DNA of 54,921 bases from Nitrospirales bacterium (lineage in GTDB: Bacteria; Nitrospirota; Nitrospiria; Nitrospirales; UBA8639), in NCBI GenBank assembly GCA_029261275.1, contig JAJDBR010000253.1, positions 1 to 54,921 on the forward strand, written 5' to 3'. The position numbers and the translations under genes were made by a program. How positions within the stretch are numbered: position 1 is the stretch's first letter; every line of letters begins with the position of its first letter. The notes beneath the pieces are model-generated. The model was given only the letters and a program-made list of their open reading frames with translations. It was not told the origin of the DNA and ran no database searches. Of this stretch, positions 1 to 54,921 are shown in pieces.

Positions 1-447
1 TGCAACAGAGCCATCAACATCGGCGGGCTTGCTCACACCAATGGCCTTCGCCGCGGCATTCAGCCCAATTCCAAACCCCTTCCCGCAAAAGAAGTGAAAC
101 ATCATATCCACATGGGTCATGGCCAAGTCACGGCAATCATCTGTTTCCCCTGATTCTTCTGCCACTATGACGAAATCGAATCCCAATCCATTGTGCGTGA
201 TGATGGTGTAACCTTCCTGCAATTTTGACTTAAGATGCTCGACAAAGGCCGCGACATCCTCTTTGGTCATTTGTGGCGCGTGAGATCCATCCTCATTTTT
301 GGAGCAAAACGTTGTGGCCGAAGGTTCATCGCTACACCATGTGGCCATGCAGGTAATACCCAGCGGCCGATGATCATGTAAATCCCCGAAATTCTCCGGC
401 AGAATTTTAGCTGTTTCTATATCAAACGCCACATATTTACGAAACAT
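1..447 (-). CDS. Predicted DnaQ/PolB-like 3'-5' exonuclease, N-terminal part (truncated by window edge)
   Basis: Minus-strand frame open from ATG at 447 to the window edge: MFRKYVAFDIETAKILPENFGDLHDHRPLGITCMATWCSDE...ITHNGLGFDFVIVAEESGETDDCRDLAMTHVDMMFHFFCGKGFGIGLNAAAKAIGVSKPADVDGSVA. FDIET is ExoI-like and HNGLGFDF is ExoII-like. Not in the ORF track because it is truncated. Confidence 0.75.
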   Translation of the reverse strand, partial: MFRKYVAFDIETAKILPENFGDLHDHRPLGITCMATWCSDEPSATTFCSKNEDGSHAPQMTKEDVAAFVEHLKSKLQEGYTIITHNGLGFDFVIVAEESGETDDCRDLAMTHVDMMFHFFCGKGFGIGLNAAAKAIGVSKPADVDGSVA

Positions 448-1192
448 TGGTCAACCCCTCCCCACCATCAAATTAGGAATTGGGACCTTAACATTTCTCA
501 TAGATTTGAGGAAAAGGTAAAATCACACGACGTATCTAGATTGTTCTGAAAAAAGAGGAGCTCTTGAGGGTCGCCCAGAAATAGAATAGAGTTGGCCATG
601 CTAGGCCCATGCCGAGACCCATCCGGATCGAGGACGACCTCAAGGCCTTTAATGATCTCAACTGGACTGCTGCGGGGATGGGAGATAATGCCTTTCTCAC
701 TTCGGCACGTAAACGCTAATTGCAGGAGGTCGACGACAAAGTCTTTGTGACGCAGATCTTACCCAACACTCTCTCCATGGCCCGCATCAATACAATTGTT
801 GGGGCATACTACAAAGTTGAGCCCACCAGCCAATCAGGGTCTTTAAAGTCCAAAAGAAAGAGTTACTCGCCCACAAGGTGCGGCATGTATCTCTGTCAGC
901 CGCTTTGTAGCTTTTGCTTGACAAACATCATACGCCAGTTTGGTTTGTCCAACGTAGTTTCCGTGAGTTTCATCACCACGCAGATACAAAGGCGCAGTAA
1001 GCAAATCTGCTGTATCCTCCAAGACCCTTTACCATTTAAACGCTATTGTATAAAATCCGCAACTTGCCTCCCTAATTATCACAGGACTTGGGTGGAAGAT
1101 CGGATTAAAGTCTCCCTTTGGGCCTACCGATCTTTTGATAACAATGCGCTTCAGATTTCGTCTTCAATTTTTAGCACACGGAAATCGATTGT

Positions 1193-2191
1193 ATGCACTC
1201 CAACGTTAGCCATGGGGCGATTGTCCAGTGTCTCCAGGACGAGTTAACCCCTGGCAGATTAGGCAAACGGTTTCATGACGGAGCAAAAGCTGTCCTGTTG
1301 GAGGATCCCCGCGCGTCTGACATATGGCACGGTCTTTTGAACCCCAAAGCGCCTGCGACATCAGCAACTGGTAGAGGCCTTTTCCCGTCGGACAGTGGCC
1401 TCCTCGAGATGGCCCAGAATCATCTCACTGGTAATTTAGACGCAGGGGACATGTTGCGTTTTATCCCAGGCGGCATTGGTCATATTGCACGGAAGATTAC
1501 TCTTTTCCCTGCATTGGACGGTTCCATAGAGACCATACCCGCCCACATCGCTCACGTTGAAATGCCTCAAGAGCTCTTAAATACCGTCTGGGAGCTCATG
1601 ACCGATGTGTTGCACAGCACCTTCCCAGCCCAGTCTCCCCTCCCACCGTATGTGGTTACCATAGAAATGCTCAAATATCCCCTTTCCTTCGATGAAGTCG
1701 AACAGATCGCTGAGCTGCTTAGCGATGCCAGCGGGGTCTGGACTCGCCTTGCCATGAAAATGGATGTCTGGAAAGTACAGGCAACCGGGCCCTTTGCTAT
1801 CCGATATCTGAGAGAAATTTTTGCCCTCGCATCGCTCATTCCAGGACTCCACAAGCTTCTTTACACAGTGAATTCCTGGATGACCCCGTTTACCCATCAA
1901 CACGTTCCGGAAGGGACTCGCATCATTGGCGATCCGCATTACGATGTCTCGAAGATCGTCACGGCGCTACTCAGTGAGCGCGAGACACTCACCACAGAAA
2001 TCCATACGGGCAAGCAGTGGATCGAATTACCGTTAGACTCTGAACGCCTAGCTATTTTCCCCTCGCAGCAAATTGATCCACACTTCGGTATTCTCCCTAC
2101 CCTGCACCGAATCTTAGTACAAAACCACACTCCTATTGAGCCACCGACAAAACCTAACCTTACATTGTGCCTCACCGTGCGCCCATGTTGA
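1193..2191 (+). CDS. Hypothetical protein, possibly 2OG-Fe(II) oxygenase/isopenicillin-N-synthase-like fold
   Basis: 332-aa ORF. C-terminal half has HYD...TALLSERETLTTEIHTGKQWIELPLDSERLAIFPS...LPTLHRIL, which resembles an HxD...H double-stranded beta-helix. Exact start uncertain. Confidence 0.5.
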   Translation: MHSNVSHGAIVQCLQDELTPGRLGKRFHDGAKAVLLEDPRASDIWHGLLNPKAPATSATGRGLFPSDSGLLEMAQNHLTGNLDAGDMLRFIPGGIGHIARKITLFPALDGSIETIPAHIAHVEMPQELLNTVWELMTDVLHSTFPAQSPLPPYVVTIEMLKYPLSFDEVEQIAELLSDASGVWTRLAMKMDVWKVQATGPFAIRYLREIFALASLIPGLHKLLYTVNSWMTPFTHQHVPEGTRIIGDPHYDVSKIVTALLSERETLTTEIHTGKQWIELPLDSERLAIFPSQQIDPHFGILPTLHRILVQNHTPIEPPTKPNLTLCLTVRPC

Positions 2192-2687
2192 ATGCTTCTA
2201 GACGGGCAGAGTAGTCCGCCACTTGCAAAGACAACTCAATGAAGGTAGTCATCAGGTGGTCGACTTCTCGCCCAATTTGAAGACAGCACTGGGCCAGTGG
2301 CACGTCTTCAACCGCATATCTAGCACGATCTCTTTCTGAGTCAATGAGGATGGGGGACGGTTAAACAGGTCAAAATCGTTCCCCACGTCAGGCCCAGGCA
2401 AAAAACCCATTTAAAATTCCTATTCATATATCTAAGCATTATTACCTAATTCATTAAGAAAGGCTTCCAATATTTGATGGATACCAAGAGCCACCTTGCC
2501 TTGTTGAGAAGATTGCATGATGACAAGGTGGGCAATCTGAATCGTCCAATGATTGGGTATCGATTCGATCGAATCAATGAACTTTTCGACCACCTGATCC
2601 TAATGTCTAGCTGAGTGGTCAACCCAGGACAGAGGAAGGCTCTTGATTCTAAATGGAATGAACTGAGGGGTTCACGGAAGGATTGAA

Positions 2688-3560
2688 TTATCCACGCAAA
2701 ACTGATTGCACCGCGTCGCCAATTTCGGCAGGATTTTTCACGACAGTGACGCCGGCAGATTCCAAGGCAGCCATTTTATCGGCGGCCGTGCCTTTGCCAC
2801 CCGTGATAATCGCACCTGCATGGCCCATACGGCGACCGGGAGGTGCGGTAATGCCGGCAATAAAACTCACCACGGGCTTGGTCATTTCCTGCTGGATGAA
2901 GGCTGCAGCTTTTTCTTCTGCATCCCCACCGATTTCACCGATCATGACCACGGCTTCTGTTTCATCATCGTTCTCAAACATATGTAATAAATCGATATAG
3001 CCCGTGCCAATGATGGGATCGCCACCAATTCCCACGCATGTGGTTTCTCCCAGCCCTAACTGGGTGAGCTGGTTCACCGCTTCATAGGTCAGCGTTCCAC
3101 TTCGAGAGATGACACCCACGCGCCCTTTTTTATGGATGAAGCCCGGCATGATCCCAATTTTGCATTCGTCCGCTGTGATGATGCCTGGGCAGTTCGGACC
3201 TATGAGGCGAGTGGCACGTCCATTGAGAGCACGCTTCACTTTCACCATGTCATTGACAGGGATGCCCTCCGATATACAAATTATTAGCCAAATTCCGGCT
3301 TCAGCGGCCTCTAAAATTGCGTCAGCCGCAAAGGGTGGGGGAACAAAGATCAATGAGGTCGTGGCTTCCGTTTTCTTCACGGCATCACGGACCGAGTTAA
3401 ACACAGGGATCCCTTCGACTTCTTGCCCGGCCTTGCCTGGCGTCACACCAGCGACGACCTCCGTGCCATAGGCTTTGCATTGAGTCGCGTGGAACGACCC
3501 TTCTTTCCCCGTGATCCCTTGCACGACCACTCGTGTATTCTTATTAACCAAAATACTCAT
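2688..3560 (-). CDS. sucD: Succinyl-CoA synthetase, alpha subunit
   Basis: 290 aa; [65 protein letters not shown] and [14 protein letters not shown] are SucD signatures. Confidence 0.97.
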
Positions 3561-3607
3561 GCCACGTCACCTTTCACCAATCGAGAAGTATGATTCCAAT
3601 AGCGATT

Positions 3608-4786
3608 TTATTTTTTCTTTTTTCGTAGTGCCACAATGCGTTGGGCCGCTTCCCAAAGGTCAGCGACCCCTTCCACCTTCAAGCCTGATTCAGCCAACAG
3701 CTTTCGGCCCTCTTCGGCATTGGTGCCTTGAAGCCGAACTACAACAGGAAGCTTAATGCCCACTTCTTTGGCTGCTTCAATCACACCATGGGCGATGCGT
3801 TCACAACGGACAATCCCACCGAAAATATTGATAAAGATGCCTTTGACTTTTTTATCTTTGAGCAAAATACGGAATCCGGCAGCCACGGTTTCTTTGGTGG
3901 CGCCTCCGCCCACATCCAAAAAGTTTGCTGGCTCGGAACCGGCAAGTTTAATGACATCCATTGTGGCCATAGCTAACCCAGCACCGTTTACCATGCAACC
4001 AATGTCGCCATCTAATTTGACGTAATTGAGATTATGTTTGCCGGCTTCTATTTCCATGGGATCTTCTTCATGAAGATCTCGAAACTTCTGAATATCAGGA
4101 TGTTTATAGAGGGCACTGTCATCAAAGGACACCTTGCCATCCAACGCGACGAGGCGCTTATCCGTGGTAATCACCAAGGGGTTGATTTCGAGCATGGCAG
4201 CATTTTTTTCCATGAACAAACGATACAAATTGTCCAACATCTGGAAGAACGGCTTCACCACCGCAGGCTCAAGGTCAGGCAAACCTAAACCGAACGCCAG
4301 ATTACGTCCGTTGTAGGCTTGAAATCCTACAGCAGGATCGATAGATTCTTTGAGCACTTTTTCTGGGGTCTGTTCCGCCACTTCTTCAATATCCATCCCC
4401 CCTTCGGTGCTGGCGATAAAGGTAGGAAATCCTGAATCCCGATCCACGAGCAAACTCAGATACAGTTCCTTGGCAATCCCTGCTCCTTCTTCAATGAGCA
4501 ATCGCCTTACTTTCCGTCCTTTGGGTCCGGTTTGATGTGTAACCAAAGTTTTGCCGATGAGGTCTTGCGCAAGACCTGGAACCTCTTCGTGATTCTTGGT
4601 AATTTTGACTCCACCTGCTTTTCCTCGCCCTCCGGCATGAATTTGTGCCTTGACCACATAGACCGATGTCTCAAGAGCTTTCGCCCATTTTTCTGCGGCC
4701 CGAGCATTCTTTATTTCTTTGCCTTTGGGTACCGGGATGCCAAAGTGAGCAAATAATTGTTTCGCTTGAAACTCATGAATATCCAT
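3608..4786 (-). CDS. sucC: Succinyl-CoA synthetase, beta subunit
   Basis: 392 aa; [57 protein letters not shown]. Confidence 0.97.
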
Positions 4787-4830
4787 AATGTTCCTTTTTC
4801 AAAGAGGCCATAATGGGCGCTCTGTTTTAC

Positions 4831-4863
4831 TTCCCCTAACCCCTCCTTACAGAGGAGGGGGAA
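4831..4863. repeat. Intergenic hairpin between sucC and frdA
   Basis: ttcccc-taac-ccctcc ... ggagggggaa: imperfect inverted repeat with a 4-nt bulge in the only gap between sucC and frdA. Confidence 0.6.
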
Positions 4864-4876
4864 ACGGGCTGTCTAT

Positions 4877-6457
4877 CTATACTTGTCGTGTATAGGCTGG
4901 CAACACCATGGGTGAAGTCATCCCTGTGGACACCTGATGACGTTTGGCTTCCGTTCGAAACTGACTCAAATGATCAAGGGTGAGCTTCCCTTGCTTCAAT
5001 GATTTCGCTCGCTCAGCTGCGGTTTGCCCTGCGCGTTTCCCAAATACCATTAAGTCCAAGAGAGAATTTCCCATGAGACGATTGCGACCATGCAACCCAC
5101 CGGATGCTTCCCCCGCCACAAATAAGTTTGGAGCTGGCGTCTCACTCTTCACATCGATTTTGACCCCACCATTTTGATAATGCAGCGTAGGGTAAATCAA
5201 CACGGGGTCTTTACGAATATCGACCTGATAGCGCTCATATTGCCGTACCATGGCGGGGAAATGTTTATCCAAGGTTCCGGGGCCATGTGCGACATCAAGT
5301 AACGGAGTATCGAGCCAGACACCTACACGTCCGGCCGCCGTTCGTACCCCACGGCCCTCTTCGCATTCTTTGATGATCGAAGATGAGACGACATCGCGCG
5401 TATCCAACTCGTTCACAAAACGATCACCTTTGGCATTCACCAAATGCCCACCTTCGGAACGAATACCTTCGGTCACGAGCGCACCAACCAATTGTTCCGG
5501 ATACACTCCACCAGAAGGGTGATATTGAAAGGTATCGATCTGCACGAGCGGCACACCCATGCGATAAGCCAACACCAACGCATCACCGGTCGCCCCATAA
5601 TGGTTACTCGTGGGGAATCCTTGTATATGCAGACGCCCAATTCCACCAGTGGCCAGAATGACGGTTTTCGCCGCCACGACGACGTAGCGTTTATTATCTA
5701 AATCTTGTAAGACCGCGCCCGTGCACGCGCCTTTCCCATCACTCAGCAATTCGACGACCGCACCAAATTCCAAGAGCGGAATTTTTTGATTCAGGACTTC
5801 GTCCTTCAGCACCCGCATGATTTCGAGGCCGGTATAATCTGAACAGGTCAGCAAACGAGCCTTGGAACTGCCTCCGCCTTTTTTGACATGTAAATTACCA
5901 TCGGCCTGGCGATCAAATAGCACACCCAATTCCAACAGCCATTGGCCGATAGAGGGGCCTTCTTCAACCATCACCTTTAAGAGGTCGTGGTCGTTTTTCA
6001 TATGCCCGCCCTTGAGAGTATCCAAGAAATGTTGGACAGGAGAATCATCTGGTGCAACCGCAATCTGCATTCCGCCTTGGGCCATCACGGAATTGGAGTC
6101 GCCTAAACGCAACTTCGTGGCTAACAACACATTCGACCCTTCAGCATGTGCATGAAGCGCCGCAGCACAACCTGCGCCGCCGCCGCCAACGACCAGCACA
6201 TCCACCGAATATTCTGGTGTCAAATCAAATTCAGCAGAAATTGGGCTATCCCCCTCCAGGAGAGTTGCCACTTCAGTGACCGTTGATTCACCAGCATTGG
6301 GACCAAATTTGATGGATCGATACGCCTGACCACGGTGGTCAGGATGATATTTTTTGATGAGAGCATCGCGTTCAGCAGGAGAGAGCTTGGGAAAATCTAT
6401 CGCTCGACGCGCGTCACGAGTTTGATGCACGAGATTCTGTTGCGCCGTGATGTCCAT
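4877..6457 (-). CDS. frdA: Fumarate reductase/succinate dehydrogenase flavoprotein subunit
   Basis: 526 aa; FAD motif VDVLVVGGGGAGCAAALHA, LATGGIGR, QYHPSGGVYPEQLVGALVTEGIRSEGG, GEASGGLHGRNRLMGNSLLDLMVFG. Confidence 0.93.
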   Translation of the reverse strand: MDITAQQNLVHQTRDARRAIDFPKLSPAERDALIKKYHPDHRGQAYRSIKFGPNAGESTVTEVATLLEGDSPISAEFDLTPEYSVDVLVVGGGGAGCAAALHAHAEGSNVLLATKLRLGDSNSVMAQGGMQIAVAPDDSPVQHFLDTLKGGHMKNDHDLLKVMVEEGPSIGQWLLELGVLFDRQADGNLHVKKGGGSSKARLLTCSDYTGLEIMRVLKDEVLNQKIPLLEFGAVVELLSDGKGACTGAVLQDLDNKRYVVVAAKTVILATGGIGRLHIQGFPTSNHYGATGDALVLAYRMGVPLVQIDTFQYHPSGGVYPEQLVGALVTEGIRSEGGHLVNAKGDRFVNELDTRDVVSSSIIKECEEGRGVRTAAGRVGVWLDTPLLDVAHGPGTLDKHFPAMVRQYERYQVDIRKDPVLIYPTLHYQNGGVKIDVKSETPAPNLFVAGEASGGLHGRNRLMGNSLLDLMVFGKRAGQTAAERAKSLKQGKLTLDHLSQFRTEAKRHQVSTGMTSPMVLPAYTRQV

Positions 6458-6495
6458 AGGATTACTTCGAAAAATCGTTAAGTGACTATCAATTG

Positions 6496-7215
6496 CTATG
6501 TGATCGAGGCTGAGGTCTTTTGCAATTCATCATCAGATAATTGCAGAATTCTGTCCCAGTCTTCCTGGTACTCCCCATCTGCAATCTTTTTTATTCGGGT
6601 CGCGAGGCCCTCGGGCTTCTCAGTAAAATGCACGCCCTGCGAACGACTGGCATAGACCGCAACCAGATTAGGTGCAATATCCGCGATACAGACCGGCGCG
6701 CACATCCCGCACATGACGCAGTCCATAAACATATCTGCCACCGCTTTAAAATCACCAAACACCGCCTTCCACACCCCTTCCCTGACATCAATTTTCTGCG
6801 GACACGCCTCGGTGCAGGCATTGCAATTTCGGCATAGCGGAGCTTCTGGATACAGTTCAAATAAATCCTGTTTGGGGTCTTTGAGTTCTGGAAGGTTATA
6901 AATCGCTTTTCGGGCTGGGAAGGCAGGCATGAAGGAAAAGGACATTCCATCTTCCACGGCCATCGAACAGGCTAAACAGGTTTTCACCTTAGGGTCATCT
7001 TTGGTGCGGTAATAGGTTGCACACGCGCCGCAAAATCCACCCAAACACCCCGCTCCTCGCAAGACTTCTTTCCCTGCATACCACATGGCTTTCATCAGCG
7101 TGACGCCAGCCGGAACCTGAAATGGCTTCCCTTCGATTTCCACCGTCACCATTTGTGGTTGAATTTCGCTGGCTTGCTCAGCGAATTGCTGGGGTTTGAT
7201 AGAGTTGTTTGCCAT
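6496..7215 (-). CDS. frdB: Fumarate reductase/succinate dehydrogenase iron-sulfur subunit
   Basis: 239 aa; N-terminal CLGGFCGACATYY...C (2Fe-2S) and CRNCNACTEACP / CVMCGMCAPVC clusters; directly upstream of frdA. Confidence 0.88.
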   Translation of the reverse strand: MANNSIKPQQFAEQASEIQPQMVTVEIEGKPFQVPAGVTLMKAMWYAGKEVLRGAGCLGGFCGACATYYRTKDDPKVKTCLACSMAVEDGMSFSFMPAFPARKAIYNLPELKDPKQDLFELYPEAPLCRNCNACTEACPQKIDVREGVWKAVFGDFKAVADMFMDCVMCGMCAPVCIADIAPNLVAVYASRSQGVHFTEKPEGLATRIKKIADGEYQEDWDRILQLSDDELQKTSASIT

Positions 7216-7245
7216 AATTCGATACCTTACAAAAAGTAGCTAGCA

Positions 7246-7282
7246 TTCATTCCCTCACCGGGCGAGGGAGACAAGGAATGAA
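7246..7282. repeat. Intergenic hairpin between frdB and aconitase
   Basis: ttcattccctc-accgggc-gaggg-agacaa-ggaatgaa: nested inverted repeat with a bulge. Confidence 0.6.
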
Positions 7283-7323
7283 AGACTTGGGACTGCGTAC
7301 CCTGAGGCCTCACTCTACGATGT

Positions 7324-9570
7324 TTAGTTTAACGCGTTGAGCGCAGAGCCTGCTCTGAACCAAGCTATTTGTGGTTCGGTCATACTATGATTCCCTTGAA
7401 TCGTGATGTCCTTCCCATCTTTTTTATGAATCACCACCGAGACTGGTTTCCCTGGCGCCAAATCACTTAACCCTGTGACACTTACCTGATCCTCTTGCTC
7501 AATTTGATCATAGTCCGCAGGATTAGCAAAGGTCATCGGAAGAATTCCTTGCTTTTTTAAATTAGTTTCATGGATTCGTGCAAAACTTTTAGTGAGCACC
7601 GCCAAGACTCCAAGAAATCTCGGGCACATGGCCGCATGTTCTCGGCTACTGCCTTCACCATAATTTTCATCACCAACCACAAAGGACCCAATGCCTTTAG
7701 CTTTATAATCACGAGCAATGGCCGCAGGCGTCAGATTCTTTTCGCCTGTAATCACATTATTGGCTTTTCCGGCCTCGCCCGTGAACACATTATTCGCTCC
7801 TAAGAACATATTGTCACTAATCTTATCCAAATGACCGCGGAACTTGAGCCAGGGACCTGCGGGTGAAATATGATCCGTCGTGGTCTTGCCTTTGGTTTTA
7901 ATCAAGATAGTAAGCTTTTCGAAATCCTTGCCACTCCAACGAGGGAACGGTTGAAGTAATTGTAGACGCTCGCTGGTTGGCGGAAGATCAACTTCCAATC
8001 CCTCACCATTTTCGGCAGGCTCCACCAACCCAGCTTCCCCTTGGGCAAAGCCTAATTTCGGCAACTCATCACCCTGTGGAGCTTCTAATTTAATTTCCTT
8101 GCCATCTGCCGTTTTAATCGTGTCATTGACTGGATCAAAACCTAAATCCCCTGTCAAAGCATAAGCAGTGACGACTTCTGGGCTCGCCAGAAACGACAAG
8201 GTTTCAGCAATGCCATCATTACGACCAGGGAAGTTGCGATTAAAGGTACTGACAATAGAATCGGCTTTGCCTTTGACACCATCAGCCCGCTTCCATTGAC
8301 CAATACACGGCCCACAGGCATTGGCTAACACGGTTGCGCCCATATCTTCAAAGGTTTGCATAAACCCATCGCGCTTCATGGTATGGAAGATTCGTTCAGA
8401 GCCTGGAGAAACCAGGAACGCTGTTTTCGCTTTGAGACCGGCTTTTAATCCTTGCGCAGCGATGTGCGCCGAGCGTCCAATATCTTCGTACGAAGAATTG
8501 GTGCAACTGCCTAACAACGTGGCTTTTAATTCGACGGGATAGCCTTTTTCTTTGGCTTCCGCCGCCAATTTGGAAATGGGTCGAGCTAAATCAGGCGAAT
8601 GCGGCCCAACGACATAGGGCTCAAGTGCTGAGAGGTCAATCTCGACAATCTCATCATAATACTTCTCAGGCGATTGATACACTTCGGGGTCGGCCATCAA
8701 CATCGCCTTATTCTCTTCAGCTAATTTCGCAATGTCGGCCCGTTCCGTTATATTCAAATAAGCCACCATTTTTTGATCAAACGGGAACACGGAGGTTGTC
8801 GCACCTAATTCAGCACCCATGTTGGTAATGGTGCCCTTCCCGGTCGCACTAATGGTTTCTGCGCCTGGGCCAAAATATTCAACGATTTTATTGGTGCCAC
8901 CTTTGACTGTGAGTTTGCCACAAATATAGAGGATGACATCTTTGGGAGAGGCCCAGCCATTAAGTTTTCCTGTGAGTTTGACGCCAATGAGTTTGGGATG
9001 CAGCACTTCCCAGGGTAAGCCTGCCATGACTTCACCGGCATCAGCGCCACCGACGCCAATCGCCAGCATACCCAATCCACCACCATTCGGCGTATGAGAG
9101 TCGGTGCCAATAATCAGCCCACCTGGAAACGCATAATTTTCCAGAACTACCTGATGAATGATCCCTGCTCCTGGTTTCCAAAATCCAATGCCATATTTTT
9201 TCGCAGCAGATTCTAAGAAATTATAGACTTCTCGATTTTCATTATTGGCGATCATGAGATCTTTTTCTGATCCCATTTCGGCACGAATGAGATGATCGCA
9301 ATGAATCGTGCTAGGCACCGCGACTTTCGCTTTCCCAGCTTGAATAAATTGCAACATCGCCATTTGTGCCGTGGCATCTTGCATGGCTACACGATCAGGG
9401 CGAAGCGCCAACATAGCTTTACCACGTTCCCATGTTTGGGTATCAAAATTATCGGCATGGCTGACAAGAATTTTCTCAGCCAACGTCAATGGACGCCCAA
9501 AACTTTTTCGGGCTTTTTCAATTGCAGGCCCCATTGAAGCATAGAGTTTTTTGACCATATCTACCGACAT
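7324..9570 (-). CDS. Aconitate hydratase
   Basis: ORF track gives 768 aa from 9630; MSVDMVKKLYASMGPAIEKARKSF at 9570 has an AGGAGA Shine-Dalgarno (ccaggagaagatcttATG). GTDSHTPNGGGLGMLAIGVGGADAG, LLGSCTNSSYEDIGR and NACGPCIGQW are aconitase signatures. Confidence 0.95.
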   Translation of the reverse strand: MSVDMVKKLYASMGPAIEKARKSFGRPLTLAEKILVSHADNFDTQTWERGKAMLALRPDRVAMQDATAQMAMLQFIQAGKAKVAVPSTIHCDHLIRAEMGSEKDLMIANNENREVYNFLESAAKKYGIGFWKPGAGIIHQVVLENYAFPGGLIIGTDSHTPNGGGLGMLAIGVGGADAGEVMAGLPWEVLHPKLIGVKLTGKLNGWASPKDVILYICGKLTVKGGTNKIVEYFGPGAETISATGKGTITNMGAELGATTSVFPFDQKMVAYLNITERADIAKLAEENKAMLMADPEVYQSPEKYYDEIVEIDLSALEPYVVGPHSPDLARPISKLAAEAKEKGYPVELKATLLGSCTNSSYEDIGRSAHIAAQGLKAGLKAKTAFLVSPGSERIFHTMKRDGFMQTFEDMGATVLANACGPCIGQWKRADGVKGKADSIVSTFNRNFPGRNDGIAETLSFLASPEVVTAYALTGDLGFDPVNDTIKTADGKEIKLEAPQGDELPKLGFAQGEAGLVEPAENGEGLEVDLPPTSERLQLLQPFPRWSGKDFEKLTILIKTKGKTTTDHISPAGPWLKFRGHLDKISDNMFLGANNVFTGEAGKANNVITGEKNLTPAAIARDYKAKGIGSFVVGDENYGEGSSREHAAMCPRFLGVLAVLTKSFARIHETNLKKQGILPMTFANPADYDQIEQEDQVSVTGLSDLAPGKPVSVVIHKKDGKDITIQGNHSMTEPQIAWFRAGSALNALN

Positions 9571-9639
9571 AAGATCTTCTCCTGGTTTCAGTTCAATATT
9601 GCGTGAGGTGCAACCCCCACAAGAGCCCAAAGTTTTCGT

Positions 9640-11466
9640 TTATTTTAATGGTGGTACTGCTCGACGCTTAGGTGACGCATAGTTCACCAAGTAATCAAAC
9701 AGACGAATCAATCGACTACCCTGTCGTTTTTGATCGGTCCAATGGCCAATAATCCCAATCGTTCGGGCCAGAATGAAGAAGCCGTTTAAACTATCCACCG
9801 GGAAACCGATATCAACCAACACAGCGGCCATCGTACCATCGACATTAAGAATCAGATTATCTTTTTTCGCTGCCGTCACTTGTTCAACGGCTAACGCAAA
9901 GTCTAAATGGGGAGTCTTGATCCCAAGACTTTTGACATGTCCCACAAGCTCTTTCACACGCTTATCAGGGTTCTTCAAACTTTTGACTCGATGGCCAATT
10001 CCTGGAACCGGGCCCACGTTTTTCTTCATATAAACCAAGAAGTCATCCACCGTCAGTTTGTTATCAATGGCATATTTGAACCAATTACCGGCATCGGTCA
10101 CCGCACCACCAAACCGTGGCCCGATCATAATCATTCCGGCCGCCACTGATTGTGAGAGACCAATGCCCGCACAAGCCGCCAGAACCGTGGCCATAGCACC
10201 GCTGACACATGGGCCATGGTCAGCCGACAACATAAGAATACGCTTAATGATTTCTGCTTCTTGTTTGGACACCAACCGGTTGTCCCAGAGTAAGCCAATG
10301 ACGTGCGGAATATCATAGCCGGCATTGATGAGTTCTGAAGCTGGGTACCCTTGATACAAGGGCTCTTCCCCTCGATCATCACTAATGGTCGAGCGAATAA
10401 GTGGCGCGACCAAGACCTCACCGTCTTTTTTAGCTTCAGCCACCGTTTTAGGGAGCCGTGGCACAGCAGCAGGAGCCAAATCTGGAATAGGCTTGACCGT
10501 TCCACTCTTGAGTAATTCTTCATGCGTCGCTTTGATGGCAGGACCTAAGGCACCAAACGTTTCAGGCACAATCGCACCAGCCTTCTTCAGGGCTTCAGAT
10601 TTTGCCCGAGCCGACCCTTCGCCTTTTAACCCTTCTTTCGCACCGGCATGACCAAATTTCATGCCTTTGGGAAGACTTTCTTGGCAAAACCCCGACACGA
10701 CGGCTAACAGTTTTATTCGACGTTTCTTGGCGCCATACCACTCGGCAGCACTTTCCTCTAAATCACCGCCCATTTCACCGACGACTACTACGGCGTGGGT
10801 TTGCGGATCGTTTTCAAACATTTCTAAGTAACTGACGTAATCGGTACCCGGATAGGCATCTCCACCAATACCGATCGCTGTGGTAATCCCATCAGCAAAT
10901 TGGGAACAAATCCAGATAATCTCGTTGGACAGGCCGCCTGATTTGGTAATGACGCCAAATGATCCAGGTCGATACAACTTACAGGCCACCAAGTTATCAA
11001 AAGCCCCACCGATCACACCCAAGCGGCATTCCCCTGCAGACACCACGCCAATAGAAGAGGGCCCGTTAAACGTTTTCCCTAATTTTCTGGCGTGTTTCCC
11101 AAGAAGCTTGGCGTCTTTTTCAGGAACACCTTCAGTAATCATGGAGACAGTTTTGATTTTGGAGTCATTCAGAGCATCCATTGTGCCTTCATAGGCCCGA
11201 TTCGCACCGATATAGACCAAACTCGTATTAATTTCAGGATGAGCAGCAGTGGCATCGGCCACTGTCTTATAGATGGGGATCGCCACCAGCTCTGTCCCAC
11301 ACACAATTTCATTGGTTTTTCCTGAATCCGGCGGGTACACAAACGCGGATACATTTAACGGCTGTTTATTCATGTAGCGGAATTCCGCCATACGACGGGC
11401 AGCATTAACACCAGCCACACCACCCTGAATAACGACATGCGTGTCTTTCGTGGCAAGAATACTCAT
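9640..11466 (-). CDS. aclA: ATP-citrate lyase alpha subunit
   Basis: 608 aa; SCS-alpha-like N-terminal part plus a citrate-synthase-like C-terminal part (GYDIPHVIGLLWDNRLVSKQEAEIIKRILMLSADHGPCVSGAMATVLAACAG, PVPGIGHRVKSLKNPDKRV). Confidence 0.95.
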   Translation of the reverse strand: MSILATKDTHVVIQGGVAGVNAARRMAEFRYMNKQPLNVSAFVYPPDSGKTNEIVCGTELVAIPIYKTVADATAAHPEINTSLVYIGANRAYEGTMDALNDSKIKTVSMITEGVPEKDAKLLGKHARKLGKTFNGPSSIGVVSAGECRLGVIGGAFDNLVACKLYRPGSFGVITKSGGLSNEIIWICSQFADGITTAIGIGGDAYPGTDYVSYLEMFENDPQTHAVVVVGEMGGDLEESAAEWYGAKKRRIKLLAVVSGFCQESLPKGMKFGHAGAKEGLKGEGSARAKSEALKKAGAIVPETFGALGPAIKATHEELLKSGTVKPIPDLAPAAVPRLPKTVAEAKKDGEVLVAPLIRSTISDDRGEEPLYQGYPASELINAGYDIPHVIGLLWDNRLVSKQEAEIIKRILMLSADHGPCVSGAMATVLAACAGIGLSQSVAAGMIMIGPRFGGAVTDAGNWFKYAIDNKLTVDDFLVYMKKNVGPVPGIGHRVKSLKNPDKRVKELVGHVKSLGIKTPHLDFALAVEQVTAAKKDNLILNVDGTMAAVLVDIGFPVDSLNGFFILARTIGIIGHWTDQKRQGSRLIRLFDYLVNYASPKRRAVPPLK

Positions 11467-11501
11467 TGAGACGGTCTCCTAATTCCTCGAGTTCAAATAA
11501 T

Positions 11502-12698
11502 TTATTGTGCCGCCATCGCCATATCGACGATGTCCGTTAATGGCGTCGTGCGGTCAAACACGTGAATATCAAATCCCTCATCCTCTAAAGCACGCATGGC
11601 CGCCAATCCTTGCAATTCATTGGGGCCACCGCGCCGTACCCAGATCTTTACTCCTTTGAGTTTGCCTTCGCCTTTGGCCTTTCGGAACGCATTAATAATG
11701 CCCCCGAACGTCTTTTTCACGTCGGTAAAATTGGCAATAGCGCCTCCAACGATAATATGTTTGATATCAGGCAGGGAACAGATTTTTTCTGTCAGGACTT
11801 CTACCGCCCAATCAGGCGGATCACCTGAATATTCTGCGTAGTTGGCTAATTTTCCTCCACGAGCGACAACGGCATCAGAGTAATATACGCTGGCTCCGCC
11901 ACCGGCAGGCAACATCGCAATATTGCCCCCCGGAATTTCAATCAATTTCACTGAACCTTTGACCTTGGCATCTACCGCCATCACTTCTTCTTCATTGGCG
12001 GTATACGCCCGACCAAATTCAGCGGCGAAGGGGAATGTCCAATCTTTATGACGGAACTTGGCATCGCCATCCAATAACGTCACGGCATCGAGAGCCACCA
12101 AATCGCCACCTGCATTTTGGACAACTGGATTGATTTCCACATATTGCGCATCTTCATTATCAAAACAGGTATACAGTTTCTTTAAAAAATCCGCCATTTT
12201 GGTGGCGGTATCACCAGAGAACCCGGCGTCTTTAGATAATTTCGCCAATTGAGCGTCCGTTGGAGTTTCTCCAATTTCAATCGCCAATTTCTGGACTTTC
12301 TCCCAATTGTCTTCAACTTCGACACCGCCATAGGTCGTCACCATCACATCTACGCCTTCGCGGGTGGACTTGACCGAAGCATAATATTCCTCTTTGTGGC
12401 CGATCGCTTCGGAGACAATCACTTCACGAATGGTCACGGATTCGAGTTGTTTTCCCAGCATCTCTTTCACCGCCGATTTAGCGGCCGCCAAATCTAGCCC
12501 CACCTTGACCAGACCTAGTTTGAAGCGAGAACCCAATGCTTCATGAGCTTTGACGACCAGCTTGTTCTTTTGAAGCCAATCATTCACTTTGGAGAGTTGC
12601 TCAAACTCTTCATTTGATGTCACCACGACATAGTTGGGGGTTGAAATTCCCCATTTTCGCAGCAAGCCCATTCCTGGGCCTTCAAGGACCTTTGCCAT
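11502..12698 (-). CDS. aclB: ATP-citrate lyase beta subunit
   Basis: 398 aa; ATP-grasp/SCS-beta-like, MAKVLEGPGMGLLRKWGISTPNYVVV, KIWVRRGGPNELQGLAAMRAL; directly upstream of aclA. Confidence 0.94.
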   Translation of the reverse strand: MAKVLEGPGMGLLRKWGISTPNYVVVTSNEEFEQLSKVNDWLQKNKLVVKAHEALGSRFKLGLVKVGLDLAAAKSAVKEMLGKQLESVTIREVIVSEAIGHKEEYYASVKSTREGVDVMVTTYGGVEVEDNWEKVQKLAIEIGETPTDAQLAKLSKDAGFSGDTATKMADFLKKLYTCFDNEDAQYVEINPVVQNAGGDLVALDAVTLLDGDAKFRHKDWTFPFAAEFGRAYTANEEEVMAVDAKVKGSVKLIEIPGGNIAMLPAGGGASVYYSDAVVARGGKLANYAEYSGDPPDWAVEVLTEKICSLPDIKHIIVGGAIANFTDVKKTFGGIINAFRKAKGEGKLKGVKIWVRRGGPNELQGLAAMRALEDEGFDIHVFDRTTPLTDIVDMAMAAQ

Positions 12699-13069
12699 AA
12701 TCCTACCCTTCCGTCAGGGAATAAAATGTGAAAGACAAAATCAGACCAACCCACTCGTTCGTGGGAAACAGCATTGTACGAATGAGCTACGGAGTCTGCA
12801 ATCAATCAAAAGACCCAATTTTGAGCCCTAAAGTCCCAGTGGGTTTTCCCACCCCTTGGGCCCTTAATGGTCAAGAGGAAATACCATTAAAATATCCATA
12901 TAATCATAAAGTTATAAATAAAATATCCGCATTATCATTCAAAGCCCTGTGCCATTGAAAAAAACAAGCGCTTGAAAGGGGACTTGGAGCGGATTTAGGA
13001 TGAAGAGTCGCTCCATCCCAATACCTGCCCCTGAGGCATAAAAGGGTTTTCGGAGAAAGAGCCCTGGCC

Positions 13070-14449
13070 ATGACTCAAGACGAAATCATCCGAGTCGTTA
13101 CAGAACAACGCCAGTTTTTTAATAGTGGCGTATCGCGAGATTACTCTATTCGCCACGAAACTCTGTCCAAGTTCAAGGAGGCTATAAAGAACTACGAAAG
13201 AGAAATTCATGCGGCTCTCAAAACCGACCTAGCCAAGCCTGAGTTCGAAGCCTACTTCACGGGGACCGGCTTTTGTCTGCATGAGTTAACAGAAACGCTC
13301 AAGAACCTCCGCAAGTGGATGAAGCCAAAAAATGTTCGAACCGGATTGCTCGTCCAACCGGCAAAAAGCACGATTTACTATTCACCTCGAGGAGTAAATT
13401 TGATCATTGCCCCCTACAATTTTCCCATCAACCTAACCTTTTCCCCACTTATCGCCGCTATCGCAGCCGGTAACACAGCGGTGATCAAGACCTCCGAGAT
13501 GGCACCAGCCTGCAGCGCCGTCATGCAGAGATTAATTGATTCGACATTCGATTCACGGTACATCGCGTATGTCCCTGGTGAAGTACCGGAAACCACGATT
13601 CTCCTAGAACAGAAATTCGACCACATATTTTTCACTGGAAGCACTAGAGTTGGATCGATCGTGATGAGCGCTGCTGCGAAGACATTAACCCCTGTCACTT
13701 TGGAGCTCGGAGGGAAAAGTCCCTGCATTGTCCATCACGACGCCAAACTGGATGTCGCCGTGAATCGAATTGTGGCAGGGAAATTTTTAAACGCGGGACA
13801 AACCTGCGCAGCGCCGGACTACCTCATGGTGCATCGGGAAATAAAAGAAGAATTCCTAGACAAGCTCAAGGTACGAATTATTGAAGCCTACGGGGAAGAC
13901 GCCAGCAAAAGCGGTGACTTTGGCCGAATGGTCAATGCGCAACACTTTGAACGTGTTGCCTCATTGATTATGCCTGAAAAAGTTGTGGTCGGAGGGAAAA
14001 TAGATGCAGCAAGTCGATTCATTGCACCGACGGTCATGCGAGATATCACGCTGGACGACCCAGTCATGCGCGAAGAGATTTTCGGGCCTGTGTTACCAAT
14101 TCTGGACTATACGGAATATGACGAAATCTACGATACTATCGCGAAATTTCCCCAACACCCGCTTGCAGCCTATGTGTTCAGCAGTAGCACCCAAATTCAG
14201 GATTTACTCATCGAACGGTTACAATTCGGCGGAGGGTGCATCAATCAATGCATCCTGCATCTGGCTAACCATCACTTGCCATTTGGCGGTGTCGGAGAGA
14301 GCGGCATGGGCGCCTACCACGGCTTCAGCGGTTTCGAACGATTCTCCCACAAGAAGGGCGTCATGAGATCCGCTACCTGGCTGGATCTACCACTCGTTTA
14401 CGCCCCCTACAAAGACAAGCTGAAGTGGCTACGACGGATTATGAAGTAG
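13070..14449 (+). CDS. Aldehyde dehydrogenase family protein (class 3-like)
   Basis: 459 aa; IAPYNFPINLTFSPLIAAIAAGNTAVIKTSE, FFTGSTRVGSIVMSAAAKTLTPVTLELGGKSPCIV, NAGQTCAAPDYLMV. Confidence 0.95.
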   Translation: MTQDEIIRVVTEQRQFFNSGVSRDYSIRHETLSKFKEAIKNYEREIHAALKTDLAKPEFEAYFTGTGFCLHELTETLKNLRKWMKPKNVRTGLLVQPAKSTIYYSPRGVNLIIAPYNFPINLTFSPLIAAIAAGNTAVIKTSEMAPACSAVMQRLIDSTFDSRYIAYVPGEVPETTILLEQKFDHIFFTGSTRVGSIVMSAAAKTLTPVTLELGGKSPCIVHHDAKLDVAVNRIVAGKFLNAGQTCAAPDYLMVHREIKEEFLDKLKVRIIEAYGEDASKSGDFGRMVNAQHFERVASLIMPEKVVVGGKIDAASRFIAPTVMRDITLDDPVMREEIFGPVLPILDYTEYDEIYDTIAKFPQHPLAAYVFSSSTQIQDLLIERLQFGGGCINQCILHLANHHLPFGGVGESGMGAYHGFSGFERFSHKKGVMRSATWLDLPLVYAPYKDKLKWLRRIMK

Positions 14450-14685
14450 GGACAAACGCTACTCATTTTAGGGTCGGACCTGATTACATGTACCGACCTC
14501 ACTTTAGCCATCTCCATCCGCCGCTCCGAGGCAAGCCTGAATCATTACAATCTTCATTCTTTACCCAACTCTTTCTTCGTTCGTTCAACCATACTTTAGT
14601 TGCCAATGCTTAGAGCCACCCCAAATTTCACATTCCTTGCGATTTGCGACACTGCCCTGCCGACTGCCAAAAAACTCTAGGTTTA

Positions 14686-17448
14686 TTATTTGATGCCGGA
14701 TGTGCAACACCTATTACGTACCGGCTCCGGCACCGAATGTTTAAGCCAACAGCGTGCCGAGGCGCCTTGGATTCCGGGTTTCACATAGGTCCATGCTTGA
14801 CATTTGGCTTCTGCGTTACAAGCGTTTTGACATTCTTTGGAGGAGCCAACGAGGAAATTACGATAGTCACGCCCGGGACGATCAATACCAATCCCTTGCC
14901 CCGTTTTTAGAATTCCCCGAATCCCCAGGGTATAGGGCTGCGCCGACCGCCCATTGTCGGAACTATCACGCAGTTCGAGGTAATAGGTGCCCGGGGCCGG
15001 CAGATCCACAATGCGGATATGGTCGACACCCGGTTTCTGCGCTGTTTGCCACCCATGCACCACCTTCTTGTTTGCCCCCCATACCTGAAACGTCACATTC
15101 ACTTCTTGCGGCATATTCGTGATGGCCACTTCTAAGGCCCCCTGCGCGGGAATCGCTAGCCGATACCAGTCGGCATCGCGCTTGGGGAGAATATTGGCTT
15201 GGATGGATTGCTCTAGTTTCAATGGCGTCGCCGTCGCTAGCGTGTTGTTGGGTTCGCCGGTGTCTTTGGTGGCTGTCAGGACGGTGCGCAAGGTATAGGG
15301 CTGCGCCGACCGCCCATTGTCGGAACTATCGCGGAGTTCGAGGTAATAGGTGCCCGGGGCCGGCAGATCCACAATGCGGATATGGTCAACACCCAGTTTC
15401 TGCGCTGTTTGCCACCCATGCACCACCTTCTTGTTTGCCCCCCATACCTGAAACGTCACATTCACTTCTTGCGGCATATTCGTGATGGCCACCTCTAAGG
15501 CCCCCTGCGCGGGAATCGCTAGCCGATACCAGTCGGCATCGCGCTTGGGATCAATGAAGCCTTGCAATCTAGTAGGGAGAGTGACCGCTTGAGCCGTATC
15601 AAGGGAATTATTGGGTTCCTGTTCCTCAAGGGTTGATGAAGAAGATTCCTGGTCGGGTTCGGTGGCCGTACCGGTTCGTTTTCGCGTCCCGTCCCACTTT
15701 TGGGCCGGCACATCTTCACAATACCCCCAAACACCTTTGAAGACGTCAAAACTTTCCGTAAAGGTGAATTGCACCTTGCCCCAATACGCACTACCATTCT
15801 TCTGGTTTGCACACTTCCGCTTGGAATTCGACTCAACCCATACTCCGGTGAAGACCAGACCATCAAACTTCCCAACCAGCCTGCCCCCATCCTGGTGGTA
15901 GTGCGCCGCCAAAGGGCCCGAATCCAAAAAGGTCAATTCGCCTTCGGTCGTCGTATAGGGGCCGGACGTGGGATACGGTCCTAGATCGACGCCAGGATCG
16001 TCACCGCCGGAGGTTCCGGTCCCGCCTGAGGTTTCTCCAAAAGAATGCTCCTCTGGCTCTCTTTGTTCTTCTGGCAAAGAAGGCAGATCTCCTGAGCCAC
16101 CGGGTTCTGACGTTGTTCCGGTTCCTTCTTGCGAGGTTGGGGGACTCGAAGAAGTCCCAGTGCCTTGCTCCCCAGTTCCTGAGGGACCGGACCCGTCAGC
16201 CTCTTGACCAGAGGGCTTAGAATTTGATCCCTCTGGGTGTTCGTAATCGGCAATTTCAATGGAAGTCGCTACGGGCTTATACACAAAGCGTAGATCGCCT
16301 ATGATAATTGCGGTCCAATTTTTCCAACGTTCACGTTCTTTTTTATCGGGAATGTAATGTATTAACCACTCAGGCCCTGGTATTTCCCGCGCATTCGCAT
16401 CAGCCGTAATTTTTGCAGTATAAAAAAATGAATACGGATCGGCTTGTTCTGAGATAGGTGTGTTTGTGTCTTCAGTGGGAAGGCTTGATTCAACATCGCC
16501 GGGAGGTCGAGACGATGTGTATTGAACTCGAAAACTCATTCGCTCTTCTTTTTTGACAGCCTCGATGGGGGCATTATGTTCAAGGCCTCTACGTTCACGT
16601 AATTTCGTGCCATCGCTGCAGTAGATCGTAAAGTCTGTACGACCCTTGAATCGTGCTCCCATAAAGGTGCTCGTTGAATTCATCAGCTCCGTACCAGCAC
16701 TCAACTGCATGGTACTTCCTGGAGAAGAACGTTTACTACTGGAACACCAGGGCCAACCTGATACTGTCTCAACACGTTGTACGGCCTCCCCTGCTATTTC
16801 AAACGGTTCCCCTGGAATTATTTCTCGTGGAAATTCTGTAAGCTTGGCACTGAAGGTTTTGGTTTTCCCCTTATGAGTATTACTTTTAGAGTAGCCCGAG
16901 CTATTCACCTGATGCTCAAAGCCATATAGATGTTCACGGTTATATCGAGGCTCAATACTCACCAATCGATAGATGGGCACCTTTGGCTGAATTCCCAAGA
17001 TTCGAAAACTGAACTGCAGGGTCTCTTTGTCATAGCTCAGTATTTGGTTGGATGAGGGAACAAAAAGAAGTTTCTCAACTATTCCCGGTTTGATATTTGT
17101 CGCGATATCAAAGGTAATTGCAAACACACGTTCTGATACACTTGCAAGGTTTTTTCGTTGAACAACCTCCACATTAAGTGCCACACCAGAAGCTTCTTCC
17201 AAGGCAAGTTCTATGTCAGTCGATTCCTCAATGCCATTTTCAAACAAGAGGCTGAGCAACACTTCATTCCCAATACTTCCGACATAAAACTCAGGCACCT
17301 GTTCAGGGGTAGAAGGCTCCGCAAACACTTGCGTGGAAACCACACAAGACAACACAAGCCAAACACAGAGCATTACATACTTTGAGGAAACAAAAAGGCC
17401 CAACCTCTCGAAGAAAGGCTGGCAATATGATGTAAGGGGTACAATCAT
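14686..17448 (-). CDS. Large secreted multidomain protein with two PPC-like beta domains and a C-terminal PAN/Apple-like domain
   Basis: 920 aa. Hydrophobic leader YVMLCVWLVLSCVVSTQVFA, a low-complexity P/S/T/G/E linker, a 'GKFDGLVFTGVW...KCANQKNGSAYWGKVQFTF' module, two PPC-like repeats (EPNNSLDTAQAV...DADWYRLAIPAQGALEVAITNMP...GTYYLELRDSSDNGRSAQPYTL) and a C-terminal C-rich module (CQNACNAEAKCQAWTYVKPGIQGASARCWLK...CCTSG). Start uncertain; Met at 17373 is an alternative. Confidence 0.8.
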   Translation of the reverse strand: MIVPLTSYCQPFFERLGLFVSSKYVMLCVWLVLSCVVSTQVFAEPSTPEQVPEFYVGSIGNEVLLSLLFENGIEESTDIELALEEASGVALNVEVVQRKNLASVSERVFAITFDIATNIKPGIVEKLLFVPSSNQILSYDKETLQFSFRILGIQPKVPIYRLVSIEPRYNREHLYGFEHQVNSSGYSKSNTHKGKTKTFSAKLTEFPREIIPGEPFEIAGEAVQRVETVSGWPWCSSSKRSSPGSTMQLSAGTELMNSTSTFMGARFKGRTDFTIYCSDGTKLRERRGLEHNAPIEAVKKEERMSFRVQYTSSRPPGDVESSLPTEDTNTPISEQADPYSFFYTAKITADANAREIPGPEWLIHYIPDKKERERWKNWTAIIIGDLRFVYKPVATSIEIADYEHPEGSNSKPSGQEADGSGPSGTGEQGTGTSSSPPTSQEGTGTTSEPGGSGDLPSLPEEQREPEEHSFGETSGGTGTSGGDDPGVDLGPYPTSGPYTTTEGELTFLDSGPLAAHYHQDGGRLVGKFDGLVFTGVWVESNSKRKCANQKNGSAYWGKVQFTFTESFDVFKGVWGYCEDVPAQKWDGTRKRTGTATEPDQESSSSTLEEQEPNNSLDTAQAVTLPTRLQGFIDPKRDADWYRLAIPAQGALEVAITNMPQEVNVTFQVWGANKKVVHGWQTAQKLGVDHIRIVDLPAPGTYYLELRDSSDNGRSAQPYTLRTVLTATKDTGEPNNTLATATPLKLEQSIQANILPKRDADWYRLAIPAQGALEVAITNMPQEVNVTFQVWGANKKVVHGWQTAQKPGVDHIRIVDLPAPGTYYLELRDSSDNGRSAQPYTLGIRGILKTGQGIGIDRPGRDYRNFLVGSSKECQNACNAEAKCQAWTYVKPGIQGASARCWLKHSVPEPVRNRCCTSGIK
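14929..15550. repeat. Internal tandem duplication, period 363 bp, covering the PPC-like domains
   Basis: About 258 bp of near-identical sequence at about 14929-15187 and 15292-15550 (both start 'tatagggctgcgccgaccgcccattgtcggaactatc' and end '...gataccagtcggcatcgcgcttggg'), with only a handful of substitutions. Confidence 0.92.
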
Positions 17449-20312
17449 TCGGAGGAAGTTCGTCCTTGTTTAACGCCTTTGACTTGTGCGGCGAAGCTGA
17501 GACTGGCTTTTCTCATGGCCACCACAGGTGGCAAGCCTTGCACTTGTACCGAACAGACCATATACGCAGGAGAGCCTTCTTCAATGTACGCCTCAATGCC
17601 CATTGGCTTTGTCACACCTTTGCTACTCATTTTTACTTCTTCAAGCTTTTCATTATGTGTGATTCGTCGCACATTTGAAGCCAACAAACCTGCGACCAAT
17701 CCTGAAGATTGGAGATCCCCTCGCCAGATCATCTTGTCATCCAGATAGTCTAGGATCTGTTGGGTGGCTGTACCAGACTCCCCATGTATTTGGCCTTCAA
17801 ATGCCCCATGGAGAATGGCATCCAAATTGGCGTGAACATCATTCTCCCGGGGAACGAGGAGTTGACAATGTTCGTAGACAGGCAAGGCATTCGGCCCAAA
17901 CTCAACTTTGGATTCAATGGTATACATGTCTGTCGAGGCTTCTTTCCAATTTTCATGATTCTTAGAATGTCTGGCATCTAAAGGCATGGTCAGGGATTTG
18001 GGCTTAGTCATTTGGATAGGGAAATTGCCATTGAGGCCTGGAACCATTCTGAACACATTATATTCAAGCTTCCAAGAATACGAAGACTGATCAGACGATC
18101 TCCCGATGGACATATTGGTGATTTGAATCCCAACATCTTCCACCATGTACAGGGTATTCGTTCTGGGATTGGACCGAGGATTTCCTCCAGCCACCACATG
18201 ACATGGGATAGCTTTGGATTCAATGGATGCCAGATTGTTCACCTTCTTTGACCAGGACGGTAAACCTTTGCCTGTCTTCTGGCTTCGATCAGCTTTATAC
18301 ACCCGTCCGCAATAGTCATAGTCAAATTGAATCACACTGGTTGGAATGCCAATAGGTTTCCAAGCATCTATTTCGGCCTCTAACTCAGGCTGACCTCCAT
18401 CAAAATGTTGATCGATAATCCGACTCAAATCTTCCTTTCTCTCTTCGAGACGTAAATCATAGGATCGCCATACCGGGATCAGATTGGCACGCACTTGGGT
18501 GCTGAGAAATCGAACCGCTCTAGGGAAATCCGGCAACCCAATCATTTCATTTGTCCATCCGGTCACCTGGCTTTCTTCGATAGAATGGGGAGGTCGTTGC
18601 AGCAACTTCTGCAATCCCTGCCACGTGACCTTTGACGATCTCACTGACGGGACCTTACTTTGTTTCCCTAATAGGGTGAGTATATCTTTTAACGAAACAT
18701 TATCCTCTGGACCGTTGGAAAGTGAGTGTTGAGAAATAAGGCTTCTGAGCGCTGAATCTGTGTTGGGTTGGACGTTTTTGCAAAGCTCTGACTCAACAAT
18801 TCTCTGTCCAACAAATACTTTGTCGGAATACGTCGTGTTCCCCCAATCGACCGATGACTCCCTAAGCTCATTTTTAAACTCACAAAGTACAATGATGGTA
18901 TCAACTGTTGCATTGATAGCATTAAACCTATCTTGATCAATAAAATCTGGCACGTGATTCGCCGTCGCATGCCCATGAAAGGTGTTGTAGGCCCCATGGG
19001 AATGCAGATCCTGGATGAAATGTAGAAGAGGGCCAGGGTTACGATCGTGTTTGGCCAATTCCCATAATTGCCGGACCGATTCCCCTCGTACGGCATTGAC
19101 GGCCTTTGTGGGAGCATGGGAAATGCCAAGTTTTATCGGTTCTTGGGGGTCCCAATACTCATTGAGAAGATAGATTTCAATATCTCGCATTAAGGCAGAA
19201 AAAATAAGAGGCCATGCCATTCCAGTTTCTTTTTGAAAAATTTGAATATGTGCAAGAAAGGGTAAGGAGGAAATTTTGTCATATATTCTGGTTTCCAAGG
19301 TCCATTTATGTATTTGGTCCTGGACTCTACGGTCGTTCTTCTTGAGGGAAATTTTTATGATGGCGTCCAGTACTGTTGAAATTTTTTGGAAGAATTGGTC
19401 TGTCGCGTCAATTGACGGTTTGCCCTCACAAGGCAAATAGTCTCTTTCCTCAATGAGGGGAACATCTAATTCGGATGAATAATTCGTTTGTATCGATGCC
19501 AAATTCTTGGCTAATTTGTTAGGGTTTTCACAGAGGCAGGCTTTCATCGACTCCTTCTGACAATAATTAATGGTCTCCATAATAAGGTCATAGGAATTCG
19601 CATCAAGCTTACTAAAATTTCCATTTTTCCCTTTTGCCGGAGTGGTGAGTTGGGAGGCAAGGCCCCAAGTTAAACGAGAGTTCGTCAGTATCCATCCTAG
19701 ATCGTTTTGTTGAAAACTTGCTAACGGAGAATCCAAGGATAAGAGGTCCGAATGTCCCGTTGAAAAATTGGTATGAAAATCAGATGACCTATTCTTATGC
19801 TTCTGCAAAACAATTGGCTGGAACGCATGGAGTTGAACCCATGTTCGCACGGCAGGATTTCGTTCAATCAAGGCATCGTAGTACTTCTGCCAGGCCTTTC
19901 CGAGCATATTGGCAGGAGGATACATGGCTTGCACCTTTCTGAGACTCAGCAAGGTCGCATCCTGATCTTTTTCTATGAGGCCTGGTTCCTTCGAGTTGTT
20001 CTTCCACAAGTTATGGTCTAATTCACCCCAAAGTTGATTCAATTTCTCGTCAAGATATCGAAACCGTTCCGCACCAAATGCGGTATCAACTTTACTGTCT
20101 AAAGGGCTGGCAATAGGATTGGTTTCACCATCCCAGTCCAAAGCATTCGTCCCGCTCGCAATTTGATAAGCTTGACGTTCGGTAAATCCCACCTGAAGGG
20201 CAAGGTAATACGTCCAGGCATAATGAAATATTCCCTCATAAGCCTTTGCGGTTGGCACAAAGAGGGTTTGGGAAAATACAATAACGAGGACGAAAAGTTT
20301 CATAGCTTTCAC
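17445..20312 (-). CDS. Large secreted protein with a PLC/P1-nuclease-like (zinc-site) signature
   Basis: 955 aa; signal peptide MKLFVLVIVFSQTLFVPTAKA; N-terminal HYAWTYYLALQVGFTERQAYQIASGTNALDWD and central LLHFIQDLHSHGAYNTFHGHATANHVPDFID, a His/Asp-rich helix pattern typical of PLC/nuclease-type Zn folds. Stop overlaps the downstream ATG (ATGA). Confidence 0.75.
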   Translation of the reverse strand: MKAMKLFVLVIVFSQTLFVPTAKAYEGIFHYAWTYYLALQVGFTERQAYQIASGTNALDWDGETNPIASPLDSKVDTAFGAERFRYLDEKLNQLWGELDHNLWKNNSKEPGLIEKDQDATLLSLRKVQAMYPPANMLGKAWQKYYDALIERNPAVRTWVQLHAFQPIVLQKHKNRSSDFHTNFSTGHSDLLSLDSPLASFQQNDLGWILTNSRLTWGLASQLTTPAKGKNGNFSKLDANSYDLIMETINYCQKESMKACLCENPNKLAKNLASIQTNYSSELDVPLIEERDYLPCEGKPSIDATDQFFQKISTVLDAIIKISLKKNDRRVQDQIHKWTLETRIYDKISSLPFLAHIQIFQKETGMAWPLIFSALMRDIEIYLLNEYWDPQEPIKLGISHAPTKAVNAVRGESVRQLWELAKHDRNPGPLLHFIQDLHSHGAYNTFHGHATANHVPDFIDQDRFNAINATVDTIIVLCEFKNELRESSVDWGNTTYSDKVFVGQRIVESELCKNVQPNTDSALRSLISQHSLSNGPEDNVSLKDILTLLGKQSKVPSVRSSKVTWQGLQKLLQRPPHSIEESQVTGWTNEMIGLPDFPRAVRFLSTQVRANLIPVWRSYDLRLEERKEDLSRIIDQHFDGGQPELEAEIDAWKPIGIPTSVIQFDYDYCGRVYKADRSQKTGKGLPSWSKKVNNLASIESKAIPCHVVAGGNPRSNPRTNTLYMVEDVGIQITNMSIGRSSDQSSYSWKLEYNVFRMVPGLNGNFPIQMTKPKSLTMPLDARHSKNHENWKEASTDMYTIESKVEFGPNALPVYEHCQLLVPRENDVHANLDAILHGAFEGQIHGESGTATQQILDYLDDKMIWRGDLQSSGLVAGLLASNVRRITHNEKLEEVKMSSKGVTKPMGIEAYIEEGSPAYMVCSVQVQGLPPVVAMRKASLSFAAQVKGVKQGRTSSE

Positions 20313-20441
20313 AGGTATGTCCTCCGAGATACTTTCATGTAAAGAATTTCATCATTCCAGATAACGACAACACCTGGGCAACCTCTCATGAACCCAAGGA
20401 TCAGAAATTGCTCCCCACCCCTTCTGTTGCTTTCAAGAGGT

Positions 20442-20915
20442 TCAATCCGAGTGAGGCGGTGGTCCGTTCAAGGTCTCCTCTAATTGGAACTTGTTTTTGG
20501 CTATCTCTTCTTCACATGCGGTGTTCTGAACCGTAGCTCGTGCCCCTTCCTTGAATTTTTTCATCCCCCAATGCCTTATAATAGCCACGTTTGCTTGTTC
20601 TTCTCCTGCATACCCATGGGTCTTCCAGAATTTCAACATTTTTGCCTCTTCTGCGGCCTCTTCTTCGGCCGACTGGTCATCAAAGAACCCTTCCCAAGAT
20701 TTTGGGTCGATGACCATACACAGAAGATCCGCATACATAGTACCAGCTTGTTCGGCAGCACCTTTTATCTCCTTTTCTACAACTTGCGCTGGCAATACCA
20801 CCGCGCACAGGAGGAGAATCCCTAAGAAAAAACGGGAAAGAATTTTTGACGAGAATTCGTGTTTTTCTCCATGACATCTTCCCTCTAAAAGGATTTCTAA
20901 AAGTTGGAGTGGCAA
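20442..20915 (-). CDS. Small secreted hypothetical protein
   Basis: 157 aa; leader KILSRFFLGILLLCAVVLPAQ; same strand and immediately upstream of the 955-aa secreted gene. Start codon uncertain. Confidence 0.6.
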   Translation of the reverse strand: MPLQLLEILLEGRCHGEKHEFSSKILSRFFLGILLLCAVVLPAQVVEKEIKGAAEQAGTMYADLLCMVIDPKSWEGFFDDQSAEEEAAEEAKMLKFWKTHGYAGEEQANVAIIRHWGMKKFKEGARATVQNTACEEEIAKNKFQLEETLNGPPPHSD

Positions 20916-21180
20916 GAATTACTCCTCCCGGGGCATCCTCGTTAGACCTTTGGCAACATTGCACAGACAGGGTTCCACGAGAAATTTCCCTTGAGAGGCA
21001 TAAGCTACTTGGGGCCTGAGCTCCATGAGACTTATCATCCCAATCATAATGAGCTCCTAACTTCTGATGTCTCTGAATGCCTAACTACCTGAACAGCCTC
21101 GAAACCACATAAAAGGTATTTTTGAAAAGAAGAAAAGTCAAGAGCACCCCCACCCAACTACAATGTACAACTAATGAAAA

Positions 21181-21229
21181 TATTTAAATCCTCGTATATG
21201 GCGAAATCCTACACAACGAGGATTAAATA
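21181..21229. repeat. AT-rich inverted repeat (hairpin), possible fbp terminator
   Basis: tatttaaatcctcgt ... acgaggattaaata, about 14-bp stem with one bulge and a 20-nt loop, about 80 nt downstream of the fbp stop. Confidence 0.5.
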
Positions 21230-21306
21230 AGACCAGTCATCTCTTCGGACATTAAATAGGGGTCAGACACGTTTTATTCCTTACCTCAACTTCGACAATT
21301 TTTATC

Positions 21307-22269
21307 CTAAAGTCCATTTATGACTGCCACCGTCTGCTTGACCACATCTTTATTGCCAATGATGAGTGCTGTTCGCTGATGTAATTTCTGGGGTTGGATG
21401 TCCAAAATGCGCTTCTTGCCAGAAGAGGCCGCTCCTCCTGCCTGTTCGGCAATGAACGCAAGCGGGTTCGCTTCATACATGAGCCGAAGCTTCCCTTCAG
21501 GACTTTTCTGGGTGCTTGGATATAAGAAAATCCCGCCTTTCAATAAATTTCGGTGAAAATCAGCGACGAGGGACCCCACGTACCGAAGAGAATAGGTATT
21601 ACGTAGCTCTTCGATGGCTTTCTGAGTTCCGGAATCCAGCCCTTTAAAGTTTCCTTCATTCGTGCTATAGCAGGAATTTTTTTCAGGAATGCGGATATTT
21701 TGGTTGGTGAGACGAAACATTCCATCCTCAGGATCAAGCGTAAAACCTTGGACGCTTTCACGGGTTGCTACTACCATCATAGTGCATGACCCATAGACCG
21801 TATAGACCGCCGCCACCTGTTCATGGCCTTTTTTCAACAGGGTCACATCCGTGATTGTTTCATTAGTGTCACGTTTCCAAATTCCTAAGATCGAACCAAC
21901 ACTCACCGCTACATCGATATTGGAGGAACCATCTAACGGATCCATTTGCACCAAGTACCGATGCGCCGGACTATCACCTACAAAAACCGTCTCTTCAATT
22001 TCTTCAGACCCTATCGCCGCTACTCGCCCACATTGGGTCAACGTATTTACCAAGGTCTCAGAGGAAAACGTATCCAAAATTTGAACAACTTCACCCTGGA
22101 TATTCGTTTCTCCAGTGGTACCCACCGCTTGGGCCAACACAGCGGCTCGAACTTTGGCTTGAATCTGCTGAGCACCATCGGCAACCCCAGCTACAACGGC
22201 TTCCAAACCATCGTATTCCATAGACCCCTTCCAGGACGACGCTGCAAAATCTGTTAGTGTTTGAAACAT
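21307..22269 (-). CDS. fbp: Fructose-1,6-bisphosphatase class I
   Basis: ORF 21307-22305; likely start MFQTLTDF at 22269. YLVQMDPLDGSSNIDVAVSVGSILGIW, GGIFLYP, LRLMYEANPLAFIAEQAGGAASSGKKRILDIQPQKLHQRTALIIGN. Confidence 0.96.
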   Translation of the reverse strand: MFQTLTDFAASSWKGSMEYDGLEAVVAGVADGAQQIQAKVRAAVLAQAVGTTGETNIQGEVVQILDTFSSETLVNTLTQCGRVAAIGSEEIEETVFVGDSPAHRYLVQMDPLDGSSNIDVAVSVGSILGIWKRDTNETITDVTLLKKGHEQVAAVYTVYGSCTMMVVATRESVQGFTLDPEDGMFRLTNQNIRIPEKNSCYSTNEGNFKGLDSGTQKAIEELRNTYSLRYVGSLVADFHRNLLKGGIFLYPSTQKSPEGKLRLMYEANPLAFIAEQAGGAASSGKKRILDIQPQKLHQRTALIIGNKDVVKQTVAVINGL

Positions 22270-22465
22270 GGTGAAAATTGTATATGGACCTCTAGAGCCC
22301 GTCAATTATTCGCCTGACCGTCGCATAAACAAGTAGATGTTGCAGAGCAAGGGGACAAATACTTTTGTAAACGCTTTAACTGCAACTAAAAGGTATTGGG
22401 AATCGAGTATAGTCAAAACACTTTGTGAGAGCTGGGGGGATGTACCATTGTTTGCACATGACTTT

Positions 22466-23368
22466 TTAATGAGAGGAAGCACTTTCTCGAAAAACCGCAG
22501 GGGACATTCCATGGAATTCTTTGAAGGTAGAAGAAAAGTGACTACGGCTGGAAAAACCTACTCGCATACCAATCTCTTCGACGGAATACGAACCACCGGT
22601 CAGCAACACAGCTGCTCTTTGCATTCGAAGGTGGTGAAGAAAGGTCATCGGTGGCTGACTAAACGCTCCGGTAAAACTTTCGGCAAAAACAGAACGGCTC
22701 ATACCTGCGACATCAGCCAGTGATTCGACTGTGTGATCTCCCCCAGGATCTTCAAGGATGCGATCCAGTGACTTCCCAAGTCGATCATCATCCAAAGCAG
22801 ACAACCAGGACAATGGCCCCTTATCAGCAAGATGTCGAAACAAATGCACCAGACATTCGTTCATCAAAGAAGCAACGAGGGCTTTACTGCCAGGACCAGG
22901 GTGGGATTGCTCAGCGAGGATACCTTGGAAAGCCGTGGCTACCTGGGATATCCCAGCTAAATCCGCAACGAGGATTTCTTTGAGATGCTGAAATAGTCTT
23001 AAGGACTGCCCATAGGTCACATGAATGATGCCACAGGCCACTACAAAATTTGGGTCTTTACAGGGACCCGCAACCAGTTCACATATGGAGCGATCCGTCG
23101 GCGGTTTTTCTATGCGCTTCTCATATTGAATGGGACCGTTGGGCTCAAGCGTATGAAGAGCACCTGGCGGAACCACCACCAACCCACAAGCTGAAATGGG
23201 TTGTCTGCCAGCTTCGGTGCCAATAACCGCACCTTCCCCTTTAAGAACGAAGTGAAGCATAACCGCAGGCGGTCCTGGCAGATGCAGTCGCCAACCCTCA
23301 CAGATCAAACACAACGCAAAAGGTTCAACAGAGATTTGGAGATTAGAGAGTAACTTATCCAATTGCAT
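22466..23368 (-). CDS. AraC-family transcriptional regulator (cupin-type N-terminal sensor)
   Basis: 300 aa; C-terminal HTH_18-like: SLADVAGMSRSVFAESFTGAFSQPPMTFLHHLRMQRAAVLLTGGSYSVEEIGMRVGFSSRSHFSSTFKEFHGMSPAVFR. Confidence 0.93.
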   Translation of the reverse strand: MQLDKLLSNLQISVEPFALCLICEGWRLHLPGPPAVMLHFVLKGEGAVIGTEAGRQPISACGLVVVPPGALHTLEPNGPIQYEKRIEKPPTDRSICELVAGPCKDPNFVVACGIIHVTYGQSLRLFQHLKEILVADLAGISQVATAFQGILAEQSHPGPGSKALVASLMNECLVHLFRHLADKGPLSWLSALDDDRLGKSLDRILEDPGGDHTVESLADVAGMSRSVFAESFTGAFSQPPMTFLHHLRMQRAAVLLTGGSYSVEEIGMRVGFSSRSHFSSTFKEFHGMSPAVFRESASSH

Positions 23369-23550
23369 ATGAAGCCTCAGTCTACAATGTCACCTTGATG
23401 GTCAATAAAAAATTTATGGCCCTAGCAGGCATCCTCAATTAGGACGCTTCCGCACATCTTTCGGACCACATCGCACTGGGTATTGTGCAATGCTCAAGCC
23501 CGGTTACACAAGGTAGATATTTTAAAATTAACAACAAAAAGAGGGAAAAA

Positions 23551-24330
23551 ATGAAATCAATTTCGGCAATGCAACGAACCCTATGGACTATCTCGCTTCT
23601 GGCTACCGTATTTCTGACAGGAATTGCTCATGCAGGACTACCCAACCCAGGGATGACGGTTGAGCCAGGAGAAACAGCTCTCGTCCTGACGGACCCACAA
23701 AATGACTTTCTCAGTCCAAAAGGTGTGACCTGGGGTGTTGTGGGAAAAAGCGTCGTGGCCAATAAGACCGTCGAACATATCGAAACTCTCTTAAAAACTG
23801 CCAAGAAGTCAGGAATCCCCGTATTCGTTTCTCCACACTACTACTATCCTACCGATCAAGAATGGAAATTTGGTGGGGCCGTCGAGACGATGATGCATGC
23901 CATCCATATGTTCGACCGTAAGGGAGCATTGACGACAAAAGGCTTTGATGGGTCAGGAGCAGACTGGCTAGCACAGTATAAACCCTATATTGAGGATGGA
24001 AAAACTGTTGTGTCCAGCCCCCATAAAGTCTACGGACCAGAATCAAATGATCTTACTTTACAGCTCAGAAAACGGGGCATCACCAAGATCATCCTGGCAG
24101 GAATGTCCGCTAATCTTTGCGTAGAATCTCATCTGCGAGAATTATTGGAGCAAGGATTTGAGGTTGCGGTAGTGAAGGATGCCACGGCTGCCGCGCAAGT
24201 TCCTGATCTTGATGGCTATCAAGCCGCCTTGGTTAACTTCCGATTCCTTGCCAGTGCGCTTTGGACAACAGAACAAGCCAGCAATGCCATGCAGGGGAAA
24301 AAGGAGACCACTTCAAAAAGTGCGCACTAG
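23551..24330 (+). CDS. Exported isochorismatase-family cysteine hydrolase
   Basis: Start at MKSISAMQRTLW (23551; RBS-like gagggaaaaa). Leader ending TGIAHAG; ALVLTDPQNDFLS (catalytic Asp), GITKIILAGMSANLCVESHLRELLEQGFEVAVVKDATAAA (catalytic Cys). Confidence 0.9.
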   Translation: MKSISAMQRTLWTISLLATVFLTGIAHAGLPNPGMTVEPGETALVLTDPQNDFLSPKGVTWGVVGKSVVANKTVEHIETLLKTAKKSGIPVFVSPHYYYPTDQEWKFGGAVETMMHAIHMFDRKGALTTKGFDGSGADWLAQYKPYIEDGKTVVSSPHKVYGPESNDLTLQLRKRGITKIILAGMSANLCVESHLRELLEQGFEVAVVKDATAAAQVPDLDGYQAALVNFRFLASALWTTEQASNAMQGKKETTSKSAH

Positions 24331-24410
24331 TCCGATGAGGAAATACTCAGTGAGAGCATGGTATTCAATCCAATTCAAAAACTGTCTCAATTTCATACAA
24401 GGAGAATAGG

Positions 24411-24947
24411 ATGAAAAATCTACGCTATTTAGCATTGTCGCTTGTCTTATTTATACCAACGTCAGCTCTAGCTGACGATGGAACTATTGCCAGCGCGGAA
24501 AGTGCTGGTCCGGCATCAATTTCCAAGCATGCCACCATTAAGGATTGGAATATGAAGGTTGTGCGAAAAGGGACCAATGATTGGACCTGCCTCCCAGATA
24601 ATCCAAAGACGTCAGGGACCGATCCTTGGTGTGTAAATGATCCCTGGCTCAACCTTCTGGACGCCATGATGAACAAAAAGAAGCCCACTTACACGAAAAT
24701 GGGCATCGCCTATATGCTCCAAGGGGACACCCCCGTCAGTAATACAGACCCGTATGCCACCGAACCCAAACCAGGTGATGATTGGGTCGACGGCCTGAAG
24801 GCCCACATGATGTTCCTCCTCCCCGATCAAGCACAATTGAAGAGCTTCCCAAGCGATTCACAAACCGGAGGCCCATGGGTCATGTGGGGAGATACCCCCT
24901 ATGCCCATTTAATGATGCCTATTGACAGTTACCCTGCGGCACAATAA
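24411..24947 (+). CDS. Secreted hypothetical protein
   Basis: 178 aa; signal peptide MKNLRYLALSLVLFIPTSALADD; SD aaggagaatagg; same strand, 80 bp after the hydrolase. Confidence 0.8.
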   Translation: MKNLRYLALSLVLFIPTSALADDGTIASAESAGPASISKHATIKDWNMKVVRKGTNDWTCLPDNPKTSGTDPWCVNDPWLNLLDAMMNKKKPTYTKMGIAYMLQGDTPVSNTDPYATEPKPGDDWVDGLKAHMMFLLPDQAQLKSFPSDSQTGGPWVMWGDTPYAHLMMPIDSYPAAQ

Positions 24948-25047
24948 AAGTATCCTATCTACTGGTGGATTGTCGCACGTTTTAGATGTGGCCCCAAAAA
25001 ATTCTAGGCAAGACCCGTATTTACTTACTGTTTAAATAGGAGAGAAA

Positions 25048-25728
25048 ATGAAAAAAATTTCATCTAGAGTCAAACAATCCTACGCAAGACCGACTGCCGT
25101 TATCGTTTTTGCATTCACCATCTTAGCACTGGCGCTTTCAGCACACGCCGATATTGCCGTAAAGTTTTTCGGAGAACTTGAAAAAGATCAACTCAGCCCA
25201 CAATTTAATGCAGTGGTAGATAACTTCTTCGACAACGATTCAAGGGTTCGTGATGATTTCTTCTGTTACCAGGGGGATCTGTTGGACCTACAGAACGGAC
25301 GGAAAGTTGGCATCGGTGTCGATTGCCTCAGTATCGCACAAATAGAAGATACCACTACAGGTATTGCGGTTCCGGATCCGCCGAATTTGGGCCTACTCAG
25401 TAACACCGTCAATGCTAGTGCGGCTGTTGACGCGGTGACGTTCTTTTTCCTCCCAGGTGGGTACATCGTCAGTGACGGTCTTACGACCGTTCGCCCCTTC
25501 TTTGCGGACATAGGTAATGGTGACGGCACTGCTGACGAGGGAAGCGTGACCCATATAACAGGTTCGGTTCCAGGCCAAACGCCAAATATTGTTGCTGCCA
25601 CTGGGAGATTTTCTAGGTTGACTAATACCGGAAACGTCCGTCTCTCTGGCGCGGTCAATCTTGGTAATGCGCCTGATGTGGTGTTCTTGAGCTGCCTATT
25701 TGTCATTAATTTTGATTCATTACCGTAG
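25048..25728 (+). CDS. Secreted hypothetical protein, possibly dirigent/allene-oxide-cyclase-like barrel
   Basis: 226 aa; leader FAFTILALALSAHA; C-terminal VAATGRFSRLTNTGNVRLSGAVNL resembles the barrel motif of dirigent/AOC-like proteins; SD taggagag. Confidence 0.7.
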   Translation: MKKISSRVKQSYARPTAVIVFAFTILALALSAHADIAVKFFGELEKDQLSPQFNAVVDNFFDNDSRVRDDFFCYQGDLLDLQNGRKVGIGVDCLSIAQIEDTTTGIAVPDPPNLGLLSNTVNASAAVDAVTFFFLPGGYIVSDGLTTVRPFFADIGNGDGTADEGSVTHITGSVPGQTPNIVAATGRFSRLTNTGNVRLSGAVNLGNAPDVVFLSCLFVINFDSLP

Positions 25729-25914
25729 AAGATAGTAGCCAAAATTCATGAAAGGAATCCATCATCGAAGTGCCCAAAACGCTTACCCATACCACGTGAA
25801 GGGTGCGGCTATCAGGATTTGTTGATTTAACCAATCATACCAATTCCTTAGGAGATTCAATTTTCTTTGACTGGCTTTTTGTGAATGATTTGGATTAAAT
25901 TGGCTTGAGAAAGA

Positions 25915-25951
25915 CATGTGGGATTGGGGAATATTTCTCCAATCCCACATG
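25915..25951 (+). terminator. Putative intrinsic terminator/hairpin
   Basis: catgtgggattgg...ccaatcccacatg, perfect 13-bp stem, followed by ctgcttttg, downstream of the 25048-25728 gene. Confidence 0.6.
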
Positions 25952-26079
25952 CTGCTTTTGCAGAAGTAAAGAGACTGCCCGAAATTTTTGGTTAGTGAAC
26001 TTTCCCCACAATTCCTGACTCAGTCCATTTAATAATGAACCGCTTTGCCAGGTGAGCAAGGGTTCCGTCAAATAGTCGC

Positions 26080-26844
26080 TTAACTTCTGGCAGTTAATTC
26101 GTACAAATACACCATCTTATCTTGGCTCTTTTCTTTTCGGGGAGGCCAGGTGAGAGGGATTTGTTCAATGGACAGATTAAACTTCTCTTGGAATGCGAGT
26201 TCAATCGTATCCAGCCCCAATCTATTTGGATCACAAAAGATGCCTTTTCCACCTGGAGAAAGCACTTGCTCAAGGACGTGAGCAATATCCGCTAAAATTG
26301 CCACGTCATAAAAAACTTCACAACCTAAGACCATATCATAGCGTTCTTCGGATGGAATTTTTTCTGACCAATCCAATGTGCACGTATCAAATTTCTTAAT
26401 GTGATTCAGTCGGCATGTCTCCTTGACCGCTTCCAAAGTCACTGGAACCATATCTGAGAACGTTGTGTACGCCCCAAGCTGAGCCGCGACTACTCCAGGC
26501 ACTCCTGTCCCGCATCCAATTTCCAAAACCTTTTCCCCTGTCAGTCTTTTCGGGAAAAATTGATGAATGAGATATTCCGACAAAGCCACTGAAGAAGGCC
26601 AAATCCGATCCCAATATCCCCAGCCAAGAGATTCGTTATCCCTTTTATCTAAAGGGGTTTCAACAGAAATGTCTCGTTTAGACTTACAGACGATAGAAAC
26701 ATCACCGATCCTGGGAAATGTCACAACTTTCACATGACTCACGCAAAGACCCCCTCTCACTGCAACAATTTGGGTTCCGTATTTAAAACTCTCTAGACTC
26801 ATTTTACAAGAATGGCTTGCACGATGAGCAACAAAGAATTTCAA
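26080..26844 (-). CDS. Class I SAM-dependent methyltransferase (methyltransferase_16/METTL-like)
   Basis: LGWGYWDRIWPSSVALSEYLI...GEKVLEIGCGTGVPGVVAAQLGAYTTFSDMVPVTLEAVKETCRLN...YDMVLGCEVFYD. True start may be an internal Met. Confidence 0.88.
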   Translation of the reverse strand: MKFFVAHRASHSCKMSLESFKYGTQIVAVRGGLCVSHVKVVTFPRIGDVSIVCKSKRDISVETPLDKRDNESLGWGYWDRIWPSSVALSEYLIHQFFPKRLTGEKVLEIGCGTGVPGVVAAQLGAYTTFSDMVPVTLEAVKETCRLNHIKKFDTCTLDWSEKIPSEERYDMVLGCEVFYDVAILADIAHVLEQVLSPGGKGIFCDPNRLGLDTIELAFQEKFNLSIEQIPLTWPPRKEKSQDKMVYLYELTARS

Positions 26845-26936
26845 GAAACTTGTAATGTTTGAGTGGAATGAAAAGACTCATATCCCATGAATGGGCCTTT
26901 TGGGGGAAACCTCTTTACGAGTAACAGGAGAAAATT

Positions 26937-27710
26937 ATGATGAAATTCTTATTGGGAAAAATATTGGTGGTGTTAGGCGTGATGGTTGCTCTTTCAGCAC
27001 CCTCGGCATTTGCGTTTGATTTTTCCTCATGGGACGGTCTACTAAAGAAATACGTGGCCCCCAAAACCATCAATGGGGTCAAGCTTCAGGCGGTCGATTA
27101 CAAGAAACTCGGTAATGATCAGGCGTATTCGAAGCTGATCAAAAATTTGGAAAAGGCCTCCCTGTCTGGTTTAAACACTCGCGAGGAGAAGCTGACTTTT
27201 TGGATAAATGTCTACAATATTATGGCGGCGAAGATGGTTCTGGATCATTATCCCGTAGACAGCATTAAAGACGCGGGCAGCCTCTTCACGGCCGTTTGGA
27301 AAAAAGAGGTCGGAATAGTGGCTGGAAAACCACGAACCTTGAATGAAATTGAACATGAGATTCTTCGAAAAATGGGGGAGCCACGAATTCATGTGGCGAT
27401 TGTCTGTGCCTCCGTGAGTTGTCCTGATCTTCGCGGGGAGGCTTATACGGTCGAAACACTCGAAAGGCAGCTCAATGATCAAATGAAACTCTTTCTCGCC
27501 AATTCCAAAAAAGGTTTACGTGTAGATACGAAAAAAGGCCGCGTCTATATGTCTTCCATATTCAAATGGTTCAAGGAAGACTTTGAGTCGAAAGGTGGGG
27601 TACGGAAATATCTTGCTCCCTTTGCACCCGAATCGGGGAAGGCGGCCTTAAAGAACAATAAGCTTAGCATCTATTACTTGGACTATGACTGGGAACTCAA
27701 CGAAGGGTAG
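26937..27710 (+). CDS. DUF547-family exported protein
   Basis: 257 aa; leader MVALSAPSAFA; FWINVYNIMAAKMVLDHYPVDSI, RIHVAIVCASVSCPDLRGEAY. Confidence 0.9.
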   Translation: MMKFLLGKILVVLGVMVALSAPSAFAFDFSSWDGLLKKYVAPKTINGVKLQAVDYKKLGNDQAYSKLIKNLEKASLSGLNTREEKLTFWINVYNIMAAKMVLDHYPVDSIKDAGSLFTAVWKKEVGIVAGKPRTLNEIEHEILRKMGEPRIHVAIVCASVSCPDLRGEAYTVETLERQLNDQMKLFLANSKKGLRVDTKKGRVYMSSIFKWFKEDFESKGGVRKYLAPFAPESGKAALKNNKLSIYYLDYDWELNEG

Positions 27711-27729
27711 GGTCTATGTAAATAAGATA

Positions 27730-28152
27730 TTAGAATTCATCATCTGGATCACGAATTAGCGTGCAAACTACGCGACGCTCAGCCCGAGGGCCATCGAATT
27801 CGCAGATAAAGATATTCTGCCATTGAGACAATCCTAATTGGCCGTCAATAATCGGAATGGATTCAGATGGCCCGACAAGACCCGCCTTCAAATGCGCATC
27901 TCCATTGCCATCCTGAGCATCATGCAACCATACACCAGGAGGAATGAGCTTGCGGAGCAGATTGACTACATCTAGTGGAACACTATCATCCCAATTTTCT
28001 TGAACCATCAGAGCAGCAGTCGCTCCCTGTGCATAGACATGCATCACACCATTCTGAATGGAACTACGGGTAAGAACCGCACGTATGGCTTCCGTGAGAT
28101 CGATTAACTCTTCTCTCTGCGTGCTCTTTATCAGGAGGGTTTCGCGCATCAA
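27730..28152 (-). CDS. YjbQ/UPF0047 family protein
   Basis: 140 aa; GVMHVYAQGATAALMVQENWDDSVPLDVVNLLRKL, DGNGDAHLKAGLVGPSESIPIIDGQLGLSQWQNIFICEFDGPRAERRV. Confidence 0.93.
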   Translation of the reverse strand: MMRETLLIKSTQREELIDLTEAIRAVLTRSSIQNGVMHVYAQGATAALMVQENWDDSVPLDVVNLLRKLIPPGVWLHDAQDGNGDAHLKAGLVGPSESIPIIDGQLGLSQWQNIFICEFDGPRAERRVVCTLIRDPDDEF

Positions 28153-28187
28153 GCAAGCCTGACCAGGTATTTGCCGACCATCCTTCT

Positions 28188-28535
28188 TTACCGTACCACC
28201 ACATTAATCGAATCCGAGACCGTCACCATATCATGGTCATGGGTAGCAACTTTTACCGTGACCGTATGTGGGCCGAATGACACATCATTAAATCTGCCAG
28301 TAAACCCCTTCTGGTACTTCCCATCCATAAACACATGCACATGATCCGCCAGCAATCCCTTCCTAAAGGAATACACTAAGTCGAACGAATTCCCGACAGT
28401 TGCTCCATTTTGCGGAGACGTAATCGTAATTGCCGATCCATCATGCACATCCAGTTGCTCCCCAGCCCATGCTTGATAGGAAAATACGAAGCTTAAACAC
28501 AATACCACGAAAATCTGTCTTCTAAACTGACCCAT
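28188..28535 (-). CDS. Secreted hypothetical protein (Ig-like/DUF4399-like)
   Basis: 115 aa; leader FVVLCLSFVFSYQAWA; HVHVFMDGKYQKGFTGRFNDVSFGPHTVTVKVATHDHDMVTVSDSINVVV. Confidence 0.7.
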   Translation of the reverse strand: MGQFRRQIFVVLCLSFVFSYQAWAGEQLDVHDGSAITITSPQNGATVGNSFDLVYSFRKGLLADHVHVFMDGKYQKGFTGRFNDVSFGPHTVTVKVATHDHDMVTVSDSINVVVR

Positions 28536-28641
28536 AAATTCCTCCTTTTCTATTTCACTAGGTGTTCAAAGATTTTCAGCCTGTTATTATTCTAACGTCT
28601 ACAAACATTTCCTGTGAAGAAGTTTTATCCTTGAGGACACC

Positions 28642-29016
28642 ATGAATCATTTCCTACGATGCTTTGCTCTAATGATGTCACTTACCTTTCTCTGGCCGTG
28701 GAAGGCCCTAGCCTACCAAGAAGAAGTTGATTGGATTTGGAATGATGTGAAATCCACCGCAAGACGGGGACCAGTGTGTATGAAATATATTGTGAAGGCC
28801 TACCCCATCAAAATTCTTCGAGGGAATGTGTCAGGTCATACTTGCCTGAACAATGCCATTGAATCATATCGAAAAGGCGATCAAGAAGAGGCCTTGGGAT
28901 GGATTCTCGCGGGCCAATGTCATGATCGACTCGCACGAGAAACGATCGTGAAACACGCCCCACAGGTCCTGGAATATATTTTACGGCAGTATGGGAATGA
29001 GATTCCGGTAAAGTAA
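28642..29016 (+). CDS. Secreted hypothetical protein
   Basis: 124 aa; leader MNHFLRCFALMMSLTFLWPWKALA; no family recognised. Confidence 0.65.
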   Translation: MNHFLRCFALMMSLTFLWPWKALAYQEEVDWIWNDVKSTARRGPVCMKYIVKAYPIKILRGNVSGHTCLNNAIESYRKGDQEEALGWILAGQCHDRLARETIVKHAPQVLEYILRQYGNEIPVK

Positions 29017-29123
29017 TATGGAAGCCCAAAATCGCATGCGGATCTTGTATTTGGACAGAAGCGAAGAACGTTGGCAATAGTATTTCCAGAAATCCCAAGA
29101 GCCCTTACCCTACAAACGAACTA

Positions 29124-29149
29124 GGCCGGGTTCCCATAAGAACCCGGCC
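29124..29149. terminator. GC-rich hairpin, likely bidirectional terminator
   Basis: ggccgggttc ccataa gaacccggcc, perfect 10-bp stem between convergent 28642-29016 (+) and icd (-); weak T-runs. Confidence 0.75.
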
Positions 29150-29190
29150 CAGCATTCAGACTTCACCTTTTCTGTTCGTCGCCTTCCCTC

Positions 29191-31464
<2,274 letters not shown>

Positions 31465-31749
31465 CTATTTCAGGTATTTGTGGAAACTGTGGAATTTCAA
31501 AGCTTGTGATTCTAATAAGATTTGGGAAAGTCGACAATCAACCGAAAGGCCCAGGAAAAAGGGAGAGACTAAAGACCCAGATAAAGAGCATTTTTGGGAA
31601 ATAATTTCGACAATCTAGGGAAGCCCTTCAAAACTCATTAAAATTCAATGGCTTGCAGAATCCCTCTAATTGCTACGAACTATCAAGAAAGCATTGATCA
31701 AAAAATGGCTAATAAGGGGTCTCTGGAGAATTTGGGGGAGGGAGGGGAA

Positions 31750-33060
31750 TTAGAGCAATTGGCGCCAGGTGAGGACCTGGACCGGAAGGGTGCGAAGGCT
31801 TGCTTCGATAGGACAGGTATCAAGCGTGATAGAAACGTCGTCATGGAGCACGTGGACTCTATTGGCATAGAGCGCACCTTTCAGAATTGATGATCCCAGC
31901 CCTCCAGCAAATGTGACTGTACCCGAGACCACAACCACCCCTTGCCATTGAAAGGGTGCTGCAATTTGGACGTTACCTTTGACCAGGAGGATGCCATAAC
32001 CCGTGACTTGAGAAACTACCAGATCCCCGCTTGAGGGTTCGGCATAGTGAACGGCAGGTGAGGTGGTCGATCCCAATGTCAGGCTAATTAAATTGTTAAG
32101 TACAGGTGTGGCACTTTTCTTTAGGTCGTTGATCTGTTGGACCAAATTCAAACTCACAGGACTTATTTGAGGAGTGGCTGGATTACCAGTTAGCCCAGTT
32201 GTCCCTACTAGCGACGCCGATGTTGCGAGTGAGATCGGCGTAAGGCCAGCAGGGAACATCCCACAGGCGTCCATACCTTGAATCGTAACCATGCTGCCTG
32301 AAAGCAGGACTTCCTTGCCTGCGTACAATGGAGCCCACACTGGAGGACCGGCAGGATGCATCACATTCACCTCAAGAATCGAATCAGCCCCTTCGACCTG
32401 CCCATGGCTCGTGATCATTTCAACCGGTGGATACATGCTCTGAAGATTGGTCGTAAATTGTTCCGGTTTTACAGAAGTGGACAATGGATACCCAAACCGA
32501 ATGAGATGCCCTCGATTCCTGGTGGAATGCAATGTGGTACCACCATCACCGTCCACATAGTGCGGTGTGGCCTGTCGATGTCCAGCCTGTTCGGCGTCAT
32601 ACTCCGTCTTGTGGTGTACCTTGGTCCAATAGGTCAAGTCAGTTTGCACACTATTTGGCAGAGCAAGTTTATTCGTCGCCTTTCCTGAGAGCGGAACGTA
32701 GTTGGTAAGTATGGCATTGTAGGTTTGATCGTCGGCTGGCTTCCACTCAGCATGAGAGAAAACATAGGCTGACCAATGTGATTGATGAGGTGAAGCAACA
32801 TCCCCGAGAAAGACGGGATTGGACGCTGGCGATCCATTTAATCGTCGTTGAGTTTCAACTAGCCCCGCCTCTGCGGCATAAAAGGTCTGGATGGCTCTTC
32901 GGTAGTTTCCGCTGATCTGCAACTCGGTCGAGGTCGCAAATAGAATCGTCGCTCCCATGATGCCAGACACGGCTACCAGCAATAGCGCAGCAATGAGCGC
33001 ACTGCCTTTTCTATTACCCTCCAAGACTTTTCGCCTTACCCATCGTTCCCTCGTATTCAT
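31750..33060 (-). CDS. PilX-like type IV pilus assembly/minor pilin protein
   Basis: 436 aa; GSALIAALLLVAVSGIMGATILFATSTELQISGNYRRAIQTFYAAEAGLVETQRRL. Confidence 0.85.
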   Translation of the reverse strand: MNTRERWVRRKVLEGNRKGSALIAALLLVAVSGIMGATILFATSTELQISGNYRRAIQTFYAAEAGLVETQRRLNGSPASNPVFLGDVASPHQSHWSAYVFSHAEWKPADDQTYNAILTNYVPLSGKATNKLALPNSVQTDLTYWTKVHHKTEYDAEQAGHRQATPHYVDGDGGTTLHSTRNRGHLIRFGYPLSTSVKPEQFTTNLQSMYPPVEMITSHGQVEGADSILEVNVMHPAGPPVWAPLYAGKEVLLSGSMVTIQGMDACGMFPAGLTPISLATSASLVGTTGLTGNPATPQISPVSLNLVQQINDLKKSATPVLNNLISLTLGSTTSPAVHYAEPSSGDLVVSQVTGYGILLVKGNVQIAAPFQWQGVVVVSGTVTFAGGLGSSILKGALYANRVHVLHDDVSITLDTCPIEASLRTLPVQVLTWRQLL

Positions 33061-33062
33061 GT

Positions 33063-33668
33063 TTAGAGATTCCTTGGGGTCAGGCGAGACTGTAGGGTCA
33101 CAGTTCGATATCCTCCGTTCGGCACGTATTTGAGATCGGGATCTTCTGTACGCGCGGTCACGGTGATCTTCACTTGTCGAATACTGGCAGAGTCGATGGT
33201 GAGATTTCCGCCTTGATCGAAATACTCTACGAGGAATGATTCGATGTTTTCTCCAAAGGGTTGATGGCCGCCTCCAGTATTCCGTCTCAATGTATGGGTC
33301 TTGGGATCAAACATAAAGGTGATGGACTCGTTGGGATCGGCAATCAGGCCATTGCCATTCAAATCCGCCTTGATTTTTAAACGACTAGGATCATAAGTAA
33401 TCCCTAGAAAATCGTTGCTCAGATCCACATCCTTGGTGACTCCTCGGGGATCGTAACCTGCCATCAATAGTTCACGACTGATGACATCCATGACCACCCG
33501 TGCTTGTTGCTGCATCTCCAACCGATCTTCTCGCACGTACTGTGTCCTGAGTTCACTGACATACAGAGAATAGACGGCACTCACCGTCACCAGACTCAAG
33601 CCAAGCGCCACTACCATTTCGATGAGGGTAAAGCCTTCTTGTGATGAGGTTCGCCAAAATGACATCAT
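33063..33668 (-). CDS. PilW-like prepilin (type IV minor pilin)
   Basis: 201 aa; class III leader QEGFTLIEMVVALGLSLVTVSAVYSLYVSELRTQ. Confidence 0.88.
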   Translation of the reverse strand: MMSFWRTSSQEGFTLIEMVVALGLSLVTVSAVYSLYVSELRTQYVREDRLEMQQQARVVMDVISRELLMAGYDPRGVTKDVDLSNDFLGITYDPSRLKIKADLNGNGLIADPNESITFMFDPKTHTLRRNTGGGHQPFGENIESFLVEYFDQGGNLTIDSASIRQVKITVTARTEDPDLKYVPNGGYRTVTLQSRLTPRNL

Positions 33669-33675
33669 TAAATTG

Positions 33676-34095
33676 CTATTCCGGAGTCAGATAAGTTTTC
33701 AGAGAGGTAGCATGTTCACCATTATCCCATTGCACTTTGACAGTAACCGTGTGTAAACCCGCCATTGGAACATGAGGAATAATCGTGAGGATGCGTTGAT
33801 GCTGAAGTGCTCCAGCCATGGAGCCATAAGACTCAGTGGTACTCAAGGGACTTGCTAAACCAATTGGCACACCTTCTCGTTTGACGTCTTCCATTTTTTC
33901 CTGCGCCAACGTGACCGCTCGTGTCATTTTTTCACTGGCACTCATACCGGTATGTGCGACAACAGAAAATCCCGCAAATCCCAACAAGGCTAAAAAGACC
34001 ACAGCCATGGCAATGACGACTTCCAGCAAAGACAATCCCTCCTGCTTCTTAACGCCTTGAGAAAATGCTGAAAATCGTTTCGCATTTACAGGCAT
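33676..34095 (-). CDS. PilV-like prepilin
   Basis: 139 aa; KKQEGLSLLEVVIAMAVVFLALLGFAGFSVVAHTGMSASEKMTRAVTLAQEKMEDVK. Confidence 0.88.
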   Translation of the reverse strand: MPVNAKRFSAFSQGVKKQEGLSLLEVVIAMAVVFLALLGFAGFSVVAHTGMSASEKMTRAVTLAQEKMEDVKREGVPIGLASPLSTTESYGSMAGALQHQRILTIIPHVPMAGLHTVTVKVQWDNGEHATSLKTYLTPE

Positions 34096-34560
34096 TTAAG
34101 ATTTCACCTTTACTCGACCCGTAATACCGAGGGTAATTTTTTTTGAGCCAGCCGTATTGGTCAGGGTGATGGAGGCCAGGTGGGAGGCCGTGCCTCGTGG
34201 TAAAAACGAGGGATTGTTTGAGGCGGTCAGCGTGACATCTTGATAGTCGGCCTGAATATCACGGGTTTCTTGGGATTCACCAATATCAATTTTCCCATTG
34301 TTGTTCTTATCGTCAAGAATGACATAATGCCGATTGTCTTGAAAAAAGACCCTTTGGCGATTTCGTTCGACTACAGCCCTCATTTTTGCTGCGACCAGGT
34401 CGGACACTACCTGTCGCACAGCGCCATTTAATCGCCAATGAGGCAACTGTGTTGATAGCCACATATTCGTGAGCATCAAGGTGATACTCATAATGCCAAG
34501 GACGATCATCAGTTCCATAAGGGTAAAACCCTTTGATGCAGGTTGAGCTCTGTCTACCAT
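34096..34560 (-). CDS. GspH/FimT-like prepilin
   Basis: 154 aa; SKGFTLMELMIVLGIMSITLMLTNMWLSTQ; GspH/FimT-like domain. Confidence 0.88.
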   Translation of the reverse strand: MVDRAQPASKGFTLMELMIVLGIMSITLMLTNMWLSTQLPHWRLNGAVRQVVSDLVAAKMRAVVERNRQRVFFQDNRHYVILDDKNNNGKIDIGESQETRDIQADYQDVTLTASNNPSFLPRGTASHLASITLTNTAGSKKITLGITGRVKVKS

Positions 34561-34607
34561 CTGCTTGTCCCTGACCTCCCGTTACAAAATTTTCAGCCTG
34601 TACCAAT

Positions 34608-35381
34608 TCAGATCAACCCGCGAAAATACCAATGCCATAGATCTGTACCCCAGATCATGGCAATGAGCGCTCCAAGCGCCAAATATGGGCCAAAAGGAAT
34701 ATATTGGCCTTTTTTCATAATCTTCAGAGCTAAAAGTCCAATTCCAATCGCCGCACCAAATACCGACGCCACCATTAAAGTAATGAGAGCCTGCTGCCAG
34801 CCTAAGAATGCACCTACCAAAGCCAAAAATTTAATATCGCCTCCGCCCATACCTTCTTTGCCAAACACATAGGGACTTATCCAGGCTAGCACCAACAAGA
34901 TCCCTCCCCCAACAACTATACCTAGAAGCGAGTTCAGCCACCCAATGGGCAAAAGGAAGGAACCACAAAGAAACCCAACCACGATCCCTGGTAGGGTAAT
35001 CACATCCGGGATGATTTTGTGATCCCAATCGATCCACGTCACCACCCAAAACACCGAGAACAATCCGGCATATATGACGGTGGCCCAGGTGAACCCAAAT
35101 CGCCAGACCACCAAGAGATATCCCAGGCCGTTGATCAACTCAATGACGGGATATCGAAGACCAATCGCTCCTTGGCAGGCCCGACAATGACCCCGTAGCC
35201 AGAAAAAGCTCAACAGCGGAACATTGTCGTACCAGCTGATTGACTTCCCGCAATCTGGACAGGCAGACCGGGGAGCCACGATTGACCGTCCAATCGGAAC
35301 TCGATGAACACAGACAGTTAAGAAGCTGCCCATGATGATTCCCAGAATAAAGACGCTTGGCCAAACAATCCAGTGAGCCAT
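34608..35381 (-). CDS. pilD: Prepilin peptidase (A24)
   Basis: 257 aa; CPDCGKSISWYDNVPLLSFFWLRGHCRACQG zinc motif, WIDWDHKIIPD, GMGGGDIKFLALVGAFLGW. Confidence 0.96.
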   Translation of the reverse strand: MAHWIVWPSVFILGIIMGSFLTVCVHRVPIGRSIVAPRSACPDCGKSISWYDNVPLLSFFWLRGHCRACQGAIGLRYPVIELINGLGYLLVVWRFGFTWATVIYAGLFSVFWVVTWIDWDHKIIPDVITLPGIVVGFLCGSFLLPIGWLNSLLGIVVGGGILLVLAWISPYVFGKEGMGGGDIKFLALVGAFLGWQQALITLMVASVFGAAIGIGLLALKIMKKGQYIPFGPYLALGALIAMIWGTDLWHWYFRGLI

Positions 35382-35506
35382 AAATGCAACAGATTCCGTA
35401 GTTATTTCGACTAGGGTGAGTTTACGTATATTTTCAGTTTACAATCCCAAAATGACCTGATATTCTCCCTTAGATAATTTGCCTAGCCAAAGATGCCGAG
35501 GACCTC

Positions 35507-35761
35507 ATGAATACGAAACCCAAACCCGCAGATGACGCTCCCATTAAACGCAAACGCCCGGAAGCCCTGACCCAACGGGAGCAGGAAATCCTTCAACTCA
35601 TCTGGTCTGGGCTAAAAAATAAAGAAATTGCGCAGCAGCTAAAAATAAGCGTCAAAACCGTGGAAGCCCACCGTGCCAATATGATGAAAAAGGTTCGGGT
35701 GTCAAATGCGGCACAACTGCTCAACGCAGCCATTCAAGAAGGTCTAATTCAAATCAAATAA
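35507..35761 (+). CDS. Small LuxR-family HTH-only regulator
   Basis: 84 aa; LTQREQEILQLIWSGLKNKEIAQQLKISVKTVEAHRANMMKKVRVSNAAQLLNAAI; no receiver or other sensor domain. Confidence 0.92.
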   Translation: MNTKPKPADDAPIKRKRPEALTQREQEILQLIWSGLKNKEIAQQLKISVKTVEAHRANMMKKVRVSNAAQLLNAAIQEGLIQIK

Positions 35762-35774
35762 ACCGCTTCCGCGA

Positions 35775-36554
35775 TTATCCCTTTCGCTCCCTTTGCCTGG
35801 CCGCTTCAAAAAGAGTAACTGCAACTGCTACGGATACATTTAAGGAATTGATCTTTCCCGATAAAGGAATTCGCACTCGGTCATCACATTTTTTGAGCAC
35901 AATCGGTCGAATCCCTTCCCCTTCATTCCCAAAGACCAGCGCAAGAGATCCCGTCAGATCAACCTCAGCATAGGAAGCCTTCGCTTCCGCATCCAGCGCA
36001 ATGGTTGTGATGAGCTGTTTCTGGCACTGTTCAACAAATTTACCCGTATTAGCCACTCGCGCAATTGGCACATGTTCTAAAGCTCCTGCAGAAGCCTTGG
36101 CCACCCCCGCCGTTAAACCCACGGCACGATGTTTTGGAATGACAATACCATGTCCTCCTGCTCCGTCCACTGTCCGAACAATAGCCCCCAAATTATGCGG
36201 ATCTTGTATCTGATCCAAGACTACCAGCAGGGCGGGAGTGGGACGTTGCTCTACTTCCTCCAACAATTCCTCGCCTTCAAGAAACTGTTTGGCCGCCACA
36301 CTTGCGACAACCCCCTGATGGTGGCGGTCGCCAGCTAAACGATCTAAACGATCACGGGATTCGACTGAATAGGGAATATGTCGTTCTTTGGCAAGACGCG
36401 TGAGAGGGAAGAACCGGCCATCGGCTTTTGCTAGCCAAAGTCGTTCGATAGAACGGGAAGGCGATTGCAGGGCTTCGGTAACAGGATGGAACCCATACAG
36501 CACATTGATGGACTCATCGTTTCCAGCGTGTGGTGCCATCGGGTCGGTCTTCAA
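35775..36554 (-). CDS. rlmB: 23S rRNA (guanosine-2'-O-)-methyltransferase RlmB (SpoU family)
   Basis: 259 aa; VLYGFHPVTEAL, LVVLDQIQDPHNLGAIVRTVDGAGGHGIVIPKH, LVFGNEGEGIRP, RIPLSGKINSLNVSVAVAVTLFEAARQR. Confidence 0.95.
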   Translation of the reverse strand: MKTDPMAPHAGNDESINVLYGFHPVTEALQSPSRSIERLWLAKADGRFFPLTRLAKERHIPYSVESRDRLDRLAGDRHHQGVVASVAAKQFLEGEELLEEVEQRPTPALLVVLDQIQDPHNLGAIVRTVDGAGGHGIVIPKHRAVGLTAGVAKASAGALEHVPIARVANTGKFVEQCQKQLITTIALDAEAKASYAEVDLTGSLALVFGNEGEGIRPIVLKKCDDRVRIPLSGKINSLNVSVAVAVTLFEAARQRERKG

Positions 36555-37965
36555 GGATAATTTTCATCTTGTCTAATTCTTGGCGGATTTTATCTGCAGT
36601 GGAAAAGTCTTTCTTGGCGCGAGCTTCATTACGAAGTTTGATTTTCGTTTCAATCCCAATAGAAAATTCATCAGAGGCACTAATTTCTCTTGTAGTTCCA
36701 AACCAGACATCTGAAGAAATATTAAACAATCCAATGGGCTCCCCAAATTTTCTGAAAATTTCTATAGCGTTTCCCTTGGCCTTATCGGATAAGCCTTTGG
36801 CTAATAACGTATTGATTTTTGCCCGTAAATCATGAAAAGCAGCGAGCGCTTTCGGCGTATTAAAATCATCATCCATACTTTCCTGAAAATTTTTGACAAA
36901 TTCCTTCAAGACTTGTTCGCAACCTTCATCACCTTGATTGCTTTCTTGAGAATCGGATTCCTCTAATCGCCGAATGAGTCCATAGATCGTAGCCAGAGCA
37001 GCATTGGCTTCAGGAAGCGATTGTTCGGAAAAATTCAGATCACTTCGATAGTGTGTGGATAAGAGATAATAGCGCAGGCATTCACCAGTTTTCGCTTCCG
37101 GACCTGCAATTGGCGACTTGTCTAAAATTGCTCGGATAGTGAAAAAATTACCAAGTGATTTGGACATTTTTTCTTTGTCCACCGTCACAAATCCATTATG
37201 TACCCAATACCGCGCAAACTCCTTCCCGGTAAAGGCACAGGATTGCGCCACTTCGTTTTCATGGTGCGGAAAGATTAAATCCTTTCCTCCGCCATGAATA
37301 TCGAAGGTGGGACCTAATTCAGCCACCGACATGGCCGAACATTCGATATGCCAACCAGGGCGACCCTTACCCCATGGACTGTCCCAGCCAGGTTCTCCAG
37401 ATTTTGAGGCTTTCCATAGGGCAAAGTCCATTGGATCCTGTTTTCGAATATCAACCTCAACTCTGGCACCAGCCTGCAACTCTTCCAAGTTTTTTCCAGA
37501 TAGTTGCCCATAGGCGGAAAATTTCTTCACGGAAAAATACACATCACCTTCTAGTTGATAGGCCATACCTTTGTTTACAAGGCCCTCAACCATATGAAGA
37601 ATATCCTGCATATGTTCGGTAGCTCGAGGCTCTGCGGTAGGTTTGGTAATACCCAAGGGCCCCATGTCTCGGTAAAAATTCTGAATATACCGCTCGCTAA
37701 TTTCATTCCAGGCCACACCATCTTTTTCGGCCCGATTGAGAATTTTGTCGTCTATGTCGGTGAAGTTTCTTACATAGGTCACCTGGTACCCTGAAAATTC
37801 CAAATAGCACCGAATCACATCGAAGGTGAGGGCACTTCGAGCATGTCCTAAATGACAATCATCATAGACCGTGACCCCACAAACATACATGCTGACCTGC
37901 TCGGGGATCAACGGGGCAAAGAGGTCTTTTTTCTTAGTCTTGGTATTATAGATAGTAATTGACAT
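36514..37965 (-). CDS. cysS: Cysteinyl-tRNA synthetase
   Basis: 483 aa; MYVCGVTVYDDCHLGHARSALTFDVIRCYLEFSGY, GWHIECSAMS, KMSKSLGNFFTIR. Confidence 0.98.
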   Translation of the reverse strand: MSITIYNTKTKKKDLFAPLIPEQVSMYVCGVTVYDDCHLGHARSALTFDVIRCYLEFSGYQVTYVRNFTDIDDKILNRAEKDGVAWNEISERYIQNFYRDMGPLGITKPTAEPRATEHMQDILHMVEGLVNKGMAYQLEGDVYFSVKKFSAYGQLSGKNLEELQAGARVEVDIRKQDPMDFALWKASKSGEPGWDSPWGKGRPGWHIECSAMSVAELGPTFDIHGGGKDLIFPHHENEVAQSCAFTGKEFARYWVHNGFVTVDKEKMSKSLGNFFTIRAILDKSPIAGPEAKTGECLRYYLLSTHYRSDLNFSEQSLPEANAALATIYGLIRRLEESDSQESNQGDEGCEQVLKEFVKNFQESMDDDFNTPKALAAFHDLRAKINTLLAKGLSDKAKGNAIEIFRKFGEPIGLFNISSDVWFGTTREISASDEFSIGIETKIKLRNEARAKKDFSTADKIRQELDKMKIILEDRPDGTTRWKR

Positions 37966-37968
37966 CGT

Positions 37969-38580
37969 CTACGGCTCGCGAGATGAGGTTTTTTGTGTCA
38001 TTTTCTGCCCCTGGTACTTTACGATCCAAAAACCTAGGACTAGTAAAACGATGAAGGCGATAGAAAAGAAATTAAAATATTTTTCAATAATTTCTTTCAT
38101 CCAGGGACCAAAGAATTGGATCGCGCCGGCCACGAGAAAAAATCTGGCGCCCCGACCAACCACTGAGGCCAGTATAAATGTTTTGAAATCCACAAAAAAT
38201 GCGCCAGCTCCAATCGTGAAGAGCTTATAGGGAATAGGAGTAAACCCTGCAATGAGAATCGCCCAGCCTTCATAGCGTTGGAAATACTGGTGTACGAGAT
38301 CCATGCGGTCCTGTCCCATAAATTTTGTCAATATGGGCCGGCCACCATACCAACCAATGCCATAGCCCAAGGCCCCTCCTAGAACTGACCCGACTGTGGC
38401 GACGGTAGCATACCACCAGGCATTTTCAGGATTGCCAAGCGTGAGGGCAATCAACAACACGTCAGGAGGGAGAGGGAAAAAAGAGGATTCGGCTAAGGAC
38501 AAGCCAAAGAGGACGGGAACTCCATAAGGCGATTCTGCCCAGGACAGCATCCAGTTATATAATTGTTTTGCCCATTCCAT
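37969..38580 (-). CDS. DedA/YqaA-family membrane protein
   Basis: 203 aa; YGVPVLFGLSLAESSFFPLPPDVLLIALTLGNP, IAGFTPIPYKLFTIGAGAF. Confidence 0.9.
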   Translation of the reverse strand: MEWAKQLYNWMLSWAESPYGVPVLFGLSLAESSFFPLPPDVLLIALTLGNPENAWWYATVATVGSVLGGALGYGIGWYGGRPILTKFMGQDRMDLVHQYFQRYEGWAILIAGFTPIPYKLFTIGAGAFFVDFKTFILASVVGRGARFFLVAGAIQFFGPWMKEIIEKYFNFFSIAFIVLLVLGFWIVKYQGQKMTQKTSSREP

Positions 38581-38622
38581 ATAATTCGGTAAAGTTACCT
38601 TGAGAATGATTCCCTACAATGC

Positions 38623-39462
38623 CTACGTTCCGATCTTCCCTCTTTTTAAGTTAGTTTTTCGACTAGCAGCTGCCACAGAATTTGATTTCCCTCTAGAGAG
38701 GATTTTCTCCCAACTCTTCAGCGAATTGAGTGCCTCATAATCGGTTAAATCTAAATGCAGCGGAGTGACGGAAACCATGTTCTTTTCCACCGTATCATGG
38801 TCGGAGGGCTTTTTTCTCGCCCACGATACCCGTTCCCCTGCGATCCAGAAATAGGATCCTCCCCTCGGATCAATTTTTTCCACTACCGGTTTATCATAAC
38901 GCCTTTGGCTTAAACTGGTGAACTGTATACCTGCGATGGTCTCTTTTTTCGAACTAGGGACATTCACATTGAGAATCGTCCCTTCCGGCAATCCAGATTT
39001 CAGAATTCGCTCCGCCAGTTGTGCCGCATAATTGGAAGCAATCGCATAAGAAGCTCTGGAGCAATCTTCTAAGGAAACCGCCATGGACGGAATCCCATGG
39101 AGCATGCCTTCCAACGCACCAGCCACCGTCCCGGAATTCGTAACGTCATCTCCCAAATTCCAACCCTTATTAATTCCCGAGACCACTATTGTCGGCAGCT
39201 CAGCCTCCAGAAGCTTGCATACTGCCAAGGTGACACAATCCGCTGGTGTTCCATTGACCGCAAACCACCGAGAACGTATCTGTCGAAGACGCAATGGTTT
39301 ATGAAGGGTCATGGCTCGCCCTACCGCATTTTGTGTTTTCTCTGGAGCAACAACCCACACTTCCCCTAATGTTGCCATTGCTTTCGCCAGAGCACGTATA
39401 CCCGGCGCATGAATGCCATCATCGTTGGTGACAAGAATTCGTCTTGTTTTGGAAGAAGACAT
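38623..39462 (-). CDS. surE: 5'/3'-nucleotidase SurE
   Basis: 279 aa; ILVTNDDGIHAPGIRALAKAM, VNGTPADCVTLAV, VSGINKGWNLGDDVTNSGTVAGALEG. Confidence 0.97.
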   Translation of the reverse strand: MSSSKTRRILVTNDDGIHAPGIRALAKAMATLGEVWVVAPEKTQNAVGRAMTLHKPLRLRQIRSRWFAVNGTPADCVTLAVCKLLEAELPTIVVSGINKGWNLGDDVTNSGTVAGALEGMLHGIPSMAVSLEDCSRASYAIASNYAAQLAERILKSGLPEGTILNVNVPSSKKETIAGIQFTSLSQRRYDKPVVEKIDPRGGSYFWIAGERVSWARKKPSDHDTVEKNMVSVTPLHLDLTDYEALNSLKSWEKILSRGKSNSVAAASRKTNLKRGKIGT

Positions 39463-39493
39463 AAGGTATTGGGAGTTTGCAGAAGATAAAGAA

Positions 39494-39524
39494 AAGCCCG
39501 CCCCAATTTCTTTGGGACGGGCTT
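39494..39524 (-). terminator. Intrinsic terminator of the 2-oxoacid:ferredoxin oxidoreductase operon
   Basis: Minus strand AAGCCCGTCCCAAAGAAATTGGGGCGGGCTTTTC: about 13-bp stem with one mismatch plus T-run, 30 nt after the porA stop. Confidence 0.88.
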
Positions 39525-39554
39525 GTCAATTTACTCAATTGTTGGACAATTGAA

Positions 39555-40907
39555 TTAGATGCTTTTCATAAATTCTGCTACGGCGGCTGGATCTGCCACT
39601 CCCATAATTGCTGAAGGAGGAACGGTGTTGGATTTTTTCCCAGTCAAGCCGCATTCTATTTCGTCGGTAATCATTTCAACGGGCATGGACATTCCCCCGT
39701 AGACATGTGGACCAGCCACAATTTTTGCATTCGAGAACCCGTAAATTGCGGTAGCCACATCCTTCGCCAGCCAGCCAACAAAATTAAACTCGGGAATAAC
39801 AATAAGCTTAGCCTTCGTACACAGTCTCCTCAGTTCGTTTGTTGGGAATGGTCGCAAGGAACGAATCTTGATTAATCCTGCTTTAATACCTCTTTCCGTA
39901 CATTGACGGACTGCCTCGCGGGATTGGGCGGCTGCACTTCCCGAAGCAATAAGGAGAACATCTGCTCCATCCACATCCTGCGCTTCTAACAATCCGTCCA
40001 TATATTGTTCAATATATTTCCTTGACCGCTCAACACCAGCCCAGACTTCCTGCTGCCACACCGCGTGGATGTTGTAGGCCATAAAATTCGATTTTTGAAC
40101 TGGAGCATCACGAGACAATCGAGCTGGAGGATTTTCAGCATCTAAAACGGGCACAGAGCCTCGGTAAGGATCCCGAGCTGGTAACTTGAACCCTTTATCC
40201 TGCATCGAACAATATCCTCGAGCATGCGTTACAAAAAAACCATCACAGCAGACACCGACCGGGAGGGTCACGTCATTTTTTTCGCTGATAATAAAGCCCT
40301 TCATAATAAAATCAAACAGGTCCTGTTGATTTTCTGCATGAAAGACCAACATCCCGCTGTTCAATAGGTAGGCAATTTCAATATTATCCGGTTGGATAGC
40401 CAGCGGAGCATTGACGACTCGGCATGTAAACATGCAAACAGCAGGAAGACGGTGACCAGCCCACGAGACGATAGGCTCAAGACCCCGTAATGTTCCAGGA
40501 CCAGCTGTGGCCGTAAAGGCTCGCACACCTGCGCGCGAAGCACCAGCAATGGCCGACATGACTCCATATTCTTCTTCGCCTCGATAAAATTCCTTCACAT
40601 ACCCTTCGCCATACAAGACCCCAATTAATTGCAATGTTTCACTTTGTGGGGTAATGGGATAGGCGACGGACATATCGACATTTGAGCGCCTCACCGCTTC
40701 TTTTGCACATTCACTACCCGTGATGAATTCCCGTTCACGAGGAGCCTCATTAAACATAAATTCCGGAGAAACTTCTACCTGGCGTTTGGCATCCCCATGG
40801 GGGTCTTTTCTTCCTTTTCCACTATCAGCCTTTGGTGCTTCAGGTGCACTCGTAATTGGATCACCTTGGGGATTGGTTTTGACTTCTGCTTCTAAACCTT
40901 CACTCAT
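39555..40907 (-). CDS. 2-oxoacid:ferredoxin oxidoreductase, alpha subunit
   Basis: 450 aa; ITGSECAKEAVRRSNVDMSVAYPITPQSETLQLIG, EEEYGVMSAIAGASRAGVRAFTATAGPGTLRGLE. Confidence 0.92.
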   Translation of the reverse strand: MSEGLEAEVKTNPQGDPITSAPEAPKADSGKGRKDPHGDAKRQVEVSPEFMFNEAPREREFITGSECAKEAVRRSNVDMSVAYPITPQSETLQLIGVLYGEGYVKEFYRGEEEYGVMSAIAGASRAGVRAFTATAGPGTLRGLEPIVSWAGHRLPAVCMFTCRVVNAPLAIQPDNIEIAYLLNSGMLVFHAENQQDLFDFIMKGFIISEKNDVTLPVGVCCDGFFVTHARGYCSMQDKGFKLPARDPYRGSVPVLDAENPPARLSRDAPVQKSNFMAYNIHAVWQQEVWAGVERSRKYIEQYMDGLLEAQDVDGADVLLIASGSAAAQSREAVRQCTERGIKAGLIKIRSLRPFPTNELRRLCTKAKLIVIPEFNFVGWLAKDVATAIYGFSNAKIVAGPHVYGGMSMPVEMITDEIECGLTGKKSNTVPPSAIMGVADPAAVAEFMKSI

Positions 40908-40951
40908 GGTTAGATCCCCCTATTCCTAAAATAAAAAAATTCTAACAAAAC

Positions 40952-41713
40952 TTATGATTCCCTCTGCATGTGCTCAGCTTTATGTCCAAACGCCGCGGCG
41001 TTTCCATCAACCGGGCTTGCAATACTGAAATCCAGAGGATTGGTGTGTGATTTACCATCATGCACCCTAGACTGCAGACCGGTAAAACGCACATTCTCTC
41101 CATTTTCTGGTAATTTAATTCCCATTTCTTCGCGTACCCGTTTAAAGACGGCCGTAACTCTTCGGATCTTTGCCGCATCCGAATCTCTTACCGTGAACAT
41201 GGCATCTTCATGGCCTTGTTCCGCACAAATAGCAGAAGTCCAACAATTTGTTCCGGCCCGAATCATCTTAAGGGTCAAATTAGCATAGTGACAATGCACC
41301 CCGATAAAAATACAGGCTTCAATCTTATTCCCCCAAATCGTCAGATTTGGATGATTCGGATTGATCACTTCTTCCGGTTCAACCTTAGGGTACTTGGGGC
41401 GATAATCTGGCATGGGGATGACCAGCACTTCTGGCAATTGGGCTGCGAGCTCTAAAACAGCCCTCGCCTTATCCGCAGCATGATCATTCCAATTCCACAA
41501 TACCAACGGACCGGGGAAAATTGTTGCATTCTTGCGGGTCAACATCGTGTGCGCCATGGCTTCCATGGCCAGCTCTTCCGCGACAACATGGCCAAATTTC
41601 AGACCATTTCCTTCGTCTGGCGTCAGTACGCCAAGCTCCGCAGCCGATGGTGGATGGAAACCTTGTGGCCCTGGAGCCACAATTGCATCTTCTAGTTCTT
41701 TCGTTAATTCCAC
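40952..41713 (-). CDS. 2-oxoacid:ferredoxin oxidoreductase accessory/epsilon-type subunit
   Basis: 253 aa between alpha and ferredoxin genes of the cluster; ACIFIGVHCHYANLTLKMIRAGTNCWTSAICAEQGHEDAMFTVRD. Assignment rests mainly on position in a five-gene cluster. Confidence 0.7.
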   Translation of the reverse strand: MELTKELEDAIVAPGPQGFHPPSAAELGVLTPDEGNGLKFGHVVAEELAMEAMAHTMLTRKNATIFPGPLVLWNWNDHAADKARAVLELAAQLPEVLVIPMPDYRPKYPKVEPEEVINPNHPNLTIWGNKIEACIFIGVHCHYANLTLKMIRAGTNCWTSAICAEQGHEDAMFTVRDSDAAKIRRVTAVFKRVREEMGIKLPENGENVRFTGLQSRVHDGKSHTNPLDFSIASPVDGNAAAFGHKAEHMQRES

Positions 41714-41764
41714 GTTGGACTCCGATTCAAAGTAATTACGAAATAAGCAAGAAAGCCATTGAGT

Positions 41765-42088
41765 TTAAGACTGCCACGGACTTGCTAACACCGCTTTGGT
41801 ATTTTTTTCTTTGTATGTAATATTTGGAGTGAGCGCCTGATCACCGATTTGATCAATCATTTCCATTTTAATGGCCTTATGTTTCGCCATGTTATCGCAC
41901 ACCCACACACATTGAGCACAGCCCTTACAACGGTCAACAGCCACATAGGCCGACCCATATTTCAAGCCCTTATCTTTGCCTGCCTCGGTATCATATTGAA
42001 TGGTATTGGCTTCTGGGCAATATTGGGTACATAATTTACAGCTGGTGGCCGCACATATTTCCTGATCAATATTTGCTACAAGATACAT
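41765..42088 (-). CDS. 2-oxoacid:ferredoxin oxidoreductase, delta (ferredoxin-like) subunit
   Basis: 107 aa; ICAATSCKLCTQYCPEAN and CKGCAQCVWVCDN Fe-S cysteine motifs. Confidence 0.88.
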   Translation of the reverse strand: MYLVANIDQEICAATSCKLCTQYCPEANTIQYDTEAGKDKGLKYGSAYVAVDRCKGCAQCVWVCDNMAKHKAIKMEMIDQIGDQALTPNITYKEKNTKAVLASPWQS

Positions 42089-42115
42089 CGCATTCCCCTT
42101 TCAATTTCCTCTTTA

Positions 42116-42838
42116 TTAGGCTGAAGCCTTTGCTTTTGCATCTGTTTGATCGGACATTGAGGACGCTCCCAATGTCCACCCATTATCGACAGCATAATCC
42201 CATCCAGCCTTGACCACCGCTAAGTTTTTATCAATCAGCTCTGCCTTTTTCTTGAACTTTCTCTCCACCACACTATCCAATGCGGCTGTTCCTCCAGAAA
42301 CCACAAATCCTTTTCCGAGAAATCGATCTTTCACAGCCGTACCGCAGGCCTCTAAATTTGAAAGGCCCGTGATCGCGCCGATTGCCCCAACCATCGCCAT
42401 ATTCGTGGCCAAATCGATTCCCGCCACATCTAGCGACATTTGAGTCGCTGGAAGGTAATAGATTTTCGCATTGAGGTCTTTTAATTCCGCCGCTTGATCT
42501 GGCTCAAGAGTCATAGGGTTATTGCTATTGATCAGAACGATTCCGTCCTGTTTTAAGCCATAATAAAATGGATTCGTGTAGCTCTTCCCATGGGTGATAC
42601 ACTGCGGATGAAAGATCATGAGGATGTGGGGGAAAGTTATTTCTCCAATTTCATAGATAGGTTCATTCGAAACCCGTACGTAGCTTTCGACCGGAGCCAT
42701 TCGCTTTTCAGATCCATAGAACGGAACGATGGTACTTTCACCACCGGCATTAATAACCGCCGTGCTAAAAATATGCGAGCCGGTTACGACACCTTGACCC
42801 CCAACGCCTGCCATACGGATGTTATAACGAATAGCCAT
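42116..42838 (-). CDS. 2-oxoacid:ferredoxin oxidoreductase, gamma subunit
   Basis: 240 aa; IRMAGVGGQGVVTGSHIFSTAVINAGGESTIVPFYGSEKR, typical POR gamma. Confidence 0.93.
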   Translation of the reverse strand: MAIRYNIRMAGVGGQGVVTGSHIFSTAVINAGGESTIVPFYGSEKRMAPVESYVRVSNEPIYEIGEITFPHILMIFHPQCITHGKSYTNPFYYGLKQDGIVLINSNNPMTLEPDQAAELKDLNAKIYYLPATQMSLDVAGIDLATNMAMVGAIGAITGLSNLEACGTAVKDRFLGKGFVVSGGTAALDSVVERKFKKKAELIDKNLAVVKAGWDYAVDNGWTLGASSMSDQTDAKAKASA

Positions 42839-42900
42839 CTCTACACCTCCCTCATCACAATGTAAACCGCCAAAACCCTAATAATACCGAACACAAGAAG

Positions 42901-43791
42901 CTAGCCCTTTGTCACTGCCTTAGCCGGCTTCGGGAGATATTCTTTATACCCATAGAGTCCAGCTAAATGCTCTTTTGCTTCGTCCGAAATATATTCAGTA
43001 AATGCATAACGGTCGCTCTCAACATCCTTACAATCTTGCAACACTTGATCTGTGGGAATCGCATATTCAATGTTACAGGAGGTATAGGCTTGGATGTAGG
43101 TTGGGCCCACTTCACGGGCGATTAAGATCGCTTTTTTAATGACACTTTCTACTCTTCTTGGGTTGTTGGGAACCACGGTCGCCACATACGCACAACCAGC
43201 CACCTTGGCCATTCCCAACATATCCATCTTTTCAAATTTTTTCCCCAAAGGCGCCATCTTCAAAACCTGGCCCTTGTTGGTCATTCCACTTTCTTGGCCA
43301 CCAGTATTTCCATACACTTCGTTATCCAACATGATGGTCGTAAATTTTTCTTTTCGAAACCAGGAATGCAAGGTTTGAGCAAAACCAATGTCTGCCATTC
43401 CCCCATCACCCGCCATCACAACAACATCTTTGGGGCGATCTCCAAACCTTAAGCGAAGTCCGCGCGATAACCCACTCGCCACGCCATTTTGGTCGCCGTA
43501 ATTTCCATAGACAAAAGGAACAGCAGCTTGAGAAATCGCCAACCGTCCACAACCAGCCGTTCCAACCGTAATGGTATCTTCTGGGTTTGGGAAGGCAATA
43601 AACGCTAAGCGAATAAATAGCGTCATCGCGCATCCCGCACACATGGGATGCTCTTCCATTATTTCTTTAAAGGTCCCGACTTGGGATACGGCCGTCTTTT
43701 TGCCAAAAGGGCCATGATCCACCATATCGCGATATTCTTTAGGCATAAACTTTCCAAAACCTGGGGTAAATTTCACGTAATCGAGACTCAT
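42901..43791 (-). CDS. 2-oxoacid:ferredoxin oxidoreductase, beta (TPP-binding) subunit
   Basis: 296 aa; HPMCAGCAMTLFIRLAF, VMAGDGGMADIGFAQTLHSWFRKEKFTTIMLDNEVYGNTGGQESG TPP motif. Confidence 0.95.
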   Translation of the reverse strand: MSLDYVKFTPGFGKFMPKEYRDMVDHGPFGKKTAVSQVGTFKEIMEEHPMCAGCAMTLFIRLAFIAFPNPEDTITVGTAGCGRLAISQAAVPFVYGNYGDQNGVASGLSRGLRLRFGDRPKDVVVMAGDGGMADIGFAQTLHSWFRKEKFTTIMLDNEVYGNTGGQESGMTNKGQVLKMAPLGKKFEKMDMLGMAKVAGCAYVATVVPNNPRRVESVIKKAILIAREVGPTYIQAYTSCNIEYAIPTDQVLQDCKDVESDRYAFTEYISDEAKEHLAGLYGYKEYLPKPAKAVTKG

Positions 43792-43938
43792 ATGCTGTCT
43801 CCTCCTTGTTAAAAAAACGATCAGAGTATCCGTCGTTTTATTTGGTCAGAAAATTTATCTCGTATCCACTCAAAACCACTGAAAACACTTGCAATTCATC
43901 AAGCTAACAGAGAAACCAGACTTTATCAATTTTAGTGA

Positions 43939-43967
43939 GTATTAATCTAGGTGAATTTGGTTGACAA
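43939..43967 (-). promoter_or_regulatory. Candidate sigma70-like promoter upstream of the por cluster
   Basis: Minus strand TTGTCA-N17-TAATAC (alternatively TTGAAT-N17-TAGATT), about 150 nt upstream of the beta-subunit start. -35 is good, -10 weak; by eye only. Confidence 0.25.
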
Positions 43968-44147
43968 TTCAATACAAAAGAAGGCCCATTCCCTAAAAAA
44001 GAAGACCCATGAGACCTTCAGCCTGATTAGGCCTTTTGTCCCAGAAATGTTGGAAATTCAAAAATACAAAGGAAGGATGAATTCCGCTAAAGGGCACCAA
44101 ACCAAGAAGAAGTCTTGCCCCTGCCACCCCAACGGAGGGAATGTTGT

Positions 44148-45134
44148 TTAGTCTAGAATATAGTGAATCGGGTCGACAACCTTATCATTGACCGCTACTT
44201 GATAATGGAGATGGGGTCCGGTTGAGAATTTCCCAGTGCTACCTACCAGTCCGATAAGATCGCCTCGATGCACTCGATCACCATATTTCACAAGGATTTT
44301 TGACAAATGGCCATAGGTGGTCTCAATCTCATATCCATGATCAATGCGAATGAATTTTCCCATTCGACCATCATACGCTGCGACAACCACTTTTCCAGAA
44401 CCGGGAGATCGAATTTCGGTGCCTTTTCGCGCACCAATATCAAGCCCAGCATGTAAGGCCTTTTTCCCCGTAAAGGGTGAGACTCTTGGCCCAAAACGAG
44501 AGGTAATGGATCCATTTACCGGCCATATGGAGGGAGTCGAGGCCCATTGAACCGCTTTTTTCTCGGCCACAGCGGAAAGTTCCTCAAGAATTTTGCTCTC
44601 AAATTTACTCTGTTCCCCTAGCCAATCTAACCCAGCTTTAATTTCTTTGATTTTCTGGTTTGTGGATTCAAAGCCTAGCGAAGCTGACCGATCCATACCA
44701 GTCTTTTGAGTCGAGCCATCCCTAGCCTCAATTACATTCTCGGTCAGTACTTCATAAGGAATCTCCTCACCTCCCTGACCAGAAATTCCAGAAGGCAACC
44801 CTTGAATATCATCAGACTCTAGCCCAAACATCGTTTGCAATTTCCGATTGAGTGATTCTAACGCCAGCATTCGCTTTTTCATGCCATCAACTTCTGTTGA
44901 AAATGTGCCGGTTTGGGCTCGAGAAGAATTTAACTCCTTCTTAATCTCCTCCAACTCACTCAACTGGCTCCATTGATAGACATAATGCGTAACGATTCCC
45001 CCTTGAATGAGGAGCAATGCTACCCCCCAAATCAATCCATGCTTCACAAAAGCTTTACGAATTTTTAGGCGCCAAGGGTTGGCACGGGCACCGCGAAAAA
45101 CAATAACGGTTAGAGATTCTTCGGATTCTTTCAT
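44148..45134 (-). CDS. M23-family peptidase (membrane-anchored, coiled coil)
   Basis: 328 aa; SRFGPRVSPFTGKKALHAGLDIGARKGTEIRSPGSGKVVVAAYDGRMGKFIRIDHGYEIETTYGHLSKI...GPHLHYQV. Confidence 0.96.
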   Translation of the reverse strand: MKESEESLTVIVFRGARANPWRLKIRKAFVKHGLIWGVALLLIQGGIVTHYVYQWSQLSELEEIKKELNSSRAQTGTFSTEVDGMKKRMLALESLNRKLQTMFGLESDDIQGLPSGISGQGGEEIPYEVLTENVIEARDGSTQKTGMDRSASLGFESTNQKIKEIKAGLDWLGEQSKFESKILEELSAVAEKKAVQWASTPSIWPVNGSITSRFGPRVSPFTGKKALHAGLDIGARKGTEIRSPGSGKVVVAAYDGRMGKFIRIDHGYEIETTYGHLSKILVKYGDRVHRGDLIGLVGSTGKFSTGPHLHYQVAVNDKVVDPIHYILD

Positions 45135-45200
45135 TCATTCACCGTTGATAGTTGAAGGAAATTGGTAAAAATGCCTATCGGCTCGAGTTCAACGCTTAAT

Positions 45201-45539
45201 TTATGCTGTTGGACCTGTCAACTTGGTGACTTCCCGAACCCAGCTCAAATATTCGGGGAGTCCCTGTTGAATTGGAAGAGCAATCACTTCCGGCACACGA
45301 TAACTATGTAAAGACTTCACCACAGTGGCTACTTGTTCGAAAGCTTGCGCCACCGTTTTGGCTATGAGTAACCATTCTTGCTCTTCCGCCACCTTGCCTT
45401 CCCATTGAAAAATTGATCGCATGCCGGAAAGCACATTCACACAGGCGACTAATTTTTGCTCTACTAAAGCTCTCGCAATTTTGGTCGCTTCGACTTCAGA
45501 TCCCGCCGTGATCAGCACCACAATTTCGTTCATAAACAC
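45201..45539 (-). CDS. cutA: Divalent-cation tolerance protein CutA
   Basis: 112 aa; VEQKLVACVNVLSGMRSIFQWEGKVAEEQEWLLIAKT, HSYRVPEVIALPI. Confidence 0.95.
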   Translation of the reverse strand: MFMNEIVVLITAGSEVEATKIARALVEQKLVACVNVLSGMRSIFQWEGKVAEEQEWLLIAKTVAQAFEQVATVVKSLHSYRVPEVIALPIQQGLPEYLSWVREVTKLTGPTA

Positions 45540-45743
45540 CGAGAACCCAATAGAAATTTTTGGTACCCATCAAGACGGATAGGCCGCTTACAAATTCGAG
45601 AAAGGAGAAATCTATCCAATACCCTTCATTGTGTATCATTATCGGTTGTTTTTTTGTCGGCTAAAGTCTAAAAGTAATCCTCTAGCTCGGAAAGATCAAC
45701 CTTCTGGGGTACCTTTTTTTCAGTCTTCAATAAATCCAACAAC

Positions 45744-46496
45744 TTAGCGAGGCAACAACCGATTGGGGTCCTGATTCGCCAATCCTACCAAATCCGCGAC
45801 CGCAGGCTTGAGAGCCTCTTGTAAGGCCAGGGGATAACTCTCTACCGCATCTTCAAGGCCGTAGTAGGGACTATCGAACTGTTTGCCTTCAAAATTCATC
45901 GTCATATTCCAGAGAACCTTCGTTGGATCATTTAACGGAGTAAGGCGAAGGTCTAGTTCGAGATCAGTCGTTGTTTCACTCATAGGCATCCCCAACATCC
46001 AAAAAATGGTGCCGACCGGACCCAATAAGTAGGTGTACAACCTGCGCTTCCACTTTGTAGAACGCAACTGTCCTCGAAATGCGACATCAGCTACTGCTTG
46101 TTGAACGTCTTTCGCATACGTTACGGATGAATAAATTCCCGCCTGTGAAATCTCTGCAGCAATAGCTTTGGCAAAATCCTGCGACGGTTCAAATCGAAGG
46201 ATATCCACTTGTTCTGGGCTTTCAGCAGCCTCCGGACGTTCATAGATGGTGTCGCCATAAGGTACAAGAGGAATCGCAGCTTTCCAATAGTCTTCCTGGA
46301 CCGCTGTCCCTCGTAAGTCTTCTAACGGAAAGACAATGGCCTTCGCTTCTAGGGCTACGGTGGCTCGATTCTCTAAATATGTCCCAGAGGCCGAAGGTGG
46401 ATATTGCCAATTTCGATTACCGAGGCAACCAGATACGGCCATCATGGCCAACATGACAAGAATGGAGGCCCAAACTCGTGGGAGAGAAACACGCAT
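45744..46496 (-). CDS. Hypothetical lipoprotein
   Basis: 250 aa; lipobox VSGC after the hydrophobic leader ILVMLAMMAVSGC. Confidence 0.8.
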   Translation of the reverse strand: MRVSLPRVWASILVMLAMMAVSGCLGNRNWQYPPSASGTYLENRATVALEAKAIVFPLEDLRGTAVQEDYWKAAIPLVPYGDTIYERPEAAESPEQVDILRFEPSQDFAKAIAAEISQAGIYSSVTYAKDVQQAVADVAFRGQLRSTKWKRRLYTYLLGPVGTIFWMLGMPMSETTTDLELDLRLTPLNDPTKVLWNMTMNFEGKQFDSPYYGLEDAVESYPLALQEALKPAVADLVGLANQDPNRLLPR

Positions 46497-46663
46497 TCTT
46501 TAGACTCCTTTCATTTATTTATATTTAAGGCCTATTGGTTCCTCTATGATTGAGGAAATTTCGCAGGAGAACATTTCGTGGGGGAAGTGAACAGCCGGAG
46601 ACCCGCAGGAGAACTCCAGAGAGAGGGAAACATAGCACAATTTACCTTACATCGCACAAATTC

Positions 46664-47284
46664 TCAGGGAAGAAATTCACCAGCTCGGCCTAGGTGTTCC
46701 TGAAATTCTTGATAGGTTTTGGCCACTGGAAACTGCGGGTATTCTTGCGTAATAGATTCGGGGGGACAAAAGAAAAACCCGGCATCGGCCTCTTGCAACA
46801 TGGAAACATCATTATAGGAATCGCCCCCGGCTAATACCCTAAAACCAAGAGACTTTAAAGCATGGACCGCCTGGCGTTTTTGATCTTTCTGGCGAAGAAA
46901 ATAATCTGTAATCAATCCATCAGAATTAATACCCAGACTATGGCAGAAAATGGTGGGGAAATGAAGCTGCTCCATGAGCGGCTGCACAAATTCATAAAAG
47001 GTATCCGACAGGATAATCACCTGCGACCGTTGCTGCAACCACGCTATAAACTCGGGGACGCCTGGCAGCGGCAGAATGGCTCGAACTACTTCATGAATAT
47101 CGTGAATCGTAATGCGGTGAGTCCGTAACACCTCCAATCGTTTTTTCATCAAGACATCGTAATCGGAGATGTCCCGAGTGGTGAGCCGTAATTCCGACAA
47201 ACCAACCTTATCGGCCAACCCCAGCCAAATTTCAGGAAATAAGACCCCCTCCATATCCAGACATGTTATCACAGGGTGTGGCAA
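46664..47284 (-). CDS. thrH: Bifunctional phosphoserine phosphatase/homoserine phosphotransferase ThrH-like
   Basis: 206 aa; MPHPVITCLDMEGVLFPEIWLGLADKVGLSELRLTTRDISDYDVLMKKRLEVL, VIILSDTFYEFVQPLMEQLHFPTIFCHSL. Confidence 0.92.
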   Translation of the reverse strand: MPHPVITCLDMEGVLFPEIWLGLADKVGLSELRLTTRDISDYDVLMKKRLEVLRTHRITIHDIHEVVRAILPLPGVPEFIAWLQQRSQVIILSDTFYEFVQPLMEQLHFPTIFCHSLGINSDGLITDYFLRQKDQKRQAVHALKSLGFRVLAGGDSYNDVSMLQEADAGFFFCPPESITQEYPQFPVAKTYQEFQEHLGRAGEFLP

Positions 47285-47414
47285 TTCAATCCTCGTCTAT
47301 TTTCTAACAGCGATTATTTAGAAGAAAAATGACAGAAATTTCTAGATGATCATAAAAGAAATCCTGGTTGCGTCACAACTCCCAGAAAAGATCCACTCGC
47401 ATTTTACCAGACCC

Positions 47415-48062
47415 CTACCAGACATCAAGGAGATCGTGAGGAGTCTCGCAATAATAATCCGGCTGTAAGGCAATAACTCGCTCACGATTCCCATAGCCAT
47501 AGCCCACGGCACAAGACCGAATACCAGCAGCTTGAGCTGCTCGGACATCGTTGGTGCTATCGCCAATCATCACAGTCCCTTCAACGTCAGCCCCTAGGAG
47601 TTCAAGGGCTCGTTCTAACATCACAGGTTCCGGCTTCAGCTCTGATGTATCTCGCGGCGCTTCCACATGTTGAAACATATCACGTGCCTGCAAGCCATCG
47701 ATAATCGCGAGAGTGTATTCCAAAGATTTGTTCGTCACAATGACATTCTTTCGATCATTATAATGCTGAAGCACCTCCCAAATACCCGGATACCATCGCG
47801 TCGTCTGCACACAATGCGCTAAATAATGTTGGCGGAATATTTCGAGAGCCCGATCATACTGCTCATGCTTATCCTCTCCCACCGCAAGACGAAGAAGGCG
47901 CTTGACCCCATCGCCCACAAAACTAAAAATTTCCTCGACCGAACGAAGGGGCAATCCCAAATCTCCAAGCGTAAGATTCACTGCAGTGGCAATATCCACC
48001 TTTGAATCAATCAAGGTTCCATCAAAATCAAACAGCAACACCTCTGCACGCCACTTTGTCAT
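47415..48062 (-). CDS. HAD-superfamily hydrolase, phosphoglycolate phosphatase-like
   Basis: 215 aa; LLFDFDGTLIDSKVDIATAVN, VIVTNKSLEYTL, PEPVMLERAL, VMIGDSTNDVRAAQAAG. Confidence 0.92.
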   Translation of the reverse strand: MTKWRAEVLLFDFDGTLIDSKVDIATAVNLTLGDLGLPLRSVEEIFSFVGDGVKRLLRLAVGEDKHEQYDRALEIFRQHYLAHCVQTTRWYPGIWEVLQHYNDRKNVIVTNKSLEYTLAIIDGLQARDMFQHVEAPRDTSELKPEPVMLERALELLGADVEGTVMIGDSTNDVRAAQAAGIRSCAVGYGYGNRERVIALQPDYYCETPHDLLDVW

Positions 48063-48077
48063 TTCTGATAATCTTCC

Positions 48078-48665
48078 CTATTTCGCTTTCAGTTGTTCAT
48101 GTAATAGAGCCAGCAAGGACTTCCTTCCCTCTTCGGATTCACTCAATTCCGTCCAACGTACAAAATCGATCACCCGTTGCCGGCCGACATGAGGGGGTAA
48201 TTGGGGATGAATAATTTGCCATCGGTCATACACGGCTTTAATGTGAAACAAATAGGACTCCTGATGGGGATCAGGCACAAACGTCACGCTTTCCCAATGC
48301 ATCATTCCAAGAACATCAAATACAACAGGTATTTTGGCTTCCAACCCACTGACAATTTCCCATTGCGCCACATCCTCAACAATGTAAAATTTCGCAATAA
48401 CAACCACCTGCCCCCAAGCAAAATCTTCTCCCCATTCGACATAGGGTTTAACCACTGGCCAAGAAGAAGCCTCGAGCCTCGCCCCTTTTTTGTCCAATGA
48501 TAAAAACTTGCCTAAGACTTTTACGGGATCTTCTGTAATATGACGATTAAAGGCATGTGAAGGCGCTGCCACTACCACCAGGGCACCAATCATTATCAAT
48601 AGCGTAATCCCGAGTACACCTCGTACACGATTCACCATCCTGCTCAATATCATATTACCGAACAA
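48078..48665 (-). CDS. Hypothetical exported protein
   Basis: 195 aa; hydrophobic leader GITLLIMIGALVVVAAPSHAF; no family recognised. Confidence 0.75.
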   Translation of the reverse strand: MFGNMILSRMVNRVRGVLGITLLIMIGALVVVAAPSHAFNRHITEDPVKVLGKFLSLDKKGARLEASSWPVVKPYVEWGEDFAWGQVVVIAKFYIVEDVAQWEIVSGLEAKIPVVFDVLGMMHWESVTFVPDPHQESYLFHIKAVYDRWQIIHPQLPPHVGRQRVIDFVRWTELSESEEGRKSLLALLHEQLKAK

Positions 48666-48702
48666 TCGTGGCTAGAAGATAACTGAAGGGAAGGACCGGA
48701 AC

Positions 48703-49179
48703 TTACCCTTTAAAGAGAAGTACCAGAATAATTCCGAGAAGCAGCCAAAGAGGAATAGACAACATGAGGCCCCAGGCCAATCCTTGAGCAGTTTTAAGCC
48801 GACCTTTTAAAGTTCGCTTATCCAAGGCTTTGGAAATGCGCATTTTCACATCTTCCAAGTGGAAAGGCTTGGTAATGTAATCGTCAGCCCCACGATTAAT
48901 GGCTTCTACGGCCGTATCAAGTGAGGGATGACCGGTGATCATCAAGAAAATGACCTCATTATTTTTTATCTCACGAATGCGCCGTAACAATTCCATCCCA
49001 TCCATGTTGGGCATAATCAAATCGGCCATCACGACATCAAAATTACTCTTCTCATATTCCGCCACAGCTTGCTTCCCACTCTCAACCGCTACCACGACAT
49101 ATCCAAGAGAGAGTAAAAACTCCGACAAGGCTTCTCTCACCCCAGTGTCATCATCCACGACCAAGATACGTTCAGCCAT
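48703..49179 (-). CDS. Response-regulator receiver protein with C-terminal transmembrane helix
   Basis: 158 aa; ILVVDDDTGVREALSEFLLSLGY, VVMADLIMPNMDGMELLRRI, DDYITKPFHLEDVKMRI, then AWGLMLSIPLWLLLGIILVLLFKG. Confidence 0.93.
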   Translation of the reverse strand: MAERILVVDDDTGVREALSEFLLSLGYVVVAVESGKQAVAEYEKSNFDVVMADLIMPNMDGMELLRRIREIKNNEVIFLMITGHPSLDTAVEAINRGADDYITKPFHLEDVKMRISKALDKRTLKGRLKTAQGLAWGLMLSIPLWLLLGIILVLLFKG

Positions 49180-49236
49180 TACGGTTCACCTTTCTTAAGA
49201 ATTAACTGAACCTCCACACCAACTGCACCATCTTCC

Positions 49237-49920
49237 CTAAAAGGTAGGGAAATCCACGACCACCACGTCCGGTGGCAAGGTAAACTTCAACAAGTTGGCC
49301 GAAAGCCCCTGATTCACCTGAATATGATCAAAATGCACTCGGGAAATATTCCCGCTTGCTTCAAAAATCATAATGGTTTGGATAAGATAGGAATCAGGAA
49401 ATAGTTGCAATTCAATTTTTTTGATCGTTGGAGCCGTATCCCCATCTGGCTTAGGGATTAAGGTCAAGTCTGATAATTTTGTAGAGTCATTTGAAGATTT
49501 AGAAGACTCCAATACGGTGAATTGCTGAGAAAGCTTACCAACACCAAGCAGCAAAGCTAGCGGACCTTTCGACGCCACGATTTGAGTGAGCGTACCCTTC
49601 ACCACCTGTTGATGCTCAGGTACATACATCATCACCGCATCGCCATCGACATAAATATGCTCTTGAGACGGTTCAAGATAATCCCAGCGTAAGAGGCCGG
49701 GCTTTTTTAAATAAAATTTCCCCGTCGATTTAAACCCTGACTCAAATCCTTCGATCATCGTTTCTTGGGTGAACTCCCCTTGTAAATCCTGTGTTTTCGA
49801 ATAGCGATCATCCACACGCCCAACCACATCGTCGACGGTGGCCGCTAAGACATTGACCCCGTGAAATAGAAAAAAGATCGCTCCGAAAACCATGAGGGGC
49901 AGCATCATACGTCTCTTCAT
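49237..49920 (-). CDS. lolA: Outer-membrane lipoprotein carrier protein LolA
   Basis: 227 aa; signal peptide; DRYSKTQDLQGEFTQETMIEGFESGFKSTGKFYLKKPGLLRWDYLEPSQEHIYVDGDAVMMYVPEHQQV. Confidence 0.92.
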   Translation of the reverse strand: MKRRMMLPLMVFGAIFFLFHGVNVLAATVDDVVGRVDDRYSKTQDLQGEFTQETMIEGFESGFKSTGKFYLKKPGLLRWDYLEPSQEHIYVDGDAVMMYVPEHQQVVKGTLTQIVASKGPLALLLGVGKLSQQFTVLESSKSSNDSTKLSDLTLIPKPDGDTAPTIKKIELQLFPDSYLIQTIMIFEASGNISRVHFDHIQVNQGLSANLLKFTLPPDVVVVDFPTF

Positions 49921-52298
49921 CCAATCTCCGCTGTAGCGGTTCCTCGGGCTAAGACCTCCCGTCGGCCATCACGCCCGGGCGCACTCACCAGACCTTCCTC
50001 TTCCATTTGCTCAATCATCCGAGCCGCTCGAGGATAGCCAACACGGAGACGCCGCTGAATAAAGGAGGCTGAGGCTTGCCCCGTCGTCATAATTAATTCT
50101 CGGGCTCGCTCATAGGTTTCATCTTCCGCTTGATCTTCGCTTGATGATTCTTGCACTGAGGCCAAAGCCGTTTGGTCATAAACCGGAGACGCCTGCGCCT
50201 TCACCCACTCCACCACATTTCGAACTTCGTCATCCGACACGTACGGCCCATGCAGCCGAACAATACGTCCTGTTCCTGAGGCTAAAAACAGCATATCACC
50301 TTTTCCTAATAAACTCTCAGCCCCATTCGCATCAAGAATCGTCCGTGAATCAGTTTTCGAAGATACTTGATACGCGATACGCGCGGGGAAGTTGGCCTTG
50401 ATAATTCCGGTAACCACATCCACCGAAGGTCGCTGCGTCGCTAAAATAAGATGTATACCCGAGGCTCTCGCCATTTGTGCAAGTCGGGCAATACGATCCT
50501 CAATATCTTTCGGTGCTACCATCATGAGATCAGCAAATTCATCAATGACCACTACGATATAGGGTAATGGAACACGGGCCTCAATGGAGGCCTCTAATTC
50601 AGGAGCCTCGTCCACATTCATCGACTGCCCTTTACTCAACCTTTTTTTCCTTGAACCAGGTGATTCGGATTCTTGAAGCTCCGCAACTTTCCGATTATAG
50701 GCATCAATATTCCGGACACCTAATTCGGCCAACACTCGGTATCGTCGCTCCATTTCCTGTACCACCCAACTGAGACCACGGGCAGCTTCTTTCGGATTGG
50801 TAATCACCGGCCGAATGAGATGTGGAATTCCATCATACACTTGTAATTCTAAGACCTTTGGATCAACTAACAGGAGTTTCACCTCATCGGGGTGGGCGGT
50901 GAACAAAATATTTAAGAGCAGACAATTTAACCCCACACTTTTTCCAGAACCTGTGGCACCGGCGACCAACAGATGAGGCATCGTGCGCAAATCAGTGACA
51001 ACCGGTCGACCATAAATATCCTTCCCTAGGGCGAGCGCCAATTTTGACCGAGCCTTGGCAAAGGCTTCAGACGTCAACATATCTTTTAAACCTACCGTTT
51101 CCCGCTGTGGATTTGGCACTTCAATGCCCACGGTCGATTTGTTCGGCAGGGGCGCCACAACCCGAACTTTTAACGCCTTCAGGGCCATTGCCAAATCATC
51201 TGCAAGGGTAACAATGCGCGAGACCTTAATACCTGGCCCTGGGGCAAATTCATACATCGTGATGACGGGACCGGGGTGAACATCGGTCACACTTCCTTCA
51301 ATCCCAAAACTACCTAGGGTTTGCACCAAAATGTCGGACTGGGATTTCAGCACCGAATCGGTCTGGTGAGCGGCCCGAGCTGCATGGGTATCGAGAAGAT
51401 CTACAGGCGACGGCATTTCATAAGATTCCGAGACGGTTTTCCGCGACAGATACTCCTGATCGGTTTGGTCAGTCAAAGCCAAATGGGGCTCGGCGTCAAT
51501 GAGGGCAGGATTTGTCTCAGGATGAACCTTACCCCCTTTAGACGATTCCAAGATGGAATCCAAACCCAGAGTCCCAATTCCTCCCCGGGCAGCCAATTCT
51601 CGATTAATACGAATCGATTTATTCTTTTTGGGCTCTGTACCCTCCGCCCACCATTCACGTTCTCTCATGGTCGCGAAGGATGCAGCCAACAGGACCCACA
51701 ATTCTTTTCCATGAGCAATCGTCCCACGGACCATTTGTCCAAGAGACACAGGCACCAACAACAAAAAGGCTACCAACAACATGGCACCTAAAATAATTAT
51801 GGCACCAGTTGCACCAAAATAGGGGCCCAGAATCTCAGAGACCCCCCGACCCACAAAACCACCAGCATTGGCACTAAAAGTATCGGCCAGAACCTGAGGG
51901 GAAGATTGAAGATGAAGTAAGGCACTCACGGACAAAATGGCCAACAATGAACCCAGCAGTCCGACAAGAGTAAAGCGTAATCGTTCTGACCAGAGCACCG
52001 TCAACCCAAAGCCCACTAACAACATCGGCACCACAAATGATCCCCCACCCACGACAGTCAACAAGGAAAAGGCGGCGGTTGACCCCACAAGTCCTACAGC
52101 ATTATCCGGGACCAGTTGGGAGGAAGAATGGGGAAACAATAAAACAGGGTCGGCAGGGGAAAAGGTTAGCAGGCTTAACAACCACAAGATTCCCACTGTA
52201 GCCAGAAAAACCCCTGCAATTTGAACAGTTAACGAAGTAGTTTCTTGAGAAGTTTTCTTACTTTTTACGACTTTCTTGCTCGGAAAAACACTCATCAA
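49917..52298 (-). CDS. ftsK: DNA translocase FtsK/SpoIIIE
   Basis: 793 aa; N-terminal TM segments; GPVITMYEFAPGPGIKVSRI, HLLVAGATGSGKSVGLNCLLLNIL, ILATQRPSVDVVTGIIKANFPARIAYQVSSKTDSRTILD, C-terminal gamma-like winged helix. ATGA overlap with lolA. Confidence 0.97.
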   Translation of the reverse strand: MMSVFPSKKVVKSKKTSQETTSLTVQIAGVFLATVGILWLLSLLTFSPADPVLLFPHSSSQLVPDNAVGLVGSTAAFSLLTVVGGGSFVVPMLLVGFGLTVLWSERLRFTLVGLLGSLLAILSVSALLHLQSSPQVLADTFSANAGGFVGRGVSEILGPYFGATGAIIILGAMLLVAFLLLVPVSLGQMVRGTIAHGKELWVLLAASFATMREREWWAEGTEPKKNKSIRINRELAARGGIGTLGLDSILESSKGGKVHPETNPALIDAEPHLALTDQTDQEYLSRKTVSESYEMPSPVDLLDTHAARAAHQTDSVLKSQSDILVQTLGSFGIEGSVTDVHPGPVITMYEFAPGPGIKVSRIVTLADDLAMALKALKVRVVAPLPNKSTVGIEVPNPQRETVGLKDMLTSEAFAKARSKLALALGKDIYGRPVVTDLRTMPHLLVAGATGSGKSVGLNCLLLNILFTAHPDEVKLLLVDPKVLELQVYDGIPHLIRPVITNPKEAARGLSWVVQEMERRYRVLAELGVRNIDAYNRKVAELQESESPGSRKKRLSKGQSMNVDEAPELEASIEARVPLPYIVVVIDEFADLMMVAPKDIEDRIARLAQMARASGIHLILATQRPSVDVVTGIIKANFPARIAYQVSSKTDSRTILDANGAESLLGKGDMLFLASGTGRIVRLHGPYVSDDEVRNVVEWVKAQASPVYDQTALASVQESSSEDQAEDETYERARELIMTTGQASASFIQRRLRVGYPRAARMIEQMEEEGLVSAPGRDGRREVLARGTATAEIG

Positions 52299-52391
52299 AA
52301 AATCGTACCATAAGGGTTTCTATTGAGCAAACAACCCTTAGACCATTCAAGCCTCATGTTCGAGGGACAGGTATAATTTAAGGAACAGTAG

Positions 52392-53189
52392 TCAAATGGA
52401 AGGCAACGCTCGGCTTAAATTCCGAAATTCTTGAATAGAAAGGGTTTCCGCACGGCGGGTGAGAGAGATACCAGTGTCCTGTTGAACCTGTTGCAAACAA
52501 TCGTTGGGAATACCTGCAGCGCGGAACCCATTCATGAGCGTTTTGCGACGTTGCCCGAAAGCGGCACGGACTATCTGTTGAAAGTGAGCTAGATCTTCTG
52601 GTTGTTTCTGGCAATCCTGGCAAATATCCAGCCGCACCACTCCGGATTCCACATCGGGAACTGGACGGAAGCATTTCCTGGAAACTTTAAAGCCAAACGT
52701 CACGTCGGCCAAGTGTTGCACCATGACCGACAAGACCCCGTATTCTTTGGTACTCGGCTTAGCCACTAATCGCTTGGCCACTTCTAGCTGAATGGTCAAA
52801 ACCATGCGCACGACCGTCGACTTCGCTTCTAGGAGACGAAACAAAATTGGAGTGGAAATATTATAGGGAAGATTCGCAACAACAATGGTAGGCTCTGGAA
52901 GATCTCCAAACGAATACCGAAGCGCATCCTGCTCCTGAACCTCGAGATTCGTATACCCGGCCAAGTTTGTTTTCAAGAAGACCACCATCCGAGGGTCCAC
53001 CTCTAAAGCCAACACCTTCTTGGCCGCCTGACACAATAATCCAGTCAACGCACCACCACCGGGTCCAATTTCGCAGACTGAATCTGAAGGCTGAATGTCC
53101 GCCAAACTGACAATTTTTCGAAGCTGATTGGGATCAATCAGAAAATGCTGGCCGAGGCGTTTGCGAGGACGAGGAGGACGGTTCGCCAT
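52392..53189 (-). CDS. rsmA: 16S rRNA (adenine1518-N6/adenine1519-N6)-dimethyltransferase
   Basis: ORF to 53315, likely start MANRPPRPRKRLGQHFLIDPNQLRKIV at 53189; CEIGPGGGALTGLL, VVANLPYNISTPILFRLL. Confidence 0.96.
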   Translation of the reverse strand: MANRPPRPRKRLGQHFLIDPNQLRKIVSLADIQPSDSVCEIGPGGGALTGLLCQAAKKVLALEVDPRMVVFLKTNLAGYTNLEVQEQDALRYSFGDLPEPTIVVANLPYNISTPILFRLLEAKSTVVRMVLTIQLEVAKRLVAKPSTKEYGVLSVMVQHLADVTFGFKVSRKCFRPVPDVESGVVRLDICQDCQKQPEDLAHFQQIVRAAFGQRRKTLMNGFRAAGIPNDCLQQVQQDTGISLTRRAETLSIQEFRNLSRALPSI

Positions 53190-53244
53190 TGTGGGTGAGG
53201 AGGATGAAATGCGTGAGAAAAATAGAGTCGTCAAGGTAAGGACT

Positions 53245-53559
53245 TCAGGGAATGCCAGTTGTCTGTATATCTTTGACAAGCTTTTTGAGATGCCGACGGC
53301 ACATATCCACTTCATCCGCTAATTCATCGAAAATATCCCCTACAAAGTAAGACGTTTCCAGCCACTCTTGGGTAATGTGCTGAAGATACGCCGCACTGAC
53401 ATGGGGCGCGAGGCCATCGACTACTTTTCGCTTCCATCTCGTCACATGGTCTTTTCCCTGCACCGCATTGAGGGCCTTCTCTGCTTCAGCATGAATAGTG
53501 GTGATTTCCGCTATTTGGCTTTGAATATAGGCCAACAACTCTGACGTTTCATCACTCAT
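53245..53559 (-). CDS. Hypothetical protein
   Basis: 104 aa between rsmA and fmt on the same strand: MSDETSELLAYIQSQIAEITTIHAEAEKALNAVQG...; no family recognised. Confidence 0.7.
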   Translation of the reverse strand: MSDETSELLAYIQSQIAEITTIHAEAEKALNAVQGKDHVTRWKRKVVDGLAPHVSAAYLQHITQEWLETSYFVGDIFDELADEVDMCRRHLKKLVKDIQTTGIP

Positions 53560-53648
53560 GAGCGTCCTCTTTTCCTTCTATGAATATTGAGCCGAACGGT
53601 ATTTCAACATTCTTGACAGCTAGCTAAGACGACCTGACAGGCTCACAT

Positions 53649-54617
53649 CTACTCAGGTATTCCCCCACATTGCATGCCTTCGACAATATGGTGGCCAGTC
53701 ACATACTGAGTGACAGCCATTCGTTTCTTATTTGCCGGTTGAATTTCTAGGAGACATAGAACCCCATTACCTGTTTGAACATGGATGGCATGGTTCGTCA
53801 CTCCTACAATCGTTCCCGGTAAAGATACCCCAATCTTCGAAGGTAATGCCGAAACCTCATTAGGCTCCACCACGTGGACTTTCCAAATGCCCCAGCGCTC
53901 TCCTTCCACAAACGTATAGCCACCCGGCCAGGGGGACAGGCCTCGGATGCGATGAGCTAAGATTGCGGCAGGTTGATTCCAATCGAGAAATCCATCTTCC
54001 TTCTTGAGTAGGGGGGCCAGAGTGGCTTCGGATTCGTTTTGCGGTCGCGCGACCATGGTCCCGGCCATCCATTTTTTTAAAGTAGAAACCAAGAGCCCCC
54101 CACCAATCTCAGCCATTCGAACAGCGACATCCCCTGCCGTATCTTCTTTAGATATCGGCATCACAGCGTGATCGAGAATGGCGCCAGTATCCAAACCGGC
54201 ATCCATCACCATAATGGTGACACCCGTCTCAGGCTCTCCATTGATGACGGCCCATTGAATGGGAGCGGCCCCGCGATATTTAGGTAACAAGGAGCCATGC
54301 ACATTCAGGCACCCTTTGGGAGGAAGATCCAGGATGACTTGCGGCAATATGCGGCCAAATGCGGCCACCACGATCACATCCGGATTCCAAGACCGAAGGG
54401 TCTCCAAAAGTGTCGGGGCTTTCATTTTATCTGGTTGGACAATCGGAAAATTCTGAGCCAAGGCAAACGTTTTGACCGGGCCAAATTGGATTTTTTTCCC
54501 TCGCCCACTTGGACGGTCCGGTTGACACACCACACCAACCACAGAACACTCGGAATTGACGAGATGTTGAAGCGTCGGAACCGCAAACTCAGGGGTTCCC
54601 ATAAATACCACGCGCAT
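53649..54617 (-). CDS. fmt: Methionyl-tRNA formyltransferase
   Basis: ORF to 54662, likely start MRVVFMGTPEFAVPTLQHL at 54617; GRILPQVILDLPPKGCLNVHGSLLPKYRGAAPIQWAVINGEPETGVTIMVMDAGLDTGAIL. Confidence 0.97.
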   Translation of the reverse strand: MRVVFMGTPEFAVPTLQHLVNSECSVVGVVCQPDRPSGRGKKIQFGPVKTFALAQNFPIVQPDKMKAPTLLETLRSWNPDVIVVAAFGRILPQVILDLPPKGCLNVHGSLLPKYRGAAPIQWAVINGEPETGVTIMVMDAGLDTGAILDHAVMPISKEDTAGDVAVRMAEIGGGLLVSTLKKWMAGTMVARPQNESEATLAPLLKKEDGFLDWNQPAAILAHRIRGLSPWPGGYTFVEGERWGIWKVHVVEPNEVSALPSKIGVSLPGTIVGVTNHAIHVQTGNGVLCLLEIQPANKKRMAVTQYVTGHHIVEGMQCGGIPE

Positions 54618-54823
54618 GATTTTCTTCCCTCTTGCATTCACAACGAAAATCCAGATTACCATATAACCTCTGATTCAGAAGAACAACAGGCCTGAAGGTA
54701 ATTTCTCGATCTTTTCTCCAACCCTTGAACGCATTGACTCCCTTTCAAATACTATGATAGAAGCCCACGCAAAGACCGTTCCTGATACTGTTGACCCTTT
54801 CATTTGGGAAATGGATAGCAAGT

Positions 54824-54921
54824 ATGGGTGGGCATAGCCATTGGTCGACAATTAAGCGACACAAAGGGGCGCAAGATGCCAAGCGGGGGAAAATTTTCAC
54901 GCGAGTGATCCGTGAAATTTC
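54824..54921 (+). CDS. YebC/PmpR-family protein, N-terminus (truncated by window edge)
   Basis: ATG at 54824 translates [32 protein letters not shown] to the window end, closely matching the YebC N-terminal signature (GHSKW..IK..K...DAKRGK.FTK..REI). Absent from the ORF track. Confidence 0.9.

What the first reader, a model, noticed from the sequence alone, without database searches (positions are those of the whole stretch)
14686..20915. Secreted multi-gene module: PLC/P1-nuclease-like 955-aa protein translationally coupled to a PPC-PPC-PAN 920-aa protein
Seen: three same-strand genes with signal peptides (157, 955 and 920 aa); the two large ones share an ATGA overlap (17445-17448). Inference: HYAWTYYLALQVG...LLHFIQDLHSHGAYNTFHGHATANHVPDFID resembles the metal-ligand helices of PLC/P1-nuclease-like proteins. 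The partner carries a low-complexity linker, two PPC-like domains and a PAN/Apple-like C-terminus, suggesting surface binding. A coupled enzyme-plus-adhesin pair is a reasonable candidate for an undescribed exported or contact-dependent system.
Basis: partly seen in the sequence, partly recalled or inferred. Interest (0 to 1): 0.7.

Follow-up and report, generated by a model that had tools for sequence, protein, structure and literature searches.

The report
Orphan secreted metalloenzyme plus adhesin-like partner
In one nitrite-oxidiser-like bacterium (Nitrospirota) a 6.8 kb, genome-specific insertion carries three exported proteins; the largest has nearly the full metal-binding signature of an uncharacterised protein family (DUF6765) that elsewhere also appears as a toxin tip, and its gene is coupled to one for a protein with common surface-binding modules.

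Summary
Three minus-strand genes (157, 955 and 920 aa) have export signals, and the two large ones overlap by ATGA. The 920-aa protein has two PPC domains and a PAN_4 domain. The 955-aa protein (P955) has no relative in any genome searched. It does carry, in order, the two conserved blocks of DUF6765 (PF20551): H30 and D59 near the mature N-terminus, then HxxxDxxxH-...-GH-x6-PD at 431-456. Among 944 ORF segments from all fetched DNA, that second signature occurs only in DUF6765 proteins and P955. A helical metal site is therefore likely. The PLC/P1-nuclease fold is not shown: a good DUF6765 model (pLDDT 87) matched no solved structure significantly, and P955 could not be modelled. P955 differs from DUF6765 by a signal peptide, a far longer stretch between the blocks and a 500-aa C-terminal extension. 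Best reading: a probably recently acquired, exported DUF6765-like metal-dependent hydrolase with a surface-binding partner; substrate and role unknown. Moderate interest.

The parts
14484..21306 (.). genome-specific insertion between a conserved aldehyde dehydrogenase gene and a conserved FBPase gene
   Evidence: flanks align to sister G009, where the two genes are 128 bp apart
14686..17448 (-). P920, exported PPC-PPC-PAN protein
16249..17316 (-). P920 N-terminal region (aa 45-400), orphan
   Evidence: no homologue in 396 phylum genomes or viral contigs; two E~0.006 hits in frames broken by stops
15949..16242 (-). Gly/Ser/Thr/Pro/Glu-rich linker (about aa 403-500)
   Evidence: read from translation
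15289..15564 (-). PPC domain copy 1
14926..15201 (-). PPC domain copy 2, 95% identical DNA to copy 1
14740..14886 (-). PAN_4 domain (aa 855-903)
   Evidence: E 9.4e-18
17445..20312 (-). P955, DUF6765-like candidate metallohydrolase
20241..20312 (-). P955 signal peptide (aa 1-24), AKA|Y25
   Evidence: read from translation
20130..20240 (-). block 1: mature N-terminus Y25...H30 (position 6) to D59/D61
   Evidence: DUF6765 profile match at aa 29-59
19827..19829 (-). H162 (WVQLHAFQP), possible counterpart of DUF6765 H79 (WxPFHFLPG)
   Evidence: inference; weak
19023..19826 (-). about 268-aa stretch (aa 163-430) against roughly 55 aa between H79 and H135 in DUF6765
18945..19022 (-). block 2: H431xxxD435xxxH439 ... 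G447H448 ... P455D456
   Evidence: pattern found only in DUF6765 proteins and P955; 0 of 20,000 shuffles
17448..18944 (-). P955 C-terminal region (aa 457-955), no known domain
20442..20915 (-). P157, small exported orphan upstream of P955

Best explanation
P955 is an exported DUF6765-like metal-dependent hydrolase, most likely a zinc phosphodiesterase or phospholipase. Signal-peptide cleavage would expose Tyr25 as the new N-terminus, placing His30 at position 6. His30, Asp59, His431, Asp435, His439, His448 and Asp456 would hold the metals, as the matching residues probably do in DUF6765. P920, translated from the overlapping gene, would be its surface-binding partner, using PPC and PAN modules to hold it on envelope, matrix or other-cell polymers. 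The genes arrived together as an insertion. Shown: gene layout, domains, residue signature, presence/absence of the module. Inferred: metal binding, catalysis, substrate, physical partnership.
For: Pfam DUF6765 partial match at E 0.008. A DUF6765 profile matches aa 29-59; only 1 of 5,000 shuffles scored as high. Invariant DUF6765 residues H6, D35, H79, H135, D139, H143, GH187, PD195 in 20 sequences; P955 has all but a clear H79, in order. Block-2 pattern in 20/20 aligned DUF6765 proteins and P955, in no unrelated one of 944 ORF segments. First His at position 6 of the native or mature N-terminus in DUF6765 (M1...H6), after the RHS DPTGL junction (Y1...H6, L074) and in P955 (Y1...H6). In S1 nuclease the mature N-terminal Trp coordinates zinc (PMC5201275). 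HET-C, with HxxxDxxxH, was linked to PLC/S1-P1 by others (PMC3482391). ATGA overlap and joint presence.
Against: P955 is below Pfam's gathering score (16.2 against 26.6 bits). hhalign gives only 22.7% probability, for block 1 alone. An automatic alignment did not align block 2 because of the long stretch between blocks. No significant fold match for DUF6765 to PLC, P1 or anything solved (alpha-toxin is second at E 0.98, TM 0.19). The P955 model is meaningless (pLDDT 36). No paper in the library names DUF6765, so no activity can be borrowed from it.
Confidence: 0.5

Rival explanations
1. The module is an antibacterial toxin-immunity unit: P955 is a secreted membrane- or nucleic-acid-attacking effector, P920 brings it to the target cell, and P157 is the exported immunity protein.
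For: A DUF6765 domain occurs as the C-terminal tip of an RHS protein right after the DPTGL junction; genome-specific insertion; small exported orphan directly upstream.
Against: P955 and P920 have ordinary signal peptides, with no RHS, T6SS, CDI or LXG trafficking domain; no defence or phage family match of note; no second immunity copy seen; P157 matches no known family.
Confidence: 0.15
2. P955 is an ordinary secreted nutrient-scavenging phosphoesterase, giving phosphate from lipids or nucleic acids in the biofilm; P920 only anchors it.
For: Several known zinc phospholipase C and S1-P1 enzymes are secreted scavengers (own knowledge); PAN and PPC are common surface modules in this lineage, e.g. 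VOMI-PAN, 4xPAN and TPR-PPC proteins.
Against: No phosphate-uptake genes lie nearby; genome-specific rather than conserved.
Confidence: 0.2
3. P955 is not an active enzyme: it keeps degenerate remains of a DUF6765-like domain, or the blocks are convergent, and the protein is a structural or binding partner of P920.
For: No clear H79 counterpart; very long stretch between blocks; sub-threshold scores; no homologues to show selection on the motif.
Against: All other invariant ligands are kept in order, the block-2 signature is absent from unrelated proteins, and the first block sits exactly at the mature N-terminus.
Confidence: 0.15

Closest known systems
DUF6765 (Pfam PF20551)
   Same: H6-like His at the mature N-terminus, D about 29 residues on, HxxxDxxxH, GH-x6-PD, same order
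   Different: DUF6765 proteins are about 350 aa, start at the first block without signal peptide and have about 100 residues between blocks; P955 has a signal peptide, about 370 residues between blocks and 500 extra C-terminal residues; score below cut-off
RHS protein with DUF6765 C-terminal domain (locus L074/L088, Pseudomonadota)
   Same: same ligand signature, His at position 6 after the DPTGL junction
   Different: delivered as an RHS tip, not by its own signal peptide; no PPC/PAN partner seen
HET-C domain (Tox-HET-C of PMC3482391)
   Same: all-helical, HxxxDxxxH
   Different: no HET-C match in P955 among Pfam hits; GH...PD block not in the published HET-C motif list
[quoted passage not shown]
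   Same: secreted, ligand close to the mature N-terminus, several His/Asp from distant parts of the chain
   Different: no Pfam match; spacing HxxxDxxxxxH there (own knowledge) against HxxxDxxxH here; fold not shown

Membership tests
DUF6765 (PF20551) | score above gathering cut-off (26.6 bits) | tested here: not met
   16.2 bits, aa 29-56 only
DUF6765 (PF20551) | invariant H6, D35 block at the N-terminus | tested here: met
   H30/D59 in an ungapped 31-residue match
DUF6765 (PF20551) | invariant H79-F80 (WxPFHFLPG) | tested here: inconclusive
   only WVQLHAFQP at H162 is vaguely similar
DUF6765 (PF20551) | HxxxDxxxH followed by GH-x6-PD | tested here: met
   aa 431-456; pattern specific to DUF6765 and P955
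Zinc-dependent PLC / S1-P1 nuclease | family profile match in Pfam | tested here: not met
   no such match at E<=1
Zinc-dependent PLC / S1-P1 nuclease | PLC/P1 helical fold | tested here: inconclusive
   P955 model useless; DUF6765 model has no significant hit, alpha-toxin second at E 0.98
Zinc-dependent PLC / S1-P1 nuclease | trinuclear zinc and phosphodiesterase activity | not testable with these tools
   needs protein
HET-C | Pfam HET-C match | tested here: not met
   absent
PPC / PAN_4 surface proteins (for P920) | domain profiles above cut-off | tested here: met
   PPC 29.6 against 25.9, PAN_4 64.4 against 27 bits
Polymorphic toxin / contact-dependent system | dedicated trafficking domain and recognisable immunity gene | tested here: not met
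   no such domain in the three proteins

The most novel reading that the evidence does not exclude
A previously undescribed exported weapon or remodelling system in which a DUF6765-type metalloenzyme, activated by exposure of its own N-terminus on signal-peptide cleavage, is carried to target surfaces by a separate PPC-PAN protein.
Probability: 0.1. Interest if true: 0.7.

Novelty: new variant of a known kind. Interest (0 to 1): 0.38.

Why it matters
DUF6765 is annotated as of unknown function. If its ligand set binds zinc through the exposed N-terminus, then this orphan, the stand-alone family and the RHS-borne form become one testable enzyme group, used inside cells, as toxin tips and as exported enzymes. 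For this nitrite-oxidiser-like lineage it would be a candidate for surface interaction acquired by a single strain or species.

Tried and rejected
Single-sequence AlphaFold2 of P955: pLDDT 36, not used further. Two genome-contig scans with P955 or its motif: only a chance IclR hit. Weak hits in G308 (GGDEF protein) and G420 (glycosyltransferase) judged chance; one in G501 was not inspected. Plasmid and phage tblastn: none. PDB by sequence for P955 and DUF6765: nothing meaningful. Foldseek viral library: nothing. The idea that GGGGTCAGAC-like motifs at both ends mark insertion borders: the exact motif is rare, but one-mismatch matches are not above chance, so not pursued. A start-site frameshift in P157 was considered and dropped because the TTG start has a strong Shine-Dalgarno.

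Full report
What is there. The window is contig C172 of a 3.8 Mb, 283-contig genome. ATP-citrate lyase, aconitase and oxidoreductase genes in the window suggest a Nitrospira-like autotroph; this is inference from gene content, and the phylum is my reading, not a tool result. Three minus-strand genes concern us: P157 (20442-20915), P955 (17445-20312) and P920 (14686-17448). The last two overlap by ATGA. All three have N-termini that read as export signals. Codon use and G+C of the module are close to those of its neighbours, so nothing marks it as compositionally foreign.

An insertion. In five same-genus genomes the flanking genes are present without the module. In G009 the FBPase and aldehyde dehydrogenase genes (88% and 87% identical to the window's) are 128 bp apart; in the window the same two are separated by 6.86 kb. 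Flank homology stops at about 14483 and resumes at about 21316. In G001, G005, G006 and G007 FBPase lies next to the ATP-citrate lyase gene. The module is therefore a gain in this genome or a loss in the others; gain is simpler because no genome searched has it.

Orphans. P955 has no homologue in 60 relatives, about 296 genomes of the phylum, 399 of the phylum of a Sphingobium genome (Pseudomonadota), plasmids, phages or viral contigs. The genome-contig scans need exact short peptides and are weak tests. The N-terminal 400 aa of P920 and all of P157 are also orphans. Matches of P920 elsewhere are confined to its PAN and PPC modules, which in relatives sit in unrelated proteins.

P955 carries the DUF6765 signature. 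Pfam gives one sub-threshold match, DUF6765, at aa 29-56. I collected 20 DUF6765 proteins, one from a relative and the rest from Pseudomonadota. Their invariant columns include H6, D35, H79, H135, D139, H143, G186-H187 and P194-D195, a set typical of a multi-metal site. A profile of these matches P955 aa 29-59; 1 of 5,000 shuffles scored as high. The second block, H431xxxD435xxxH439...GH448...PD456, fits a pattern found in all 20 DUF6765 proteins; among 944 ORF segments of all DNA in hand it occurs only in DUF6765 proteins and P955, and in none of 20,000 shuffles. The pattern was written after seeing P955, so the shuffle figure overstates the case; the agreement with an independent family and the specificity among real proteins are the better evidence. 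H79 has no clear counterpart; H162 is the best guess.

The N-terminus. DUF6765 proteins begin Met1-x-x-[DE]-x-His6 or close to it, with no signal peptide. In an RHS protein of a pseudomonadotal genome the domain follows the DPTGL junction, so that release there would give Tyr1...His6 (cleavage after this motif is from general knowledge of RHS proteins). In P955 cleavage after AKA gives Tyr25...His30, again position 6. In S1 nuclease the mature N-terminal Trp coordinates zinc through its main chain (PMC5201275). The shared spacing suggests, but does not show, that the free N-terminus is a metal ligand here too.

Fold. AlphaFold2 of P955 alone failed (pLDDT 36). The DUF6765 alignment gave a good model (pLDDT 87, pTM 0.90), mostly helical, but Foldseek found no significant solved structure; C. 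perfringens alpha-toxin ranked second at E 0.98 with TM 0.19, which is not evidence of a shared fold. So 'works like a PLC/P1 enzyme' is plausible from the ligand set; 'is a PLC/P1 enzyme' is not established. The published link of HET-C (HxxxDxxxH) to PLC/S1-P1 was itself called borderline by its authors (PMC3482391).

P920. Two PPC domains, recently duplicated (276 nt at 95% identity, spacing 363), and a C-terminal PAN_4 domain fit binding to surface polymers. A low-complexity linker and an orphan N-terminus complete it.

Conclusion. This is an exported, genome-specific, DUF6765-like candidate metallohydrolase with an adhesin-like partner: real and somewhat unusual, but not a demonstrated system. 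Steps shown are the gene layout, the domains, the residue signature and the insertion; metal binding, catalysis, substrate and partnership are inferred.

Noticed in passing
L074 (reverse strand 1051-3480), L088: An RHS-repeat protein of a pseudomonadotal genome ends in a DUF6765 domain directly after its DPTGL motif: DUF6765 as a likely polymorphic-toxin tip; no paper in the library names DUF6765.
   Followed up: partly
A1 (20 DUF6765 proteins; L018, L053-L071, L074, L079): DUF6765 invariants (H6, D35, H79, H135, D139, H143, H187, D195) look like a complete metal site with the first His always at position 6 of the protein; good AF2 model, no solved relative.
   Followed up: partly
window 14926-15201 and 15289-15564: Two PPC domain copies 95% identical over 276 nt: very recent duplication or gene conversion.
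   Followed up: partly
window 22306-26080: An AraC-type regulator, an exported isochorismatase-family protein and two exported proteins without Pfam match fill the FBPase-methyltransferase gap that is only about 76 bp in G009: a second insertion in the same neighbourhood.
   Followed up: partly
window 14470-14482 and 21259-21268: GGGTC[AG]GAC motifs lie at both ends of the insertion; the empty site in G009 has one. May be chance.
   Followed up: partly
L005, L007: Relatives carry VOMI-PAN-PAN and four-PAN proteins, so PAN_4 is a common module in this bacterial family.
   Followed up: no
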